DNA of 64,000 nucleotides, taken from the NCBI GenBank assembly GCA_017553505.1, contig JAFZLD010000009.1, positions 1-64,000 on the forward strand, in the 5' to 3' direction. How positions within the stretch are numbered: the first letter of the stretch is position 1; each line of letters begins with the position of its first letter. Source of the DNA: Lachnospiraceae bacterium (GTDB lineage: Bacteria; Bacillota; Clostridia; Lachnospirales; Lachnospiraceae). Of this stretch, positions 1 through 64,000 are shown one piece after another. The notes under the pieces are model-generated. The model ran no database searches and had not been told where the DNA came from. It worked only from the letters and a program-made list of their open reading frames with translations. A program made the translations under genes and the position numbers.

Positions 1-11
1 ATCCTCCACCA

Positions 12-131
12 ACAAAGAAGAGACTAGCCTGAGCCAGTCTCTTTGTAAACCGGGATGCAACCTCCCGGAAGGTATTCACTTTCAACCCACTATGGCCTCA
101 GGCCGGAACGAGAGGGGTTGCATCTCGTTTT
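12..131. ncRNA. Candidate structured RNA with complementary hairpin loops
   Basis: No convincing gene lies in 1-203. The sequence folds into successive hairpins. The first has an 8-bp stem at 18-25/36-43. The second has a CCGGG/CCCGG stem at 50-54/64-68 with a 9-nt loop at 55-63. A small GGCC hairpin lies at 94-104. The last has a 7-bp stem AACGAGA/TCTCGTT at 107-113/123-129 with a 9-nt loop at 114-122, followed by TTTT. The loops of the second and last hairpins share seven complementary bases, TGCAACC at 56-62 and GGTTGCA at 116-122, as in a kissing loop. The strand is unknown; the run of T after the last stem favours plus. I do not recognise a known riboswitch or RNA family here. Confidence 0.4.
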
Positions 132-173
132 ACAACTGAAGTACAAGAACAATTGTATATTGAGGCCAAGCAA

Positions 174-200
174 AAAGCCTTCTCGTAAAGAGAAGGCTTT
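174..200 (-). terminator. Intrinsic terminator of the macAB-like operon
   Basis: An 11-bp perfect stem (174-184 with 190-200) has a 5-nt loop and, read on the minus strand, is followed by a run of T. It begins four bases after the stop codon of the permease gene. Confidence 0.85.
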
Positions 201-203
201 CCA

Positions 204-1496
204 TTATTCGTATCTTAACGCTTCGATGGGGTCCATCTTGGCTGCTTTGTTGGCTGGGTAGTATCCGAAGAATACGCCGATTGCCATGGAGAAAGAAAGA
301 CTCAGGATGATGCTGAATACCGAAGGTGCCGCGGGAGTTCCGAGGGCATTGGCAAGAAGCACTCCTGCCGTAACACCGATGATAATACCTATGATACCGC
401 CCACAATACAGATAACAACCGCTTCCACGATAAACTGCATGCGGATGGAGCTGTTAGGCGCTCCGAGGGCCTTTCTGGTACCGATTTCACGGGTACGCTC
501 CGTAATGGATACAAGCATTATATTCATAACACCGATACCGCCTACAAGAAGCGCTATGCCTGCTACAATTGCTATCGCTTTGGTAATTGAGCCCATCATA
601 GTAGACATGGTCTCTACCACTGATGCAAGGCTGAATGCAGTAACTTCAAAGTTCCTGTTGTTACGGTAATATGACATAAAGAAACTGTCGACCTTACTTG
701 CGAATTGATCTGCATCCACACCTGCTGACGTTACAATCGTGAAGTTAACGTAGCCGTCGTTGTGCGTAATTTCTTTGGCCGCTCTTAAGGGTATATAGAG
801 ATTGGTATTTAAGTCCTTGTCCGCAGTCATGGAGAACATCATGGCGTTTCTTTCGTACTTGTAAACGCCTACGATTGTGACCTGATAGAACTTATCGCCA
901 ATGTATACGTTAACTGTATCGCCCAGCGCAGCTTCCTCGTCGCCGTCATAAAGGTTGTTGACCGCTTTGTCGGATATAAGCCCCAGCATGAGACCTTTCT
1001 CCATCTCCGATTCGTAAAAGAACCTGCCCGACGACAATTTCACATTACTTGCCACAAATTCGCCCATGCTGACGCCGGTCAGTGTAACATTGGCGTACTT
1101 TTTACCGTCAAGTACCTGGCCCGAGCCCGCGGAGCTCGTGGCTGAAATTGCATATATTTCTTCGGGATAAGTCTCACAAAGAGTCTTGACCATATCATCC
1201 GAAATGTAATCGCTCTCGCGAAGCGTAACTGCAGTCTGCGAATCGCTCTTAAATATGTATCCTTCCTCAGTGGTCTCCGTCTCTGCTTCCCTGTTGGTAA
1301 GGTAAACGTTTATGTTATTGGCTCCCATGGTGGACATGGAGTCCGTTACCTGAATGGTAAGGGAGTTACCGACCGTCATAATCGCAATAACCGATGAAAT
1401 ACCGATTATTATGCCAAGCATCGTAAGAAGCGCGCGCATCTTATTGGCCATAAGGCTGGTAAAAGCAAGTCTCACGTTTTCAAAAAACATCATCAT
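204..1496 (-). CDS. MacB-like ABC transporter permease (FtsX family)
   Basis: Membrane permease of a MacAB-type tripartite exporter acting in the cytoplasmic membrane. The 430-residue protein has an N-terminal transmembrane helix (about 19-42), a large extracytoplasmic MacB periplasmic-core domain (about 45-280), and a C-terminal FtsX domain with three helices (about 305-330, 355-385, 395-420). The conserved stretch TERTREIGTRKALGA lies before the second FtsX helix. Three ATG codons follow one another at the start; the first overlaps the ATPase stop codon as ATGA, so the two are translationally coupled. It is the last gene of an adaptor-ATPase-permease operon. The family exports peptides, macrolides or lipids; the substrate cannot be read from sequence. 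Confidence 0.9.
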   Translation of the reverse strand: MMMFFENVRLAFTSLMANKMRALLTMLGIIIGISSVIAIMTVGNSLTIQVTDSMSTMGANNINVYLTNREAETETTEEGYIFKSDSQTAVTLRESDYISDDMVKTLCETYPEEIYAISATSSAGSGQVLDGKKYANVTLTGVSMGEFVASNVKLSSGRFFYESEMEKGLMLGLISDKAVNNLYDGDEEAALGDTVNVYIGDKFYQVTIVGVYKYERNAMMFSMTADKDLNTNLYIPLRAAKEITHNDGYVNFTIVTSAGVDADQFASKVDSFFMSYYRNNRNFEVTAFSLASVVETMSTMMGSITKAIAIVAGIALLVGGIGVMNIMLVSITERTREIGTRKALGAPNSSIRMQFIVEAVVICIVGGIIGIIIGVTAGVLLANALGTPAAPSVFSIILSLSFSMAIGVFFGYYPANKAAKMDPIEALRYE

Positions 1497-2239
1497 GACA
1501 CGCTCACCTCCTCTTCGGCCGCCGCAAAAGCAGGCGCCCCGCTGCCGGCTCTCTCTCCTACCACGAGGCCGTCCTTGAGGGTTATGATGCGCTCACATTC
1601 TTCGGCAAGCTCGGGGGAGTGGGTGATTAAAACTATTGTCTTACCCTGCTCCTTATGAAGCTTGTGGAATATGTCCATAACTAAGCGGCCGGTCTGAGAA
1701 TCAAGAGCTCCTGTAGGCTCGTCCGCAAGGATAATCGCAGGGTCATTGGCCATGGCTCTTGCTATTGCCACACGCTGCTTCTGTCCGCCGGAGAGTTCTT
1801 CGGGAAGGTGCTTCATTCTTTCGCCCATGCCGACAATTTTAAGAAGTTCCGCGGCTCTTGCGGCACGCTTGCTGCGTCCCATACCGGCGTATAACATGGG
1901 CATTTCCACGTTCTTAAGAGCATTGGTCTTGGCTATTAAATTGTAGGTCTGGAATACAAAACCTACTTTTCTGTTTCTAATCTTTGAAAGTTCATCGTCT
2001 TTGCTTTCGGTAACATTTATTCCGTCGAGGAAATAGGTGCCTTCGGTAGGGCGGTCGAGCGACCCGATTATATTCATAAGGGTCGATTTACCCGAGCCCG
2101 ACGCTCCCACGATTGCTACGAATTCTCCTTCGTAGACCGTTATGTCCACGCCGCCGAGAGCGGCAAGTTCATTGGGAGTACCGATAAAGAATTTCTTGAC
2201 GATGCCTTTCATGTCAATAATTTTCTTTTTATCTTCCAT
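1493..2239 (-). CDS. MacB/LolD-type ABC transporter ATP-binding protein
   Basis: Cytoplasmic ATPase that powers the adjacent FtsX-type permease. The 248-residue protein has Walker [10 protein letters not shown] near residue 44, a Q-loop FQTYN, the signature LSGGQKQR near 149 and Walker [12 protein letters not shown], the pattern typical of the MacB/LolD/FtsE class. A Shine-Dalgarno AGGAGCG lies just before the ATG. It follows the adaptor gene by 8 bp and overlaps the permease by 4 bp. The tail past the H-loop (about 225-248) is low-complexity and alanine-rich. Family and role are clear; the exported substrate is unknown. Confidence 0.93.
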
Positions 2240-2247
2240 CGTCGCTC

Positions 2248-3834
2248 CTACATTCCGTCGGTCTCGTTACCGTTAACTCCAAAGATAGTGTTAAAGTCAA
2301 ATGTACCTGTGTTCTCGCGCTCTACGGTTACTTCGTCGCCTTCTTTCAAATCGCCTGAAAGAATCTCTACATAGTATGCGCTGGTAACGCCTGTGGTTAC
2401 ATATACCTTGTGGGTAATGGGAAGGTTAGAAGCGTCCTTGCCGTCTACCACGTTGACGTATTCCTTACCGTCATCGTCGGTCTCTACAGCGTCGTAGGGA
2501 ACTGTAAGGGTGTTCTTGGCTTCTTCGAGAACGATGCTTAACTTGGCTGTCATGTCAAGCTTTAAGAGGTCGTTCTTGGTAAGTACCGAAATGACTACCT
2601 TGTAGGTGACTCCACCTGCGCCGATTGATGCTCTGGGCGCTACAGACTTAACTATGCCTTCAAGCTCGGTGTCGCCTGTACCGTTGGTCTTAATAACGAC
2701 TTTCTGTCCTTTCTTAACGGCGCCGATATCGTACTCATCGATTTCTGCAGTGATTTCATAGGAGCTTACGTCCTCTATAACCGCTACAGCGGTACCTGCG
2801 TACTGTGAGCCCTCCGTTACTCCGAGGGAAGTAATTACGCCATCGATGGGTGAGGTTACGGTACAGCTCTCAATCTGATCCTTTACCGCATCAATCTGAG
2901 ACTCTACGCTTGTAGTAGCTGAGTTAGACTGGATCTTGGCGCTTGAAAGTGCATCCTGCCTTGCGGCTACACTTGCATCACTGTTACGCTTCATCTCGTC
3001 ACGGGTGTCTTTCATGTTGTTAAGAGATGTCTCGGTAGCCTCATACTGAGCAACAATGGTGTTATAGTTGCTTAAGCGGGTAGCTTCGTTGGCCTGAGCC
3101 GCATTATATGTCTGTAACAGAGCCGTTACATCGGGTGCGGGCTGTGTCTGGGCCGGAGCATTGCCTGATGTGTCATTACCCGATGTATCATTACCCGATG
3201 TGCTGTTATCGGGAGTTGTGGGTGTTGCAGGAGCTGCCGGAGTTGTAAGCGCCTTAAGTGCCTTTTCGTATGCAGTCTGCGCAGCGGTTCTGTCAGCCAC
3301 TGCCTGCTTGTAAAGATTATAAGACTGCTCCTTTAAATTCTTGTAATCCTCAAGCTTCTTCTCAAGGTCAGCAACCTGCGTGTTGTACTTGTCATTGGAT
3401 GCGTTCGTGCTTGCAACCGTTTCATCAAGCTGACGCTTTGCGGAAGAAATGCTTAAGTTATTTGATTTTTTGGAATTGTTAAGGCTGTCTTCGAGATTTG
3501 CAAGATTCTCTTCGTAGGAAGATGCATCAAGAATTGCAATGACGTCTCCTTCTTTGACCTCATCGCCTTCGAGTACCTTAACTTCCAGCACCTTCGCGCC
3601 GGTCGCGGTGGAAGTAACGCTTCTTGAATCAATACTGGTAATCTTACCTGTTGCCGATACGACACTCACTATGTCGCGCTTCTCGGCAGTAACGATTTCA
3701 TTGGCCATGGCGGCGTTAATTATTTCCATGCCTTTCTTCATGGCGGATTTGAACCATATCACTATTCCGCCGATTACGAGGACGATTACGGTAAGGATAA
3801 TCAATCCTTTTTTGTGCTTCTTAAAAAAGTTCAT
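2248..3834 (-). CDS. MacA/HlyD-like efflux adaptor (periplasmic adaptor family)
   Basis: Membrane-anchored adaptor of the exporter. The 528 residues show a Lys-rich N-terminus, one transmembrane helix (about 10-28), a lipoyl/barrel-sandwich half (about 65-115), a long alpha-helical hairpin (about 110-330), the second lipoyl half (CTVTSPIDGVITSLGV, about 325-345), a beta-barrel and a C-terminal membrane-proximal domain. At the hairpin tip sits a low-complexity insert rich in Ala, Pro and Thr with three NDTSG-like repeats. The start is supported by GGAGAG seven bases upstream. It is the first gene of the adaptor-ATPase-permease operon. In Gram-positives such adaptors work without an outer-membrane channel. 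Confidence 0.88.
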   Translation of the reverse strand: MNFFKKHKKGLIILTVIVLVIGGIVIWFKSAMKKGMEIINAAMANEIVTAEKRDIVSVVSATGKITSIDSRSVTSTATGAKVLEVKVLEGDEVKEGDVIAILDASSYEENLANLEDSLNNSKKSNNLSISSAKRQLDETVASTNASNDKYNTQVADLEKKLEDYKNLKEQSYNLYKQAVADRTAAQTAYEKALKALTTPAAPATPTTPDNSTSGNDTSGNDTSGNAPAQTQPAPDVTALLQTYNAAQANEATRLSNYNTIVAQYEATETSLNNMKDTRDEMKRNSDASVAARQDALSSAKIQSNSATTSVESQIDAVKDQIESCTVTSPIDGVITSLGVTEGSQYAGTAVAVIEDVSSYEITAEIDEYDIGAVKKGQKVVIKTNGTGDTELEGIVKSVAPRASIGAGGVTYKVVISVLTKNDLLKLDMTAKLSIVLEEAKNTLTVPYDAVETDDDGKEYVNVVDGKDASNLPITHKVYVTTGVTSAYYVEILSGDLKEGDEVTVERENTGTFDFNTIFGVNGNETDGM

Positions 3835-3927
3835 TTTCTCTCTCCAAAATATGTTGTTGCCAATCAGTTCTCTATTAAGATATTTCTTATTACGTCCGCG
3901 CGCAAGACTTTGAGACTTTAATTTAGT

Positions 3928-3947
3928 AAAGTTTATTAAAGTTTATT
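3928..3947. promoter_or_regulatory. Tandem 10-bp direct repeat upstream of the efflux operon
   Basis: AAAGTTTATT occurs twice head to tail (3928-3937 and 3938-3947), one helical turn apart, in the 134-bp gap before the adaptor gene. A looser third copy (ACTTTAATTT) precedes it. This is the geometry of an OmpR-family response-regulator site; binding is inferred. Confidence 0.4.
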
Positions 3948-3968
3948 TTCTGTTTATTTTTTAAATGA

Positions 3969-3989
3969 CCCGGGGCTTTTAACCCCGGG
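3969..3989 (-). terminator. Terminator of the SPFH/YhfC operon
   Basis: A 7-bp GC-only stem CCCGGGG/CCCCGGG (3969-3975/3983-3989) with a 7-nt loop lies just past the stop codon at 4000. On the minus strand it is followed by a T/A-rich tract. Confidence 0.8.
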
Positions 3990-3999
3990 CCGTTTCGCT

Positions 4000-4842
4000 C
4001 TATACAGTTACTGCTTCTTCTTTTTTCTTTCTCGTCAAAAGAACAATCACACAAATAATTACTGCCGACATCGCGTAGATGAATCCTTCAATCGCCACAA
4101 CATTGTCTGTGACACCGGTTATAAGAACCGCTGCGGCATCCAAGATGAAGTGAAAAAGGATTGCCAGAATAAGATAAAGCACCTTTTTTTCTTTGACCGC
4201 TTTCCATACGAGTACGCTAAGCGCAATGTGGAATGCTATTGCGGGAATTCTTTCAACCATGCCCGTCAAAAATAAGTACGGCTCTGCATCAACAAGCTGA
4301 AACAGACTGTTCAAAGAAGCTATACCCTGTTCTTCGGGAAGCGTCTTAAGCACTTCATATGAGGGGCCCAATGCTCTGTTGTTAATCTGAAAGCTGACGG
4401 CTATATTTTGTAACATACCGAGTCCGACCAGAATAATGGCTTCAATTCCGCCGTGACCCGCTCCGTACATAAGACTGTTACGGTCGTTGTCTCTGCAGTC
4501 CTTAAGGAAATAGTGCATTCCGACAAATCTGCCCACTTCTTCAAAAAGGCCGGCCATTAAACCGCCGTACAAAGCGTACATCCAAAGATTTCCCTGAATG
4601 GTCGCACCGGCGGGGCTTTTAAACAGCACTATGTAGTGCGCAACAGCCTCAAGAATCTTGGCGAATACTATCCACACAAGCGCTCCTATGAGGAAGCACT
4701 TAAGATTGCAGTTATATTTCTTTCGCAAGTATATTGCGATAAGTACCGGAACCGCTACAGAGAGCAATCCGGAAATAATCATACAAGCTATCGATGCGGT
4801 CGGCACCGTTACCGTTTGAAGTTTATTGTAAATTTCTTCCAT
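4000..4842 (-). CDS. YhfC-like intramembrane protease family protein
   Basis: Polytopic membrane protein of 280 residues with about seven or eight hydrophobic helices. It carries motifs of the YhfC/DUF2324 family of glutamic-type intramembrane proteases, relatives of the CAAX protease/PrsW group: FEEVGR near 103-108 and GAGHGGIEAI near 128-137. The Glu pair and the His are the putative catalytic and metal-site residues of that superfamily. It is the last gene of a tight minus-strand operon, 12 bp after the DUF1648 gene and before a strong terminator. Family members are linked to membrane stress or peptide resistance; the function here is inferred from family only. Confidence 0.8.
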   Translation of the reverse strand: MEEIYNKLQTVTVPTASIACMIISGLLSVAVPVLIAIYLRKKYNCNLKCFLIGALVWIVFAKILEAVAHYIVLFKSPAGATIQGNLWMYALYGGLMAGLFEEVGRFVGMHYFLKDCRDNDRNSLMYGAGHGGIEAIILVGLGMLQNIAVSFQINNRALGPSYEVLKTLPEEQGIASLNSLFQLVDAEPYLFLTGMVERIPAIAFHIALSVLVWKAVKEKKVLYLILAILFHFILDAAAVLITGVTDNVVAIEGFIYAMSAVIICVIVLLTRKKKEEAVTV

Positions 4843-4854
4843 ATATTTACCTCT

Positions 4855-5343
4855 TTATGCGTATCGCTTCGAGTCTATCACGCTCTTAACGAGAAATACC
4901 ACCATCGCGCCGATGCCCACTACCAAAACGCCGGTTACGGCTATTCCGAAGCCTTTGTGGACAAAGAACATGAATATCGTGCCGACAAGCGCAATAAGCG
5001 ACATCGTAAGCATCGTAATGACTACCGTCCAGAGCGCGTCATTGTAGACAAAGGGTCTGTTGGCGTCTGTAATCTTGGCGGGCATATTCCATGAACTGAT
5101 TGGTACGAGTGCTATAATTGCAAGCGAGCCAAGATTGGTTAAGAGCATAATCGCGGGAAGTAAAACCGCTGTCCAAGGTGAGCCGTACGCATCTATCTCT
5201 CCAAAGAAGTCAAAATGTGTGGGAATCTCGCCCTCGGTGGTAGCAGCCAGAACGATTGCAAGGATAAGGCTTATCAATAAAACGATAAAAGAAACAATAA
5301 CCGCAATCCTGTGACCGGGTCTTAAAAACTCGCGATTTTTCAT
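4855..5343 (-). CDS. DUF1648 domain membrane protein (SdpI-like N-terminal module)
   Basis: A 162-residue membrane protein with four predicted helices (about 10-32, 57-80, 107-128, 133-155). The segment IPTHFDFFGEIDAYGS (about 40-55) matches the hallmark of DUF1648, the module found at the N-terminus of SdpI, the immunity protein for the SdpC toxin of Bacillus subtilis. The rest of SdpI is absent. A GGGGG Shine-Dalgarno precedes the ATG. It lies 12 bp downstream of a ribbon-helix-helix gene and 12 bp upstream of the YhfC-like gene. A role in envelope protection or signalling is an inference. Confidence 0.8.
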   Translation of the reverse strand: MKNREFLRPGHRIAVIVSFIVLLISLILAIVLAATTEGEIPTHFDFFGEIDAYGSPWTAVLLPAIMLLTNLGSLAIIALVPISSWNMPAKITDANRPFVYNDALWTVVITMLTMSLIALVGTIFMFFVHKGFGIAVTGVLVVGIGAMVVFLVKSVIDSKRYA

Positions 5344-5355
5344 GTCAGTGTCCCC

Positions 5356-5553
5356 CTAACTTATATCAATGTCTAATGGTGCATCGATATCTTCCCCAAC
5401 ATATTTACCGTTCTTTTTACGCTGCTTGACACACTCGGTAAGAAGATACTCTATCTGCCCGTTAACCGAGCGAAAGTCATCTTCTGCCCACTTGGCAAGT
5501 GCATTATAAAGATTTTCGTTGAGCCTTAATGGCACCTGTTTTTTTTCTGCCAT
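5356..5553 (-). CDS. Small ribbon-helix-helix (Arc-like) protein
   Basis: A 65-residue protein whose N-terminal 45 residues fit the ribbon-helix-helix fold: a short polar strand (KQVPLRLNENLY), then two helices, ending in a charged tail. The pattern PLRLNENLYNALAKWAEDD with RSVNGQIEYLL is common to Arc-type DNA-binding proteins of Firmicutes. It sits between the SPFH gene and the DUF1648 gene with gaps of 21 and 12 bp, so it is probably co-transcribed. It may regulate this operon, but no target site is proven. No toxin partner is recognisable next to it. Confidence 0.75.
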   Translation of the reverse strand: MAEKKQVPLRLNENLYNALAKWAEDDFRSVNGQIEYLLTECVKQRKKNGKYVGEDIDAPLDIDIS

Positions 5554-5574
5554 TTTACACCACTTTCTGACATT

Positions 5575-6585
5575 TTAATATAAGCTGCCTGAGTTGACAA
5601 CAGGCTGAGCGTCATGGTTGCCGCACAATACTACGAGGAGGTTGGAAACCATTGCTGCCTTTCTTTCTTCGTCAAGGTCTACCACGTGGTTCTCGTTAAG
5701 TCTTTCAAGCGCAAGTTCCACCATGCCTACCGCACCGTCCACGATCATCTTTCTTGCGTCGATGATAGCGGAAGCCTGCTGGCGCTGTAACATTGCCGCA
5801 GCAATTTCGGGAGCGTATGCAAGGTATGTGATTCTTGACTCTACGATTTCGATGCCGGCAAGATTAACGCGTGCCTGAATTTCTTTCTTGATTCTGTCTG
5901 CCACGATTTCGCTGGAGCCTCTGAGCGAGCCTTCATCAGCCTGACCGTCGCCTGTGGTATCCACGTTCTTGGCTACGTCGTAAGGGTAGATTCTTACGAT
6001 ATTGCGAAGAGCGGCGTCACACTGCAGCGAAAGAAACTCTTTGTAGTTCTCTACGTTAAATACAGCCTTGGCGGTATCAACGATTCTCCATGTAACGGCA
6101 ATACCGATTTCGATAGGGTTACCGAGGCAGTCGTTAATCTTCTGTCTTGTGTTGTTAAGGGTCATGATCTTCATCGAGAGCTTCTTAGAGGGCATTTCAA
6201 AGCCTGTGGCATTGACGGGAAGGCCCGCCTTAACGTCCCCGCTCTGATTAAGTCTTGTATTGGCCGCAGGGTTGATAGCTGTTACAAAAGGGTTAACGAA
6301 GTAGAATCCGTCGCCCTTTAACGTTCCGTAATACTTACCGAAAAGAGTAAGCACGATGGCCTCCTGGGGTTTTAATACCTTAAGACCGCCGTATAATATA
6401 AAGCTTAAGGACAGATAAAGAATACAAATCACCAGCAGCACAACATACAGTCCGCCCATTCTTCCGGGCTTTTCAATATTCATTGCCGCAAAAACAATTC
6501 CTGCGACCGCAGCAATCTGCGTCAAAAGAATGAGTAACAAAGCGCCCATCCCGTTCTTTTTAATTTTTAAGATTTTCTCTTCCAT
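5575..6585 (-). CDS. SPFH/band-7 domain membrane protein
   Basis: A 336-residue stomatin/prohibitin/flotillin-type scaffold. Two N-terminal hydrophobic segments (about 14-36 and 43-68) anchor it. They are followed by an SPFH domain (about 70-280) containing [18 protein letters not shown] and the typical helix with [15 protein letters not shown] near 255-270. A Shine-Dalgarno AAGGAGG precedes the ATG. It lies 18 bp downstream of the ABC permease gene and 21 bp upstream of the ribbon-helix-helix gene. SPFH proteins organise membrane microdomains and assemble stress-response complexes. This is one of two SPFH proteins in the window; the other carries zinc ribbons. Confidence 0.88.
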
Positions 6586-6603
6586 TGAATTAGCCTCCTT
6601 AAG

Positions 6604-8205
6604 TTATTTTTTCTTGGCCAAAGCCATTACTCTCATCATACATACCGCGGTAAGTAATCCATATATAAGCATTGCAGTAACTACCACAAATACCTTACCG
6701 ATCAATGCCGAAAGAATTGCTCCGCCGATAAGCATAATTATTGTAAATATCATGTTGGGGAACATGTATACCACAACTGCCGTGCCCTGCTTAACCACTT
6801 CTACATCGTTCTCCCAGTCAAGCTTCATAAATCTGATGCCGCACTCGCAGCCGAAGGTCGCGGAAAATACGCACAACACAATTCCCAGTAAAATGTACCC
6901 TACAGTCTCAATGATACCGCACTTGCCGCCTATACATAAGCCCAATGTTGCGATAATCTGCGCAGGAATCGATATGTAAAGGTTGGCAAGAATCTTGCCA
7001 AGGTAGATGTCCTTGTAAGATATGGGCAATGACTTAATAATCCAGTAGTTCTTGCCTTCAAGCGAAGGTGATGAACAGGTAAGCGCCATCATGCCTGTTA
7101 AAAAGTATGCTATGAAGGGGATTGCCACCTTCACCATGTCGCCGGTTACAGGCGCTCCCGAAGTTACCGTTCCGATAATCTTATCAAGTCCCACAAACAG
7201 TGCCGCAATACCCACACCGACTGCCATCACGTAACCGGCGCCGGCATTGGTAAGATAAGGAATCGAACCGGTAAAGCGCTTGATTTCCTTGAAAGCCATG
7301 CTCTTGGCTGCGCTGTTTTTCTTTTGCTTCGTAAGCTTGTAAGCGTGTCTTGCCACACTTGTCTTCATGGCGCTGTTAAGTCTCTTATAAGAGCGCGCTA
7401 TGATTACAAATACAAGTTCAAACAGCAGTACCGATACGCCTATGAGCAAAAGAATGCTTGAAATCTTAAGTTCCGTCGCGCCTTCCCTGAACCACCCGGC
7501 GGGAAGGTATATCTTCTCAAAGCTTTCGGTAAAAGAAGCCGTACCTTGAAGGATCTCATCCACACTGTCGTCTTTGATTATCTTCTCTATGAAGAATCTT
7601 GAGAAGAAGCTTAAAATAATTACCGCAAAAAGCAGTATCGCCTGCACAGCTTTCCAATACTTAAAGGCCGCGCTGATCTTAGCTACCACAAAGCTTAATA
7701 GACTTGCCACAAGCATCGGAATTACGGGGATAAACATCGAAAGCACTATCCATATAGGATATACCGCTATCGCAGGCTTAGCATACATTGCGTAGCCGAT
7801 TAACATTGCTACCGACATTGTTAAGTACCAGGGAAGACTCTTAAGATACATATACATGAACTTGCTTCCCACAACGGTCTTCTCGGTAAAAGGCATTGCC
7901 ATCAGCATGTCGTATTCCTTGAAGCCGTACAGATAACTGTTGCTCTTGAGAATGGTCAGCATAAATGCAAGAGCCGTAAGTATCATGGTAAGCAACATCG
8001 GCATCGCCTCGGTAAGTCCCGCACGGCCATAGCCCATTGCCATAAGTACGCTGTATGCAAGAAGCATCAGGTATAACATTATATACGCTATAAAAGTTCC
8101 GATTATCTTACCCTTTTTCTTTCTGTCCTTGGAAGTCTTCAAAACATTGAGACTGCTGGTTGACCGAAGAAGGGTCTTTAGCAAAAGAACATTTTTGTTA
8201 TTCAT
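6604..8205 (-). CDS. ABC-2 type exporter permease
   Basis: A 533-residue polytopic protein with about twelve hydrophobic helices, the membrane half of an ABC exporter with the ATPase just upstream. The longest frame begins at 8274. I use the ATG at 8205 because GGAGGG lies five bases before it (8211-8216) and the protein then begins MNNKNVLLLKTLLR, a normal cytoplasmic start. The gene overlaps the end of the ATPase gene by 8 bp. The fold resembles the large putative ABC exporter permeases of Clostridia (two six-helix halves split by a cytoplasmic loop near 240-330). The substrate is unknown. Confidence 0.85.
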   Translation of the reverse strand: MNNKNVLLLKTLLRSTSSLNVLKTSKDRKKKGKIIGTFIAYIMLYLMLLAYSVLMAMGYGRAGLTEAMPMLLTMILTALAFMLTILKSNSYLYGFKEYDMLMAMPFTEKTVVGSKFMYMYLKSLPWYLTMSVAMLIGYAMYAKPAIAVYPIWIVLSMFIPVIPMLVASLLSFVVAKISAAFKYWKAVQAILLFAVIILSFFSRFFIEKIIKDDSVDEILQGTASFTESFEKIYLPAGWFREGATELKISSILLLIGVSVLLFELVFVIIARSYKRLNSAMKTSVARHAYKLTKQKKNSAAKSMAFKEIKRFTGSIPYLTNAGAGYVMAVGVGIAALFVGLDKIIGTVTSGAPVTGDMVKVAIPFIAYFLTGMMALTCSSPSLEGKNYWIIKSLPISYKDIYLGKILANLYISIPAQIIATLGLCIGGKCGIIETVGYILLGIVLCVFSATFGCECGIRFMKLDWENDVEVVKQGTAVVVYMFPNMIFTIIMLIGGAILSALIGKVFVVVTAMLIYGLLTAVCMMRVMALAKKK

Positions 8206-8914
8206 TGACACCCTCCAGGAATACTTCCTCAAGAGACTTACCGCCGGTAAGTTCTTCCATGGTTCCCTGTGCAATAATCTTACCCTTCTTGATGATGGCT
8301 ACCTTGTTGCAAAGCTTCTCTGCCACCTCAAGTACATGAGTGGAAAAGAAAACTGCCGAACCGCGTGCGCACATCTCGTGCATGATTTCTTTGAGCATAA
8401 ATGCGGCTTTGGGGTCGAGGCCCACAAAAGGCTCGTCCATAACCATTAACTTAGGCTCGTGGATCAGCGCCGAAAGGATTGCTACCTTCTGCTTCATACC
8501 GTGTGAGTAGGAAGAAATCGGGTCGCCGAGCGCTTCCGTAATCTCAAGTCTGTCGCCGTAATCCTTAATACGGGCTTCTCTTACATCTGCATCGATGTCA
8601 AACACATCCGCCACGAAATTTAAATACTGAATACCGGTAAGGTTCTCATAAAGATCCGGGTTATCGGGGATGTAAGCCGTAACTTTCTTACATTCCATAG
8701 GCTCTTTCTTAACGGAATGACCGTCTATAAAGATCTCTCCGTCAGTAAAATCAAGCACACCCACGATTGCTCTTATGGTAGTACTCTTACCTGCACCGTT
8801 ATGGCCGATGAATCCGTATATATCACCGCTTTCAACGGTCAAAGAAACATTGTCTGCGGCCTTTTTGTCGCCGCTGTAAACCTTTGTGTAATTTTCAATA
8901 GTTAATACACTCAT
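8198..8914 (-). CDS. ABC transporter ATP-binding protein
   Basis: A 238-residue ATPase of the CcmA/DRI class: Walker A GHNGAGKST near residue 38, signature YSHGMKQK near 140 (a common variant of LSGGQ), Walker B LMVMDEPFVGLD near 158 and H-loop FFSTHVLE. It is the first gene of the six-gene operon that runs to 4000. Shine-Dalgarno CGGAGG precedes the ATG. The promoter upstream is overlapped by a repeated palindrome, suggesting dedicated control. Confidence 0.92.
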   Translation of the reverse strand: MSVLTIENYTKVYSGDKKAADNVSLTVESGDIYGFIGHNGAGKSTTIRAIVGVLDFTDGEIFIDGHSVKKEPMECKKVTAYIPDNPDLYENLTGIQYLNFVADVFDIDADVREARIKDYGDRLEITEALGDPISSYSHGMKQKVAILSALIHEPKLMVMDEPFVGLDPKAAFMLKEIMHEMCARGSAVFFSTHVLEVAEKLCNKVAIIKKGKIIAQGTMEELTGGKSLEEVFLEGVNE

Positions 8915-8949
8915 TTTAAGCCTCCGTAAATAGACTCCGTGTTGTTGGT

Positions 8950-8987
8950 TGATATCATTATGATATCACATTAATTTCTTTTGTCAA
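8950..8987 (-). promoter_or_regulatory. Promoter with overlapping TGATATCA repeats
   Basis: On the minus strand TTGACA (8982-8987) and TATCAT (8960-8965) are 16 bp apart and face the ABC exporter operon. The palindrome TGATATCA occurs twice, at 8950-8957 and 8961-8968, separated by TTA and covering the -10 box, as expected for a repressor operator. The regulator is not identified; no gene for it is adjacent other than the small RHH protein within the operon. Confidence 0.6.
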
Positions 8988-9089
8988 TAGGTCGGTTGCA
9001 AAATTCGGCGTGGTTGACATAACTATGCAGTGACGGGTGAAAAATAACGCTTGTAACGTTTCATTAATATTTTTTCGTAAAATGAAACT

Positions 9090-9692
9090 ATGGGTGAAAA
9101 TATTTCTTCGGAAAATGAGACTAAAAAAGAAAAGAAAATAATTGTTTACAGCCCGATCATGGAGTTATATGCACTGGCGGAGATTCCGCCGAATGTGCCT
9201 CGTAACCCTATTATTAAGTGGTACCAGACGAACATGACATATGAAGAAAAGTATCGTTTCGGGCATATCACTTACGAGGAGTATTGTGCCTGGATGTATG
9301 AGCTTATGAACCAGGCGCAGAACGGTAGTCAGGGTGACTCGACTCCTACAGCAGACGAGCGCGGAACGTTCTGGCACAACGATCGGGCAGAGCGTACCAA
9401 CCTCTCTTCCAATGATTACAATGATTTTCTTTCGCAGAATAATGTTGATATTTCAAACAGAAGTACCGTCGATTTCGACAAGCTTGCAAGTGAAGTCGGC
9501 GCTCAGGGAGCTGCACCCGCACCGGCTCCTGCTCCCGCACCCGCTCCTGCCGAGGCAGCGCCTCCTCCGGCAGCATCCGAAGAAGTTGATGTCAACGAAG
9601 TTCTTGCAAACGTTAATAAAGATATTCACGGAGGCGATCAGATGCTTACTCAGGAAGAGATTGAAGCCCTTTTCGCAGCCGCAGGAAATTAA
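9090..9692 (+). CDS. Protein with C-terminal FliM/FliN-like CheY-binding motif
   Basis: A 200-residue soluble protein with no family I can name. Residues 1-75 form a compact aromatic-rich region (KWYQTNMTYEEKYRFGHITY). Residues 76-135 are polar and probably flexible. Residues 137-160 are an Ala-Pro repeat linker. The last 16 residues, MLTQEEIEALFAAAGN, match the LSQxEIDALL peptide at the N-terminus of FliM and of FliN/FliY, which binds phosphorylated CheY. Such a peptide at the C-terminus of a non-FliM protein suggests a switch-complex accessory or a CheY-P sink; this is inference. No strong Shine-Dalgarno is seen. An 8-bp inverted repeat (9058-9065/9081-9088) ends one base before the ATG. 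Confidence 0.75.
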   Translation: MGENISSENETKKEKKIIVYSPIMELYALAEIPPNVPRNPIIKWYQTNMTYEEKYRFGHITYEEYCAWMYELMNQAQNGSQGDSTPTADERGTFWHNDRAERTNLSSNDYNDFLSQNNVDISNRSTVDFDKLASEVGAQGAAPAPAPAPAPAPAEAAPPPAASEEVDVNEVLANVNKDIHGGDQMLTQEEIEALFAAAGN

Positions 9693-9725
9693 AAGCTGTG
9701 TCACCGGTATTGGCGACACAGCTTT
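9692..9725. terminator. Bidirectional terminator, left twin of the cassette-flanking pair
   Basis: An 11-bp stem AAAGCTGTGTC/GACACAGCTTT (9692-9702/9715-9725) begins at the stop codon of the preceding gene. The arms are almost identical to those at 13414-13447. It can terminate the plus-strand gene and the minus-strand ATPase gene. Confidence 0.8.
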
Positions 9726-9752
9726 CTTATCTGATCACTTATCATTAATATG

Positions 9753-10451
9753 CTATGATACTATTTTCCCATCTTTCATATGAATAATATAATTGGCCGC
9801 CAATGCAATCTCCTTGTCATGTGTTGCCATAATAATCGTCATCCTATTCTTTGCATTCAATTCTTTCAATATATCCACGATTTCATTACCGGTTTCTTCA
9901 TCAAGCGCTCCCGTCGGCTCATCCGCCAGCAACAATTTAGGTTCTGTAATCAATGCACGCGCTATCGCAACTCGCTGTTTTTGTCCTCCTGACAATTCGT
10001 AAGGGTATCTCTTGCTTTTGTCACTAATAGACAGTCTTTTCAAAATTTCTGCTACCTTTTTATCTATTTCTTTTTTAGGAATGTGCCTATATGTAAGCGG
10101 TAACGCAACATTTTTCTCAACAGTAATATCGTCCACAAGTGCGAAATGTTGAACAATAAACCCAACTTCATGATTTCTAAGTTTAGCCAATTCACAATCA
10201 TTCATGTCAGTAATATTTCTACCATCCAGTAAAAACGCACCGCCTTGAGGTTTCAATAAGGTACCAACTACATTTAACAATGTCGTCTTTCCGCACCCGC
10301 TTTTCCCCATTATAGCAACAAATTCCCCTTCATTGATTTTTAATGATGTATCATTAAGAGCAACTACTTTGGCAACTTTTCGCCTTTTCGATATAAAAGT
10401 TCTTTCCTGCCCAAATTCTACCTTCACATTTTCTAACTCAATATAACTCAT
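9753..10451 (-). CDS. ABC transporter ATP-binding protein of the bacteriocin-like cassette
   Basis: A 232-residue ATPase of the LolD/MacB class with Walker A GKSGCGKTT (about 49-57), signature LSGGQKQR (about 151) and Walker [13 protein letters not shown] (about 171-182). It overlaps the upstream permease gene by ATGA and has the Shine-Dalgarno GGGAGG. It is last in a peptide-permease-permease-ATPase operon. Its codons are visibly richer in A and T than those of the flanking genes, as in the rest of the cassette, which suggests horizontal transfer. In lactococcin-972-type systems such an ATPase partners membrane proteins for export or immunity. Confidence 0.88.
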   Translation of the reverse strand: MSYIELENVKVEFGQERTFISKRRKVAKVVALNDTSLKINEGEFVAIMGKSGCGKTTLLNVVGTLLKPQGGAFLLDGRNITDMNDCELAKLRNHEVGFIVQHFALVDDITVEKNVALPLTYRHIPKKEIDKKVAEILKRLSISDKSKRYPYELSGGQKQRVAIARALITEPKLLLADEPTGALDEETGNEIVDILKELNAKNRMTIIMATHDKEIALAANYIIHMKDGKIVS

Positions 10452-11668
10452 TCTTTTCCTCCCACAAAGCTCATTATGTCATTCTTTTGGGTTACTATTG
10501 TGCTTCCAAGCGAAGATAAAGTCCATAGAATAATTAACATAGCGTGAATCTTCACATATGCCGAAACGCCAGCTTCAGATACCTGACATATTCCTATTAA
10601 CACAAAATCCGATACCAGCAAAAGCAATGTAACAAAAGATAATATAATACCGACAATATATTTGTAGCTTCTTCCGCACAACATATATATCCCTAAGTTG
10701 TACATTTCTCTACGCATAACAGTCGTCAAAAGCATTCCCAAAACACCCGCAGCACCAATAACTATCGCCCAGGTTATTCTTTCCAAACTTCTAACTATTT
10801 GTCCGGACATTTTGGAGTGTCTAGAACTCCATTCATCAAATCTTTTAGTCGGATCGGTATCTATAAGTGTAAGCGAACTTATATTGTACTTTGACTGTAA
10901 ATTATCAATCGCATTATTAACCTCTTCATAAGACAAATCAGAATATATTATTCCGTTAAAATATCTTTCAAGGAAATCCCGGCATTCTCTATTATTTTCC
11001 ATGTTATAAAAATGAGGCACAAAAACTGCATTATCGCATGAAATCATTCTATTCTCAGTTTCTGAATAGTAACAACTTTCTTGGCTGATAAATCCCGCGA
11101 CATAGCACGGATATACTATTCCATCTATGTCTATCGACAGCAAGTCATTTATTTCACAAGTGTTTTCATATAACCCCCCTAGCCAAACAGGGCAAGGTGA
11201 TATTTCATACTCTGTATATCCCGAAAACAATTGACCTTTATCAATCACTATTCCGTGCTCTTTTACAAAATCTTCAGTAGCCAGAATTACCTTAACATAT
11301 CCGTCATACATACCGCCGCTTCTCTCTTCGGCCTCTCTGAAACACTCTTGCGGAACATCTCCGCTTTCTACTTTAGCATATAGTTCATCTTCCGAAACAT
11401 ACTTCCAGCGAAAATCAGTATTAAGTTCTTCATACAAGTCACAATAATCATCGAAAGCTTTTCCGTTCCTCAAATACGCACTATAATCCGGACCGAATAT
11501 GTCAACTGTAATTTGGTATTTACCGCTTTGCGGATAGCCTTTCTTATTGTGCTCTTGTATTTTCTCATCTAACAATATAATTAAACACCCCACAAGCACC
11601 ACAGTTATCACCATAGAAATACATGTCAATATATATTTTTTTACCATTCTCAAACATTCCAACATCAA
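10448..11668 (-). CDS. FtsX-like membrane protein of the bacteriocin-like cassette
   Basis: A 406-residue protein with one N-terminal helix (about 10-32), a long extracytoplasmic domain (about 35-290) and three C-terminal helices (about 298-320, 335-365, 370-392), the MacB/FtsX layout. I do not recognise a closer family. Start options are TTG at 11668 (seven bases after GGAGG) or ATG at 11665; either overlaps the previous stop. The gene overlaps the ATPase gene by 4 bp. It is AT-rich. It probably forms a heterodimeric permease with the product of the preceding gene. Confidence 0.75.
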   Translation of the reverse strand: MMLECLRMVKKYILTCISMVITVVLVGCLIILLDEKIQEHNKKGYPQSGKYQITVDIFGPDYSAYLRNGKAFDDYCDLYEELNTDFRWKYVSEDELYAKVESGDVPQECFREAEERSGGMYDGYVKVILATEDFVKEHGIVIDKGQLFSGYTEYEISPCPVWLGGLYENTCEINDLLSIDIDGIVYPCYVAGFISQESCYYSETENRMISCDNAVFVPHFYNMENNRECRDFLERYFNGIIYSDLSYEEVNNAIDNLQSKYNISSLTLIDTDPTKRFDEWSSRHSKMSGQIVRSLERITWAIVIGAAGVLGMLLTTVMRREMYNLGIYMLCGRSYKYIVGIILSFVTLLLLVSDFVLIGICQVSEAGVSAYVKIHAMLIILWTLSSLGSTIVTQKNDIMSFVGGKE

Positions 11669-12657
11669 AAATATGCCTCCGAAATATTCCTTTTAGCCTC
11701 CTTAGACACAACTATAACTATCATAAGAAGTAAAGCCGGTACGGTAATTATATATCCCAAAATCATGTACTTTCTATAATCGTTAAACCATATAGCGCTT
11801 ATTGTAAAGCATATCAAAAAAGAAAAGAATATATATGTAAGGATTTCGAGCGCATAATAGGCAATCACTTTGTTAACGCTACCCCCCACCATTCTTCTTA
11901 TGGCTACTTCTTTCATCTTAGAGTTCATATAAAAGGACAAACTCATAAAAATGGATATGCCTATACATAGCAAAAGCAGAACAAAATATTTAATGTACTT
12001 TATATCATTTAACAATTTGGAATTGTCATTCATCATTCCATAGCCGGCAAATTTAGCGTTTATATTTTTCCCTAACATCCTGTTCAAGAAATCTTGCCCG
12101 TTAGTCACCACAAAATAGTCTACTTCCACTACTTCGTCGACTAAATCACTATTATCAGCCATATAATTCGTATATATAAAATCATCAAAAAATGTTGGCT
12201 CGTTCATCCCAATTATTCCGACCACTCTGTATACACCACCACTTAAAGTAATATATGGTTTATTGCCTTCATACGTTATTTTATCAACATGCCCCGCACC
12301 AACAGCAGCATACGGCTCTTTAGATTCGATTTCTTTATGATTCAAAAAATGCCCGCTTTTCATAGGGATATTGGCATAATCACCTTTATAAAAAAGTTTT
12401 ATAATTCTACTTCCTTCGTAATTATCCAGTCGATAAAGAGCGCCGTTAATACCAATTTCCTTAAACGCTTTGAGAACATCGTCTTTATTTGCTCGACCCT
12501 CAATATAATAATTTATAGATTCTTTCCCCATAAAAAAAGGGCTCCCCTTCTCCAAAGTTCGGCAGACGGAAATGTGATATATCATAATCATAGCCGTTAT
12601 TGGCATAATCATTATCATGATAAGCAAAACTAACCTAGATATTCTTCTGCTGTTCAA
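11665..12657 (-). CDS. FtsX-like permease of the bacteriocin-like cassette
   Basis: A 330-residue protein with an N-terminal helix (about 7-30), an extracytoplasmic domain, and three C-terminal helices (about 215-240, 262-285, 290-318). The segment MKEVAIRRMVGGSVNKVI before the second of these is the FtsX signature region. The longest frame starts at 12696 with a TTG inside a hairpin. I prefer the TTG at 12657 because AGGAGG ends six bases before it and the product then begins MNSRRISRLVLL. It follows the secreted-peptide gene after a 60-bp gap holding a hairpin, and is coupled to the next permease gene. Confidence 0.78.
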   Translation of the reverse strand: MNSRRISRLVLLIMIMIMPITAMIMIYHISVCRTLEKGSPFFMGKESINYYIEGRANKDDVLKAFKEIGINGALYRLDNYEGSRIIKLFYKGDYANIPMKSGHFLNHKEIESKEPYAAVGAGHVDKITYEGNKPYITLSGGVYRVVGIIGMNEPTFFDDFIYTNYMADNSDLVDEVVEVDYFVVTNGQDFLNRMLGKNINAKFAGYGMMNDNSKLLNDIKYIKYFVLLLLCIGISIFMSLSFYMNSKMKEVAIRRMVGGSVNKVIAYYALEILTYIFFSFLICFTISAIWFNDYRKYMILGYIITVPALLLMIVIVVSKEAKRNISEAYF

Positions 12658-12681
12658 AACCTTCCTCCTATAAAATAACTG

Positions 12682-12711
12682 TGGGCTGTAAGACAAACAC
12701 CTTACAGCCCA
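12682..12711 (-). terminator. Hairpin between peptide gene and its transporter genes
   Basis: A perfect 11-bp stem (12682-12692/12701-12711) with an 8-nt loop lies just after the stop codon of the secreted peptide. The T tract is weak, so it may be a partial terminator or an mRNA stabiliser that gives more peptide than transporter, a common arrangement in bacteriocin operons. Confidence 0.6.
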
Positions 12712-12717
12712 TAGTAG

Positions 12718-13098
12718 CTATTTCACATCATACCAATACGCATTTGAGCTAAAATCCTGTTCAGCAAGACCAAGTCTATGACCATCAAATTCTTTTGTCT
12801 CTGACAAGTCTATATAGAGCCCTTGGTTGCCGTATTCACTTCTCGCATATGTAGTACCCAATCTAACACATACACGCGCGGTAGTGTGATGCTCATACGG
12901 ATCTGTTTTGCTATAAACTGTCAACCTGCCCTTCGCATAATTCCACTTATGTTCAAGAGTTTCGACTTTAGTGCCACCGCTCCAAACCGCTGAAACCGGA
13001 TACATATAAGCAAATGCGGTTGTACCCATCAGAAGCGAAGCCAAAATTACTCCAAGTATTAATTGTCTTCCCTTCTTAAGCGTCATTTTTTCTCTCAT
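12718..13098 (-). CDS. Secreted lactococcin-972-like peptide (candidate bacteriocin)
   Basis: A 126-residue precursor with a classic Sec signal peptide: basic start, hydrophobic core (about 12-26) and a cleavage site after TTAFA near residue 30. The mature part has features of the lactococcin 972 family (PF09683): a W-x-Y segment (KWNYAKG), a V-Y-S motif, a His pair followed by T-A-x-V, and a C-terminus ending in aromatics after Ser-Asn-Ala (AYWYDVK). Shine-Dalgarno GGGGGTG precedes the ATG. It is the first gene of a four-gene operon with two FtsX-like permeases and an ATPase, the context known for lactococcin-972-like systems. Assignment rests on motif pattern and context, not on an alignment. 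Confidence 0.6.
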   Translation of the reverse strand: MREKMTLKKGRQLILGVILASLLMGTTAFAYMYPVSAVWSGGTKVETLEHKWNYAKGRLTVYSKTDPYEHHTTARVCVRLGTTYARSEYGNQGLYIDLSETKEFDGHRLGLAEQDFSSNAYWYDVK

Positions 13099-13133
13099 TG
13101 TTTCACCCCCTTTCTCCTCAACATGTTGTTCGT

Positions 13134-13162
13134 ATTGTATATGATTTTTATGCGATAGTCAA
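13134..13162 (-). promoter_or_regulatory. Promoter of the bacteriocin-like operon
   Basis: TTGACT (13157-13162) and TACAAT (13134-13139) on the minus strand are 17 bp apart, a near-consensus sigma-A promoter about 35 bp before the peptide start. Confidence 0.75.
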
Positions 13163-13413
13163 CCTCTTATGAATACATTCTAGCTCTATTTCAATGCAAT
13201 AATTTTGCAATATTAATATTTTATCATCCTATTTCATCTTATTCACACTCTACGCAGAGAAATTGCCCTACACATATTATATCATAAGTCGCATCAGCAT
13301 CACATTTGTCATCTCTTAACACATACACTAGTATCACATGGTTTTATTAGCGTTAATCTGCAATTGCAACTCTTTTATATTAAATATCCAATCCGCGCAC
13401 TGAGTAACATTAT

Positions 13414-13447
13414 AAAAGCTGTGTCACTAAGGTTAGCGACACAGCTT
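13414..13447 (-). terminator. Terminator of the xylanase gene, right twin of the cassette-flanking pair
   Basis: Stem AAGCTGTGTC/GACACAGCTT (13416-13425/13438-13447) extended by CTAA/TTAG inside. The first 14 bases and last 12 bases match the hairpin at 9692-9725 in the same orientation. Confidence 0.8.
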
Positions 13448-13468
13448 CTTTTTATTTACATATTCTTT

Positions 13469-15322
13469 TTACGGAACTCTCGACCAGCTCTTGTATTCCT
13501 GATTGGGGTTAACTCCCTTGCGTTCGAAAAGTTCGCTGAGGGTTACAAATGTGTAGCCCTGGTTCTTGAGGCTTTCGATGATAGTGGGAAGCGCCTGTAC
13601 GGTGTTGTAGTTCCCCTGGAAGTCGTGAAGCAATACTATGCTTCCGTCCTGGACGCTGCTAAGAACCGTATTTGCTCTCTGCTGAGCGGATACGTAGGAT
13701 TCCCAGTCATTGCAGGTGATGCCCTGAATAAAAGGAAGATCAACGCTCTGATAAACCGTGTTGTTCACCGAAAGATTGGGTGCTCTGAAGAACTTAACAT
13801 CCACTCCGACAGTGTTCTTGATGGCTGAGCTGCACCATTCCACCTGATTCTTAATGTCCTGTGCGCTCTTATAAGCCAGGTCCTCGTGAGTGTATGTGTG
13901 GTTGGCAAGTTCGCAACCCATTCTTACCTGTCTCTGCATGGTAGCCATAGTGTTAGAGTTAACATTCTGGCCGATAAGGAAGAATGTAGCCTTAACATCG
14001 TATCTTTCAAGAACATCGAGCACATCGTTGGTAGTTGAGGAAGGTCCATCGTCAAAAGTAAGCGCTACGAGCTTACCGGTGGGCTGAGGCTGTACGTAGC
14101 CTGTGTTACCACCCTGGTTACCGGACTGATTACCGCCGCCGTTTCCGCCTGAGCTTTCGCCCGAGCCGCCGCTTATCTTAAAGTAATCGATATAAGCGTC
14201 CCAATTGCCGTCATCGGCTGTTACGATAAGCTTAACTTCCTGGTTGCCGGTCTTGTGACTTACGTTCTTAATGGTGTACTCTGCGGGATATGAACCGCCA
14301 TAGTAGAAGGTTCCCTTGTACTCGCCGCCAATCTGCAAGTCTACTCTTGCCATGTTGTTATTGTTCGAGCAGGCTCTCAATGTGAAATCGTGAGTACCGT
14401 ATCCAAAGTACTGATTGTAAGTAACCGCATCGTTATTGGCATATAATGCGACACCGTTAAAAGGATTGCCGATTTTGCCTGCGTAAGGACCGCTGATGCT
14501 CATGCTTTCGCACTGAACTGTGGTGTCACCGCCTGATGAACCGGTGTTGCCACCCTGATTACCGCCCTGATTGCCGCCCTGGTTACCACCTTGGTTTCCA
14601 CCCTGGTTGCCACCTTGGTTACCGCCGCCGTTTCCTCCGATGGTAAGAACGTTCTTGTAAACGTTGGCAGTACCGCTGCTCTGATAGCCTTCAACGGTAA
14701 GTGCGGTCTCGTAAAGGTTACCGCATCTCATGCCCATGCGCTCCCAAGCCTTAAAATGCTCGGTAACGGAAATGGTTCCGCTTGTGCGCTTGGATGTGCG
14801 TACACTCCAGTACTGCTGGAATGTAGTGTTTCCTTCGATGGAAGGCTGGTTGTAACGAGTGGTCTCGTATACATCGTAAGTACCTCCATCAACGGTAATC
14901 TGGCCCTTCGGTGATGCTCCCGGCGGACGCCAGCTGCCCCAACTGTCTACGATGTAGTACTCTACAAGCGGATTTTTCATCCAACCGTAGACACAGAGGT
15001 AAGAATTACCGTTCGGCTGATAGTTACAGCCGTATTCGACAGAAATGTTACCCATCTGACTGTAAGTACGGGTACTGTCGAACTTCTGGCCCTTTCTGAA
15101 AAGGGCATTACCAATATTGCTCCAACTGCACTCAAAATTTCCCCCCGCGTTAAGAGTCATACTGGTATTTCCGTAGTCCTTCCACAGCTCAAAGCTGTAT
15201 CCGTCCTGCGTTCCTGTTCTGTTGTCATAAAGTGTCTCAGCCGCATAAGCTTTTATGTTAGGCACAGCAAGCTGAAGAACCAATATGAGAGACAGAACAA
15301 TGCCTTTGAGTTTTCTCCTCAT
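13469..15322 (-). CDS. Secreted GH11 xylanase - CBM36 - CE4 deacetylase
   Basis: Modular extracellular enzyme of 617 residues for acetylated xylan. After a signal peptide (1-28, AYAAE) come a GH11 endo-1,4-beta-xylanase (about 30-232) with nucleophile Glu in [12 protein letters not shown] and acid/base Glu in TVEGYQSSG, a Gly-Asn-Gln repeat linker (about 235-268), a CBM36 xylan-binding domain (about 270-388), a second Gly/Asn/Gln linker, and a CE4 NodB deacetylase (about 408-600) with TFDDGPS, HTYTHED, RAPN, DWES and LLHD. This order is that of Pseudobutyrivibrio XynT. I use ATG 15322, eight bases after AAAGGAGG, not the upstream TTG at 15343 that lies inside the ribosome binding site. The terminator is shared in sequence with the left cassette border. 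Confidence 0.95.
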
Positions 15323-15401
15323 AAGTGCTACCTCCTTTCGCAAGAAAATGGTAACACAAGTTGTGCACGCAATACATATCAGATTTTGCTATTTTCTACA
15401 C

Positions 15402-15407
15402 ATTATA
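15402..15407 (-). promoter_or_regulatory. Probable -10 box of the xylanase promoter
   Basis: A perfect TATAAT on the minus strand, 80 bp upstream of the xylanase start. The best -35 candidate is TTGCTA at 19 bp spacing. Palindromic ATGCGCACATGCGT lies just upstream of the -10 box. Confidence 0.45.
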
Positions 15408-15508
15408 TGCGCACATGCGTTATTTTTAGCAAGTATTGACGAAATAGTCAGATATTTATAATAAACTCTATATAGTTTATCGTTTTTCTGTACAATTTGC
15501 GGTAAAGA

Positions 15509-15543
15509 AAGACCACCTGTCTTTTCAAAAAACAGGTGGTCTT
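15509..15543 (-). terminator. Terminator of the M3 peptidase gene
   Basis: A perfect 12-bp stem AAGACCACCTGT/ACAGGTGGTCTT (15509-15520/15532-15543) lies 28 bp past the stop codon and is followed by T-rich sequence on the minus strand. Confidence 0.85.
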
Positions 15544-15570
15544 ATATCACTATCTCTTTCTTTGTATCAA

Positions 15571-17271
15571 TCAGTCCTTAATTGCATCAAGAAGAATCTC
15601 AGCCGCATAAGCTGTAGACTTCTTAACAGAGCCTGCCTCAAAAGGATTGGAGACATTGGCATGCTTAAGAGTTTCAAGATATGAAAGACTTCCGCCGCAC
15701 TTGCAAAGCTTAAGGTAATCTTCCCAAGCCTTCTCGTGATTTTCATGGTCCTTGGCCTTAAACTCCATAGCACCCATAGTGGTAAGCGTGTAGTTAATGT
15801 AGTACATAGGATAAAGGTAGATGTGAAGCTTGTGGTACCAGTATCCGCCTCTCTCCATGAACTCGTCGTTGTCGTATGTTCTCCAGGGCATGTACTTCTC
15901 TTCGAGCTTGTGCCACTCGTAGGTACGCTCCTTGGGAGTAAGATTTTCGTTGGCATAGCAAATATGCTGGAACTCATCCACCGCAACACCAAAAGGCACG
16001 AATGTTATCGCCTCCTGAAGATGAGCGAATCTGAACTTATCTGCATCCTTGCCAAAGAAGTTCTCCGCATAAGGATAAGAGAACTGCTCCATAGACATAG
16101 AGTGAATCTCAGCAATATCGGTAGACTCCATGTAGTAGCTTGAAATAGGCTGATGTCTCATAGCCATATATCCCGCAAAAGCATGTCCGAGCTCGTGAGT
16201 AAGAACCTGCATATCAAAGATTGTCTGGTTAAAGCAAGAGAACACGAACGGAGCTTTCTTGCCGACAATCATGGTCATGTATCCTGTGGAAGCCTTGCCG
16301 GGCTTGTTCTTTAAGTCCATAAGATCGTGCTCAATCATGAAATCGATGAACTCACCGGTCTCGGGGCTGATCTTGTGATACATCTTACGAGCTTCTTCAA
16401 TCATGAAGTCATCATCGCCCGCAGGAACCGCATTGCCGTCAGCGAATATCATCTTCTCGTCAAAAGCATAAACCTTGTCGATGCCGAGTCTCTTGGCCTG
16501 AGCCTTATAAAGCTTCTCGCAAAGAGGAACCAATACTTCCTTGACCTGTGCTCTAAAGGATTCAACTTCCTTAACACCGTAATCGGTTCTGCCCTGTCTC
16601 ATGTATCCCAGAGGAATGAAGTTCTCAAATCCGAGATTGCGACCCATTTCGTTACGAATCTTAATAAGCTCATCCCAGATTTCCTCAAGTCTCTTCTCGT
16701 TGTCATGATAGAAGTCGGAGTAAGCCTTAAATGCGGCCTTTCTCTTCTCTCTGTCTTCGTGCTCGAAGTATTTCATGATACCGTAAAGGTTAAGAGTCTT
16801 TCCGTCAAAAGAAATCTCGCAGCCGGCCATAATTTTCTGGTATTCGTCGGTAAGAAGATTTTCTTTCTGCTGAAGCGGGATGTTCTTTTCACAAAAGCTC
16901 TTGATGGAAAGTTCAATGTCGGTAAAAAGAGTCTTACCGTATTTGGCCTCAATATCCTTTCTGAAAGGACTGTTTGCAAGTGTCTGAACGTATTCAACGC
17001 TTATAGGGGAAAACAGGGGGTACATCTGGCCGAACCATTCGTTCTCCTCTTCATAGAACTTATCCTTGGTATCAAGAGTATGTCTGATTGAAATTATGGT
17101 ATACAGGTCACGTAACTTGTCCATATAATCATCAGCTTCAGCCATAGCCGAGAATACTTCATCAGCACTCGTGGCGTTTTTAATCTTTTCAATCTGCCCG
17201 GTTACAAAAGTCTTGGCAGCTTCGAAGTCGGGGCGGGTGTATTCAAGCTCGCCGAATTTCCAATTGTCCAT
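15571..17271 (-). CDS. pepF: M3 family oligoendopeptidase (PepF type)
   Basis: Cytosolic zinc metallopeptidase that cleaves short peptides. The 566-residue protein has the M3 zinc motif HELGH within VLTHELGHAFAGYMAM (about 355-370), and the third ligand Glu in the following SMSMEQF helix region, as in the PepF/Tfs oligoendopeptidase F family, which is usually about 560-600 residues. Shine-Dalgarno AAGGA precedes the ATG. It is a single-gene unit with its own terminator. The subgroup (M3B oligoendopeptidase) is assigned from length and motif; the exact specificity is unknown. Confidence 0.9.
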   Translation of the reverse strand: MDNWKFGELEYTRPDFEAAKTFVTGQIEKIKNATSADEVFSAMAEADDYMDKLRDLYTIISIRHTLDTKDKFYEEENEWFGQMYPLFSPISVEYVQTLANSPFRKDIEAKYGKTLFTDIELSIKSFCEKNIPLQQKENLLTDEYQKIMAGCEISFDGKTLNLYGIMKYFEHEDREKRKAAFKAYSDFYHDNEKRLEEIWDELIKIRNEMGRNLGFENFIPLGYMRQGRTDYGVKEVESFRAQVKEVLVPLCEKLYKAQAKRLGIDKVYAFDEKMIFADGNAVPAGDDDFMIEEARKMYHKISPETGEFIDFMIEHDLMDLKNKPGKASTGYMTMIVGKKAPFVFSCFNQTIFDMQVLTHELGHAFAGYMAMRHQPISSYYMESTDIAEIHSMSMEQFSYPYAENFFGKDADKFRFAHLQEAITFVPFGVAVDEFQHICYANENLTPKERTYEWHKLEEKYMPWRTYDNDEFMERGGYWYHKLHIYLYPMYYINYTLTTMGAMEFKAKDHENHEKAWEDYLKLCKCGGSLSYLETLKHANVSNPFEAGSVKKSTAYAAEILLDAIKD

Positions 17272-17371
17272 TCCTTATACCTCTCTTATGTTATGTTAAC
17301 CTCAATGTGTTACTTTGAAACTCCGATTTATGATATCATACCCAAAACATTTTGTACAATCATTATATGGA

Positions 17372-17400
17372 AAAACCCCGACAGAAAAACTATCGGGGTT
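17372..17400 (-). terminator. Terminator of the iorAB-paaK-ACT operon
   Basis: Stem AACCCCGA/TCGGGGTT (17374-17381/17393-17400) about 30 bp past the ACT gene stop, followed on the minus strand by TTTTTCC. Confidence 0.8.
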
Positions 17401-17432
17401 GGAAAGTTTTATATTGATTGTCCGTCAAATCA

Positions 17433-17861
17433 TCAGAAGTTTTCAACCTCTTCATTGGTAACAAAGTCAAACTTCTTGTCTTCAAGTGCCTTGGCGCAAG
17501 CTTCGGCATTTTCGGGCTTAATTACTATGCAGGCGTTCTCGTCCTTGGTGGATAACGCATACATATATTCAACGTTGATGCCCGCATCCGCAACTTCCGA
17601 AAGAACGTGCTCGAGTGAGCCTACCGTGTGGGGAAGCTTGATTGCAAGCACATCAGTAAGGTGAGCGGAAAGACCCGCAGCCTTTAACGCATCCTTGGCC
17701 CTTGCGGCATCGGATACAATCATGCGAAGCATTCCGTAGTCATTGGTATCAGCAAGACTTAAGGATACGATATTAATGTTTTCGTTCTTTAAAACTTTGA
17801 GTGCGGACTGAAGTCTTCCGGCACTGTTCTCAAGAAATACAGAAACCTGCTTAATAAACAT
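17433..17861 (-). CDS. Tandem ACT-domain regulatory protein
   Basis: A 142-residue protein made of two ACT domains (about 4-68 and 71-137); the first begins KQVSVFLENSAGRLQSALKVL, a typical ACT start. ACT pairs bind amino acids and control enzymes. It follows the phenylacetate-CoA ligase gene by 20 bp and has a strong CGGAGGG. The paaK-ACT pair is common in gut Firmicutes and archaea next to indolepyruvate oxidoreductase genes. It probably senses an aromatic or branched amino acid and tunes this pathway, an inference from context. Confidence 0.88.
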   Translation of the reverse strand: MFIKQVSVFLENSAGRLQSALKVLKNENINIVSLSLADTNDYGMLRMIVSDAARAKDALKAAGLSAHLTDVLAIKLPHTVGSLEHVLSEVADAGINVEYMYALSTKDENACIVIKPENAEACAKALEDKKFDFVTNEEVENF

Positions 17862-17881
17862 AAGTAACCCTCCGTAATGAA

Positions 17882-19183
17882 TTAATCAAATACTCTCTTG
17901 TCGATAACATGAACGCTCTTACCTTCCGCACGCTCTAAGGTCTTAGGCTCAACAAGCTTAACCTTAACCGCAAGTCCGATGGCGGTCTTGATAACGCCTT
18001 CGATGCGCTTGGTAAGCTTTTCAAGTTCTTTAATCTCGTCGGAGAAGAAGCGCTCTTCTACTTCTACCTGTACTTCTATTGTATCAAGATTATTCACTCT
18101 GTCCACTATTATCATGTAGTGAGGGAGAATTCCGTCCATTTCAAGAAGCGCTGCTTCTATCTGTGAAGGGAATACGTTAACGCCTCTAAGCACAAGCATA
18201 TCGTCGGAACGTCCCTTGAAGCGTGCAATTCTTGCGGTAGTACGGCCGCATGCGCAAGGAGTTCTGTCGATGGAAGTTAAGTCCTTGGTGCGGTATCTGA
18301 TAAGCGGGATACCTTCCTTGGTCAGGGTTGTAAATACAAGCTCGCCAAGCTCACCGTCGGGAACGGGCTGAAGGGTTTCTTTGGCCACGATTTCGGGAAG
18401 GAAGTGGTCTTCCTGTACATGTAAGCCCTTGTGCTCGATACAGTCGCAGGCCACGCCGGGACCCATAATCTCGGAAAGTCCGTAGATATCGAAACAGTTA
18501 ACATGAAGCTTCTCTTCAATCTGCTGTCTCATTTTCTCAGTCCAGGGCTCAGCACCGCAAACTGCTGCTTTAAGCTTGATATTATTAATCTCGCCTGTCT
18601 CATAAAGAGTCTCGGCAATATGTAAAAGGTACGAAGGGGTACACATGATACCCGTTGCACCGAAGTCATTCATCATTGTGATAAGTTTCTTGGTATTACC
18701 TGTAGACATGGGAACTACAGTCGCGCCTACATTCTCAACACCGTAATGAGCACCGAGACCGCCGGTGAACAAGCCGTAGCCGTAAGCAACCTGCACGATA
18801 TCGTTCTTGCCGATTCCGCACTGAGTAAGAGCTCTTGCCACACACTCTGCCCAGATGTCGATGTCTCGTCTGGTGTAACCTACAACAGTAGCCTTACCTG
18901 TGGTACCGCTTGAAGCGTGAATACGCACAATCTCGGACTGGGGAGCTGCGAAAAGTCCGAAAGGATAAGTATCTCTCAAATCATCCTTGGTGGTAAAAGG
19001 AAGCTTGGTTAAGTCTTCAAGTCCGTTTATATCGCCGGGCTCCAAGCCTACGTTCTGCATCTTTTTACGATAGTATTCTACATTGTGGTATACATATTTA
19101 ACCTGTTTCTTAAGTCTTTCACCCTGAAGCACGCACATCTGATCGCGGCTCATACATTCTTTAGCTTCATTCCAAATAGCCAT
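17882..19183 (-). CDS. paaK: Phenylacetate-CoA ligase
   Basis: AMP-forming arylacetate-CoA ligase of 433 residues. The adenylation motif SSGTTGKATVVGYT (about 92-105), the later motif FDIYGLSEIMGPGVA and the acidic RTKDLT segment are all present. The longest frame starts with TTG at 19204 inside the ribosome binding region; ATG 19183 follows GCGAGG and gives MAIWNEAKECMS, the usual start of this family. It sits in an operon with iorA and iorB. There it probably interconverts arylacetyl-CoA made by the oxidoreductase and the free acid, gaining energy in amino acid fermentation. Substrate range (phenyl, hydroxyphenyl or indole acetate) is not decidable. Confidence 0.92.
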   Translation of the reverse strand: MAIWNEAKECMSRDQMCVLQGERLKKQVKYVYHNVEYYRKKMQNVGLEPGDINGLEDLTKLPFTTKDDLRDTYPFGLFAAPQSEIVRIHASSGTTGKATVVGYTRRDIDIWAECVARALTQCGIGKNDIVQVAYGYGLFTGGLGAHYGVENVGATVVPMSTGNTKKLITMMNDFGATGIMCTPSYLLHIAETLYETGEINNIKLKAAVCGAEPWTEKMRQQIEEKLHVNCFDIYGLSEIMGPGVACDCIEHKGLHVQEDHFLPEIVAKETLQPVPDGELGELVFTTLTKEGIPLIRYRTKDLTSIDRTPCACGRTTARIARFKGRSDDMLVLRGVNVFPSQIEAALLEMDGILPHYMIIVDRVNNLDTIEVQVEVEERFFSDEIKELEKLTKRIEGVIKTAIGLAVKVKLVEPKTLERAEGKSVHVIDKRVFD

Positions 19184-19234
19184 TATTTTATCCTCGCTTT
19201 GCAATCAATAGGTTCCGGGATAAACTACTATTTC

Positions 19235-19266
19235 CCCAAACGGTGGTCTCCCACTCCCCGTTTGGG
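19235..19266 (-). other. Hairpin between iorB and paaK
   Basis: A 9-bp stem CCCAAACGG/CCGTTTGGG (19235-19243/19258-19266) starts three bases after the iorB stop. There is no T tract, so it is more likely a processing or stabilising element than a terminator. Confidence 0.5.
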
Positions 19267-19268
19267 AC

Positions 19269-19838
19269 TCAAAACTCGAATCCCTTGATGAAAGCTGCTT
19301 TGTTAATGTCTATGGTCTTCGGAGGAACGGTTTCCTCGATAACTTTAAGCCACTGTTCCTTGGAAAAATCCATGTGCTTGGCGGCAAGACCGAGCACGAT
19401 TATGTTAAATACCTTGGCGTTGCCCATCTTTAAAGCTTCTGTCTGGGCATCGATTGAATATACTTTATAATCTTTGGAAAGATTCTTAATAATGTCTGCG
19501 GGATACTCTGCGGCACCTGTAACGACTGGCATGGGATCGATTCGCTGGTCGTTAACGATGAGTACTCCGTTCTTTTTAAGAAAATGGGCGTATCTTAACG
19601 CTTCGAGACGTTCAAAAGCAATGAGCACGTCTGCGCATCCTTCCTCAACGATAGGCTCCGCAACCTTCTCGCCGTAGCGTACGTAAGTTACAACGGAACC
19701 TCCGCGCTGAGCCATTCCGTGAACTTCGGAAAGCTTAACATCGTAGCCCGCGCTTAACATTATTCCGCCTAAGATTCGGCTGGTAAGAAGGGTTCCCTGT
19801 CCGCCCACGCCGACAATCATAATATTCTTAGTTTCCAT
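19269..19838 (-). CDS. iorB: Indolepyruvate:ferredoxin oxidoreductase, beta subunit
   Basis: A 189-residue gamma-type domain of 2-oxoacid:ferredoxin oxidoreductases, with the start MIVGVGGQGTLLTSRILG and the HGMAQRGGSV motif characteristic of IorB. With IorA it oxidatively decarboxylates aryl pyruvates (from Trp, Phe, Tyr transamination) to arylacetyl-CoA with reduction of ferredoxin. It follows iorA by 12 bp. Length is normal for the family. Confidence 0.93.
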   Translation of the reverse strand: METKNIMIVGVGGQGTLLTSRILGGIMLSAGYDVKLSEVHGMAQRGGSVVTYVRYGEKVAEPIVEEGCADVLIAFERLEALRYAHFLKKNGVLIVNDQRIDPMPVVTGAAEYPADIIKNLSKDYKVYSIDAQTEALKMGNAKVFNIIVLGLAAKHMDFSKEQWLKVIEETVPPKTIDINKAAFIKGFEF

Positions 19839-19850
19839 CTGAATGTACCT

Positions 19851-21584
19851 CTATCTCTCTACGCATTCGATAGCGTCAAACTTACACATCTGCTTGCACA
19901 GTCCGCAACCGTTACACATGGTTACATCGATTGAAACGGTGCCGTCCGCGTTCTTGGTAAGAGCGGGACAACCGGGCTTTAAGCAGGCTCCGCACTTCTT
20001 ACACTTGTCGCTTACAGGCTTGCACACGTTGGGGAACTTCTGTCCCTTAAGGAGTGCGCAGGGTGCCTGACATATGATAACGGAAACCTCGTCGCGAGCC
20101 GTCTCTTCTTTAATCGCCTTGGTAAGGCCTGCCTGGTCAAAAGAAGAAACCTCGACAACGTGCTCGATTCCCATGGACTTGCACAAATTATAAATGTCTA
20201 TAGCGTATGTAGGCTCACCCATGAGGGTCTTACCTGTAGCCGCATGGTCCTGATGACCTGTCATACCGGTGGTGGAGTTATCCAGAATCATAACTGTGCC
20301 GGTGGCCTTGTTGTAGACCATGTTCATAAGGGAATTCACACCTGTATGAAGGAAGGTGGAATCGCCGATAACTGCTACCCAGTTCTTAACGTAATCCTTA
20401 CCCTTGGCCTTCTCCATACCGTGAAGTGTGGAAATAGAGGAACCCATGCAGACTGCGGTATCTACTACGTTAAGAGGTGCAACAGCGCCGAGTGTGTAGC
20501 ATCCGATGTCGCCTGCGGCATGAATCTTTAAGTTCTTAAGAGCGGTATATACGCTTCTGTGAGGGCATCCGGGGCACAAAATCGGAGGACGCGCGGGAAC
20601 TTCTTGAGCCTTAGTCTCAGGCTCCGAACCCTTAAGTACCTTTCTTAACATATTGGCACTGTACTCACCCTGAATGGTGAATGCTTCCTTGCCGATGCAC
20701 TTAATACCCATTGCACGAACCTGTTCTTCGATAACGGGCTCGAGTTCTTCGAATATATATAATGTCTCGATTTCTTTGGCAAAATCTGCGATTAAAGTCT
20801 TGGGTAAAGGATTGAGAAGTCCGAGCTTAAGAACCGATGCGTCGGGACATACTTCCTTAACATACTGATAAGCGATACCGCTTGTGATGAAGCCAAGCTT
20901 CTTGTCGCCCCACTCGATGCGGTTGATGGGCATCGATGCGCCGTCTTCAGCCATCTTCTTAAGGCGCTCTTCCACGAATACATGGCGCTTCTTGGCCATG
21001 CCGGGCATCATAACGTTCTTCTGGATGTTCTTTTCATAAGGCTTGTCCGGGATCTCCTTACGCTCTTCCAATGTAACAAGTCCCTGAGAGTGTCCGAGAC
21101 GCGTGGTGGTACGCATGATTACGGGCGTATCGTACTTCTCGGAAAGTTCAAAAGCATACTTAATATAATCCTTGGCTTCCTGGGAATCCGAAGGCTCGAT
21201 AACGGGCACCATGGAGGCGCGACCAATCATTCTTGTATCCTGTTCGTTCTGTGAAGAGTAAAGACCGGGGTCATCGGCTACCACAAGTACCATACCGCCG
21301 TTAACACCGATATAAGAAACTGAGTAAAGCGGATCGCTTGCAACGTTAAGTCCTACGTGCTTCATGGAACACATGGAACGTGCGCCCGCCATTGAAGCTC
21401 CGATTGCCACTTCGCATGCAACCTTCTCATTGGGGCTCCACTCACAGTAAATCTCCTTATAATTAACAAGGTTCTCGCTTATCTCGGTACTGGGAGTTCC
21501 GGGGTATGCGGCAGAAACCTTAACACCTGCTTCATATGCACCGCGCGCAATTGCGGCGTTTCCAAGCATAATCTTCTTTTCCAA
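19851..21584 (-). CDS. iorA: Indolepyruvate:ferredoxin oxidoreductase, alpha subunit
   Basis: Large catalytic subunit (577 residues from the start used). It begins with the pyrimidine-binding domain (AAYPGTPSTEISE). The TPP-binding domain follows (about 345-500), with GDIGCYTLG, GDSTFLHTGVNSL and DNSTTGMTGHQ. Last come two [4Fe-4S] clusters near the C-terminus (CKKCGACLKPGCP and CNGCGLCKQMC). The longest frame starts with GTG at 21602; I prefer TTG 21584, nine bases after AAAGGA, giving the family-typical MEKKIMLGNAAIARGAYEAG. ATG 21569 is the alternative. It is the first gene of the iorA-iorB-paaK-ACT operon. Confidence 0.94.
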   Translation of the reverse strand: MEKKIMLGNAAIARGAYEAGVKVSAAYPGTPSTEISENLVNYKEIYCEWSPNEKVACEVAIGASMAGARSMCSMKHVGLNVASDPLYSVSYIGVNGGMVLVVADDPGLYSSQNEQDTRMIGRASMVPVIEPSDSQEAKDYIKYAFELSEKYDTPVIMRTTTRLGHSQGLVTLEERKEIPDKPYEKNIQKNVMMPGMAKKRHVFVEERLKKMAEDGASMPINRIEWGDKKLGFITSGIAYQYVKEVCPDASVLKLGLLNPLPKTLIADFAKEIETLYIFEELEPVIEEQVRAMGIKCIGKEAFTIQGEYSANMLRKVLKGSEPETKAQEVPARPPILCPGCPHRSVYTALKNLKIHAAGDIGCYTLGAVAPLNVVDTAVCMGSSISTLHGMEKAKGKDYVKNWVAVIGDSTFLHTGVNSLMNMVYNKATGTVMILDNSTTGMTGHQDHAATGKTLMGEPTYAIDIYNLCKSMGIEHVVEVSSFDQAGLTKAIKEETARDEVSVIICQAPCALLKGQKFPNVCKPVSDKCKKCGACLKPGCPALTKNADGTVSIDVTMCNGCGLCKQMCKFDAIECVER

Positions 21585-21682
21585 CTCTAACCATCCTTTC
21601 ACTTCTAAAACGCTTTAGCGATTTAAACTACTAATTTGGTATTTTAGCATTGTGCCTATCTTAAGTCAAGTACACGTATAAA

Positions 21683-22381
21683 TTACTTCAAATAAGGATA
21701 TGCGGAGATAAGAATCTGCCCGCCGAAATAGGTAACAAGCGCAAGAAGCGACCATCCGTAGGTACTTCCGAACACCTTGTTGCGCGCCATAAGCCAGTCC
21801 GAAATCGGAAGCAGGCACAAACCGATGCCCAGAACCACAAGAGGCGCGCTGCCTCCTATACACAGATTTACCCCGAGGGCAAAAGAAGCACTTATCGTAA
21901 GATTGTACCCCACCAGCAGAATCCTGTACTTCTTACTGAGCAACTTGTGCGTAAGTATCCATCCGGCCGCGGCAAGAACTACATATATAATAAGCGCAAT
22001 CGGACTGAAGTGCTTCGTAATCGTGAGAATAGCCGCGATATAGAGAACATGTCCGAAAAAGAACAGGAATCCTCCCTTAATAAATTTAATCTCAAGCACT
22101 ATATCTCCCGCTGCACACACGCACATGCCCGCTATCAAAAGAAAATCGCCGACAGCAAGTCCTTTGGACGCATTAAATATAGTACCGACAATTATTGCAA
22201 TCACCGGCACGCCTATACAAGCGCCCTTCCACATAAGCTTCTTTTTACGCGGAGTATGGTCATATTTGCACTTAGTGTATTTGGGAACCATTAAGAATAA
22301 ATCCGTAATATACATAAGAGTAACTATAAGATAAAGAACTCTCATTAGAAGAATTGACGATCCGTCACCTGCAAGAATCAT
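21683..22381 (-). CDS. YhhN-family lysoplasmalogenase-like membrane protein
   Basis: A 232-residue protein with about eight hydrophobic helices and the family segments CVCAAGDIVLEIK and FFFGHVLYIAAI (FxxGHxxY), typical of YhhN/TMEM86 proteins, some of which hydrolyse the vinyl-ether bond of lysoplasmalogens. Plasmalogens are common in anaerobic Clostridia, so the role is plausible but unproven. The ATG at 22381 has AGGGGTG eleven bases upstream. It appears to be a single-gene unit. Confidence 0.8.
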   Translation of the reverse strand: MILAGDGSSILLMRVLYLIVTLMYITDLFLMVPKYTKCKYDHTPRKKKLMWKGACIGVPVIAIIVGTIFNASKGLAVGDFLLIAGMCVCAAGDIVLEIKFIKGGFLFFFGHVLYIAAILTITKHFSPIALIIYVVLAAAGWILTHKLLSKKYRILLVGYNLTISASFALGVNLCIGGSAPLVVLGIGLCLLPISDWLMARNKVFGSTYGWSLLALVTYFGGQILISAYPYLK

Positions 22382-22484
22382 AATAAGTACACCCCTGAAA
22401 GCTTTCTTTTACCGTATTGTACCATATTTCGACTCGTTTTTCTCACTTTAACGAAGAAAAATTTTCACAATTTAGCGAATTGCA

Positions 22485-22513
22485 TTGACAAAGCATTTTG
22501 TTTGTATTATCAT
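22485..22513 (+). promoter_or_regulatory. Promoter of the livJ-like gene
   Basis: TTGACA (22485-22490) and TATCAT (22508-22513) with 17 bp spacing. The leader holds a 9-bp inverted repeat, ATAAAGAAT/ATTCTTTAT (22522-22530/22539-22547). Confidence 0.8.
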
Positions 22514-22572
22514 ATCGACCAATAAAGAATCACTCGTTATTCTTTATAGCAGCAGTTTAGGAGGAAAAATAT

Positions 22573-23730
22573 ATGAGAAAGTTAGGAAAACTCACAAGTG
22601 TTGTCCTTTCCGCAGTTATGGCAGTGTCCATGCTTGCAGGTTGCGGCAACCAGGCTAAATCAGGCACCTTCAAAATCGGTGCAATCGGACCTTTCACAGG
22701 TGATGCAGCCATTTACGGTCTTGCAGTCAAGAACGGTGCCGACATTGCTATTAAGGAAATCAACGAAGCCGGCGGTATCAACGGCTACAAGATTGAATAC
22801 AACTCACAGGACGATGAGCTTGACAACGAGAAATCAGTCAACGCTTACAACGCCCTTAAGGACTGGGGAATGCAGATTCTCGTAGGTTCCACCACAAGCG
22901 GATGCTCTATCGCAGTTTCCGCTGAATCTTCAGCAGATAACATGTTCCAGCTCACCCCTTCAGGTTCAGCTAAAGACTGTATCGCTACTCCCAATGCTTT
23001 CCAGGTATGCTTTAACGACCCCAACCAGGGTATTGCTTCCGCTCAGTACATCGGCGGCAACAAGCTTGCTTCCAAGGTAGCGGTTATTTACAACAGCTCC
23101 GACCCTTACTCAAACGGTATCTATGAAAAGTTTGCCAAAGAAGCCGAGAATCAGCCCTTCGAAATCGTAAGTGCGGAAGCATTCACATCAGACAGCAAGA
23201 GCGACTTCTCCGTACAGCTTCAGAAGGCCAAGGAAAACGGCGCAGAGCTCGTATTCCTTCCCATCTACTATGCAGAAGCTTCTTTGATCCTTACTCAGTC
23301 CGCTTCCGCAGGTTACGGCTTTAAGTTCTTCGGTTGCGACGGTTTAGACGGTATCTTAGGCGTTGACAACTTTGATAAGAGCCTTGCAGAAGGCGTTATG
23401 CTTCTTACTCCTTTCGCAGCAGATGCTACCGACGAAAAGACTCAGTCATTCGTTAAGAAGTATCAGGAAGCTTACGGCGAAATTCCCAACCAGTTTGCAG
23501 CAGATGCTTACGATGCTATCTACATCATCAAGGCAGCTATCGAAGCCGCCAATGCAACTCCCGATATGAGCGTTTCAGACCTCTGCGAAGCTATGAAGGT
23601 TCAGATGGGCAAGATTTCCGTTGACGGTCTTACCGGTCTTTCAATGACATGGGATGCCGACGGTGCGGTTAACAAAGCGCCCAAGGCTATGGAGATCAAG
23701 AACGGCGAATACGCTTTGATTCAGAACTAG
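22573..23730 (+). CDS. livJ: Branched-chain amino acid ABC transporter substrate-binding lipoprotein
   Basis: Extracellular lipoprotein of 385 residues with signal peptide and lipobox SMLAGCG (Cys about 25), followed by a type I periplasmic-binding fold starting FKIGAIGPFTGDAAIYG, the LivJ/LivK signature. It captures Leu, Ile or Val (or related amino acids or small amides) for the downstream LivHMGF importer. It has its own promoter and a strong terminator, so it can be made in excess over the permease. Codon use is GC-shifted, as in highly expressed genes. Confidence 0.93.
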   Translation: MRKLGKLTSVVLSAVMAVSMLAGCGNQAKSGTFKIGAIGPFTGDAAIYGLAVKNGADIAIKEINEAGGINGYKIEYNSQDDELDNEKSVNAYNALKDWGMQILVGSTTSGCSIAVSAESSADNMFQLTPSGSAKDCIATPNAFQVCFNDPNQGIASAQYIGGNKLASKVAVIYNSSDPYSNGIYEKFAKEAENQPFEIVSAEAFTSDSKSDFSVQLQKAKENGAELVFLPIYYAEASLILTQSASAGYGFKFFGCDGLDGILGVDNFDKSLAEGVMLLTPFAADATDEKTQSFVKKYQEAYGEIPNQFAADAYDAIYIIKAAIEAANATPDMSVSDLCEAMKVQMGKISVDGLTGLSMTWDADGAVNKAPKAMEIKNGEYALIQN

Positions 23731-23759
23731 TTTCTTTTTAACTTAGTTATCCCAATGGA

Positions 23760-23787
23760 GGGCGCACTAATAATGCGCCCTTTTTTT
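23760..23787 (+). terminator. Terminator after the livJ-like gene
   Basis: GGGCGCA/TGCGCCC stem (23760-23766/23774-23780) followed by seven T. Confidence 0.92.
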
Positions 23788-23791
23788 AGGA

Positions 23792-23893
23792 ATCATAAAC
23801 CTGTGTTGTAGGTTTATGATGGCGGGCATTAGCTTTAAAATGGCCGCCACGCGGAGAGTTCCGCTATCCATTTGGTAGTTCACAAATGGATAG
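23792..23893. repeat. Two perfect 11-bp inverted repeats upstream of livHMGF
   Basis: ATCATAAACCT/AGGTTTATGAT (23792-23802/23810-23820) and CTATCCATTTG/CAAATGGATAG (23864-23874/23883-23893) lie between the livJ terminator and the livH promoter, with a GGCGG...CCGCC stem between them. The second ends 14 bp before the -35 box. They may be operators or hairpins. Confidence 0.6.
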
Positions 23894-23907
23894 TTACCTC
23901 TGATATC

Positions 23908-23936
23908 TTGAACAGGCGCGATTCATGCGCTACAAT
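23908..23936 (+). promoter_or_regulatory. Promoter of livHMGF
   Basis: TTGAAC (23908-23913) and TACAAT (23931-23936) with 17 bp spacing, about 40 bp before livH. Confidence 0.7.
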
Positions 23937-23977
23937 TTACTTGTGTTTGTTATTACAAAGAAGAAGGATGAGTGGAT

Positions 23978-24859
23978 ATGGCTTTTTTATCGTATTTGAT
24001 TAACGGCATAAGCCTCGGCGCCGTATATGCCATCATAGCCCTCGGCTACACCATGGTATACGGAATTGCCAAGATGCTTAATTTTGCCCACGGCGACGTA
24101 ATAATGATAGGCAGCTACGTGGTGTTCTGCGTGGTAAGCATGCTTAATCTTCCCGTGTGGCTCGGAATACTTCTCTCTGTCTTGGTGTGCACCGCCCTCG
24201 GTGTTACCATTGAAGCGATTGCCTACAGACCTCTTCGTCAGGCGACCTCTTCTCTTACAGTTCTTATTACAGCAATCGGTGTCAGCTACTTTTTACAGAA
24301 TGTAGCGCTCTTAATCTTTGGTGCCAACACCAAGGCTTTCACATCGGTTGTTCCTATCGATGCAGTTAAGATTGGTGAGAGTCTCACCATTACCGGCGAG
24401 TCTATCGTGACCATTATCGCCTGCATCATAATCATGATTGTTCTTACCCTTTTTGTTAACAAAACAAAGGCAGGACGCGCCATGCTCGCAGTTTCCGAGG
24501 ATAAAGGTGCGGCTCAGCTTATGGGTATTAATGTAAATAAGACAATTTCTCTTACTTTTGCCATCGGTTCCGCACTTGCCGCCATCGCAGGCGTGCTTCT
24601 GTGCTCGGCATACCCTTCTCTTACTCCTTATACAGGCTCCATGCCCGGTATCAAGGCGTTTGTGGCTGCGGTATTCGGAGGAATCGGCTCCATTCCCGGA
24701 GCTTTCATCGGCGGTATCATCTTGGGTATCATCGAAAATTTGTCCAAGGCATATATTTCCTCACAGCTTTCCGATGCCATCGTGTTCTGTGTGCTTATCA
24801 TCGTGCTTGTTGTTAAGCCTACCGGACTTCTTGGTAAGAAGCTTCAGGAAAAGGTTTAA
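23978..24859 (+). CDS. livH: Branched-chain amino acid ABC transporter permease LivH
   Basis: Inner-membrane permease of 293 residues with about eight helices and family motifs GAVYAIIALGYTMVYG at the start, MLNFAHGDV and the EAA-like loop AFVAAVFGGIGSIPGA. The GTG at 23972 lies too close to the Shine-Dalgarno AAGGA (23964-23968); ATG 23978 is nine bases away and is used. It pairs with LivM. A separate promoter precedes it, so livHMGF is transcribed independently of livJ. Confidence 0.94.
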   Translation: MAFLSYLINGISLGAVYAIIALGYTMVYGIAKMLNFAHGDVIMIGSYVVFCVVSMLNLPVWLGILLSVLVCTALGVTIEAIAYRPLRQATSSLTVLITAIGVSYFLQNVALLIFGANTKAFTSVVPIDAVKIGESLTITGESIVTIIACIIIMIVLTLFVNKTKAGRAMLAVSEDKGAAQLMGINVNKTISLTFAIGSALAAIAGVLLCSAYPSLTPYTGSMPGIKAFVAAVFGGIGSIPGAFIGGIILGIIENLSKAYISSQLSDAIVFCVLIIVLVVKPTGLLGKKLQEKV

Positions 24860-24870
24860 GGGGGTGTGGT

Positions 24871-25941
24871 ATGAAAGAATTATTTAAGAAAAACAAAGAC
24901 ACTCTCATAACTCTCGGCATCGTTACGGGTGCTTACGTTTTGATAGAAATTCTGCTTAAAGCCGGCGCTGTTTCAAGCCTTTTCAAAGGTCTTCTCGTGC
25001 CGCTTTGCTCCTACATAATCCTTGCGGTATCGCTTAACTTAACCGTAGGTATCTTAGGTGAATTGAGCCTCGGTCATGCGGGCTTTATGTGTATCGGAGC
25101 TTTCACAAGCGCTTTCTTTTCCAAGATTACCGTAGGTGTCATCAATCCCGGCTGGCTCAGATTTGTGCTTGCAATCATTATAGGTTTCTTTTTCGCGGGA
25201 CTCTTCGGCTTCTTAATCGGCATGCCCGTATTAAGGCTTAAGGGCGACTACCTTGCAATCGTAACGCTTGCTTTTGGCGAGATTATCAAGAATGTTATCA
25301 ACGTTTTGTATATCGGCCGTGACTCAAGAGGCTTCCACTTCTCCATCAAGGACTCGGTGTCGCTTGGTCTTGAAGAAGACGGTCAGATGCTTATAAACGG
25401 AGCTCAGGGTATTACCGGAACCCCCAAGGATTCCAACTTTACCGCAGGCTTCATACTTATAATGATTACGCTTATTATCATTCTTAACTTTATCAAGAGC
25501 CGTGAGGGACGCGCTGTAATGGCTATTCGTGATAACGTTATCGCAGCCGAGTCTGTTGGTATTAACGTTACGCGTTACAAGCTTCTTGCGTTCAGTCTTT
25601 CCGCCGCTCTTGCGGGTGTTGCCGGAGTGCTTTACTCTCACAACTTAAACTCACTCATGGCTACCACCAAGAACTTCGGTTACAACATGTCCATAATGAT
25701 ACTGGTATTCGTGGTACTCGGCGGCATCGGCTCCATCAGAGGATCGGTAATCTCTGCGATTATCTTAACTCTGCTCCCCGAGCTATTAAGAGGCCTTTCC
25801 AACTACCGTATGCTTATATACGCAATCGTGCTTATCGCCATGATGTTGTTTAACTGGGCGCCTTCCGCTCGTGCTTTCAGAGAACGCATGGTTGCCAGAC
25901 TGCCTTTCTTTAAAAAGAAATCGGCAGAGAAGGAGGTGTAA
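24871..25941 (+). CDS. livM: Branched-chain amino acid ABC transporter permease LivM
   Basis: Second permease subunit, 356 residues, about ten helices. It shows the family motifs LNLTVGILGELSLGHAGF (about 59-76), RLKGDYLAIVTLAFGEI and GREGRAVMAIRDN-like EAA-loop sequence (SREGRAVMAIRDN). It follows livH by 11 bp behind a GGGGGTG ribosome binding site and precedes livG by 3 bp. Confidence 0.94.
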   Translation: MKELFKKNKDTLITLGIVTGAYVLIEILLKAGAVSSLFKGLLVPLCSYIILAVSLNLTVGILGELSLGHAGFMCIGAFTSAFFSKITVGVINPGWLRFVLAIIIGFFFAGLFGFLIGMPVLRLKGDYLAIVTLAFGEIIKNVINVLYIGRDSRGFHFSIKDSVSLGLEEDGQMLINGAQGITGTPKDSNFTAGFILIMITLIIILNFIKSREGRAVMAIRDNVIAAESVGINVTRYKLLAFSLSAALAGVAGVLYSHNLNSLMATTKNFGYNMSIMILVFVVLGGIGSIRGSVISAIILTLLPELLRGLSNYRMLIYAIVLIAMMLFNWAPSARAFRERMVARLPFFKKKSAEKEV

Positions 25942-25944
25942 GTT

Positions 25945-26715
25945 ATGGCATTAATAAATACACTCCTTGAAGTTAACCACTTATCAATATCCTTCGGCGG
26001 TCTTCGTGCCGTTGATGATTTGAACCTTTCCATCAAGAAGGGTGAGCTTTACGGTCTTATCGGTCCCAACGGTGCCGGCAAGACTACTGCATTTAACCTT
26101 CTTACGGGCGTTTACAAGCCTAATGAAGGCATCATCAGACTTGACGGTAAGAACATAACCGGTCTTAAGACTATTGAGATTAATAAGGCGGGTGTTGCCC
26201 GTACTTTCCAGAACATTCGACTTTTCAAGGACTTAACCGTTCTTGATAACGTTAAGGTAGGACTTCACAATCTTTACTCCTACTCTACTCTCTCTGCCGT
26301 TCTCAGACTTCCTTCTTACAGAAAGGTTGAGAAGCAGATGGACAAGAGAGCCATGGAACTTCTTGAAGTTTTCGGTCTTGAGGAAAGCGCTCATCTTAAG
26401 GCTTCACAGCTTCCTTACGGTAAGCAGCGTAAGCTTGAGATTGCAAGAGCCCTTGCTACGGAGCCCAAGCTTTTGCTCCTCGATGAGCCTGCCGCAGGTA
26501 TGAATCCTCAGGAGACTCAGGAACTTATGTCAACCATTACTTTCATTAGGGATAAGTTCAATTTGACCATTCTTTTGATAGAACATGACATGAAACTTGT
26601 GGCAGGTATCTGCGAACGCTTAACCGTTCTTAACTTCGGTCGCGTCCTTGCGGAAGGCCCCACAAGCGAAGTACTTAAGAACCCTGAAGTTATTACAGCA
26701 TACTTAGGAGAATAA
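25945..26715 (+). CDS. livG: Branched-chain amino acid ABC transporter ATPase LivG
   Basis: A 256-residue ATPase with Walker A GPNGAGKTT (about 42), the LivG-type QNIRLF Q-loop, signature LPYGKQRKLEIARAL (variant of LSGGQ typical of LivG) and Walker B LLLLDEPAAGMN. It ends with the LivG tail ITAYLGE. Shine-Dalgarno AAGGAGG is inside the end of livM. Confidence 0.95.
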   Translation: MALINTLLEVNHLSISFGGLRAVDDLNLSIKKGELYGLIGPNGAGKTTAFNLLTGVYKPNEGIIRLDGKNITGLKTIEINKAGVARTFQNIRLFKDLTVLDNVKVGLHNLYSYSTLSAVLRLPSYRKVEKQMDKRAMELLEVFGLEESAHLKASQLPYGKQRKLEIARALATEPKLLLLDEPAAGMNPQETQELMSTITFIRDKFNLTILLIEHDMKLVAGICERLTVLNFGRVLAEGPTSEVLKNPEVITAYLGE

Positions 26716-26720
26716 TCGTC

Positions 26721-27431
26721 ATGGCAATGTTAGAAGTTACTAATTTACATGTTAAATACGGAATGATAGAGGCCATTAAAGGTGTCAACTTCACCGTCAA
26801 CAAAGGCGAAGTTATCGCTTTAATCGGTGCCAACGGTGCCGGTAAGACCACCATTCTTCACACCATAAGCGGTCTTATCACTCCTTCAGAAGGCACAATA
26901 GAATTTGAAGGCAAGGACATCACCAGAACTCCCGGCCACAAGATAGTATCCATGGGAATGGCTCACGTTCCCGAAGGCCGTCGCGTGTTCCAGTCTCTCT
27001 CCGTCCTTGATAACTTAAAGATGGGCGCCTACACCCGCACAGACAAGAAGGAAGTTACCGAGACTCTTGAGATGGTCTACTCCCGCTTCCCCCGTCTTGC
27101 AGAGCGTAAGAACCAGCCCGCAGGTACTCTTTCCGGTGGCGAACAGCAGATGCTTGCAATGGGCCGCGCTTTGATGAGCCACCCTTCAATCATCCTTATG
27201 GACGAGCCCTCAATGGGTCTCTCACCTATTTTCGTTAACGAAATCTTTGATATAATTAAAGCAGAAAGCGAACGTGGCACCACAGTTCTTCTTGTAGAGC
27301 AGAACGCCAAGAAAGCCCTCTCCATCGCCGACAGAGCTTATGTCCTGGAGACCGGCAAGATTGCCTTAAGCGGTGACGCCAAGGGATTACTTAACAACGA
27401 AGAAGTCAAGAAAGCTTATCTTGGGGAATAA
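26721..27431 (+). CDS. livF: Branched-chain amino acid ABC transporter ATPase LivF
   Basis: A 236-residue ATPase with Walker A GANGAGKTT, the LivF motif VPEGRRVFQSLSV, signature LSGGEQQMLAMGRALM and Walker B IILMDEPSMGLSP; it ends EVKKAYLGE. It completes a five-gene transporter set and lies 5 bp after livG with GGAG upstream. Confidence 0.95.
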   Translation: MAMLEVTNLHVKYGMIEAIKGVNFTVNKGEVIALIGANGAGKTTILHTISGLITPSEGTIEFEGKDITRTPGHKIVSMGMAHVPEGRRVFQSLSVLDNLKMGAYTRTDKKEVTETLEMVYSRFPRLAERKNQPAGTLSGGEQQMLAMGRALMSHPSIILMDEPSMGLSPIFVNEIFDIIKAESERGTTVLLVEQNAKKALSIADRAYVLETGKIALSGDAKGLLNNEEVKKAYLGE

Positions 27432-27443
27432 AGGAGAGTTACA

Positions 27444-28061
27444 ATGGACAAATTCGTAATCACTATCGCCCGCCAGTACGGTTCCGGCGGACGTACCGTA
27501 GGCCAGATGCTTGCGGAGAGACTGGGTGTCGAATACTACGACAAAGACCTTATCATCAAGGCAAGTGAGGAAAGCGGCATCAATCTGGATCTTTTTGCCG
27601 GTGCCGATGAAAAGAGCAAGAGCTTCTTTAACCGCTTTAAGAAAAAGAATTACGGCGGCGAAGTTCTTCCGCCCTCTCACAAGAATTTCAATTCCGAAGA
27701 GAACCTCTTTAACTATCAGGCCAAGATTATCCGCGACCTTGCGGACAAGGAATCCTGCATCATCATAGGCCGTGCCGCCGACTACATCCTCAAGGACCGC
27801 GATGACGTAATCTCCGTCTTCGTACACGCCCCCAAGGACTTCCTCATGGAGCAGGCAGCCAAGAAGCATGCTTTCGATCCCGCCGAGCTCGAGCGCTACA
27901 TCGCCCACGTGGACAAGGAGCGTGCCGAATACTACCGCACCCACACCGGCCGCGAATGGACCGACGCCCGCAACTACGACTTGTGCCTTGATTCTTCCAA
28001 GCTTGGATTTGACAAGTGCGTTGAGGAAATCATCGCTTATATGAATGTCAGATTAAATTAA
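27444..28061 (+). CDS. Cytidylate kinase-like family protein
   Basis: A 205-residue P-loop protein beginning ITIARQYGSGGRTVGQMLAERLGVEYYDKDLI. This is the signature of the cytidylate-kinase-2 family (PF13189), widely present in Clostridia. It is not the essential Cmk; the true substrate is unknown for most members. It follows livF by 12 bp with AAAGGAG, so it may be co-transcribed. The middle region (about 60-75) is lysine-rich. It ends before a bidirectional terminator. Confidence 0.85.
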   Translation: MDKFVITIARQYGSGGRTVGQMLAERLGVEYYDKDLIIKASEESGINLDLFAGADEKSKSFFNRFKKKNYGGEVLPPSHKNFNSEENLFNYQAKIIRDLADKESCIIIGRAADYILKDRDDVISVFVHAPKDFLMEQAAKKHAFDPAELERYIAHVDKERAEYYRTHTGREWTDARNYDLCLDSSKLGFDKCVEEIIAYMNVRLN

Positions 28062-28066
28062 TTACA

Positions 28067-28108
28067 AAAGCCACCGATTAAGACTGATTGTCTTGTGTCG
28101 GTGGCTTT
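28067..28108. terminator. Bidirectional terminator
   Basis: An 11-bp stem AAAGCCACCGA/TCGGTGGCTTT (28067-28077/28098-28108) lies between the convergent cytidylate-kinase-like and XRE genes. Confidence 0.85.
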
Positions 28109-28128
28109 CTTTATGTCCTGTACCGTTC

Positions 28129-28905
28129 TCACATTATAGGGATAAGCGTCGACAGAATCGGCGGAATGTTCATGAATTCTTCTTTGATTCTTATGCCCGT
28201 CTCTTTAACCTCCAGATATTTACCCAGTTCTTCATTCACAATCTTCTTTACCTCTTCCGCCTCAATTTCCGTATCCTCGGATATACGGTTGATTGATGCA
28301 TAGCTTGTTTCATCAGCCGATGTATGCTCGTATATTGTAAAAAGAACGCTGAGTGTCCATCTGTTTGAAATTGCCTTAAGGAACTTACTTAGCTTAGAAC
28401 AATCGTCTTCCATATGAAGCTTCTGGCTACCCGAGAAGAACACGCATCCACCACGCATGGTGGCTCTGATTTTTGGAACAGAAATAACCGAAATGCCCCA
28501 TTCGTTATTGATTGCATGCTCGATAGTCTCCTCCGGCTCGGACTTTGGATAGCCGGAGTCTTCCTTCTTGCTTTCTTCGACAAATACGATTGCGTGAAGT
28601 GCCTTGGCTATTTTAAGTATTTCCTCGTATTTATCCGGCTCGGAAGCTTCATCTATCGTGTTTTTTATCTGCATTATCAGGTCGTTTTCTTTGGCAGATA
28701 TCTCTTCTCCGAATAACTCACTGATTGATACGTCAAAAAAAGTCGCTATCTCGGGAATTAACTGTATGTCGGGAAGGCACTGTCCCGACTCCCACTTGCT
28801 CACCGCCTGGTTGGTGATATTTAAAGCCTTGGCAAGCTGCTCTTGCGTAACGCCTTTGTTTTTCCTTAGGAAAAGGATTCTTTCGCCTATATCTTTGGTG
28901 TTCAT
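28129..28905 (-). CDS. XRE-family helix-turn-helix regulator
   Basis: A 258-residue regulator with an N-terminal Cro/CI-type HTH (about 5-60; RILFLRKNKGVTQEQLAKAL, ITNQAVSKWESGQ). The middle (about 65-130) is acidic. A second region (about 150-255; FLKAISNRWTLSVLFTIYE and SINRISEDTEIEAEEV) looks like a winged-helix or ArsR-like fold. The longest frame begins at 28938; ATG 28905 follows GGAGGG by nine bases and is used. It probably represses its own promoter at the palindrome 28935-28947. Target genes are not known. Confidence 0.85.
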   Translation of the reverse strand: MNTKDIGERILFLRKNKGVTQEQLAKALNITNQAVSKWESGQCLPDIQLIPEIATFFDVSISELFGEEISAKENDLIMQIKNTIDEASEPDKYEEILKIAKALHAIVFVEESKKEDSGYPKSEPEETIEHAINNEWGISVISVPKIRATMRGGCVFFSGSQKLHMEDDCSKLSKFLKAISNRWTLSVLFTIYEHTSADETSYASINRISEDTEIEAEEVKKIVNEELGKYLEVKETGIRIKEEFMNIPPILSTLIPIM

Positions 28906-28934
28906 ATTGTTTACCCTCCGTTTCACCGTACCAT

Positions 28935-28947
28935 GCATGTTACATGC
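28935..28947. promoter_or_regulatory. Palindrome upstream of the XRE gene
   Basis: GCATGT-T-ACATGC, a perfect 13-base palindrome 30 bp before the XRE start codon; a candidate autoregulatory operator. Confidence 0.45.
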
Positions 28948-29066
28948 TTATCGTAGCTGTGAGGCTTTTATTATTCAATAACGCGTTGGTTAACAGGATT
29001 ATTATATCATCCAACCTGCGGTTGGAAAAGAATTTAAAAGAGCTTGCCCGCGGACACTGCTTTTTA

Positions 29067-29095
29067 TTGACTTTTAGCCGCCTCGGTACTAAACT
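29067..29095 (+). promoter_or_regulatory. Promoter of the AspRS gene
   Basis: TTGACT (29067-29072) and TAAACT (29090-29095) with 17 bp spacing. The leader is only about 30 nt, so no T-box riboswitch fits. Confidence 0.7.
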
Positions 29096-29129
29096 ATTAA
29101 AGATAATTTGCATCACAAGAGGTGTTTAA

Positions 29130-30491
29130 ATGGACAGAATTTACATTGAAAACGTTAAAGACTACGCTGATAAGGAAGTTTCCCTTGCAGGTTTCGTAGA
29201 CAATTACCGTGACGGTAAGGCTATGGCCTTCATGGTACTTAAGGATATCACCGGCAGAGTACAGGTGACCATCGAGAAGGAGCTTCATCCCGACTGGGAA
29301 GAAATGCTTAGCACAATTACTCCCGACTCCGTTGTACGTGTTACCGGTAAGGTTCAGTTAAGCGATTTTGTTAAGCTTAACGGTGTTGAAATTATTCCTA
29401 CCGACATTAAGATTGAATCTATTGCAGCTGCTCTTCCCATCGCACGCGAGTTTATCCCCGCTACCAAGAAGAAAGCCGCTGTAGAGCGCTCTTCCATCGA
29501 TCAGCGTATCGAATATCGTTGGGTTGACCTTCGTACCGAGAAAAATCAACTTATGTTCAAGGCTCAGACAGCGCTCACCGCTGCTCTTCGTGAGTTCTTA
29601 CTTGAGAAGGACTTCCTTGAAATTCACACTCCCAAGCTCATCGCTGCAGCTTCCGAGTCCGGTGCGGATGTATTCAGACTTGACTACTTCCCCAGCTACA
29701 ATCTTCCCAACGCTTACCTTGCACAGAGCCCTCAGTTCTACAAACAGATGGCTATGGCTTCAGGCTTTGAAAAGATTTTTGAAGTAGGCCCCGTATTCCG
29801 TGCGGAGAAATCCTTCACCAGCAAGCACGCTACAGAGTTTACAGGTTTTGACCTTGAGTTTAGCTATATCGATTCTTTTGAAGACGTAATGACCATGGAG
29901 GAGAACCTCATCACTTACGCCCTTCAGAAAGTTAAAGATAAATACGGCGACAAGATTAAGGAACTCTTCTCTACCGAGGAATTCGATGCGGAGATTATCG
30001 TTCCCACCACTCCTTTCCCTCGTGTTAAGCTCGCAGACCTTTACGACGCACTTGAGAAAGAATACGGCTACACCGTTCCCGATTCCGAGAAAGGTGACCT
30101 TACCACAGATGCAGAGCGTCTTTCCTATCAGTGGGTTAAGAAGCACTACGGTCACGAGTTCTTATTTATCACCGATTACAGCGCCGAGAAGCGTGCTTTC
30201 TACCACATGCGTGACGAAAAGGGTGTTCCTCAGGGTTACGACCTTATCTGGCGCGGCGTAGAAATTACCACAGGTGCTCAGCGTGAACACAGATATGAAG
30301 TATTAAAGGCTCAGGCCGAAGAAAAAGGTCTCGGTGAGGACGTTAAGTTCTACCTTGAGTTCTTTAAGTACGGCTGTCCTCCTCACGGCGGATTCGGTCT
30401 CGGTATCGACCGTCTCACAATGCTCATGATGGGTCTTCCCATCAAGGAGGCAATGTTCTTATTCAGAGGACCTTCACACCTTACACCTTAA
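29130..30491 (+). CDS. aspS: Archaeal/eukaryal-type aspartyl-tRNA synthetase (AspRS2)
   Basis: Class II synthetase of 453 residues, the short archaeal-type form without the bacterial GAD insertion (bacterial AspRS is about 590). An OB-fold anticodon-binding domain (about 1-105) precedes the catalytic core, with motif 2 VFRAEKSFTSKHATEFTGFD (about 225-244) and motif 3 GFGLGIDRLTML (about 422-433). The last motif reads FRGPSHLTP where many relatives have an Arg near the end. In clostridia such AspRS2 enzymes can be non-discriminating, charging tRNA-Asn with Asp for GatCAB. Whether this one replaces or supplements a bacterial AspRS cannot be seen here. Confidence 0.93.
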   Translation: MDRIYIENVKDYADKEVSLAGFVDNYRDGKAMAFMVLKDITGRVQVTIEKELHPDWEEMLSTITPDSVVRVTGKVQLSDFVKLNGVEIIPTDIKIESIAAALPIAREFIPATKKKAAVERSSIDQRIEYRWVDLRTEKNQLMFKAQTALTAALREFLLEKDFLEIHTPKLIAAASESGADVFRLDYFPSYNLPNAYLAQSPQFYKQMAMASGFEKIFEVGPVFRAEKSFTSKHATEFTGFDLEFSYIDSFEDVMTMEENLITYALQKVKDKYGDKIKELFSTEEFDAEIIVPTTPFPRVKLADLYDALEKEYGYTVPDSEKGDLTTDAERLSYQWVKKHYGHEFLFITDYSAEKRAFYHMRDEKGVPQGYDLIWRGVEITTGAQREHRYEVLKAQAEEKGLGEDVKFYLEFFKYGCPPHGGFGLGIDRLTMLMMGLPIKEAMFLFRGPSHLTP

Positions 30492-30505
30492 ATTTATGGC
30501 ACAGT

Positions 30506-30536
30506 AAAGCCCGCAATTGCTTGCGGGCTTTTTCTT
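30506..30536. terminator. Terminator after the AspRS gene
   Basis: Stem AAAGCCCGCAA/TTGCGGGCTTT (30506-30516/30521-30531) with a 4-nt loop and T tract; it can also serve the convergent gene at 30545. Confidence 0.9.
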
Positions 30537-30544
30537 TGGTCAAA

Positions 30545-30820
30545 TTATTTATTCGCTTCCGATTGAGGCTTCTCTTTCTTCTCGGTCTTAGAGTACAGGA
30601 AAAGGTCTCTCTTCGTCTCAAGCTTAAAGCTGTTGTCTCTGGTATAGTCGGCCGCGGATTCGCTCTTATGAACCGATGTGAGCTGGCCTTTTAAGCAGAG
30701 TATCCTGATTAGTCCCACGATAAGCGCTATCACTATCGAAGCAATAAGAATTGTCTTGTAGTTGGGACCCTGCTTGGCTACTTGAGTGGTAGCCTCCGCG
30801 ATAATGTAATACATATTCAT
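30545..30820 (-). CDS. Small single-pass membrane protein
   Basis: A 91-residue protein with one hydrophobic helix (about 22-45) followed by a charged tail of about 45 residues (RDLFLYSKTEKKEKP). GGAGGG precedes the ATG. It follows the zinc-ribbon gene by 12 bp. It is third in a set resembling ydjI-ydjG-ydjH of Bacillus, where a small membrane protein accompanies the SPFH and zinc-ribbon proteins; it is much shorter than YdjH, so equivalence is only suggested. Confidence 0.7.
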   Translation of the reverse strand: MNMYYIIAEATTQVAKQGPNYKTILIASIVIALIVGLIRILCLKGQLTSVHKSESAADYTRDNSFKLETKRDLFLYSKTEKKEKPQSEANK

Positions 30821-30832
30821 CTCTGAGCCCTC

Positions 30833-31921
30833 CTACTTAAGTAATCCAAACAGCGTCATGGCGCCGAATGCAATTAAGAATGTTATTCCTGTGGTCATAA
30901 AGAAATTCTTCCAAAGAAGGCTCTTATCGCAAGGCAGATTGCCTACGAACTTGCCGGTCTGACCGTTCATGGCAAAGACAAACTTCTGATCGTTCCAGGT
31001 AGTATTGAGAATCCATACCGGATACAGTGCATACTTGGCTACACCGTTCTTAAGCTGAATCGTGCTGTTCTCTGTATCAACCGAGTCATATCCTTCAACG
31101 GTTTCCTTGAAGGCACGCTCTGTGGCTACCTTAACACGTTCATTGGCTCTGGAGACTGAGGTCTCGGCCTCCACATCGTACTTGTCGGCCATATAGCCTG
31201 CAAGGTATGCGGTCTGGAACGGAACTGCTTCTTTGAACTTATAAGGCTCAAGAGACTCCATTAGCGTATCATCCATCTTGGTGGAACCGTCAACAGGTAC
31301 CTTGTCAAAGCCGATCTTACCGCCTCTGACTACGCTGAAGTAATCGGTTCTCTCATACTTAAACTTCGAATCTTCCCATTTGGACTTCTTGGTGGCTTTA
31401 TAGCGGATGTTGGCATCAACATCTGTATCAAAGAGCCAGTAAGGTACGTAGATGCCCTTAATCGACTCTAAATGATTGCCTGCCGTAAAGCTTCTCGGAA
31501 GAAGCTTCTTGCCCTTTAAATGCTTGGCAAATTTGTCCATAGCGGCTTCTTTGTTAAGCTTAAAGGGTATTACATAATCGGGCTTAAGACCGCCGGCAAA
31601 CTGACTCATGACCGTGATGGGATTGCCACAGTACGGACACTCGGATGCCGCCATATTGGCATCACCGATAATCTCGCCGCCACAGGACTTACACTGATAA
31701 TGCTTCATACCGTCGGTCTCGCCGGCATTCCACTCGGTACCTGCGGATGTCTCCCATGTAAAATCATTGTTGCCTTCAGTCTTCAATGCTTCATCGTAAG
31801 ACTTTAAGGCATCCATTTCAAATTCCGTCTCACAGAACGGACACTTCATCTTTTGTATGTCGGAATTGAACTCTATAGCGCCACCGCAACACGGGCACTT
31901 ATATTCCTGCAAATCTGACAT
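30833..31921 (-). CDS. TFIIB-type zinc-ribbon membrane protein (YdjG-like)
   Basis: A 362-residue protein with two N-terminal zinc ribbons: CPCCGG...CPFCE (about 8-32) and CKSCGG...CPYCG (about 76-98). They are followed by a globular domain (about 105-325) and a C-terminal transmembrane helix (about 335-360). Start is ATG 31921, eight bases after GGGGG, rather than GTG 31924. In Bacillus subtilis the related YdjG and YdjI work with PspA in the membrane stress response. No pspA is in this window. Confidence 0.82.
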   Translation of the reverse strand: MSDLQEYKCPCCGGAIEFNSDIQKMKCPFCETEFEMDALKSYDEALKTEGNNDFTWETSAGTEWNAGETDGMKHYQCKSCGGEIIGDANMAASECPYCGNPITVMSQFAGGLKPDYVIPFKLNKEAAMDKFAKHLKGKKLLPRSFTAGNHLESIKGIYVPYWLFDTDVDANIRYKATKKSKWEDSKFKYERTDYFSVVRGGKIGFDKVPVDGSTKMDDTLMESLEPYKFKEAVPFQTAYLAGYMADKYDVEAETSVSRANERVKVATERAFKETVEGYDSVDTENSTIQLKNGVAKYALYPVWILNTTWNDQKFVFAMNGQTGKFVGNLPCDKSLLWKNFFMTTGITFLIAFGAMTLFGLLK

Positions 31922-31961
31922 CACTTTATCCCCCTTTTTAATACATTTTTATAAAAGAAAA

Positions 31962-31982
31962 CGGGGTGGCATAACCACCCCG
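31962..31982 (-). terminator. Hairpin after the SPFH/zinc-ribbon gene
   Basis: Stem CGGGGTGG/CCACCCCG (31962-31969/31975-31982) with TTTTCTTTT after it on the minus strand. It lies between two genes of the set, so it may reduce expression of the downstream pair. Confidence 0.75.
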
Positions 31983-31995
31983 ATAATCTACTTAA

Positions 31996-33198
31996 TTACT
32001 GCTTGTCAGCGTCATCAAATGGATCGCCGCACTGAGGGCAGAACTTCGGAGGATTGTGAGGATCTGAAGGAACCCATCCGCACTTATTGCACTTATATGT
32101 GGGTGCTCCGTCGGGCTTTCTGGTACCGCAGTTGGTGCAGAAGTTACCCTGGTTAACTGCTCCGCACTGACATGTCCAGCCGCCCTGAGCGGGAGCCTGC
32201 TGCTGACCCATTGCGAAGAGTCCGTTTGCATTGATTCCGCCTGCCTGCTGAGCCATTCCCATACCTACGAAACCGTTCATGGCTCCGTTAGGATTCTTAG
32301 CAGCATCCTTCATAGCGTCAGCCTGTGCAGATACAAGTGTTGCAGCCGCCATGTTGGGATTCATGTTGATAGCGTTCTTCTGAGCGGTCTTGATGATCTC
32401 CGCATCTTCATCGGGAAGAGTTACGGAACCAAGTGCTACGCTTACAACGCTAAGACCTCTTAACTCGCTCCACTTATCGGAAAGCTCTTTCTTCATAGCT
32501 TCGGCAAGTTCGGTATTGTGAGCGATAATCTCGTTGGGACGAAGCCCCATAGCGGAAAGTGTTGCAAGAGCGGGCTGTAATGCAGCGATAAACTCTGTCT
32601 TAAGAGTGTTATCAAGCTCTTCTCTTCTGTAATCGTGTGATACGTTACCGCATACGTTGGTGTAGAAAAGAAGTGGATCCGCAATCTTGTATGAGTAAAC
32701 ACCCGAGCATCTTAAAGATACGTCAAGGTCAAGTCCGATCTTATTATCAACAACTCTGAAGGGAACTGGATTGGGAGTTCCGAACTTATTGTCGATAAGT
32801 TCCTTGGTATTGAAGTAATAAACTCTCTGATCCTTACCGGTATCGCCGCCGTAAGTAAATCTCTTACCGATCTGCTTAAATGTAGCGATAATGCTCTCAC
32901 CGAGCTTACCTGCAAAGATTGAAGGTTCTGTTGATGTATCGTAAGTGAATTCACCGGGTTCGGCACAAACTTCAACAATCTTGCCCTGCTCGACGATAAT
33001 CATACACTGACCGTCAGCAACAGCGATTCCCGAACCGTTGGAAATGATGTTGTCATCACCGTGGTTGTTACCTTTGGTACGCTTTACACCCTTTGTTACC
33101 ATTACATTCTTGTCCATTGCTTCGCAGTAAAAGAACTCTTTCCACTGGTCCGCAAGTACGCCGCCGGCTGCTCCGGCAATAGCTCTGATCAATCCCAT
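31996..33198 (-). CDS. SPFH domain protein with C-terminal zinc ribbons (YdjI-like)
   Basis: A 400-residue soluble protein: SPFH/virion-core-like domain (about 1-270) beginning MGLIRAIAGAAGGVLADQWKEFF, a Gly/Ala/Gln-rich linker (about 285-340), and two zinc ribbons at the end (CQCGAVNQGNFCTNCG and CNKCGWVP...CPQCG). ATG 33198 is used because AAAGGAG lies seven bases upstream; the longest frame starts at 33216 within the binding region. YdjI of Bacillus recruits PspA to the membrane; this protein probably scaffolds a similar complex with the zinc-ribbon partner downstream. Confidence 0.88.
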   Translation of the reverse strand: MGLIRAIAGAAGGVLADQWKEFFYCEAMDKNVMVTKGVKRTKGNNHGDDNIISNGSGIAVADGQCMIIVEQGKIVEVCAEPGEFTYDTSTEPSIFAGKLGESIIATFKQIGKRFTYGGDTGKDQRVYYFNTKELIDNKFGTPNPVPFRVVDNKIGLDLDVSLRCSGVYSYKIADPLLFYTNVCGNVSHDYRREELDNTLKTEFIAALQPALATLSAMGLRPNEIIAHNTELAEAMKKELSDKWSELRGLSVVSVALGSVTLPDEDAEIIKTAQKNAINMNPNMAAATLVSAQADAMKDAAKNPNGAMNGFVGMGMAQQAGGINANGLFAMGQQQAPAQGGWTCQCGAVNQGNFCTNCGTRKPDGAPTYKCNKCGWVPSDPHNPPKFCPQCGDPFDDADKQ

Positions 33199-33289
33199 AT
33201 AAATATCTCCTTTCAAATATCACAAAGGCTTTTCACCCATATGATTCTTACACTCAGGCGGTCGGCGCGTACGTCCGTCGCCACATATA

Positions 33290-33318
33290 ATTATACCCTT
33301 TTCACTCCCATTAGTCTA
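33290..33318 (-). promoter_or_regulatory. Promoter of the SPFH/zinc-ribbon gene
   Basis: TAGACT (33313-33318) and a perfect TATAAT (33290-33295) 17 bp apart on the minus strand, about 90 bp before the start codon. Confidence 0.6.
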
Positions 33319-33363
33319 ACAAATATTTCTAAAATTTTTACCACCCAAACGAGTAGTCTTAAT

Positions 33364-33987
33364 TTAGAAGCCGGGAACGATAAGTTTTTGTTCAACGGCG
33401 TCTATCGCCAGCTGATACCTGTTGGAATAGCCTGCTTTCTGCAGCATATTGTTGATGTGGAACTTAACCGTGTTCTCACTCATGCACAGTTCCTTGGCTA
33501 TGTCTTTGTTAAGCTTGCCGTTACAAAGTTCTCTTAATACCTTCATCTCCATGGGCGTAAACTCCACGCTCTTGGCAAGACCCACCGAAACCGTGGGCGT
33601 TGTGTCGGGATATACGCTCTCGCCTCGCATGGTACGGTTCATAACGTCAAGAAGGCCCAGCTCACCAACTTCTTTGTACCAGAAGCTCTCACAGCCTGCG
33701 GCCTTGGCCTTTTCGAGGAAAGATTCCTCCGGGAGGCTTGTGGAAATGATTATCTTAATGTCCGGGAACTCTTTCTTAATCTCACGCGCCGCTTCAAGAC
33801 CGTTCTCACGATCCTTCGTGTAGACATCCATTAAAATTAAGTCTACGGGGCTCCTCATGCAGAAAGGAAGTGCCGCCTTGGCATTCTCAAGTGTTCCTGC
33901 CAAAGAATACACATCACTGCCCTCAATTATCGATTCAAAAAGCGTTCTGACCGTAACAGAGTCATCCACTATCAATACTCTTGTCAT
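33364..33987 (-). CDS. NarL/LuxR-type response regulator
   Basis: A 207-residue regulator with a receiver domain (about 1-122: acidic pair DD at 8-9, phospho-acceptor Asp in LILMDVYTKD near 54, Thr/Ser in IISTSLP, Lys in WYKEVGE) and a LuxR-type HTH (about 140-200: FTPMEMKVLRELCNGKLNKDIAKEL, SENTVKFHINNML). It overlaps the kinase gene by 4 bp. Output genes are unknown; the neighbouring EAL protein is one candidate. Confidence 0.92.
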   Translation of the reverse strand: MTRVLIVDDSVTVRTLFESIIEGSDVYSLAGTLENAKAALPFCMRSPVDLILMDVYTKDRENGLEAAREIKKEFPDIKIIISTSLPEESFLEKAKAAGCESFWYKEVGELGLLDVMNRTMRGESVYPDTTPTVSVGLAKSVEFTPMEMKVLRELCNGKLNKDIAKELCMSENTVKFHINNMLQKAGYSNRYQLAIDAVEQKLIVPGF

Positions 33988-35252
33988 TTCGCTTCCTCCT
34001 TAAAAAAGATATAAAGCTCTACACCGTCGGGCACTGCCACTCTCATGGTGCCGCCCTGTTCTTCTACCGCTCTTCTTATTGACTTAAGACCGCCGCCCTC
34101 GACAACCGTATCGGTATGCGCTTTACCATCGTCGTAAATATGCACCCTGTAGCCCCCGTCTTCCTTGTAGCTCTCAACCGTAAGGCTATTGGCATATGCG
34201 TGACGTATGGAGTTGTACATGGCCTCTCTGACGGCTCTTATGGCCACCTCATTGTATACCGGGAAGTCACCGAACATGAAAAGCTCAATTCCGAGGGTCT
34301 CGGCCTGACTGTAAAGTGCCGCAAGACTTCCTTCTTTGTTCTGCTCTACTTCCAGGCGGTTATTCTTAAATGCCTTTATGGTGTTGCTCCAAAGTCCAAG
34401 GATACTCTCACGCGCAGGCTCCTCGAAATTCTGAACGCTTCCTCTCAGAATCTGTCTCGTACGAAGGATAGCATTACCGAGTCTGTCGTGAATATGAACC
34501 TTGTAAGCAAGAAGCTCTTCATCGTTACCCGTGGTAGAAATGTTCTTAAGCACGTCCTGCAATCGTCCCTGAACGCTGGAAAGCTCCGTTATCTCTTCCT
34601 CTACATTGACTCGCTTGTTGTAAAGGTCCGTAACGTCGCGGGCCACAATTTCCAGATATCTCTTATCCGCATCCGAAAGAATCGACCGTTCAAAGCTCCA
34701 CACCGTATTGTCCTTAAGTAAGAACGCCGGCCACGATGTAAAGTCTATTCTCTTGGCCTCATCGCTTTCGTTAAAAGAAATAATCATGCGCCAGAAATCA
34801 AGCGCGTTGTAATACTGCACATCAGAGAATATGCGCGCCAACTGCCACATCTTATGATTGATAAGCACGATGGTTCCGTCCCACTCCGAATACATAAGAC
34901 CGCAGTCAACGTTATTAAGCGCATCCGCGACAGAGTTAACGTTAATCGAATGTCGCCTTACATACCGTTCTCTTCGCACGAGGATGAAGCAGAAAACATC
35001 TTCCAGCAAAAGAATGCCTTCGTGAAGCCATATCGGCAGATTGTACCAAGCCTGCGTGTACCTGTCGAGATTATCAAACACTCCGAACTTAACCTGATAA
35101 CAGATTACCAGTTCATACAGCGTATAGCACACAAATATCGGTGCAAAGAACATCGGGAACAAATGCCTCATTCTGAGCCACCTTACCGCAGATGCCAGCG
35201 AAAGAAACAGTACCGTAAAGTAGGCGGTAGCCATAATTATCTCATGCTTCAT
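33984..35252 (-). CDS. Membrane sensor histidine kinase (HisKA_3/NarX class)
   Basis: A 422-residue kinase with three N-terminal helices (about 5-90), a PAS-like segment (about 115-215), a DHp region with the HisKA_3-type phospho-acceptor motif KVHIHDRLGNAIL (about 250-262) and a C-terminal HATPase (N-box AVREAMYNSIRHA, G-boxes DDGKAH and GGGLKSIRRAV). I start at ATG 35252, which makes the ATGA overlap with the preceding stop; the longest frame adds a GTG and one codon. It pairs with the response regulator downstream. Confidence 0.9.
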   Translation of the reverse strand: MKHEIIMATAYFTVLFLSLASAVRWLRMRHLFPMFFAPIFVCYTLYELVICYQVKFGVFDNLDRYTQAWYNLPIWLHEGILLLEDVFCFILVRRERYVRRHSINVNSVADALNNVDCGLMYSEWDGTIVLINHKMWQLARIFSDVQYYNALDFWRMIISFNESDEAKRIDFTSWPAFLLKDNTVWSFERSILSDADKRYLEIVARDVTDLYNKRVNVEEEITELSSVQGRLQDVLKNISTTGNDEELLAYKVHIHDRLGNAILRTRQILRGSVQNFEEPARESILGLWSNTIKAFKNNRLEVEQNKEGSLAALYSQAETLGIELFMFGDFPVYNEVAIRAVREAMYNSIRHAYANSLTVESYKEDGGYRVHIYDDGKAHTDTVVEGGGLKSIRRAVEEQGGTMRVAVPDGVELYIFFKEEAK

Positions 35253-36961
35253 GACCACCCCTCCCTTCCGTGAATCAAGGCAGAAACGGTCACATCTCCG
35301 TCCCCCTTCTCAACATTAACAACAACCGCCGACGGGAAGGATGCCTCATCTATGGTAAAGTCCTGCTCCATAAGCTCATTCTCAACGCTCACCGTAAGTG
35401 AATAATCTCCGCCGTAATTGGTAAGTATCGCATTCACAAGCGTCGCACCGGTAAGTGTAGCCTCGAGCACCGTTTCCAGTGTCTCGTATATTAAAAGTGC
35501 CGCGGTGTTGGACATATCTTCCGCGCTGTTAAACAGGAAGCTTCCGTCGATTCCGCCTTCTTTGAGATTATCAAAGGTCTCTTTGAAACATAACTTAAGC
35601 TCCCCCGAATAATCGGAAAGTTCGGTCTCCATAAGGATAATAAGATTGCTCTTACGCTTTATAAATACGCCTATAACGTCAATAAGAAACAACTGTTTAA
35701 TGAAAGCCTCGCCCGAAAGAGTCGACGCCTCCTCGATTAAGCTTTCAAGAAGCGTTACCTTCTTCTCGACTCTGGAAAAAGTAAGGTCGTAGAGTCGGTT
35801 CTTCTCGGCCGCGTTCTTTTGCCGCTTCTCTATCTCGATGCTGGCGCGAAGGGAATCCGTAACGTCGCGGACGTAGCTCTGCGTCTCAAAAAGCCTTGTC
35901 ATAAGACGGTTAATCTCTTTGATGTCCCGCTCGGTTACCACAAATCCGCCGCGGATAGGCGCCATAACAAGCTCTGTGTCACGGTCAACCTTATAAAGCC
36001 TTGTCTTTCTTAACACCTCGAACTCGGACTTAATCACGGGCCTTGCTTCGTAAGAACGGTAATGGATATTGCCCTTAACATCCACAATCTGCGCCCTCAC
36101 GGTGGAATGATTGAAGCACCACTCATAATCCCTGTTGGTAGGGATAATGCCCATAAAAATGAGCGCCTCCCAGGTTCCTACCGTACCGAGACAGAAAGCA
36201 GTTGTGAAATCGAGGTAATCATTGACACTGAAAGGAAGCGGCAACAAATAAAGAATGCAATAAGTCAGCGTTAACGTTACGCACGAAAGCGGTAGCAACA
36301 GCTTCTTAAAATGATTCTTAACCTTCCCAAGTCCCGGCAAAAGAAGGACTGCCAAAAACGAGCCGAACACTATCCAGGCCGCAACTATAAAGTAGCCGAC
36401 CTCATGAGTATCTGCACCGGTAAAGGGATCGATACCGAAAACCTTATGGTGAAATTCGTTGGAAAGTACAAGTGCCGAAAGCAGGCAGGAAATAACGAAC
36501 ATTACAAGGCAGCGACGCTTGTGCTTAACCTTGTTTTCGTTACGCATATGATCTACGATTACAAATGCGTGATAGATACTGAAAATCTGCGGAATATAAT
36601 AAAGATACCAGAAATACCTTATAACTACAGGGATCTGAATTACGTCATATTTGATAATACGGATGTAAAGCCAGAGTACAAGCAGAATATCGATATATAA
36701 AAGATTGTCTCTTAAGACCTTGTCAACGACACGGATTCTGATAGAGATACCCCAGTACACAAGTGTACCGAGCATGATGGAAAAAGCAAGGACGCTCATA
36801 ATACCGTCCAAGAGCTTACCCGGCCAGCTTATCTTCTGAATCACCATGGATATTGTCACAAGTGAAACGATAATGAATGTAGTTTTTCCAACCCTTTTTC
36901 CACTCTTCATCATAAAAACTATTATAAACAAAAAGAGCGCAAAAGAAAAGCCGTTTATCAT
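35249..36961 (-). CDS. 7TM sensor protein without a kinase domain
   Basis: A 570-residue protein with seven or eight N-terminal helices (about 1-270, the histidine-kinase N-terminal 7TM layout), a PAS-like region (about 270-345) and a coiled/alpha-helical C-terminal half (about 345-540). I see no DHp His motif and no HATPase N or G boxes. It forms the first gene of a three-gene unit with a true kinase and a regulator, joined by 4-bp overlaps, so it probably feeds an extra signal to that kinase. The start is unclear: 36961 lies inside the preceding terminator hairpin and has no ribosome binding site; ATG 36913 is an alternative. Confidence 0.75.
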   Translation of the reverse strand: MINGFSFALFLFIIVFMMKSGKRVGKTTFIIVSLVTISMVIQKISWPGKLLDGIMSVLAFSIMLGTLVYWGISIRIRVVDKVLRDNLLYIDILLVLWLYIRIIKYDVIQIPVVIRYFWYLYYIPQIFSIYHAFVIVDHMRNENKVKHKRRCLVMFVISCLLSALVLSNEFHHKVFGIDPFTGADTHEVGYFIVAAWIVFGSFLAVLLLPGLGKVKNHFKKLLLPLSCVTLTLTYCILYLLPLPFSVNDYLDFTTAFCLGTVGTWEALIFMGIIPTNRDYEWCFNHSTVRAQIVDVKGNIHYRSYEARPVIKSEFEVLRKTRLYKVDRDTELVMAPIRGGFVVTERDIKEINRLMTRLFETQSYVRDVTDSLRASIEIEKRQKNAAEKNRLYDLTFSRVEKKVTLLESLIEEASTLSGEAFIKQLFLIDVIGVFIKRKSNLIILMETELSDYSGELKLCFKETFDNLKEGGIDGSFLFNSAEDMSNTAALLIYETLETVLEATLTGATLVNAILTNYGGDYSLTVSVENELMEQDFTIDEASFPSAVVVNVEKGDGDVTVSALIHGREGWS

Positions 36962-36976
36962 ACGACAAACGGCTTT
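36947..36976 (-). terminator. Terminator of the EAL gene overlapping the next start
   Basis: Stem AAAGCCGTTT/AAACGGCTTT (36947-36956/36967-36976) followed by TTCTTTT on the minus strand. The annotated ATG of the 7TM gene (36961) lies in the loop. Confidence 0.8.
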
Positions 36977-36982
36977 ACAATA

Positions 36983-39244
36983 TTATTTTTTGTATTGTCT
37001 GACAAACTCGGCAAATTCTTCTACCGAAACAGGTCGCGAATAATGATAACCCTGTGCCGCATCGCCGTCGATACCGAGCGCTTTCTTGACGCTTTCTCCG
37101 TTTTCGACGCCTTCCACGATAATCTTGGCATCAAGGTTGTGAATCATTCCGGCCATGGCATTGACGATAACTCCGCCCTTATGGTCCGTTTCGTCGTCAC
37201 GCATAAAGTCCATATCAAGTTTGACTATGTCAAAAGGAAGTTCCATCAAAGCGTTAAGTGAAGAATAACCGCTTCCGAAGTCATCTATTTCAACCACAAA
37301 GCCCTTCTCTCGTAACGTATCCATCATCTTAATCAGAGCTTCTTTGTTGCCTTCGCACGCGCTCTCGGTAATCTCTATATGAAGCATCTCGGGCTTGATT
37401 CCATACTTCTTAACTATGCCTTCGAACTCTTCGGCCACATTCATTGCCGTAACGTCCACTCTTGAAACGTTAACCGATATGGGACCGTCGTATATTCCTT
37501 CTTCGGACAGATTCTTAAGCGTTTCCGCCGTCTTCTCCCACACGAATTTGTCTATGCTTGAAATAAAACCGTTCTCCTCGAAAAGAGGAATGAACTCTGT
37601 AGGCGAAATCTTTCCCAGTGTCGGATGGTTCCATCTTACCAAAGCCTCGGCGCCGGATACGGTATTGGTCTTAAGATCTATCTGCGGCTGAAGTTCGATA
37701 TAGAACTCACCCTTCTCAATAGCCTCGTGCATCTCGGCAACAAGCGTCTGCGTACGGCGCTGCTCCTGTGCCATGGCATTTGAATACTCAAGAACCGAGT
37801 TGGAGACATTCTTTTTACACTCAGCCAAAGCAAGAAGCGCTATCTCGTAATAATACTCAACAGGCTTGGTCATGTCGGACATTACCACGAAACCGTGACA
37901 CATATTGACGTTAACCGACATTTCTTCCTCAATCGGAATCTGGATGTGGCTTAATTCATTGACAATCTTATCAAGGTAATCAAAAGGAAGAATACTGGTA
38001 AACTTACCTTCCGCGGTTCTTCCGTAGAGCATGGGCACGTTGTAAGAATAGTCTGTAAAGCGCCTTGCAATTTCTTTTAACACTCTGTCGCCCGCTCTGG
38101 TGCCATATAAGCCGTTAATGCCCTTGAAATCACGGATACCGCTTACCATTACCGCATAGCCGCCGGTGATTTCTTTGTCCTCGATAAATTTGTCGACATT
38201 CTCAAAGAAACCTGCGCGGTTGTAGCAACCGGTAAGGGAATCGATGGTTGCCGCCTTGTGCTCTCTCTCGAGACGCTTCATGTTCTCCGTAACATCGTAG
38301 AATATGAATGTGGAGCCTACATAGAAGCCTCTGTCGTCATGCTTGGGCTTGTATACCACTTCGTAGGTGCTTTCATTTATGACCTTTATGGTACGGTTTT
38401 CTTCATCTTCAAGTTCAAGATATGCAAGGAGCGTATCTTTATTCTGTCTTACCTTCTCCTCTACAAGGTTCTTGGCCTTGGCGTTGATCTTTAAAACGTT
38501 GCCCTTGTCGTCATAAATAATGGTGGCATCGGACATATTCTCGTCCACATACGACTGCAGGTTGCGCATGAGCCTTATCGGCTGGAAGTCAAAAGAAGCT
38601 ACATTCAAAAATACCGCCGCAACGCCCATAAACAGCTTTGACAAATCGATAACACTGTATTCGTCGTATATGAATAGCATGATAAAAACCATCGTAAGCA
38701 GGCACAACGCACCGACAATCTCGTATCTTACCCTGTAGTATCTCGAAGTCGTGAGAATACCGCGCACGAGAAGGAACATAATAATCCCTATCATCGAGCA
38801 TCCCACAAGCATATGCACCCAGAAGAAAGCCTTCGGATCCACAAGCGCTACGTTATTGAAGATTCCCTGTCTTATGTGATATGAAAATGCAAAATGATTA
38901 ATGGGATTGGTAAGAATTGCCGCAGAATCGATACTTACAAGCACTATATAGAAATGCTTCATAAAGCTGTGTCTTTTGCGCCTTGTAAGTTCCCACACAA
39001 AAGCAGTCATAAAGAACAGCATCCAGTCATAGGATGCGTGACACACACTCTCGGCAAAGTACATAACGAGTTTATTGGTGCTGTGGTAATTGGTGTGATA
39101 TGACACTATAGAAATCAGCATCATTATAAGAACTCTGCCCAGACGGTTTCCCAGCAGAGTTCTCTTTTTGAAACTTTTATAGATAAAACAGATGCACAAA
39201 ACGGCGGATATTCCGAGTCCGACGTCCAACAATATATGCTCCAT
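36983..39244 (-). CDS. 7TM-PAS-(degenerate GGDEF)-EAL c-di-GMP phosphodiesterase
   Basis: A 753-residue membrane protein: seven helices (about 1-230), PAS (about 240-340), GGDEF-like domain (about 345-500) and EAL domain (about 505-745). The GGDEF signature is replaced by RTAEGKF, so cyclase activity is unlikely. The EAL domain keeps EALVRW, IEITES, DDFGSGYSSL, KLDMDF, EGVENGE and QGYHYSRP, so it should hydrolyse c-di-GMP. ATG 39244 is used, six bases after GAGG; the longest frame has an upstream GTG at 39259. The degenerate GGDEF may bind GTP and regulate the EAL domain. Confidence 0.92.
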   Translation of the reverse strand: MEHILLDVGLGISAVLCICFIYKSFKKRTLLGNRLGRVLIMMLISIVSYHTNYHSTNKLVMYFAESVCHASYDWMLFFMTAFVWELTRRKRHSFMKHFYIVLVSIDSAAILTNPINHFAFSYHIRQGIFNNVALVDPKAFFWVHMLVGCSMIGIIMFLLVRGILTTSRYYRVRYEIVGALCLLTMVFIMLFIYDEYSVIDLSKLFMGVAAVFLNVASFDFQPIRLMRNLQSYVDENMSDATIIYDDKGNVLKINAKAKNLVEEKVRQNKDTLLAYLELEDEENRTIKVINESTYEVVYKPKHDDRGFYVGSTFIFYDVTENMKRLEREHKAATIDSLTGCYNRAGFFENVDKFIEDKEITGGYAVMVSGIRDFKGINGLYGTRAGDRVLKEIARRFTDYSYNVPMLYGRTAEGKFTSILPFDYLDKIVNELSHIQIPIEEEMSVNVNMCHGFVVMSDMTKPVEYYYEIALLALAECKKNVSNSVLEYSNAMAQEQRRTQTLVAEMHEAIEKGEFYIELQPQIDLKTNTVSGAEALVRWNHPTLGKISPTEFIPLFEENGFISSIDKFVWEKTAETLKNLSEEGIYDGPISVNVSRVDVTAMNVAEEFEGIVKKYGIKPEMLHIEITESACEGNKEALIKMMDTLREKGFVVEIDDFGSGYSSLNALMELPFDIVKLDMDFMRDDETDHKGGVIVNAMAGMIHNLDAKIIVEGVENGESVKKALGIDGDAAQGYHYSRPVSVEEFAEFVRQYKK

Positions 39245-39321
39245 ATATTTCCTCGTCACATTAGAATCTACAGGTATTATATGGAGTTTTCATTATCATA
39301 CGATTAACGAAAAGACTGAAT

Positions 39322-39657
39322 TTAATCCTTCTTTTCCTTAGGTTTTCTGCCAATTCCGGCCGTTTTGGATACGGGAAGTGAAAATGCAATGCCCTGTCCG
39401 TTGGTATCAAGACCTGCGCGCTGGTAAATCGCATGCAATACATTGTCCTTAATCTTAGCGGGCACAATCATCATCACTATATCCTTGTCCGGTTGGATGG
39501 TAATCTGGAATATCGCCTCGGCTTCTTTATTGGCCGTTCCTCTGGCGTGAAGAACCGTTCCGCCGCCTGCGCCTTCGCTTCTGGCGGCATCCATTACAAG
39601 ATCCGAGAAGCCTGCATTCACTATACAACATACCATTTCGTACTTAATATCGCTCAT
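39322..39657 (-). CDS. P-II-like signalling protein
   Basis: A 111-residue protein with the alpha/beta ferredoxin-like pattern of P-II proteins. The start EMVCCIVNAGFSDLVMDAARSEGAGGGTVLHARG corresponds to the N-terminus of GlnB through the base of the T-loop. The central stretch resembles TAN.EAEAIFQITIQPDKDIVMMIVP. The uridylylated Tyr of classical T-loops is not seen. It is the last gene after DUF1538 and a second P-II-like gene (31 bp away). P-II-like proteins encoded beside transporters usually gate them in response to nucleotides or metabolites. Confidence 0.78.
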   Translation of the reverse strand: MSDIKYEMVCCIVNAGFSDLVMDAARSEGAGGGTVLHARGTANKEAEAIFQITIQPDKDIVMMIVPAKIKDNVLHAIYQRAGLDTNGQGIAFSLPVSKTAGIGRKPKEKKD

Positions 39658-39688
39658 AGATTAATCTCCGTAAAATGCGCCCTTCGCG

Positions 39689-40186
39689 CTATTTGAAAGT
39701 CATCCTGTTGTCGCTTAAAAAGTTAAATACCGAAGCGCCTATAACGCTTGAAAACGGCACCGTGAAAGCAATTCCCTTGCCATCCTTAATCGAAACGAAC
39801 TTATCGTCAAGAGTCCTCAGTATCTTATTCTGACTGCTCTCCTTAATCACGCTGAAAACCGCCGCCTTAAGCGAATCCGTAAGTCCCAGCATATCCAGCA
39901 TCTTGGCATTGGCCGTACCTTCGCCCATTGCGACAAAAGAAAGATTCGCGCCCATATCCTGTATCAGATCTGCGTAATACTCCGCTTTCCTACGATTCAC
40001 TATGGTAACAAGGAGCATAAGCCTGTTGGTGGAAACGTTCTTATCCTTGGCCTTCGAGGCAGCTGTCGGTTTCTTATCCGTGGTAGCCTTAACCTTCGGC
40101 TTAGGTTCCGGCTTGGTCTTTACCTTAGGCTTCGCCTGCGGCTTGTCCTTCACTTTCCTGTTGTTAGTCTTCTCAGTATCCATCAT
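39689..40186 (-). CDS. P-II-like protein with Lys/Pro-rich N-terminal tail
   Basis: A 165-residue protein. Residues 1-52 are a low-complexity Lys-Pro-rich tail with repeated K-P-K/E-x-K units (KPKVKTKPEPKPKVK). Residues 54-165 form a P-II-like domain: LMLLVTIVNRRKAEYYADLIQDMG, then the loop VAMGEGTANAKMLDMLG. Tail and domain are in one frame. It lies 8 bp after the DUF1538 gene. The tail is very basic and could bind membrane, RNA or polyphosphate; I know no function for it. Confidence 0.75.
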   Translation of the reverse strand: MMDTEKTNNRKVKDKPQAKPKVKTKPEPKPKVKATTDKKPTAASKAKDKNVSTNRLMLLVTIVNRRKAEYYADLIQDMGANLSFVAMGEGTANAKMLDMLGLTDSLKAAVFSVIKESSQNKILRTLDDKFVSIKDGKGIAFTVPFSSVIGASVFNFLSDNRMTFK

Positions 40187-40194
40187 TAATCCCT

Positions 40195-41727
40195 TTAAAC
40201 GTTGTCAAAGTAAATTATCTGTTCATCGTCCGCATCAAGAATACGCTTCATGACAATTCTCTCACGCACCGCCCTCGCCGCAATAGCCTTGAAACCGAGC
40301 GCCTGGATAGTGATAAGAGGCGTCATCGCTACCATAGCTACAATTCCGAAGGCATATGACATAACGCTCTCCTCGCCCCTTAACGCGGCACACACGCCTA
40401 TGATAAGCGGAAGTATGAAGCCCGAAGTCAAAGGTCCGCTGGCAACACCGCCCGAATCGAAAGCAATCGCAGTATAAAGCCTTGGAACAAATATCGAAAG
40501 TGCCAGCGAAATAAAGTATCCGGGAATCAAATAATAAAGAATCGAAAAACCGAAAATCGCTCTGATGACCGAAAGTCCGATAGAGACTCCGACACCGATT
40601 GCAAGCGCAACCATCATCGAGCGCTTGGTAACCGTACCGCCGGTGACTTCCTCGACCTGCTTGTTAAGCACATGCACCGCAGGCTCCGCAAGAACCGTAA
40701 CCGCACCGATTACAAAAGAAAAACCTATTAAGAAGCTTTCATTTCCCTCCGCAAGCTCCTCGCCGATTTTGAAACCGATAGGCATAAAGCCGGCAGTTAC
40801 GGCACTTAAGAACACCACAAGACCGATGAACGTATACACGATACCCACGATAATGTGCATAATTCTGTCCTTGGGAAGCTTCAGCACAAAATGCTGCATA
40901 ATGACAAAGAAAAGAATGATAAGGCCCAAAGCTCTCACAACTTCAAGTCCCTTCTCGACAAGAAGTCCGAAGACTCCCGCATGAAGAGCAGCCTCCACGG
41001 AATAATCCGGAAGCACATAAGTAATATGACCCGTAGCACCGATGGCAAGAATCATAACGGAGGCAATGGGACCTACAGAACACAGTGCCACAAGACCGAA
41101 GGAATTCTCCTCCGCATCGTGACCGCCGATAGTCGACGCAATACCAAGACCGAGCGACATAATAAATGGCACCGTAATCGGTCCCGTCGTAACGCCACCC
41201 GAGTCAAAGCATAAAGGAATAAAGCCGCTCTTTCCGCCCTCAAGCATAAGTGCCGCAAGCGCAAAAAGAAGCATATAGAAAAGCATAAGTAACATCGAAA
41301 GGCTCTTGTTAAAGATAATCTTTAACACAGCCATAAGTAAGAACAATCCCACTCCCACGCCCACTGTAATAATGAGGCGCGTCTCATGGAATACGTCCTT
41401 AACCTGTGTTGCCAGCACCGAAAGGTCGGGCTCCGCCACCGTAATCAAAAGTCCCATAAGGAACGTCACCGACAAAAGAAGCTTAAGATTACGGGACTTA
41501 GTAAGACCCGTTCCCATATAGCTTCCCATAGGCGACATGGCAATATCGGCACCAAGATTAAACAGCGCGATGCCGAATATAAGCAGAACCGAGCATATCA
41601 AAAAGGTCACAAGCTCCCTGCCCGATAAATTCACAAGCGGTGTCAGGCATAACACGAGCACAATCACCACTACGGGCACTACCGATAACAGAGATTCTTT
41701 TAACTTTCCGAGAAGTGCTTTTAACAT
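40195..41727 (-). CDS. DUF1538 family membrane transporter
   Basis: A 510-residue protein with about fourteen helices in two homologous halves, each with the DUF1538 motif of the type FDSGGVTTGPITVPFIMSLGLG (first half about 173-195) and FDSGGVASGPLTSGFI (second half about 425-440). This inverted-repeat layout with paired GG-x-x-x-G re-entrant loops is typical of secondary transporters. Substrate is unknown. It is followed by two P-II-like genes and preceded by nadE at 13 bp. Confidence 0.88.
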   Translation of the reverse strand: MLKALLGKLKESLLSVVPVVVIVLVLCLTPLVNLSGRELVTFLICSVLLIFGIALFNLGADIAMSPMGSYMGTGLTKSRNLKLLLSVTFLMGLLITVAEPDLSVLATQVKDVFHETRLIITVGVGVGLFLLMAVLKIIFNKSLSMLLMLFYMLLFALAALMLEGGKSGFIPLCFDSGGVTTGPITVPFIMSLGLGIASTIGGHDAEENSFGLVALCSVGPIASVMILAIGATGHITYVLPDYSVEAALHAGVFGLLVEKGLEVVRALGLIILFFVIMQHFVLKLPKDRIMHIIVGIVYTFIGLVVFLSAVTAGFMPIGFKIGEELAEGNESFLIGFSFVIGAVTVLAEPAVHVLNKQVEEVTGGTVTKRSMMVALAIGVGVSIGLSVIRAIFGFSILYYLIPGYFISLALSIFVPRLYTAIAFDSGGVASGPLTSGFILPLIIGVCAALRGEESVMSYAFGIVAMVAMTPLITIQALGFKAIAARAVRERIVMKRILDADDEQIIYFDNV

Positions 41728-41740
41728 TCACTGTTCCCCT

Positions 41741-42490
41741 TTATTCAAAACAGTCGTCAGGCTTATACACAGGCATAAATGAAAGCTTAAAAAGATTACG
41801 TTTATGAAGGGTGTCGATTCGCTCCTTGGTGGCGGGGTCGTCGCACACGCCTTCTCTTATATATCTGTCCAATACTTCGTAAGTAAATCCGAGATTGTCT
41901 TCGTCTGTCTTACCACAGAGGCCGTCCGAAGGAGCCTTATCAACAAGCTCTGCGGGAAGCCCCAGGTATCTGCCCATCTCCTTAACCTCATGAACGGTAA
42001 AAGAAGAAAGCGGGCTGAAGTCACCTACCGAATCACCGTATCTTGTGGAATATCCCACCCAGTCTTCCGAAAGATTGCAGGTATTGGCCACACGACCGTT
42101 GTTGCACTGACTTACCGCATACACGGTAGACATACGGATACGAGGTGCCAGATTGATACGTGCCTGATCGGTATAGGTAAATTCCTGCGCCTTGAGTTCT
42201 TTTTCCAAGCCTTCCACAGCGCCGAGGATGTTAATCTCGTAAGACTTAATACCAAGATGGCTGATTAAAAGTTTGGACATATTAATGTCGGCCTGCTCGC
42301 CCTTAGGCATCATTACGCCGATTACACGATCCTTGCCAAGTGCCTTAACAAGAAGTGCTGCGGTCACGGATGAATCCTTGCCGCCCGAAATACCAAGCAC
42401 TGCATTGCATCCCTTGCCGGCTTCCTCGAACCAGTTCTGTATCCATTTGACGGCACCGTTTACCGCCTTTTCAACGTTAAACTTGTACAT
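41741..42490 (-). CDS. nadE: Ammonia-dependent NAD+ synthetase
   Basis: A 249-residue N-type ATP pyrophosphatase that amidates nicotinic acid adenine dinucleotide to NAD+. It has the P-loop GISGGKDSSVTAALL (about 33-47), the STRYGDSVGDFSPLSSFTVHEV segment (about 153-174) that binds deamido-NAD, and KAPSDGLCGKTDEDNLGF (about 186-203). No glutaminase domain, so free ammonia is used. GGGAGATG precedes the ATG. It lies between a serine hydrolase gene (12 bp) and DUF1538 (13 bp). The nitrogen theme fits with the P-II-like partners. Confidence 0.95.
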   Translation of the reverse strand: MYKFNVEKAVNGAVKWIQNWFEEAGKGCNAVLGISGGKDSSVTAALLVKALGKDRVIGVMMPKGEQADINMSKLLISHLGIKSYEINILGAVEGLEKELKAQEFTYTDQARINLAPRIRMSTVYAVSQCNNGRVANTCNLSEDWVGYSTRYGDSVGDFSPLSSFTVHEVKEMGRYLGLPAELVDKAPSDGLCGKTDEDNLGFTYEVLDRYIREGVCDDPATKERIDTLHKRNLFKLSFMPVYKPDDCFE

Positions 42491-42502
42491 AACCCATCTC
42501 CC

Positions 42503-43633
42503 CTATTCTGTAAAAATAATATCTCTGAGCTTAGGATGTACATCTGAGTACACAAGGCCCATGTTTCTTACATGCATGATAAAGACAAAAGAAGTCGCGG
42601 ACGCCGTATCCATCTGAACCGCGCTTCCCGCAGCTCCGTCCCATCCGAAGATTCCGGCGGGTGCCTTGCTGCCTACAGCCTCAGGATCCATGAATATCTG
42701 CATACCAACACCGTAACCGTAGCCTACGCGTCCCATGCTCTCTCTTATATCTTTAAGCGAAGCCTCTCCAAGAAGATTCTGCTTGATAATCTCAACAGTC
42801 TCGGGCTTCAAAATACGATTACCGTCAGCACCTATACCACCGCAAGCCAGTGCATCCGCAAGTCTCGCATAATCTTCGGTACAGCTGATAAGACCCGCTC
42901 CGCCGCTCTCATAAGCCTCGGAAATCTGGTAGCAGCAGCTCTGCTCCATAACGCGGATATCCTTGATATCGTAAAACATATTCTGCTGAGCAAGTCCTTC
43001 GACACCGTCGTTCATAGGACGAGCAAAGAATGTGTTCTTAATGCCAAGCGGCTCCCACACGTTCTTTGTCATATATTCGCTGAACTTAAGACCCGATGCC
43101 ACTTCCACAATTGCGGCAGCCACATCATGGCTTAAGCTGTATAAGAATCTTGTGCCGGGCTCAAATTTAAGAGGACTCTCGGCAAAAGAATCAACGATTT
43201 CTCTTGTAGTTGCCTTCATGCCTTTCTCGGCAAGCACACGCTTGATACCGGGACGCTCGAGGTCATAATCAAGGCCGGACTGCATGGATACAAGATGCTT
43301 AATCTTAAGTACATTGCTTGCATCCTTCACTCCGCTTTCGGTCTCAACCTTAAGGTTCTTGTAAGCGGGAAGATATTTGGATACTTCATCTTCCAAGCTA
43401 ATCTTGCCCTGCTCCACGAGCTGCATAACAGCTGTCATGGTCATAACCTTGGTCATTGAAAACATTAAGTACTTCTGGTCTGCTTTAACCGGCACTGTTC
43501 TCTCAGCGTCGGAAGTACCTGCCATATGTCTGTAAATTTCCTTGTGATTCTTGTAAACGATACAGTCTACAGAAGGGATTCCGTAGGTAGGAAGTAAAGA
43601 ATCAAGATACTGTGTAAGTTTATCTGCGTTCAT
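42503..43633 (-). CDS. Class C beta-lactamase-family serine hydrolase/esterase
   Basis: A 376-residue cytosolic-looking protein (no signal peptide) of the EstB/class C beta-lactamase fold: nucleophile motif SMTK (about 66) and the YSLSHD segment (about 155) for the Tyr-x-Ser/Asn element, ending with FGWDGAAGSAVQMD, which replaces the KTG triad. Relatives are esterases or penicillin-binding-like hydrolases. I start at ATG 43633 (GAAAGTG upstream) rather than 43651, which has no binding site. It is the first gene of a five-gene operon with nadE and DUF1538. Confidence 0.85.
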   Translation of the reverse strand: MNADKLTQYLDSLLPTYGIPSVDCIVYKNHKEIYRHMAGTSDAERTVPVKADQKYLMFSMTKVMTMTAVMQLVEQGKISLEDEVSKYLPAYKNLKVETESGVKDASNVLKIKHLVSMQSGLDYDLERPGIKRVLAEKGMKATTREIVDSFAESPLKFEPGTRFLYSLSHDVAAAIVEVASGLKFSEYMTKNVWEPLGIKNTFFARPMNDGVEGLAQQNMFYDIKDIRVMEQSCCYQISEAYESGGAGLISCTEDYARLADALACGGIGADGNRILKPETVEIIKQNLLGEASLKDIRESMGRVGYGYGVGMQIFMDPEAVGSKAPAGIFGWDGAAGSAVQMDTASATSFVFIMHVRNMGLVYSDVHPKLRDIIFTE

Positions 43634-43758
43634 TGTAACACTTTCATACATGTCCGATTAGATTTAGCATTTACCCCGCTACGGACACGTCCATTCTCTG
43701 CATTAAATATATCATAGTTTACCCGCATTAAAAACATGTTAAGGCGCATAATTATATA

Positions 43759-44301
43759 CTATTTTGACACTTCAAGTTTTTCTTTTAACTCTCTAAAAAT
43801 CGCTTCTTCATCAAAAGCCTTATCGATTTCAAGCACAGGGATATTATTTGCTCTGCCAAGCTCTTTAAACTCCTTGCTGCACATGATAAGTCGCTCTATA
43901 TCGACCTCGTCCTCAATACGGCACTCAATTACCGATGCCTTGTCGATTAAGTCCTTCTCGTGATTTCTGATATACGCTTCACTCATCACGATATACACTA
44001 TCCTAATATCCTTTAAGTATTCTTCTTCAAAAGCATCCCTGAAGTTCTCGGGAATATAACAGCCTTCCAGGATAAGACTTTGATTATTCTCTATGCATGT
44101 CTTAATGTACTCCGCCAGGTACGGCCACAGAAAATAACGCATCTCGTAGTCATCTTCCGGTGTGAGCTTTGTAAGTCCGCTTCTTATGAACATCATCTTC
44201 ATATGGTCAATAGAAAGATACGGAACCTTAATATCTTCCATCAGCTTCTGGGAAAAGAAAGTCTTGCCCACATGTGAACTTCCGCCAATCAAATAAATCA
44301 T
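43759..44301 (-). CDS. P-loop NTPase of the nucleoside/small-molecule kinase type
   Basis: A 180-residue P-loop kinase-like protein with Walker A GGSSHVGKTFFS (about 6-17), SIDHMKMMF after strand 2 and a LID-like region with REE/R-rich segments. AAGGAG precedes the ATG. It follows the fused spermidine-synthase gene by 11 bp. No substrate family is clearly recognised; zeta-toxin-like or 2-phosphoglycerate-kinase-like folds are possible. Confidence 0.7.
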   Translation of the reverse strand: MIYLIGGSSHVGKTFFSQKLMEDIKVPYLSIDHMKMMFIRSGLTKLTPEDDYEMRYFLWPYLAEYIKTCIENNQSLILEGCYIPENFRDAFEEEYLKDIRIVYIVMSEAYIRNHEKDLIDKASVIECRIEDEVDIERLIMCSKEFKELGRANNIPVLEIDKAFDEEAIFRELKEKLEVSK

Positions 44302-44312
44302 TTAATCACTCC

Positions 44313-45923
44313 TTACTCAAGAATTTCCGCAATTCCTTTGAGTCCCTTTTCTTTGTAAATACGCTTATAATAAGCCACTTCGTCCTGTATCATCTCATCG
44401 ATAACCTTCATTCCGAGAAGCTCTACGGGAGCTTTATCATCGGTCATTATAAGGTCGCCGCCCTTGTACTCTTTCAGGTTGCGGCCCACCATAGATATCA
44501 TGGAATAAAGGCCGGTATCGCCCTCAAGCTCTACATTCCTGTTCATCGTCTCAAGCAACGCTGTGTTATCTGATGCAAACACCTCAGTATTACCCGAGTA
44601 TGAAACATCTACCTTATAAACCTTACCGAATACGCTTGCTATGGTATCGCACAAATACTCATTAATGCTGCCTTCTCCCGAGCCGCGCATGTTCATGTTG
44701 ACTACCATAACTCCGCCGTCCGTCAGGTGTTCTTTGACCAGTGTGAAAAACTCAACGGAAGACATTTGAAAAGGAATGGTAATGTCCTGATAGGCATCCA
44801 CCATGATTACGTCATACTTACCTGCGTCTGCATTAAGAAATGCACGACCATCGTAAGTAACAACCTCTACATCTTCGGGAAGATTAAAGTACTGCTTGGA
44901 AAGTTCTGTAATCTTGTCATCTATCTCAACACCGATAATATCCGTATTGTCAAAATATCTCTTACACTGCGTAGCATACGTACCCGAACCGTTACCGAGG
45001 ATAAGCATCTTAAGCGTATCCTTCTCATGAACCCCGGTCATAAACGGTGCTGCCATGGCGTAGTCGTAATACATGCCCGTTAAGCCCTTATCCTTAACAT
45101 ACACCGACTGCACACCGAACAACACATTTGTCGAAAGAACAACTTCTCTGTCGTCCTCGTACACCTGCAGGTAGTTATAAACCGATTCGCCCTCATAAGT
45201 TAAGTCGTTTTGCCAGAAAGCAAAGCTTGAATTATGGTCAAAAAAGCAGCAAAGGGCGAATATCAGAATACTAACAGGTACCTTCCCCACCTTGAGAAAA
45301 TTTACCTTTATACTCACAAAATAAATGATAGAAAGAATCAAAAGAATGCCTGCAAAAATCAGGAAAGTTATGGATGTTCCGACTGCAGGAATGGTGATAA
45401 ATGTGGGCACGAATGTACCGATAATGCTTCCGATGGTGTTAAAAGCATTAAGGCGCCCCACGATACTTGCACTGTCATCAAGACTGTCCATGGTGAACTT
45501 AACAAGTGACGGCGTAACCGTTCCCAGTAAGAATAACGGGAACACGAATATCACCATACAAGCCGCGAAGCCCGCAATGACAAGGAAGTTCGCATTAACA
45601 GCCACAACTATAAGCGCCGAAAGCCCTATAATTATATACTTACCGACTACCGGTATCAGCGCCAGCCACACCGCCGCGATAATAATGCGTCCGTAAAGCT
45701 TGTCGGGATTGGGATCCTTGTCGGCCTTTCTTCCTCCGTACAGATTACCCAGTGCCATCGCTATCATGATGGTACCGATGATTATCGTCCACACAATCTG
45801 TGATGAACTGAAATAAGGCGCCAGCAGTCTGCTCGCACCAAGTTCTGCAGCCATAACTGCCATTCCCGCAAAGAATTCAGTTAAGTACAGATACAGTTTA
45901 TTCTTTAATATCTTTCTGTCCAT
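44313..45923 (-). CDS. Fused membrane/spermidine synthase-like protein
   Basis: A 536-residue protein with an N-terminal membrane half of about seven helices (about 8-230, MFS-like) and a C-terminal spermidine-synthase-type Rossmann domain: LILGNGSGTYATQCKRYF (motif I), VEIDDKITELSKQYF, then VTYDGRAFL and MVDAYQDITIPFQ. Members of this fused family are widespread but mostly uncharacterised; aminopropyl transfer or a methyltransferase-like reaction at the membrane is possible. GAGGGG precedes the ATG. Confidence 0.85.
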   Translation of the reverse strand: MDRKILKNKLYLYLTEFFAGMAVMAAELGASRLLAPYFSSSQIVWTIIIGTIMIAMALGNLYGGRKADKDPNPDKLYGRIIIAAVWLALIPVVGKYIIIGLSALIVVAVNANFLVIAGFAACMVIFVFPLFLLGTVTPSLVKFTMDSLDDSASIVGRLNAFNTIGSIIGTFVPTFITIPAVGTSITFLIFAGILLILSIIYFVSIKVNFLKVGKVPVSILIFALCCFFDHNSSFAFWQNDLTYEGESVYNYLQVYEDDREVVLSTNVLFGVQSVYVKDKGLTGMYYDYAMAAPFMTGVHEKDTLKMLILGNGSGTYATQCKRYFDNTDIIGVEIDDKITELSKQYFNLPEDVEVVTYDGRAFLNADAGKYDVIMVDAYQDITIPFQMSSVEFFTLVKEHLTDGGVMVVNMNMRGSGEGSINEYLCDTIASVFGKVYKVDVSYSGNTEVFASDNTALLETMNRNVELEGDTGLYSMISMVGRNLKEYKGGDLIMTDDKAPVELLGMKVIDEMIQDEVAYYKRIYKEKGLKGIAEILE

Positions 45924-46026
45924 GGGAACCCCTCAAGATATGCCATAATCCACCCGTTTGGGCTTTAATTGGCTTTTATACAATCAGATTATAGCATATC
46001 GGGAGTTTCTTCTTCACATTAAATTA

Positions 46027-46842
46027 TTATAAAAATTTCTTGGGAATTCTGACCCCGAAAGCATCGCCGAGACTTATTAAATCTTCCGAAGTGATGCTTT
46101 GTCTTCGCGCGTTAGTCATTGAAAGAATCTTTACCAGCACCTCGGATGCTTTTTCCGCCGTATGCATAAGACCAAAGGTTAAGTCAAAGTCTTCTCCCGC
46201 CACAAAAAGTCCGTGGTGTGCCCATACGGTAACGTCGTATTCTTTCATCTTTTCAACCGTTGCAAGCGCAATTTCTCTTCCCCCCGGCACCATCCACTTC
46301 ACAACTCCGACTCCCTTAGGAAAAATAACGGGACACTCCGTCATAGTTTCCCAAAGTTCTCTTGTGAACACTTCATCCTTAAGAGGGAGCACGAAAGTCA
46401 GCGCTATAAGATTGGCGGGATGCGCATGATATATCACTCTGTAACGCCCGTCGGTATACATTTTCTTTATTTCGTGATTCATTAAATGCGTGGGAAGCTC
46501 GCTTGTGGGGCGGGCGCCGTTTAAAAACCCCCATACAATGCTGTATTTCTCACCTTTTTCGTCAATCTTTATTATTCCGATATTTTCTTCCGGGCTTGCG
46601 GCCACATTGGCAAAATACTTGCCCGAACCCGTCACCAGAAAGTATTCCCCGGCCAGTCTTGGGACGCTTACACCTATTTCTCTCCATGCATCCGACTCGT
46701 GTATTTCTGCCTTAATCAGTTCAAGTTCGTTACCCTTTATGCGGTAAGACAGATTCCCCCCGTTTCGCTCGTGCCAACCCATCTTGCTGCCGTTTTCACA
46801 CATATTGCAAAACCCTTTTACAAACTCCGCATCAGTTATCAT
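46027..46842 (-). CDS. rhaD: Rhamnulose-1-phosphate aldolase
   Basis: A 271-residue class II zinc aldolase that splits L-rhamnulose 1-phosphate into dihydroxyacetone phosphate and L-lactaldehyde. Start MWHERNGGNLSYRI-like, zinc His motif YHAHPANLIAL (about 138-148) and the later His in WAHHGLFVAG (about 207-216) are typical of RhaD. It lies 5 bp after rhaA with AGGATAA upstream and is the last gene of rhaB-rhaA-rhaD. Confidence 0.95.
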   Translation of the reverse strand: MITDAEFVKGFCNMCENGSKMGWHERNGGNLSYRIKGNELELIKAEIHESDAWREIGVSVPRLAGEYFLVTGSGKYFANVAASPEENIGIIKIDEKGEKYSIVWGFLNGARPTSELPTHLMNHEIKKMYTDGRYRVIYHAHPANLIALTFVLPLKDEVFTRELWETMTECPVIFPKGVGVVKWMVPGGREIALATVEKMKEYDVTVWAHHGLFVAGEDFDLTFGLMHTAEKASEVLVKILSMTNARRQSITSEDLISLGDAFGVRIPKKFL

Positions 46843-46847
46843 TGCAT

Positions 46848-48107
46848 TTATCCTCGTTTCGTCAAAACTTCTTTTTCGTATCTGTAAATTGCCCCATAAA
46901 GATCGATATCCTTAACAACTCCGCCCATCTCACAGTATTCATCCCAGATATCGCCGAAAGGAAGCATTTTAATCATCTCCTGGCTTATCATAAGTTCCGT
47001 CATACGATTCTCATCCTGAAGCTTTTTGAGCTTCTCATAGGGTGTAAGCAAGGCCATAAGAAGCGCCTTTTCAATACTTCTCATTCCGACAGCCCATGCC
47101 GCAATTCGATTAATACTTGCATCAAAGAAATCAAGCGCAACATGCACCCTCTCAAGCGCATCGCAACGCACTATTTCCTTGGCTATTTCCCTGGTCTCGT
47201 CATCAAGTATCACCACATGGTCCGAATCCCATCTGACACCTCTTGTAATGTGAAGCGCAATCTCGTCAAAAAACGCAAGCAACGCCGGAATCTTGTCTGA
47301 CACCACTTCCGTCGGATGATAATGCCCATTGTCCATAAGCGGAAGACATCCTTCGTGAAACGCCGCAAAAGAAAGGGCAAACTCACCGCTTCCCGCCGTA
47401 TAAGACTCCACACCGATTCCAAATACCTTAGACTCAACCGTCACCTTCACAAGTTTCCTGTCATACGGCTCTTTAAGAATCTCCTCTATAGATTCTTTGT
47501 ATCTGATACGCGGTCCCATTCTGTCTGCGGGTACATCCTTGAATCCATCGCCTATCCAGATATTCATGACACAAGGCACACCCGTTTCGCGGGCAAAATA
47601 TTCGGAAATCCTGATGCAGGCCTTTCCGTGATTAATCCAGAATTTACGCACCTCCGGGTCGGGGCTTGTGAGTGTAAGCCCGTCCTTACACATGGGATGA
47701 GAAAAGAAAGTGGGATTAAAATCAATTCCCAAATGTCTCTTTACCGCGTAATCCACCCACGCCTTAAAGTGCTTCGGCTCAAGCCTGTCTCTGTCAGCAT
47801 ATTCGCCGTTTTCAAAAATCGCATAGCTTGCATGCAGATTGATTTTCTTCATGCCCGGACAAAGGGACATTGCCTTGTCCATATCCGACATAAGTTCTTC
47901 CGGCGTCCTTGCCTTACCGGGATAGTTACCGGTAGTCTGTATGCCGCCTGTTAAGGGGCCCTTACTGTCGAATCCCGAAACGTCATCTCCCTGCCAGCAA
48001 TGTACGGATATCAGCACCTTCGAAAGTCTCTCTATTGCGCGGTCGACATCGACTCCCAGCTCTTCAAAGAGTTTTTTGGACTCTTCGTATCTTTCTTTGA
48101 CTGTCAT
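46848..48107 (-). CDS. rhaA: L-rhamnose isomerase
   Basis: A 419-residue TIM-barrel isomerase converting L-rhamnose to L-rhamnulose. It has the RhaA start SVHCWQGDDVSGF, GGIQTTGNYPGKARTPEEL (about 53-71) and the metal-site region with DNGHYHPTEVV (about 255-266). Length is normal. It overlaps rhaB by ATGA, so translation is coupled. Confidence 0.96.
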   Translation of the reverse strand: MTVKERYEESKKLFEELGVDVDRAIERLSKVLISVHCWQGDDVSGFDSKGPLTGGIQTTGNYPGKARTPEELMSDMDKAMSLCPGMKKINLHASYAIFENGEYADRDRLEPKHFKAWVDYAVKRHLGIDFNPTFFSHPMCKDGLTLTSPDPEVRKFWINHGKACIRISEYFARETGVPCVMNIWIGDGFKDVPADRMGPRIRYKESIEEILKEPYDRKLVKVTVESKVFGIGVESYTAGSGEFALSFAAFHEGCLPLMDNGHYHPTEVVSDKIPALLAFFDEIALHITRGVRWDSDHVVILDDETREIAKEIVRCDALERVHVALDFFDASINRIAAWAVGMRSIEKALLMALLTPYEKLKKLQDENRMTELMISQEMIKMLPFGDIWDEYCEMGGVVKDIDLYGAIYRYEKEVLTKRG

Positions 48108-49522
48108 GCCTTTTCTCCTTCGTAATCATATTTCTTAACGGCAAAAGAACGGTATACGCACTCTCTTGCCTCTGTAAGATTCTTAAACCTGCCGGCTTTA
48201 ATCATCTGAGCCAGCGCGTTTCCTATGGCCGTAGCCTCCGCCGGCCCCGTATATACCGGCTTTTTAAGAAGCTTGGCTATCTCCCTGTTAAGGAAATCAA
48301 CATTTGAACCGCCTCCGACAATGTAGAGTACATCGTGAGAAACGCCGGTAGTCTTTTCTATTTCTTCAAAGGTCTCAACGTAACACTCCGCAAGGCTTTT
48401 ATAAATAACCGCCGCAAGCTGACCCAGCTTAAACGGAACCTGCTGACCGCTGTTAATGCAATACTGCCTTATGGCTGTCGACATGTTTTTGGGTGCAAAA
48501 AACCTTTGTGAATTAACATCGACTCGCGCCTCAATATTCCCGTATTCTTCCGCCAGTTCCGCTATTTCCGCATAGGAAATGTCTTCCGTCAATTCTTTTT
48601 TTACCGATTGAATCATCCAAAGACCCATTATATTTTTAAGAAATCTGAAGCGTTTATCGTAGCCGCCTTCATTGGTAAAATTATATTTACAGCTGTCGTC
48701 GTTTATGATTGCGCTGTCTGTTTCCGTGCCCATTAACGACCAGGTTCCTGAACTTATGTAAACCGAATTTGTTTCTTTTGCCGGAATAGCCATCACGGCC
48801 GATGCTGTGTCGTGGCTTGCGCACATAACCACTTCACAATTGAATCCTACCTTCGTCGCGATTTCTTTTTTCAGCTTGCCTACGGTAGTCCCCGGCATAT
48901 TGAGTGGCAAAAAAATGTCTTGCGGGAGGCCGAGACTTTCAATCAGCTGCCTGTCCCAGTCATAAGTACCGGGATTTACGAGGCCCGTAGATGTCGCGTT
49001 TGTATACTCAGACTTCTTAACACCCGTAAGAAGATAGTTAAAATAATCCGGAAGCATCAGGAACGCAGAAGCCGCTTCAAGTCTCTCAGGCTCATTGATT
49101 CTGTCTGCGGTAAGCTGGTAGATTGTATTAAATATCTGCTTTTGGATGCCTGTTCTTAAATAAAGTTCATCCTCCGAAATGATTTCATAGACTTTTTGAT
49201 CCATGCCTTCGGTTCTTGAATCCCGATAAGCATATACGGAACCGACAAGCTTATCTTCTTCATCCGTCAAAGCATAATCCACCGCCCAGGTATCTATAGA
49301 CATGCTTACGGGAATAATGCCTGCCTCGGCACATTTTCGCATTCCCGTAACGATTTCAGTAAAGAGTTTCTTGGTGTTCCATACAAGATGCCCGTTCTTT
49401 TTACTCATTCCGTTCTCGAAGCGATATATCTCTTTAAGCTTAAGCTTTCCCCGTTCAAAGCTCATAATCATGTGCCTTCCGCTTGATGCCCCTATATCGA
49501 CGGCAAGATAACAGTCACTCAT
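48104..49522 (-). CDS. rhaB: Rhamnulokinase
   Basis: A 472-residue FGGY-family sugar kinase that phosphorylates L-rhamnulose at O-1. Phosphate-1 motif LAVDIGASSGRHM at the start, the ATP-site YISSGTWSLMGTE (about 243-255) and the adenosine motif YIVGGGSNVDFLNR (about 387-400). The longest frame begins at 49549; ATG 49522 follows AAAGGA by six bases and gives the family start MSDCYLAVDIG. It is the first gene of rhaBAD and divergent to the AraC gene. Confidence 0.95.
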   Translation of the reverse strand: MSDCYLAVDIGASSGRHMIMSFERGKLKLKEIYRFENGMSKKNGHLVWNTKKLFTEIVTGMRKCAEAGIIPVSMSIDTWAVDYALTDEEDKLVGSVYAYRDSRTEGMDQKVYEIISEDELYLRTGIQKQIFNTIYQLTADRINEPERLEAASAFLMLPDYFNYLLTGVKKSEYTNATSTGLVNPGTYDWDRQLIESLGLPQDIFLPLNMPGTTVGKLKKEIATKVGFNCEVVMCASHDTASAVMAIPAKETNSVYISSGTWSLMGTETDSAIINDDSCKYNFTNEGGYDKRFRFLKNIMGLWMIQSVKKELTEDISYAEIAELAEEYGNIEARVDVNSQRFFAPKNMSTAIRQYCINSGQQVPFKLGQLAAVIYKSLAECYVETFEEIEKTTGVSHDVLYIVGGGSNVDFLNREIAKLLKKPVYTGPAEATAIGNALAQMIKAGRFKNLTEARECVYRSFAVKKYDYEGEKA

Positions 49523-49542
49523 TTTCAATCCTTTCTTGCAAA

Positions 49543-49560
49543 TAAGCATTTTCTAAGCAT
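49543..49560. promoter_or_regulatory. Direct repeat between rhaB and the AraC gene
   Basis: TAAGCAT (49543-49549) and TAAGCAT (49554-49560) have an 11-bp period, the geometry of AraC-family half-sites, 21 bp upstream of rhaB. An inverted repeat AGGTCC/GGACCT (49615-49620/49638-49643) precedes the AraC gene start. Confidence 0.5.
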
Positions 49561-49661
49561 ACTGGATTTTTCTTGGTATAGCTGTTATGATAGATGGGTA
49601 GTCTAAGAATTTTTAGGTCCTTTATTGCATGAAATAGGGACCTTTCTTGCAGGGTGCAATT

Positions 49662-50636
49662 ATGACCGACAGAATAATAGAATACTTAAGTACCATAACG
49701 GATGAAGAAAAAAGAATACTCAAAGAAAACGCAGACATCAATCAGGCGGATTACACATCTTCCATTGACTTTGTGGTAGATAACAAGAAACTGCTTCAGA
49801 AGGGGCAGCTGATAGAAATTCGCCCCCACACACGATTTGCCCACTTTCCGAGGCACAGCCACAATTACGTGGAAATGGTGTATATGTGTCAGGGCTCGAC
49901 GACGCATATCATTAACGGGCGTGAGCGGATTACTCTGGCTGCCGGAGACATTCTTTTTATGAACCAGCATGCGACCCATGAAATATTGCCCGCCTCGGAA
50001 ACGGATCTTGCGGTTAACTTTATAATTCTGCCTGAGTTTTTCGACCGCTCACTTTCGATGATTGAGCAGGATAACGTCGTGAGACACTTCCTGATTTCGG
50101 CGCTGACCGGTGAGATGTCTTCGGTCAATCACTTGTACTTTAAGACAAGCGATATTGTGCCGATTCATAATCTTATCGAAAATATGCTTGTGACCCTTAT
50201 AGACAAAAAGCCCGGAACCTATAACATAAACACCGTTACTATGGGACTTTTGCTCATGAATCTTTCGGTGTTTTGTGAGACTATCGATATAGATGCCAGT
50301 GATTATGAGAAAAATCTGGTGCTTAGAATACTTAAGACCATAGAGACCAATTACAGTACGACGTCGCTTAATGAAATATCGGGAGACCTTAAGCTCCCCG
50401 AATACTACTTAAGCCGCCTGCTAAAGAAATATACAGGACATAACTTTAAAGAGCTGTTAAAGCAGCAAAAACTGCAGCAAGCCGTATATTTGCTCGACAA
50501 TTCTTCACTTTCCGTAGACAGAATAATGGAGAAGCTCGGATACAACAACAGCAGTTATTTCTACCGGGCTTTCAAAGAAAAATACTCAGTGTCCCCCGCC
50601 GATTATCGTAAGAAAAACGGCTCAAGCAAGACTTAA
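49662..50636 (+). CDS. AraC-family regulator of rhamnose genes
   Basis: A 324-residue regulator: cupin sensor (about 55-150; FPRHSHNYVEMVYMCQG, LAAGDILFMNQHATHEI) and C-terminal double HTH (about 220-318; SLNEISGDLKLPEYYLSRLLKK and SVDRIMEKLGYNNSSYFYRAFK). The longest frame begins with a TTG at 49647; ATG 49662 lies six bases after AGGGTG and is used. Divergence from rhaBAD suggests it is the L-rhamnose-responsive activator, a RhaR/RhaS counterpart. Its end carries a hairpin that can terminate the convergent pdxK gene. Confidence 0.88.
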   Translation: MTDRIIEYLSTITDEEKRILKENADINQADYTSSIDFVVDNKKLLQKGQLIEIRPHTRFAHFPRHSHNYVEMVYMCQGSTTHIINGRERITLAAGDILFMNQHATHEILPASETDLAVNFIILPEFFDRSLSMIEQDNVVRHFLISALTGEMSSVNHLYFKTSDIVPIHNLIENMLVTLIDKKPGTYNINTVTMGLLLMNLSVFCETIDIDASDYEKNLVLRILKTIETNYSTTSLNEISGDLKLPEYYLSRLLKKYTGHNFKELLKQQKLQQAVYLLDNSSLSVDRIMEKLGYNNSSYFYRAFKEKYSVSPADYRKKNGSSKT

Positions 50637-50642
50637 GCCGTT
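50616..50642. terminator. Hairpin shared by the AraC and pdxK gene ends
   Basis: AACGGCT/AGCCGTT (50616-50622/50636-50642) overlaps the AraC stop codon; on the minus strand TTTTTCTT follows it, a terminator for the convergent pdxK. Confidence 0.7.
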
Positions 50643-50652
50643 AATGTTCAAA

Positions 50653-51483
50653 TTATTGTATTGCCTTCACCAAAGAAGGGATGGTTGCTTCAAAGTCTAC
50701 GCCATACCAGGGCTTCTTGGGATTTTTAAGCGTCTCCTCGATGGTAAGCGCTGTATAATCGGCCGCAATCTTGAAGGCTTCGTACAGGCTCTTTCCTCTG
50801 AGCAATGCGCCGACTGCCGTACTTGAGAAAAGATCGCCGGTACCGTGATAAGAAGCGTCTACACGGTCGTTCTGATACGAGAAGTATTCTTTGGCCTCAC
50901 GGTCGTAACCGTATACGCCGGTCTTGCCCTTCTCTAAGGATACGCCGGTCAGGACGCTTACTTTGGCTCCGAGGTCGTTAAGGCGTGACAAAAGCAACTT
51001 GATGTAATCCTCACCGTACTCCTCGCGGTACTCGGTACCGGTCATGAAGGCTGCTTCGGTGATGTTCGGAACTATAACGTCCGCACCGGCACAGAGTTCT
51101 GCGTTCTTTTTAACGTATTCGTCATTGAATGCGGCATAGAGCTTGCCGTTATCGGCCATTACGGGATCCACGAAGACAAAAGAACCTTCTTTCTTAAAAT
51201 CCCTGAATATACCCTTCATAAGCTCAATCTCTTCGATTGTGCCTAGATACCCTGTATAGATTCCGTCAAATTCCACTTTCTCGCTCTTCCAGTGGTTGAC
51301 GATGGGTGTAATCTGGTCGGATAAGTCCTTGACCGTGAAGTTCTTAAACATGGTGTGTGTGGAAAGAACCGCCGTAGGCAGGATTACAGTCTCCACTCCC
51401 ATGGCTGAGAGTACCGGAAGCGCTATTGTAAGTGAGCACTTTCCGAGGCAGGAAATATCCTGAATTGTAAGTACACGTTTCAT
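50653..51483 (-). CDS. pdxK: Pyridoxal/pyridoxamine kinase
   Basis: A 276-residue PfkB/ribokinase-superfamily kinase that phosphorylates vitamin B6 vitamers. It has the family start VLTIQDISCLGKCSLTIALP, FDGIYTGYLG (about 76-85) and the anion-hole motif DASYHGTGDLFSS (about 213-225). The longest frame starts at 51519; ATG 51483 follows AAGGAG by seven bases. It lies 69 bp after cysK, separated by a terminator-like hairpin. PLP is the cofactor of both cysteine-forming enzymes encoded upstream, so the order is functionally sensible. Confidence 0.93.
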   Translation of the reverse strand: MKRVLTIQDISCLGKCSLTIALPVLSAMGVETVILPTAVLSTHTMFKNFTVKDLSDQITPIVNHWKSEKVEFDGIYTGYLGTIEEIELMKGIFRDFKKEGSFVFVDPVMADNGKLYAAFNDEYVKKNAELCAGADVIVPNITEAAFMTGTEYREEYGEDYIKLLLSRLNDLGAKVSVLTGVSLEKGKTGVYGYDREAKEYFSYQNDRVDASYHGTGDLFSSTAVGALLRGKSLYEAFKIAADYTALTIEETLKNPKKPWYGVDFEATIPSLVKAIQ

Positions 51484-51505
51484 ACCATTCTCCTTGATAA
51501 AAAAA

Positions 51506-51530
51506 GTCCCGGCCGGCAAGCGGCCGAGAC
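51506..51530 (-). terminator. Terminator between cysK and pdxK
   Basis: A GC-rich stem (GTCTCGGCCG with CGGCCGGGAC on the minus strand) followed by seven T. It should stop most cysK transcripts before pdxK. Confidence 0.85.
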
Positions 51531-51552
51531 CTTAAATGCATTAGTCGTTTAT

Positions 51553-52485
51553 TTATTCTGTGAATAAAGGTGTTGAGTAGTATCTGTCACCGCTGTCGGG
51601 AAGTAAAACTACGATGGTCTTGCCCTTATTCTCGGGACGCTTTGCAAGCTCGATTGCTCCAAAGAGTGCTGCGCCTGATGAGATACCTACGAGGATACCT
51701 TCTTTTCTGGCAAGAAGCTTAGCGGTTGCAAAAGCATCTTCATTGGTGGCATCGAATACTTCGTCGTAGATTTTGGTGTTAAGTACGTCCGGAACGAAGC
51801 CTGCGCCGATACCCTGAATCTTGTGAGCGCCTGCGTGACCCTCTGACAATACGGGTGAATCTTTGGGTTCAAGGGCTACAACCTTAACTGCGGGGTTCTT
51901 GCTCTTAAGGTACTCGCCTGTACCGGTAACGGTACCGCCTGTGCCTACACCTGCGATGAAGATATCAACCTTACCGTCTGTGTCTTCCCAGATTTCGGGG
52001 CCGGTGGTCTCTCTGTGAATCTTGGGGTTAGCGGGGTTAACAAACTGTCCGGGGATGAAACCGCCGGGAATTTCTGCCTTAAGTTCTTCGGCCTTGGCAA
52101 TGGCACCCTTCATGCCCTTGGCGCCTTCGGTAAGTACGATTTCTGCGCCGTATGCCTTTAATATATTACGTCTCTCAACGCTCATGGTCTCGGGCATTGT
52201 AAGAATAATTCTGTAGCCCTTGGCTGCTGCGATTGATGCAAGACCGATACCGGTGTTACCGGAAGTAGGCTCGATGATTACGGAACCGGGCTTTAATGCG
52301 CCGGATTTCTCTGCATCTTCAATCATGGCCTTGGCAATTCTGTCCTTAACGCTTCCTGCGGGGTTTAAATATTCGAGCTTAACCAATACAGTTGCTTCAA
52401 GTCCCAGTTCTTTTTCAATGTTTGTAACTTCCACGAGGGGAGTCTTTCCGATGAGGTCGAGTGTTCCTTTAAAAATCTTTGACAT
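51553..52485 (-). CDS. cysK: Cysteine synthase A (O-acetylserine sulfhydrylase)
   Basis: A 310-residue PLP enzyme, the second cysteine-forming enzyme of this locus. Lysine in [14 protein letters not shown] (about 40-53) binds [20 protein letters not shown] (about 70-86) binds the substrate carboxylate; [16 protein letters not shown] (about 175-190) and the Ser in SSGAALFGA complete the phosphate site. It follows metY by 58 bp and shares its leader. AAGGAG precedes the ATG. Confidence 0.96.
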
Positions 52486-52543
52486 AGTGTTCTCCTTCTT
52501 TCTTTAAAATTAATTCTAACCCTTTTACTCATTTTTGCAATTC

Positions 52544-53824
52544 CTAAATAGCCGAGAAGCCCTTTTCCAAATCGGCTATGATATCATCGATATGCTCTGT
52601 GCCGATTGAAAGTCTGATGGTGTTCTGATTGATTCCCTGATCCTTAAGCTCAGCCTCGGAAAGCTGTGAGTGAGTGGTGGATGCGGGATGAATTACAAGG
52701 CTCTTAACATCCGCAACGTTGGCAAGAAGTGAGAAAATCTTTAAGTTGTCGATGAACTTCCAGGCCTCTTCCTTGCCGCCCTTAATATCGAATGTAAAGA
52801 TTGAAGCTCCGCCATTGGGGAAATACTTCTTGTAAAGCGCATGGTCGGGATGATCTTCAAGTGAAGGATGGTTAACCTTCTCTACCTTCGGGTGGTTCTT
52901 TAAGAACTCAACAACCTTTTTGGTGTTCTCCGCGTGTCTGTCGAGTCTTAAAGAAAGTGTCTCAACGCCCTGCAAAAGAAGGAAAGCGTTGAAAGGTGAA
53001 ATTGTAGCACCCGTATCTCTTAAGAGAATAGCTCTGATGTAAGTTACGAAAGCTGCGGGGCCTACTACATCGTAGAAAGAAACACCGTGGTAGCTGGGGT
53101 TAGGAGCTGCAATCTGGGGATATTTACCGCTCTCTTTCCAGTTAAACTTACCGCTCTCGATGATGATACCGCCGAGTGTGGTGCCGTGGCCGCCGATAAA
53201 CTTGGTAGCTGAGTGAACTACGATATCAGCTCCGTGCTCGAAAGGACGGATAAGATAAGGTGTTCCGAAGGTGTTGTCCACTACTACGGGAAGTCCGTGC
53301 TTGTGAGCTATCTCTGCGATAGCGTCAATGTCCGGAATGTCGCTGTTGGGGTTGCCGAGAGTCTCAAGGTAGATGGCTCTGGTGTTGTCCTTAATTGCGG
53401 CTTCAACCTCTGCAAGATTGTGTGCATCAACGAATGTAGTGGTAATGCCATACTGGGGAAGAGTATGTGCAAGAAGGTTGTAACTTCCGCCGTAGATTGT
53501 CTTCTGAGCTACGATGTGACCGCCGTTAGCTGCAAGTGCTTCGATTGTATATGTAATAGCTGCCGCTCCGGATGCAAGTGCAAGTGCTGCGCTGCCGCCT
53601 TCAAGTGCCGCTATTCTCTTTTCTAAAACGTCCTGTGTGGAATTGGTAAGTCTTCCGTAAATGTTACCTGCATCTGCAAGACCGAAACGATCTGCAGCGT
53701 GCTTGCTGTTATGGAATACATATGATGTTGTCTGGTAAATCGGAACCGCTCTGGAATCGGTTGCGGGGTCTGCTTCTTCCTGTCCTACGTGTAACTGTAA
53801 TGTTTCAAATCTGTAATCGCTCAT
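52544..53824 (-). CDS. metY: O-acetylhomoserine/O-acetylserine sulfhydrylase
   Basis: A 426-residue Cys/Met-metabolism PLP enzyme of the MetY type, producing homocysteine (or cysteine) from O-acetylhomoserine and sulfide. Family start FETLQLHVGQEEADPATDSRAVPIYQTTSYVF; PLP lysine in SATKFIGGHGTTLGG (about 205-219). It is the first structural gene behind the 330-bp leader holding the cysteine-rich peptide and attenuator. The MetY length (about 425-430) separates it from the shorter MetB/MetC group. Confidence 0.94.
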   Translation of the reverse strand: MSDYRFETLQLHVGQEEADPATDSRAVPIYQTTSYVFHNSKHAADRFGLADAGNIYGRLTNSTQDVLEKRIAALEGGSAALALASGAAAITYTIEALAANGGHIVAQKTIYGGSYNLLAHTLPQYGITTTFVDAHNLAEVEAAIKDNTRAIYLETLGNPNSDIPDIDAIAEIAHKHGLPVVVDNTFGTPYLIRPFEHGADIVVHSATKFIGGHGTTLGGIIIESGKFNWKESGKYPQIAAPNPSYHGVSFYDVVGPAAFVTYIRAILLRDTGATISPFNAFLLLQGVETLSLRLDRHAENTKKVVEFLKNHPKVEKVNHPSLEDHPDHALYKKYFPNGGASIFTFDIKGGKEEAWKFIDNLKIFSLLANVADVKSLVIHPASTTHSQLSEAELKDQGINQNTIRLSIGTEHIDDIIADLEKGFSAI

Positions 53825-53875
53825 GATAATGTTCTCCTGTTCTTATGTTCAATATTTCAAAGTCTGCTTGTAATT

Positions 53876-53895
53876 GAGTTTCTCTTGAGAAACTC
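53876..53895 (-). other. Perfect hairpin in the metY leader
   Basis: GAGTTTCTC/GAGAAACTC (53876-53884/53887-53895) has a 2-base gap, about 50 bp before the metY start. It may affect translation or mRNA stability. Confidence 0.5.
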
Positions 53896-53955
53896 ATGCG
53901 CCGAGCACGATTGCCTAAGCAATATATTTCCGCTCGTGCGAGTGTGAATTGTATT

Positions 53956-53986
53956 GGCTATTTTTGTGTTTTATACAAAAATAGCC
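53956..53986 (-). promoter_or_regulatory. Second anti-terminator-like hairpin of the metY leader
   Basis: A perfect 12-bp stem GGCTATTTTTGT/ACAAAAATAGCC (53956-53967/53975-53986). On the minus strand it pairs the distal arm and T tract of the attenuator terminator with sequence further downstream. It cannot coexist with the terminator. Confidence 0.7.
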
Positions 53987-54010
53987 CGAGGGCTTAATCG
54001 CTCCCGGGCT
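53982..54010 (-). terminator. Attenuator terminator of the metY-cysK leader
   Basis: On the minus strand AGCCCGGGAG (54010 to 54001) begins a stem that closes with CCCTCGGGCT (53992 to 53983). The core is six perfect pairs, AGCCCG with CGGGCT. ATTTTT follows. The same AGCCCGGGAG is exactly complementary to CTCCCGGGCT at 54100-54091 in the leader peptide coding region, giving a competing structure. Confidence 0.75.
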
Positions 54011-54030
54011 TATGGCTCAATGTGTCGGTG

Positions 54031-54165
54031 TCAACATCGTTTCGAATCAGGACGTGTGTCTACGCAAACAGACGCCCCGGCCATATTATGAGCCCGGGAG
54101 TTAAGCATTCGACAACAGCACATGACTGATACGCTATGAAGTTTGTATGAATTGTAATCGTACAT
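54031..54165 (-). CDS. Cysteine-rich leader peptide of the metY-cysK operon
   Basis: A short open frame of 44 codons too small for routine gene calling. The ATG (54165-54163) lies exactly seven bases after AGGAGA (54173-54178). It encodes MYDYNSYKLHSVSVM, then Cys-Cys-Cys-Arg at residues 16-19, Cys34 and a last Cys44 before TGA. The three consecutive Cys codons (54120-54112) end 11 bases before the first arm of a long-range hairpin. This is the design of a ribosome-controlled attenuator, with cysteinyl-tRNA as the signal. Cys-rich leader peptides that attenuate sulfur genes are known from mycobacteria; I do not know of one described for this group. Confidence 0.75.
   Translation of the reverse strand: MYDYNSYKLHSVSVMCCCRMLNSRAHNMAGASVCVDTRPDSKRC
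54076..54098 (-). promoter_or_regulatory. Local leader hairpin in the peptide coding region
   Basis: CCCGG (54098-54094) can pair with CCGGG (54080-54076), loop 13 nt. It competes with the long-range pairing of 54091-54100 with 54001-54010, giving the alternative folds needed for attenuation. Confidence 0.55.
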
Positions 54166-54217
54166 GACTGTCTCTCCTGTCCTGAAGTTTTGTGATAGAT
54201 AGAGGCTATCATAACTT

Positions 54218-54236
54218 ACCTACCATGTCAATAGGT
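54218..54236 (-). promoter_or_regulatory. Rrf2-type operator over the metY -35 box
   Basis: ACCTA-N9-TAGGT (54218-54222/54232-54236). On the minus strand a perfect TTGACA (54226-54231) lies inside it. The best -10 at 17 bp spacing (TAGCCT) is poor. The arrangement fits repression by the divergent Rrf2/CymR-like protein. Confidence 0.6.
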
Positions 54237-54259
54237 TTATAAAAAATATTTTTATTTTT

Positions 54260-54293
54260 ACCTATTTATCCTAAGGTGCAATAGGTATATAAT
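54260..54293 (+). promoter_or_regulatory. Promoter and operator of the Rrf2 gene
   Basis: A perfect TATAAT lies at 54288-54293. Inverted half-sites ACCTATT (54260-54266) and AATAGGT (54280-54286) surround the -35 area. A third AATAGGT is at 54230-54236, shared with the metY operator, which suggests autoregulation. Confidence 0.6.
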
Positions 54294-54312
54294 GTAATCG
54301 GAGGGAATAATT

Positions 54313-54711
54313 ATGATTTCTACAAGAGGACGTTACGCATTAAGAGTTATGTTAGACCTTGCGGAGCAGCATTCCGACAAGTACATTCCGCTCAAGGACA
54401 TCGCCGAGAGACAGGAAATCTCCAAGAAGTATCTTGAGATTATAGTTAAAGACATGGTAACGGGTGGTCTCATCGCCGGCACCAGCGGTAAAGGCGGCGG
54501 ATACAAGCTCACAAGGGACCCTCACGACTATACCGTAGGCGAGATTATCGAGCTTATGGAAGGTTCTCTCTCTCCTGTTGCATGCCTTGCTGATAAAGAC
54601 TACGAATGCACCAGAAAAAAAGTTTGCCAAACCCTTCCTATGTGGGAAGAATTTGACAAACTGATTCACGATTTCTTTTATCAAAAGAAACTCACCGACT
54701 TAATCAATTAG
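54313..54711 (+). CDS. Rrf2/CymR-family cysteine regulator
   Basis: A 132-residue Rrf2 protein with the winged helix start MISTRGRYALRVMLDLAEQ, the recognition-helix region KYLEIIVKDMVTGGLIAGTSGKGGGY and a wing. It lacks the IscR cluster signature of three conserved Cys; the two or three Cys near 95-107 (CLADKDYECTRKKVCQ) do resemble that spacing, so metal binding cannot be excluded. Divergent from metY-cysK, it is the likely CymR-type repressor that senses cysteine status, as CymR does with CysK in Bacillus. Strong CGGAGGG precedes the ATG. Confidence 0.85.
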   Translation: MISTRGRYALRVMLDLAEQHSDKYIPLKDIAERQEISKKYLEIIVKDMVTGGLIAGTSGKGGGYKLTRDPHDYTVGEIIELMEGSLSPVACLADKDYECTRKKVCQTLPMWEEFDKLIHDFFYQKKLTDLIN

Positions 54712-56147
54712 ACTTTTCTGCAAGCCTTCATTTCGGTTTTGTTCTCATACATGGCATCGTCTGCGCGCTTGAATACCTGGTCGCAGTCGGTGTCTTTGTT
54801 TTCGTCATAAACTGCCACGCCGATTGCGGCTGAAGGTCTTAACCACTCTTCAAGCTCGGTCCTATCGGCAAGTACGTTCATCTTTTGCTTAAGTTCTTTA
54901 ATAAGTTCTTCTCTGTTATCGTAGTCTCTGTGTATCAATACCACTACGAATTCGTCGCCGCCCACGCGGAATACGGGGCTGTGATTGAAGACGTCACAAA
55001 TCATGGTACACATCTTCTTAATGTAGATGTTTCCTTTTTCATGACCGTAATTATCGTTGATGCGCTTTAAGTAGTTAATGTCTATCATGGCGATTGCAAA
55101 CTCCGCATCGCCGCCCTGAATATCAAGGTTCAGGCGACCGCGCTGCTGATCGTAAGCTGCCTTACTCTTAACGCCCGTAAGGGAATCGCGCATTGCAAGG
55201 TTATTGGCACGGGTTACCTCGTCACGCATACTTTCCATCTCAAGCGCCGACTTAAGAAGCTCCTCAACATACGACTTAACATGGAGCGACATGGCCGCAA
55301 GGGTATTGGCAAGCGCTTCGAGCTCGTCGCCCTTGTGAAGGGATTTGTTCTCCATAATGAGAGCGTCGGGGTCCTTTGAGTCGCGGCTCTTTCTTTCGAA
55401 GTCGTCGGCCACCGTACCTATCTGCTTCAAAGGCTTGATAACTCTTCTCTTTAACCATTCCACGGTTAGTATTACGAATATCGCGGACAAAGCAAGAATG
55501 CTTATACCCGTAACCGTCATAAAGTCACGCATGGTCGCATCTATCTCGTCAAGAGATGCGCTTGTGGTAAGAATCGCTACGGGTGTGCCGTCCGAATTTC
55601 TGATGGTGTATGCGGCATAGTAGTCGTTACCGAAAGCGTTCTTTTCCTTGGAATACTTAATATCATAACGGTTTATAAACTCGTCGTATATCTGGTCTGG
55701 GAAACCTGGCGGAAGGAAATCCGTAATGTAATCTCCTAAGAGCGGAAGCGGAATGTCCTTTCTGGAATCTCCGTAACGTTCCTCGGGATAAAGTCCCGAC
55801 AGCACCTGCATTATTTCAACCCTGCCATTCACCTTCTCCGGATAAACAATGGTTATGGTGGAGAGGTCGTAATTGATTCTTGCCTGATCCACATACGCAA
55901 TCAGTTCTTTGAATTTATCGGTGGGCTCCTGCGTCGCTATGCATTCCGCAAGGTCGTCAACATCGATATTTGCAAGTGTAAGATTCATGATGCTTGTGAT
56001 GTGCTTCGTATAAAGATTCATCATTCTTTTTTCAAAAATCTTATACGAGATGCCTGCCACTGCTACTCCGAATACAATGGCAAATACAACACCGCCTATG
56101 ATTATTGTCCTGCTTAAGGGATTTCTTACCTTTTTCTTTTCCTTCAT
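54708..56147 (-). CDS. Membrane diguanylate cyclase with extracytoplasmic sensor
   Basis: A 479-residue protein: helix 1 (about 15-35), extracytoplasmic sensor (about 37-190), helix 2 (about 192-212), HAMP (about 213-265), coiled linker, and GGDEF domain (about 310-475) with RVGGDEFVVVL. The catalytic signature is intact, so it should make c-di-GMP. The I-site RxxD could not be assigned. It overlaps the end of the Rrf2 gene on the opposite strand by 4 bp. Confidence 0.92.
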   Translation of the reverse strand: MKEKKKVRNPLSRTIIIGGVVFAIVFGVAVAGISYKIFEKRMMNLYTKHITSIMNLTLANIDVDDLAECIATQEPTDKFKELIAYVDQARINYDLSTITIVYPEKVNGRVEIMQVLSGLYPEERYGDSRKDIPLPLLGDYITDFLPPGFPDQIYDEFINRYDIKYSKEKNAFGNDYYAAYTIRNSDGTPVAILTTSASLDEIDATMRDFMTVTGISILALSAIFVILTVEWLKRRVIKPLKQIGTVADDFERKSRDSKDPDALIMENKSLHKGDELEALANTLAAMSLHVKSYVEELLKSALEMESMRDEVTRANNLAMRDSLTGVKSKAAYDQQRGRLNLDIQGGDAEFAIAMIDINYLKRINDNYGHEKGNIYIKKMCTMICDVFNHSPVFRVGGDEFVVVLIHRDYDNREELIKELKQKMNVLADRTELEEWLRPSAAIGVAVYDENKDTDCDQVFKRADDAMYENKTEMKACRKV

Positions 56148-56259
56148 CGCGTCCTCTGCATCCGTTCACGTAAAAAACAGCCGCCACGTGAGTATTTGTA
56201 TACCAAATATCATGATAACGACTGTCTATTAACGGTTAATGCAAAAGAAAGCGCGCAAT

Positions 56260-56742
56260 CTAAAGCGCCTTTTCATAGCACAACATATTCTGTTCAAAAA
56301 TAAAGCATTCACCCACTGTATTAAACCCAAACTTCTCGTAACTTCTCAAAGCCTTGGTATTCAGGCGGTTCACCAGGAAATGAACGCTTTTGAAGCCTCG
56401 CTCCTTAAGGATATCCATTCCCTTTTGAAGCATTTCCCGCGCAATGCCTTGATTCTGATACTTGGGAAGCACCGCAAGCCTCGACAATTCTCCGCCCGGC
56501 GCAAGCTCCGCAGTCCAGTAAGGAAGGCTCTCCACGGCCTCATCCCTATCAAGGGATATGGCCGCAATTATCTTTCCGTCCTCGCGCATTACCACAAGAG
56601 AATCCCTCGAAAGATCGTAATCTATCTCCTCTTCTCCCGGATAATACTCGTTCCAGGGGCAGAACTCTCTGCCTAACTGAATCTTATAAAGTGCCAGCAC
56701 TTCAGCCTTGTCGGCCGCTGTTGCAAGTTCAATTACTCTCAT
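56260..56742 (-). CDS. GNAT family N-acetyltransferase
   Basis: A 160-residue acetyltransferase with the acetyl-CoA motif A: LSRLAVLPKYQNQGIAREMLQKGMDILKERG (R/Q-x-x-G-x-A form QNQGIA) and motif B VNRLNTKALRSYEKFGF. Substrate is unknown. It overlaps the upstream TPR-like gene by ATGA. Confidence 0.85.
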   Translation of the reverse strand: MRVIELATAADKAEVLALYKIQLGREFCPWNEYYPGEEEIDYDLSRDSLVVMREDGKIIAAISLDRDEAVESLPYWTAELAPGGELSRLAVLPKYQNQGIAREMLQKGMDILKERGFKSVHFLVNRLNTKALRSYEKFGFNTVGECFIFEQNMLCYEKAL

Positions 56743-57479
56743 AACCCATTCCTGTCATTCCATGCCGCAAGATATGCGATGCACGGCCACAAATCTTTTT
56801 TATCAAGGATACTGTCAAGCAATTCTTCCGCAGGCTCGCCCTTCGCCTTCTTAATGCAATAAAGGCCGTAACCCGCGATACAATAGTTAAGAACGTCTTT
56901 CTCCGACTTAAGTTCTTCAAGCGCTACATCCATGGCAGTCTCGCCGGCAAGGACTCTTACCACCAGTCTGTAAGCGGTATGATGGCCCACTTCCATGTCC
57001 TTACGGTAATACTTAAGGAATTCAAGCTCGCCGCCCGCTCTTAACATCGAAAGACAGTGCCAGTATACCACACAAATCATCATTTCGTCGTCGCAGGGAA
57101 GACATTTGGCAAAAGAATCCGCTGCTTTTTCATATTCCTGTCTGAAATAGTGCCATATTCCCATAGGATATGCAGCCGTCTGCTCGGAGCCTCCGAGTTC
57201 AAGATACTTTTCATGAGCCTTTAAAGACTTATCAAACTCTCTCGCCGTAAGGTATGCCCCACCAATTTTAAGATACAGTTCTTTATCAAAGTCGCACTCT
57301 CCGGCAGCTTCACTTAATATGTCGGCGGCTTCTTTGTACCTAAACTGCGCAAATAAAGCGTTGGCAAGTTCCGTTTTGCTCTTTAAGTCGGTAAGGTTCC
57401 TAAGTCTCATGATTTCCTCGGTGTCGGAAATATTAAGCTGAGCGGCGCCAAGCTGGCTCTCTACTGATGCCTTGTCCAT
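56739..57479 (-). CDS. TPR-like repeat protein
   Basis: A 246-residue all-helical protein with tetratricopeptide-like helical pairs (for example LANALFAQFRYKEAADILSEAA and YLKIGGAYLTAREFDKSLKAHEKYLELGG at about 40-97, and QEYEKAADSFAKCLPC near 115-130). GGGAGAA precedes the ATG. It is paired with the GNAT gene by a 4-bp overlap. No enzymatic function is visible. Confidence 0.75.
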   Translation of the reverse strand: MDKASVESQLGAAQLNISDTEEIMRLRNLTDLKSKTELANALFAQFRYKEAADILSEAAGECDFDKELYLKIGGAYLTAREFDKSLKAHEKYLELGGSEQTAAYPMGIWHYFRQEYEKAADSFAKCLPCDDEMMICVVYWHCLSMLRAGGELEFLKYYRKDMEVGHHTAYRLVVRVLAGETAMDVALEELKSEKDVLNYCIAGYGLYCIKKAKGEPAEELLDSILDKKDLWPCIAYLAAWNDRNGL

Positions 57480-57501
57480 AGTAATTCTCCCGTAATCAAC
57501 A

Positions 57502-57532
57502 AAGCGGCCCTGCCCTGTAAGCAGAACCGCTT
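57502..57532 (-). terminator. Terminator of the small membrane protein pair
   Basis: Stem AAGCGG..CTGC with GCAG..CCGCTT (57502-57532), just past the stop codon at 57546; the T tract is short. Confidence 0.6.
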
Positions 57533-57545
57533 GAAGTAATTCTAT

Positions 57546-57860
57546 CTAGTTTTTCTTAACAAGTGCGGTTCTTACAACACCCTTGGGATCTTTGATAAAA
57601 AGAACCACAAGCCAGATGATGAGGCCGAGTGCCACAACCGAAAGACCTAAGAAAAAGTCGTTGAGCATATCTACCGGTGCGGGTGTGAAGTACTCTTCCT
57701 TAAGCTCTGCATACTCAAAGATTGCATCTATAAACCACATAAGTGATGCGCCCCAGTACATAAGGCTTAAAGTACCAAGCTTCATCTCGCTTCTGTTAGG
57801 GCTCTTGTACCAGATAATTGTAACGATAATAGCTGCAAATACTGTTGTAAGTAAAGTCAT
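57546..57860 (-). CDS. Small membrane protein of unknown function
   Basis: A 104-residue protein with three hydrophobic segments (about 3-18, 28-46, 66-92) and a basic tail. GGGGGATT precedes the ATG. It follows a similar small membrane gene by 14 bp. Both seem to be made together. I recognise no family. Confidence 0.65.
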   Translation of the reverse strand: MTLLTTVFAAIIVTIIWYKSPNRSEMKLGTLSLMYWGASLMWFIDAIFEYAELKEEYFTPAPVDMLNDFFLGLSVVALGLIIWLVVLFIKDPKGVVRTALVKKN

Positions 57861-57874
57861 TATTATAATCCCCC

Positions 57875-58285
57875 TTATGCTTTTTCGGTTTCGGGAAGCT
57901 TAGCTGCGCGCTTCTCAAGTACGGATGAAACAACCAGCATACCTGTCCATACAAGTGTTACAAGAACAGCCATAGCTACGCCTACGGTTGACATCTCATG
58001 AAGCATCTCTGCGGCATCCTCGGGATTGCTTGCTGCTGTAAGGAAAGGGAACCACGGAACAACTTCTCCGTGCCATACATGCTCAAAAGCAAGAAGTGCG
58101 GAACCTCCCCAAAGCATATTGTTAAGCCATTTAAGCTTCTTGGAAAAAGGAACCTTAACCTCGGTAGGTACTTCCTTGTGATCTACGGAAACCTTAATCT
58201 CCTCTGCCTTTTCCTTCTTCTCAACTACGTGAGTCACTACTGTGGTGACTACAGCTTCTGCTGCGGATACCAGAAAACATGCCAT
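57875..58285 (-). CDS. Small membrane protein of unknown function
   Basis: A 136-residue protein with a hydrophobic N-terminus (1-22), a charged segment with Val/Lys/Glu-rich repeats (about 22-50), a central helix (about 55-75) and a C-terminal helix (about 98-122). It contains WHGEVVPWFPFLT, rich in Trp and Pro. CAGGAGG precedes the ATG. It forms a two-gene unit with the downstream membrane protein. No family recognised. Confidence 0.65.
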   Translation of the reverse strand: MACFLVSAAEAVVTTVVTHVVEKKEKAEEIKVSVDHKEVPTEVKVPFSKKLKWLNNMLWGGSALLAFEHVWHGEVVPWFPFLTAASNPEDAAEMLHEMSTVGVAMAVLVTLVWTGMLVVSSVLEKRAAKLPETEKA

Positions 58286-58597
58286 AATTAATTCCTCCTG
58301 TGGCTATAAATTTGCCTAAAAAAAGACCCACTGCGCTCTTCTTAAAAGAACAATGTGCCTTCATAGTACACTTTAACAATTAAAAATTCTGCACTTCGGT
58401 GCGAATGTCCGGCTTCATACCGAATCTCTAATATCAATATTACATAAGAAACTCAAATTTGTCAAATAGTTTCCCTTGTGCGCAATCTCTTTTTTTGAAT
58501 AAATTTTTTAAAAAAACACTTGACAAATATTTATTTGGAATTTATTATCCGTTTAGATGGTCATCGAATTAATAATTGTGTAAAGGATAAGACAGAC
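58286..58597. other. Divergent intergenic region
   Basis: This 312-bp gap separates the small membrane pair (-) from the M29 operon (+). It contains the M29 promoter (58520-58548) and a stable hairpin with a TTCG tetraloop, GCAC-TTCG-GTGC flanked by ATTC/GAAT (58386-58406). The rest is A/T-rich and shows nothing I can assign. Confidence 0.6.
58520..58548 (+). promoter_or_regulatory. Promoter of the M29 aminopeptidase operon
   Basis: Perfect TTGACA (58520-58525) and TATTAT (58543-58548) with 17 bp spacing. Confidence 0.85.
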
Positions 58598-59611
58598 ATG
58601 AAAAGAGAAGTTTATAAGAAAATTGTAAAAGCAGCAGGAATCGCTGCAGGAGACATGGTACTCGTACAGTATTGGATGGGTGATACTTTCAGTGAAGACG
58701 TAGCCTTCTTACAGGCAGAAATCGCAGCAGCTGACGCTACCCCTGTTATGGTGGTTCAGAATATTAACGTAAGTCAGCTTATTAATAAAAACGCCACCGA
58801 GAATACTTACGGTGATAAGTTCTTTAAGTTATATGAAGATGCAGACGTAGTAATCGATCTTATGGAAAGACCCATCGGCGTACTTAACAAGCCCCTCGAT
58901 CCCGAGCGTATGGACATCCTCGGCGCTTACATGGGAAGACTCTTTAAGACTTGCGCTACTAAGAAGAAAATGCTTCAGCTTCGTGTTCCCACCGCCAAGA
59001 TGGCAGCATCCGAAGAACTTGACGAGGCAGATTACGCTGCCCGCATGGAAGCTGCAATGGATATCGATTATGAAGCCCTTAAGGCCGAATGTGAGAAACT
59101 TAAGGCTGTTAACGAAGGCTACAAAGGTGTTACAATAAAGACCGGTGAAGGTAAGTACAGCCTTGAGCTTTCCTTTGAAGGTCGTGAGTGGGAAATCGAT
59201 GCAGGCGACGGAGACGTCCCTTGCGGTGAGATCAGCATCGCGCCTGTTGAAGACAAGACCGACGGCGAGGTGTTCTTTGAGAAGATTTACCTTCCCGATG
59301 CAGAGAATCCCCGCGCTACGGTTTCTTTTGACAACGTAGTACTTACGGTCAAAGAAGGCGTGGTAACTACCACCACCGACACAGAACTCAACAAGCTCAT
59401 CGAAGCTTACGGCACAGAAAACTCCACCGTATGTGAGCTTGGTATCGGCATGAACCCCGGCGTTACAAGCCTTTGCGGTTGCGCCGTACTGGATGAAAAG
59501 ATGATTGGTACCTTCCATATCGCCATCGGTGACAACACAATGTTCGGCGGCACCAACGAAGCCGATATGCACACCGATATGATTGGTAAGGGTGAATTGA
59601 TTTATAAGTAA
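58598..59611 (+). CDS. M29 family aminopeptidase
   Basis: A 337-residue metalloaminopeptidase-like protein of family M29 (AmpS/PepS/T type). It contains PCGEISIAPVEDKTDGEVFFEKI (about 208-230), ELGIGMNPGVTSLCGCAVLDEKMIGTFHIAIGDN (about 279-312) and GGTNEADMHTDMI, which carry the conserved Glu, His and Asp metal-site residues. The longest frame starts at 58520, inside the promoter; ATG 58598 is ten bases after AAGGA and is used. It heads a three-gene unit with a small unknown protein and an ArsR-like regulator. Confidence 0.85.
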   Translation: MKREVYKKIVKAAGIAAGDMVLVQYWMGDTFSEDVAFLQAEIAAADATPVMVVQNINVSQLINKNATENTYGDKFFKLYEDADVVIDLMERPIGVLNKPLDPERMDILGAYMGRLFKTCATKKKMLQLRVPTAKMAASEELDEADYAARMEAAMDIDYEALKAECEKLKAVNEGYKGVTIKTGEGKYSLELSFEGREWEIDAGDGDVPCGEISIAPVEDKTDGEVFFEKIYLPDAENPRATVSFDNVVLTVKEGVVTTTTDTELNKLIEAYGTENSTVCELGIGMNPGVTSLCGCAVLDEKMIGTFHIAIGDNTMFGGTNEADMHTDMIGKGELIYK

Positions 59612-59623
59612 AGGAGAATTATT

Positions 59624-59971
59624 ATGAACGAACAGATTAACGATTTTTTTAACTGGCTCGACAAGGCCAAAGAAGCCGTGCTCTCCGAGGTTGCTGCCCT
59701 TGCATCTGACGGCAGAATCGACGAAAGCAACAGTTTAAAGGCCAAAGCCAATGTATACGATATTTGCAAGTCAGTTACCGGAGCTATTTTGAAGAAGGCT
59801 CCCGATGTGTCCTTTAAAGATGCTTTTGCTCCCTTCGAGCGTATTTCCGCTCCCTGGCGCGAGTCCTTAGAGGCAGCCAAGGCTCACGACGATGTCCGCA
59901 AGGTTATGGTTGAGGAAGCCAAGCTTTCCGCCGTGACCGAAATCCTTGCAAAAGCTAAGGAATTATTTTAA
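59624..59971 (+). CDS. Small helical protein of unknown function
   Basis: A 115-residue, all-alpha, highly charged cytosolic protein. AAAGGAG precedes the ATG. It lies 12 bp after the M29 gene and 14 bp before the ArsR-like gene, so it is almost certainly co-transcribed. No family is recognised; the pattern of short helices with conserved Trp (NWLDKAKEAV, PWRESLEAAKAHD) suggests an adaptor or a partner of the aminopeptidase. Confidence 0.65.
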   Translation: MNEQINDFFNWLDKAKEAVLSEVAALASDGRIDESNSLKAKANVYDICKSVTGAILKKAPDVSFKDAFAPFERISAPWRESLEAAKAHDDVRKVMVEEAKLSAVTEILAKAKELF

Positions 59972-59985
59972 TCAGGAGGTGCCCC

Positions 59986-60549
59986 ATGACCGAATTGGAA
60001 GCCATCAATTTATTCAAATGTCTTTCCGACAAGTCTCGCATACAGATTCTTAAATCCCTCATGGACGAGGACATGTACGTAGAACGCCTTTCCGAGCGCC
60101 TCGGCCTTACCGCCGCCACGATTTCTTTTCATCTTAAGAAACTCATGGACGCCGGCGCCGTCACCTCCCGCAAGGAGCAGTACTACACCGTCTACTCCAT
60201 CAACGGCGATGTGTTTAACGTATCGATTCTCGATATTCTGAAGGAAAAGTCCGAGGAAAAGAAACTCCAGGACGAGCGCGACGAAGCCTACCGCAAGAAA
60301 GTCATCGAAAGCTTCTTCGAATACGGTAAGCTTAAGAGCATCCCCTCCCAGCGAAAGAAAGAACTCATCGTCCTCGAAGAAATCGCCAAGGCCTTTGAGC
60401 CTAACCGCGACTACACCGAGCGTGAAGTCAACATCATCATCGCCGACTTCAACGACGACTTCTGCACCATCCGCCGCGACATGGTGGCCGAGAAGCTTCT
60501 TACTCGCGACAAGAGCGTGTACAGACTGGCTGCACCGGATGCAAAATAG
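59986..60549 (+). CDS. ArsR-like regulator with C-terminal DUF2087
   Basis: A 187-residue two-domain regulator: ArsR-type winged helix (about 1-85; FKCLSDKSRIQILKSLMDEDMYVERLSERLGLTAATISFHLKKLMDAG) and a DUF2087 domain (about 110-185; SQRKKELIVLEEIAKAFEPNRDYTEREVNIIIADF...RRDMVAEKLL). The usual metal-binding CVC motif of ArsR is absent. CAGGAGG precedes the ATG. It is the last gene of the M29 operon and probably regulates it. Confidence 0.9.
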   Translation: MTELEAINLFKCLSDKSRIQILKSLMDEDMYVERLSERLGLTAATISFHLKKLMDAGAVTSRKEQYYTVYSINGDVFNVSILDILKEKSEEKKLQDERDEAYRKKVIESFFEYGKLKSIPSQRKKELIVLEEIAKAFEPNRDYTEREVNIIIADFNDDFCTIRRDMVAEKLLTRDKSVYRLAAPDAK

Positions 60550-60554
60550 TATAT

Positions 60555-60587
60555 AAAAAGAATGGAGCAACCGCCCCATTCTTTTTT
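60555..60587. terminator. Bidirectional terminator
   Basis: An 11-bp stem AAAAAGAATGG/CCATTCTTTTT (60555-60565/60576-60586) between convergent genes, with T tracts on both sides. Confidence 0.85.
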
Positions 60588-60594
60588 GTTATAT

Positions 60595-61623
60595 TTAATT
60601 CTTAACCACTTTGTTCTTACCGGTTTCTTTGGCAATATAAAGGTTTTGGTCCACACGCTTCATCGCCGTCTCAAAGTTTTCTCCCGGGGCAAAAGCCGTA
60701 ACACCCATGGAAATCGTCAGGCGCTTCTCTTCATGATATGGCGTGATGGATATAAGTGTCCTGATTTCCTCGGCTTTCGCCGCCGCTTTCTCAAGAGTCA
60801 TACCCGCAATATAAATTACAAACTCTTCGCCGCCCCAGCGCACCAGTATATCGTCTTCTCTTATAAGGCTCTGCGCCATCTCACTTACTTTCTTAAGCGC
60901 AATGTCGCCTACATCGTGGCCGTATTCGTCATTGATTCTTTTGAAGTTATCGATATCAAACATGATAAGGGAACCTTTCAGGCGTCCTCTCCTTACTGCT
61001 GCTCTCACGTGCTGGCTTAAGAAGCTTCTGTTGTAAAGGCCTGTTAAGGTATCATGCTCGGACTTGTACTTGGTCTCTGTCGCCTGCTTTTCGGTTCTTT
61101 GCATGTATACGTATACGTTTGTCACGTAAGATGCAACGATTATCACAAAGTTCCCCACAAGAAACATATAATCATAGGGCTCCATTCTGACCCTGTATTC
61201 CACCACAAGCGGGGCACAGATAAACGCAAGCGGAATCATTAAGAACATGGCAATACTGATTGCTATACACATGAATTTTCTTCTTTTTTTATCAGTGAGC
61301 TCTATAAAACTGCTTAAAGGAAGCGGCAACGCATATAAAAAGAAACCGCTTCTGAAAGAAAGAATAATCGTGGACATCAAGGAGAATACGCCAATCTCGC
61401 AAAATACCATAAACATCACATTCTGCGTCTTATTCTCTCCTTTAAAAAACGCACCTATGATATAAACCATACAGCTGAGTATACTGAGAATTGCCACCGG
61501 TGCGATATCGATTCTGAAAAAAAAGAACGCAAGCCACACATGAAACGCGAACAGTACCATAACCAGTATCGGTTCCACAGCAGTAACGTATATTTTGTCC
61601 CACCTTCCGAATTTGTCTTGCAT
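60595..61623 (-). CDS. Membrane diguanylate cyclase
   Basis: A 342-residue protein with five or six N-terminal helices (about 12-180), a short coil and a GGDEF domain (about 185-340) with RWGGEEFVIYI, an active-type signature, and the DNFKRINDEYGHDVGD motif. It should synthesise c-di-GMP. GGGAG precedes the ATG. It ends before a bidirectional terminator. Confidence 0.93.
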   Translation of the reverse strand: MQDKFGRWDKIYVTAVEPILVMVLFAFHVWLAFFFFRIDIAPVAILSILSCMVYIIGAFFKGENKTQNVMFMVFCEIGVFSLMSTIILSFRSGFFLYALPLPLSSFIELTDKKRRKFMCIAISIAMFLMIPLAFICAPLVVEYRVRMEPYDYMFLVGNFVIIVASYVTNVYVYMQRTEKQATETKYKSEHDTLTGLYNRSFLSQHVRAAVRRGRLKGSLIMFDIDNFKRINDEYGHDVGDIALKKVSEMAQSLIREDDILVRWGGEEFVIYIAGMTLEKAAAKAEEIRTLISITPYHEEKRLTISMGVTAFAPGENFETAMKRVDQNLYIAKETGKNKVVKN

Positions 61624-61651
61624 TTACAGTGCTCCCAACAAAAATTTTAGT

Positions 61652-63235
61652 CTAATAAAACGTCGCGGCCAAATGCCACAGGAATATGAGGGCCGCCAAC
61701 AGTACTGTCAGAATACCCGTCAAAGCTTTCTTGTACTTCTTGGCTTCTTTGGTCTCAATTTCTTTAAGATATTCTTCCACGGAACGTCTGCTTACGATGT
61801 ATCTGTTGTCGCGCTTGTAACCGAAGATAGAGCCGTTCTTTATCAGCTTATAAATCGTGTTTCTGCTGACGTTAAGCATAAGCTCCGCTTCTGAGGCGGA
61901 CATTACATCGTCCTCCAGAACCAGGTCGCTTGCGCTTTCTATCTGAAGAAGCGATGCGCTTTCGTCACTTGATAAGCTTCCGTCCACAAGCGCGAAATCA
62001 TAATCGGACAGCGGCCGTCCCATAAGTTCCATGACTTTAAGCTCGTCTCTTGCATCATAAAGCGCATTATGAGTCTCTGCAAAACTTACATCGCCACTCA
62101 TTCGCCTTATCATGGCGCCCACACCGAAATCACGCTTAAGCCTGCCATCCTTATTGCACGCTTCTCCCGGCGCTATTGCGGGATTGTGCTGCTTGTACGC
62201 CGCAAGTTGCATGATATCATACCACTCAAATTCATTAAGTTCCGGCAACATATCCCTATCAAATGCCGCATTGTAAGCATATATCGACCTTACGTTATTA
62301 TCCCGTAAAAAGAAAGCGATTTTCTCCATCGCCTCTTCTCTGGAAATCGCGGGCGAATTAATACAGTCGCCGGTACGAAGTTCTTTTAAGAACATTCCTC
62401 CCGCAAGATTCTCCGGAGTAATAATATAGTATCGCTCATCCTTAATCCTGTAAGTGTCTGCATCGGCCACAACAGCGCCTACAGACATCACTTCGTTGTT
62501 CTTGTTAAGTTCCGCGTCGACAACCGCTATCGGCACACCGTCGCCCAGGCGTGTAATTGTTTCTTTCCTATCGCTTCCTGACTCTTCCCTGTACTCGTCG
62601 GGAAGACCCATCTCTTCGTCTTCATCGTAATCGCGGTCGGCTCTCCCCTTCTTGTGCGTATCGGCAGCCGAGTACATGGATATCTCATAGCAGTTCTTAA
62701 AATGAATCTCTTCGTGCTCTCCTAAAAGTTCGTCCGCAAATATCTTGGCATCAAACTGCGCCTTGTCATAGTACTTATTCTCTGTATTGCCTGCCAGTAT
62801 AATCTGCAGATCGCCGCACTGCGCCTTTATAATCTTAAGCATTTCCGACATTTCAGCGTCGATAAACTGAAACTCGTCGACAATAAGTACGTCATATCCC
62901 GATACATTGGGTCTGGTCTTGATAAACAGATCCGGCAATTCGTGCGTTTCGCCGTATACGCCTATCTTCTTAAGCTCCTTAAAGGCGAACCCGTAAGAAT
63001 ACGTAACCGACACGTTATGCCTGCCGATTGCATCTTCCACTTCGTTTCTGGCCGCTCTGTCCACGGCAAAAAAAAGTATCTTCTTTCGCCCCGGAAGCCT
63101 GTCACACAGTTCGATAAGCGCAGTTGTCTTACCGCAACCTTCGGAGGCGTCAACAAGCACATTCTTGCCCGCCGACACCTTTTTTATGAAATTTAATTGT
63201 TCTTCCGATAGCATGATCGATTTTTTCTCTGCCAT
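61652..63235 (-). CDS. SF1 ATPase - DEDDh exonuclease - excisionase HTH - TM fusion protein
   Basis: A 527-residue multidomain protein. Residues 1-185 are a UvrD/Rep-like helicase domain 1A, with a Q-motif region LSEEQLNFIKKVSAGKNVLV, Walker A ASEGCGKTT and Walker B VLIVDEFQFID; domain 2A is absent. An acidic linker follows (about 195-225). Residues 230-410 are a DnaQ/DEDDh-type exonuclease: DAE in AVVDAELNK, YNAAFDRD, then HNALYDARDEL with the His-x4-Asp signature. Residues about 450-495 are an excisionase-type HTH (MSASEAELMLNVSRNTIYKLI). A C-terminal helix (about 505-525, LTGILTVLLAALIFLWHL) predicts membrane anchoring. I know of no named family with this order. The gene stands alone with a weak binding site. 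Confidence 0.85.
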   Translation of the reverse strand: MAEKKSIMLSEEQLNFIKKVSAGKNVLVDASEGCGKTTALIELCDRLPGRKKILFFAVDRAARNEVEDAIGRHNVSVTYSYGFAFKELKKIGVYGETHELPDLFIKTRPNVSGYDVLIVDEFQFIDAEMSEMLKIIKAQCGDLQIILAGNTENKYYDKAQFDAKIFADELLGEHEEIHFKNCYEISMYSAADTHKKGRADRDYDEDEEMGLPDEYREESGSDRKETITRLGDGVPIAVVDAELNKNNEVMSVGAVVADADTYRIKDERYYIITPENLAGGMFLKELRTGDCINSPAISREEAMEKIAFFLRDNNVRSIYAYNAAFDRDMLPELNEFEWYDIMQLAAYKQHNPAIAPGEACNKDGRLKRDFGVGAMIRRMSGDVSFAETHNALYDARDELKVMELMGRPLSDYDFALVDGSLSSDESASLLQIESASDLVLEDDVMSASEAELMLNVSRNTIYKLIKNGSIFGYKRDNRYIVSRRSVEEYLKEIETKEAKKYKKALTGILTVLLAALIFLWHLAATFY

Positions 63236-63348
63236 GTTCTTTCTTTCGCGCGCACTTTCTTAATGTAAATAATAGCAAAAGACTGATAACAAAAAATTTA
63301 TACTGTGCGCCCCTGATTTCCGTTTAATTATTCTAAACACTTTCTCAC

Positions 63349-63354
63349 TATAAT
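63349..63354 (+). promoter_or_regulatory. -10 box of the small-protein/channel operon
   Basis: Perfect TATAAT, 28 bp before the small-protein start. The -35 region is weak; the inverted repeat GTTTA/TAAAC (63322-63338) overlaps it. Confidence 0.45.
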
Positions 63355-63376
63355 GGTTACAAAGGGGGATAAACTA

Positions 63377-63529
63377 ATGCCTAAGAAAAATAACATGTTA
63401 ATCACCGATGACGGAACATACGTCAACAAAAAAGACACTCATTCAATGATGTTTGTCGCGCTTTGCAGAGTTCTTACTTTTGCTCTTATAGTTCTTGGTT
63501 TGATTGCTTTTATAACCGGAAACATGTAA
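63377..63529 (+). CDS. Small single-pass membrane protein
   Basis: A 50-residue open frame: MPKKNNMLITDDGTYVNKKD, then a hydrophobic helix (about 24-47, VALCRVLTFALIVLGLIAFI). A strong AAAGGGGG Shine-Dalgarno (63361-63368) supports it. It lies 25 bp before the ion-channel gene and may be a co-transcribed accessory subunit; no family is recognised. Confidence 0.7.
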   Translation: MPKKNNMLITDDGTYVNKKDTHSMMFVALCRVLTFALIVLGLIAFITGNM

Positions 63530-63554
63530 AGCAACTTAAGGAGAGGGTATTTAT

Positions 63555-64000
63555 ATGTATGATTTAAAGAGAAGAATGTACGAAGTAGTGGAAGCCTCCG
63601 GAGTCGGAGACGCATCCAGTAAGGCCTACGATATACTGATGGCCACCACGATTATCGTAGGAATGATACCGCTTACGTTAAGAAAAGACAACTATTTCAC
63701 CATGGCGATAGAAATTGCGACATGTATCATTCTTTTTATCGACTACTGCGCAAGAGTATATACCGCCGATTACAAGATGGGCTACAAGAGCTTCAAGGCG
63801 TACGTCGCCTATATCTTCACGCCGCTTGCAATCTTCGACCTGTTGTCCATCGTCCCGATTATATACCTGTTCCTTCCGGTATCATCATCAATCGGACTTC
63901 TTAAACTTTTCAGGGTATTCCGTGTGGTTAAGCTCATACGTTACTCTAAGACGATGGTCATCATATCGAATGTATTCCGTAAGGTGAAAACACAGCTTGT
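63555..64000 (+). CDS. Voltage-gated ion (potassium) channel, 5' part
   Basis: Frame open from ATG 63555 to the window end, about 148 codons. It has the voltage-sensor layout of ion transporter proteins: S1 near residues 26-46, S2 about 53-72 with acidic FIDYCARVY, S3 about 91-112 (PLAIFDLLSIVPII), and an S4 with regular basic residues (LLKLFRVFRVVKLIRYSK, about 120-137). The pore is beyond the window. The gap after the small protein is 25 bp. Confidence 0.88.
   Translation, partial: MYDLKRRMYEVVEASGVGDASSKAYDILMATTIIVGMIPLTLRKDNYFTMAIEIATCIILFIDYCARVYTADYKMGYKSFKAYVAYIFTPLAIFDLLSIVPIIYLFLPVSSSIGLLKLFRVFRVVKLIRYSKTMVIISNVFRKVKTQL

Follow-up and report, generated by a model that had tools for sequence, protein, structure and literature searches.

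The metY-cysK leader

The window, that is, the whole 64,000-nucleotide stretch of Lachnospiraceae DNA that was analysed, carries the sulfur genes metY and cysK on its minus strand. Ahead of them, between 54178 and 53977 on the same strand, lie a Shine-Dalgarno (SD) sequence, a short leader open reading frame and a terminator with a U-tract, in that order (Table 1). The leader peptide, MYDYNSYKLHSVSVMCCCRMLNSRAHNMAGASVCVDTRPDSKRC, has Cys residues at positions 16-18, 34 and 44 and ends at a stop codon at 54033-54031. An initial annotation had described an AGGAGA seven bases from the ATG, a 44-codon frame and these same cysteines, and on direct reading it is exact to the base. The peptide itself matched no NCBIfam family.

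Table 1. Features of the metY-cysK leader and adjoining genes, in window coordinates
Feature	Position	Strand	Basis
Leader ORF, 44 codons plus TGA	54031..54165	-	Direct reading; homologous leaders
Shine-Dalgarno AGGAGA, 7 nt 5' of ATG 54165	54173..54178	-	Direct reading; SD and ATG kept in relatives
Regulatory Cys codons 16-18 (TGC TGT TGT)	54112..54120	-	Direct reading; Cys conserved in aligned leaders
Near-invariant CGA-AUG after last of Cys codons 16-18	54106..54111	-	CGA in 57/63 leaders
Antiterminator 5' arm CUCCCGGGCU, codons N22-A25	54091..54100	-	Covariation; starts 11 nt past Cys codon 18
Second antiterminator helix, 5' side AUGGC, codons M28-A29	54080..54084	-	Covariation
CCGGG, possible local partner of 54098-54094; weakly supported as a conserved stem	54076..54080	-	Alignment test
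Second antiterminator helix, 3' side GCCAU	54012..54016	-	Covariation
Switching strand AGCCCGGGAG, common to antiterminator (3' arm) and terminator (5' arm)	54001..54010	-	Direct reading, covariation
Terminator 3' arm CUCGGGCU	53983..53990	-	Covariation, folding
U-tract of intrinsic terminator	53977..53981	-	Direct reading
metY, O-acetylhomoserine/O-acetylserine sulfhydrylase, first downstream gene	52544..53824	-	TIGR01326, 638.8 bits
cysK, cysteine synthase A, second gene	51553..52485	-	TIGR01139, 457 bits
Divergent Rrf2-family regulator	54313..54711	+	TIGR00738, 119.1 bits; CymR 92.3 and IscR 93.3 below cut-offs

Two segments of the leader, CTCCCGGGCT (54100-54091) and AGCCCGGGAG (54010-54001), are exact reverse complements, a relation already pointed out in the initial annotation and confirmed on the minus strand. 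The second of these strands is shared between two structures, as it pairs either with the upstream CUCCCGGGCU or with the downstream CUCGGGCU before the U-tract. In the latter pairing it forms the first arm of an intrinsic terminator hairpin, again as had been proposed, which in isolation comprises 8+2 bp with a folding energy of -18.3 kcal/mol (z -3.9) and is followed by ATTTTT. The antiterminator, folded over 100 nt, reaches -46 kcal/mol (z -6.0), and the fold of the 221-nt leader was matched or beaten by 1 of 200 shuffled sequences (z -2.9). A second antiterminator helix, AUGGC:GCCAU, was absent from the earlier account. A scan for consensus terminators, whose limits include a loop of 3-8 bases, listed none at the metY leader.

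No Rfam 15 family was matched in the window at gathering score, nor at E<=1 over 53850-54350. The stretch 53855-53985 (131 bases) is present in a single copy in its own genome, which rules out a dispersed repeat there. By eye, the intergenic region 54200-54330, common to the divergent Rrf2-family gene, contains inverted repeats of the type ACCTATT...TAGGT. It is possible that this neighbour provides a second, protein-based layer of control.

Compensatory change in the two exclusive stems

Covariation of the stems was tested on all rows of an alignment, A3, of 68 matches, 67 of them distinct. Because A3 was fitted to the antiterminator structure, the test of that stem leans in its favor, and with this in mind 93.3% of cells in its 14 pairs are paired, as against at most 58.7% in slid controls, and 13 of the 14 pairs change on both sides. 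Two-sided cells, which count sequences and not independent events, number 50 in the antiterminator and 10.1 in shuffles. The second helix behaves similarly, with two-sided changes in all five of its pairs and 84.5% of cells paired.

The 3' strand of the terminator lies outside the model to which A3 was fitted, and here 91.0% of cells are paired, with slid controls at 65.2% or less. Two-sided cells, again counted as sequences, number 13 against 3.7 in shuffles, a value that none of 500 shuffles reached, and two of the five measures are weak, namely the number of two-sided pairs (5, equalled or exceeded in 19 of 500 shuffles) and of pair types (11, equalled or exceeded in 133 of 500). All three strands can be seen to change together, as leaders with CUCCCAGGC carry GCCUGGGAG in the shared strand, with CCCAGGC as the terminator 3' strand in some of them (L086, L104). 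The initial annotation had made its reading depend on whether the complementarity of the stems is kept in close relatives; it is kept, as antiterminator and terminator both covary, and the pattern of substitution indicates that both exclusive stems are under selection.

The same annotation had drawn a local pairing between 54098-54094 and 54080-54076 as a further competing stem. This hairpin is possible in the window, but as a third conserved, protector-like stem it finds weak support in A3, where 82.1% of cells are paired compared with 81.1% in shuffles, and two-sided cells number 8 compared with 5.2.

Cysteine codons and their spacing from the switch

Among 172 unique leaders, where a frame shifted in a few of the rows introduces a small error into the figures on SD-ATG frame, Cys content, CGA usage and start distance, an SD and ATG lie upstream in the Cys frame in 159 and in the two alternative frames in 13 and 27. 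In these leaders the Cys codon nearest to CGA on its 5' side has a median position of codon 15. Codons and spacings were counted in 63 rows of A3, leaving out the weakest matches (L119, L121, L122 and L123) and one duplicate. Of the three codons that precede CGA, one or more encode Cys in 62 of these 63 leaders and two or more in 54, so that the Cys codons, on whose retention in relatives the earlier reading also depended, are indeed kept. Relative to CGA, no residue is as frequent as Cys at codons -1 (53/63) and -2 (48/63), and 10 of the 63 leaders are without Cys at the codon immediately before it.

A ribosome stalled on a message covers about 11 nt ahead of its A site. In 62 of the 63 leaders the codon before CGA ends 11 nt ahead of the antiterminator arm, and with this spacing a ribosome stalled at the Cys codons would be expected to leave the arm free, so that starvation should mean read-through. 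The concern, raised with the original description, that the direction of switching was uncertain because a ribosome stalled at the Cys codons covers neither arm is thus answered in part; folding alone leaves the OFF state unexplained.

The Cys run is followed by CGA in 57 of 63 leaders, and then by AUG, whereas CGA accounts for only 4 of 97 Arg codons in six coding sequences of the window. No pairing partner for CGA-AUG was found by eye in A3. Pairing of CGAAUG with CAUUUG beside GCCCGGGAG found no support, as by eye in A3 the right side varies and the hexamer does not. The consensus for polymerase pausing expects an upstream G, and a reading of UGUCGAAUG as a pause site was likewise unsupported, as by eye this G is missing in MCMC-type leaders. 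In the fold of the window's own leader, the start region is the partner of the Cys codons; over 171 leaders the median pairing of these codons is 0.688, compared with 0.676 when the upstream sequence is shuffled, and it exceeds 0.7 in 78 leaders compared with 67 after shuffling, so that a conserved 5' stem around the Cys codons was also discarded.

Beyond the core, the leaders remain rich in cysteine (226 of 1767 residues, compared with 24 Cys codons among 2387 codons of coding sequence), and 41 of 159 end in Cys. This richness exceeds what a single stall site requires. In a group of leaders in the genus that precede transporter genes (L031, at G000:C25 17801-17937, L032, L033 and L035), Met and Cys codons alternate or the Cys runs are longer, and these leaders may differ in sensing or tuning.

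Folding as a function of ribosome position

The effect of a translating ribosome was modeled by barring the nucleotides that it covers from pairing, in 62 leaders, after dropping L115, whose stop codon lies 8 nt from the arm. A ribosome stalled before CGA leaves the shared strand paired with its upstream partner, as antiterminator, in 46 of 62 leaders (0.998 in the window); the 16 without this preference include the genus transporter leaders L031, L032, L033 and L035. With the ribosome on the arm, the antiterminator is favored in 3 leaders and the terminator in 59 (in the window, 0.0 and 0.888, respectively), and when everything up to the stop codon is blocked the antiterminator is favored in none of the 62. 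In untranslated RNA it is favored in 37 of 62, the window included. A ribosome positioned at the stop codon, with the 5' arm re-exposed, leaves the antiterminator favored in 24 of 62 leaders (0.994 in the window). These are equilibrium folds, which cannot decide between the routes by which the OFF state might be reached.

Random synonymous recoding of the leaders leaves the antiterminator favored in the stalled position in only 35 of 310 cases, and in 0 of 5 for the window. As few recoded leaders keep the antiterminator, the pairing does not follow from the peptide sequence alone. Among leaders selected by a DNA pattern, whose arms are complementary by construction so that the result is no evidence, the folding counts are 107/116 for the stalled position and 114/116 for the stop position with all upstream sequence blocked, with a null of 89/580.

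A family of cysteine leaders

A starting peptide search of 60 genomes gave hits in 32 at the very loose threshold of E<=10, mostly by chance. Reading 40 loci on both strands identified 16 leaders of the form M-C-C-(C)-R-M-x-x-S-R/Q-A..M/V-A-G, together with close variants. Two covariance models were used in wider searches, R1, built from 12 leaders, and R2, built from 99 sequences that include pattern-selected rows. R1 at E<=0.1 found 55 matches in 43 of 299 sampled genomes of the family, two of them in the window's own genome. With R2 at E<=0.001, the genus had matches in 14 of 18 genomes (6 of 6 of good quality), the order in 19 of 295, the class in 13 of 391 and the phylum in 5 of 398; the samples at these four levels overlap one another and contain the own genome. 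Some genomes hold up to four copies (G276 in the family sample, G551 in the order sample).

The DNA pattern TGTCGAATG-N5-CTCCCRGRC-N58..88-GYCYGGGAG matched at least 116 stretches of public species genomes, with about 0.01 matches expected by chance (our own estimate, assuming equal base frequencies); a scan of viral contigs with the same pattern returned 0 matches. The Cys-codon frame is open through the core in 116 of the 116 matches listed, which is weak evidence alone, as the stretch is short. Record titles, for 80 of the at least 116 matches, include Lachnospiraceae, Saccharofermentans and Ruminococcaceae, and among the matches listed are Anaerovibrio lipolyticus DSM 3074, a member of the Negativicutes, and one Eggerthellaceae bin; many of these records are metagenome bins, and single odd titles may be binning errors. 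From this distribution, the leader at metY-cysK is to be regarded as one member of a large homologous family.

To classify the genes behind the element, the first ORF that reached 90 aa was compared with ten references by BLAST, and representatives were given Pfam names. Behind the 55 family matches the first ORF is MetY in 22, a fused solute-binding protein (SBP) lipoprotein in 10, a cystathionine synthase/lyase-like enzyme in 6, a GST-like protein in 3, CysK in 2, a MetN-like ATPase in 2, and a second MetY-like enzyme, NlpA or a permease in 1 each, with 6 others and 1 locus without an ORF. Cys/Met enzymes and related transporters make up 45 of these 55; in L113 and L114 one other gene precedes them, which leaves 43 of 55 with such a gene in first place. 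The 116 pattern matches listed, some of which end close to the element, give a similar picture: MetY in 59, SBP in 22, NlpA in 13, permease in 5, a MetY-like enzyme and an M20 peptidase in 2 each, CysK, MetN and GST in 1 each, others in 4 and none in 6. The substrates of the transporters would be related to Cys or Met.

The attenuator had been described as a device of metY-cysK, and this is too narrow, as the family stands before many sulfur genes. Within the own genome, the second copy (L031) precedes ORFs that read as an SBP, an ATPase and a permease. Within single genomes, unrelated genes follow the same type of leader, which points to copying or movement of the element itself from one gene to another. 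Compared with the MetY of the window, the MetY encoded downstream of the element is 80% identical in both Anaerovibrio (L127) and the Eggerthellaceae bin (L189), and 92% identical in Lachnospiraceae AC2029 (L171); these identities would fit joint transfer of operon and attenuator. In the congener L003, the stretch from terminator to metY (53855-53985) is near-identical by eye and the leader far more diverged, a pattern that may reflect recombination at the switch.

Several individual loci have neighbors of other kinds. Two leaders, L027 in the genus and L034, precede what by eye is a thiS-like gene, which in L027 is followed by a ThiF-like gene; the antiterminator arm has a one-base shift relative to the frame, and these genes would link the family to sulfur transfer. 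A GST-like gene follows the attenuator in L084, L102, L105 and L180 (PF13410 in L180), and in L102 it is followed in turn by a lipoprotein-like ORF and a permease. The lipoproteins of L202 and L031 combine, by eye, a family-3 solute-binding domain with an NlpA/MetQ-like stretch, the first domain being confirmed in L202. An unexpected neighbor is found at L194, where the cysteine leader precedes a LANC_like protein (PF05147).

A model for the switch and its alternatives

Taken together, the locus is very probably a ribosome-mediated transcription attenuator that reads the supply of cysteinyl-tRNA, with starvation leading to read-through, and the family as a whole is real and conserved, and probably functions as a cysteine attenuator, judging from comparison of its sequences. 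The anatomy, conservation, covariation, spacing and neighboring genes described above are features of the sequences; from them we infer the stalling of the ribosome, the direction of the switch and the occupancy of the arm in the OFF state, as follows. A ribosome would start at the SD-ATG and meet the Cys codons about 15 codons in. Where charged tRNA-Cys is short, it would stall at these codons with its leading edge just 5' of the arm CUCCCGGGC, which would stay free to capture GCCCGGGAG, aided by AUGGC:GCCAU. The terminator would be prevented, and polymerase would continue into metY-cysK. Where cysteine is plentiful, ribosomes would cover the arm, GCCCGGGAG would pair downstream and transcription would stop at the U-tract. 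Because the antiterminator is still favored in 24 of 62 leaders with a ribosome at the stop codon, the OFF state would need something further, which could be trailing ribosomes that hold the arm, a steric or kinetic block such as one exerted by a ribosome on the stop codon, timing, or close coupling.

The polarity of this model could be the reverse, with a stall at the Cys codons causing termination and plentiful cysteine causing read-through. The re-exposed arm just mentioned would fit such a scheme, the direction being predicted here from sequence and folding, but the stalled position favors the antiterminator (46/62), a ribosome on the arm favors the terminator (59/62), and turning on the synthesis and uptake of cysteine when it is plentiful would make little metabolic sense; we consider reversal very unlikely. 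Somewhat less remote, although still unlikely, is that the attenuator depends on the ribosome and responds to a signal other than cysteinyl-tRNA alone, such as methionyl-tRNA, Trp codons, or arrest at CGA-AUG brought about by the nascent peptide or by slow codons. Cys is the commonest residue at the two codons before CGA (53/63 and 48/63), the part after the core is Cys-rich as well (226/1767), and the neighboring genes are mostly Cys/Met genes, all of which argue for cysteine; on the other hand, Met occupies codon -3 in 31 of 63 leaders and codon -2 in 12, some pattern-selected leaders show, by eye, one Cys only, with Trp or Gly next to it, and CGA-AUG is near-invariant in spite of the rarity of CGA (4/97 Arg codons).

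Less probable even than reversed polarity is that the RNA acts as a riboswitch or in the manner of a T-box and that its short ORF plays no part: Rfam covariance models gave 0 matches to a T-box or known riboswitch in the searches described above, and start, SD, Cys codons and frame are all conserved, features that weigh against this reading despite the strength of the conserved RNA structure and the presence of T-boxes elsewhere in the own genome (8 matches, 5 over cut-off). T-boxes and the cysteine attenuator thus coexist in one genome. Short ORFs and GC-rich hairpins are common, so that a chance ORF over an ordinary terminator might be imagined, but the arrangement recurs with compensatory change and with SD and ATG in the Cys frame (159/172), and the probability of this explanation, already contradicted by the comparative data, is negligible.

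The cysteinyl-tRNA attenuator would apparently work only if a ribosome follows RNA polymerase closely, and it therefore offers a natural test of transcription-translation coupling in Clostridia. In the parts of the literature consulted, transcription in B. subtilis is reported to outrun its ribosomes (PMC7858274), and runaway transcription, if true in this host, would spoil such an attenuator. A wider picture can be drawn, which we offer tentatively: that many gut and rumen Clostridia and some Negativicutes possess a cysteine regulon of several operons under one gene-hopping attenuator family, probably moved between lineages with the operons, that ribosomes stay close behind RNA polymerase in these hosts, and that CGA-AUG is an added timing element. 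If true, ribosomes would follow RNA polymerase closely in these Firmicutes, contrary to the runaway transcription reported for B. subtilis.

Comparison with known systems

According to the portions consulted of a 2005 survey, T-boxes control the majority of aminoacyl-tRNA synthetase genes in Firmicutes, and classical attenuation controls none of them (PMC1262725). Amino-acid leader-peptide attenuators that the cited accounts describe in the phylum are those for histidine, together with a phenylalanine attenuator proposed before aroF in Acholeplasma (PMC2965389, PMC9413887, PMC8632094). A literature search of open-licence papers, as far as their accounts were available, found no report of a cysteine leader-peptide attenuator in Clostridia. 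A cysteine attenuator common to many genera, present in multiple copies in some genomes and without an Rfam 15 match would define a candidate sulfur regulon that could be annotated at once. Its interest lies in the host group, the breadth and the implications for coupling, more than in a new principle.

On its sequence, the locus has the features of a leader-peptide attenuator that can be assessed in this way, namely its own SD-led short ORF, clustered Cys codons and mutually exclusive stems. In the trp and his attenuators of enterobacteria, the stalled ribosome masks a protector segment. Here, unlike in those systems, the alignment shows no clearly conserved protector stem, and the reading frame itself takes in the antiterminator arm, just past the stall site. 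What would be common to both is the selection of antiterminator over terminator by a stalled ribosome, in line with a general account of leader attenuators (PMC9413887, as far as consulted).

The histidine leader-peptide attenuators of Firmicutes, described for his operons (PMC2965389, PMC9413887) and in 17 genomes in the latter, share with the present family the combination of leader peptide, antiterminator and terminator, as well as the phylum; the cited descriptions differ from it in the amino acid, which here is cysteine, and in the genes controlled, which here are many different sulfur genes.

Two systems described elsewhere also involve cysteine. Mycobacterial polycysteine leaders resemble the present ones in that a Cys-rich short ORF precedes sulfur genes, and for the mycobacterial leaders a response to cysteine by way of ribosome speed is reported (Canestrari 2020 as cited; PMC1262725). 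In the accounts consulted, these are leaderless ORFs with Cys runs near the stop codon that act by translational attenuation, without a conserved terminator, unlike the SD-led ORF, the Cys codons upstream of an antiterminator arm and the intrinsic terminator read here. The other is the uORFC-8-2 motif, described as lying upstream of cysS in Rhodobacterales only, with a uORF whose tandem Cys codons usually occupy positions 14-15, a first stem that contains these codons and an intrinsic terminator that follows, for which ribosome-mediated attenuation was predicted (PMC8632094). In both cases, tandem Cys codons are followed by an intrinsic terminator, and the last Cys before CGA in the present family has its median at codon 15. 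So far as the published description extends, the two differ in that the Cys codons here stand 11 nt before the antiterminator arm with no conserved stem around them, and in that the family precedes metY, transporter and other genes in hosts that are mainly Clostridia.
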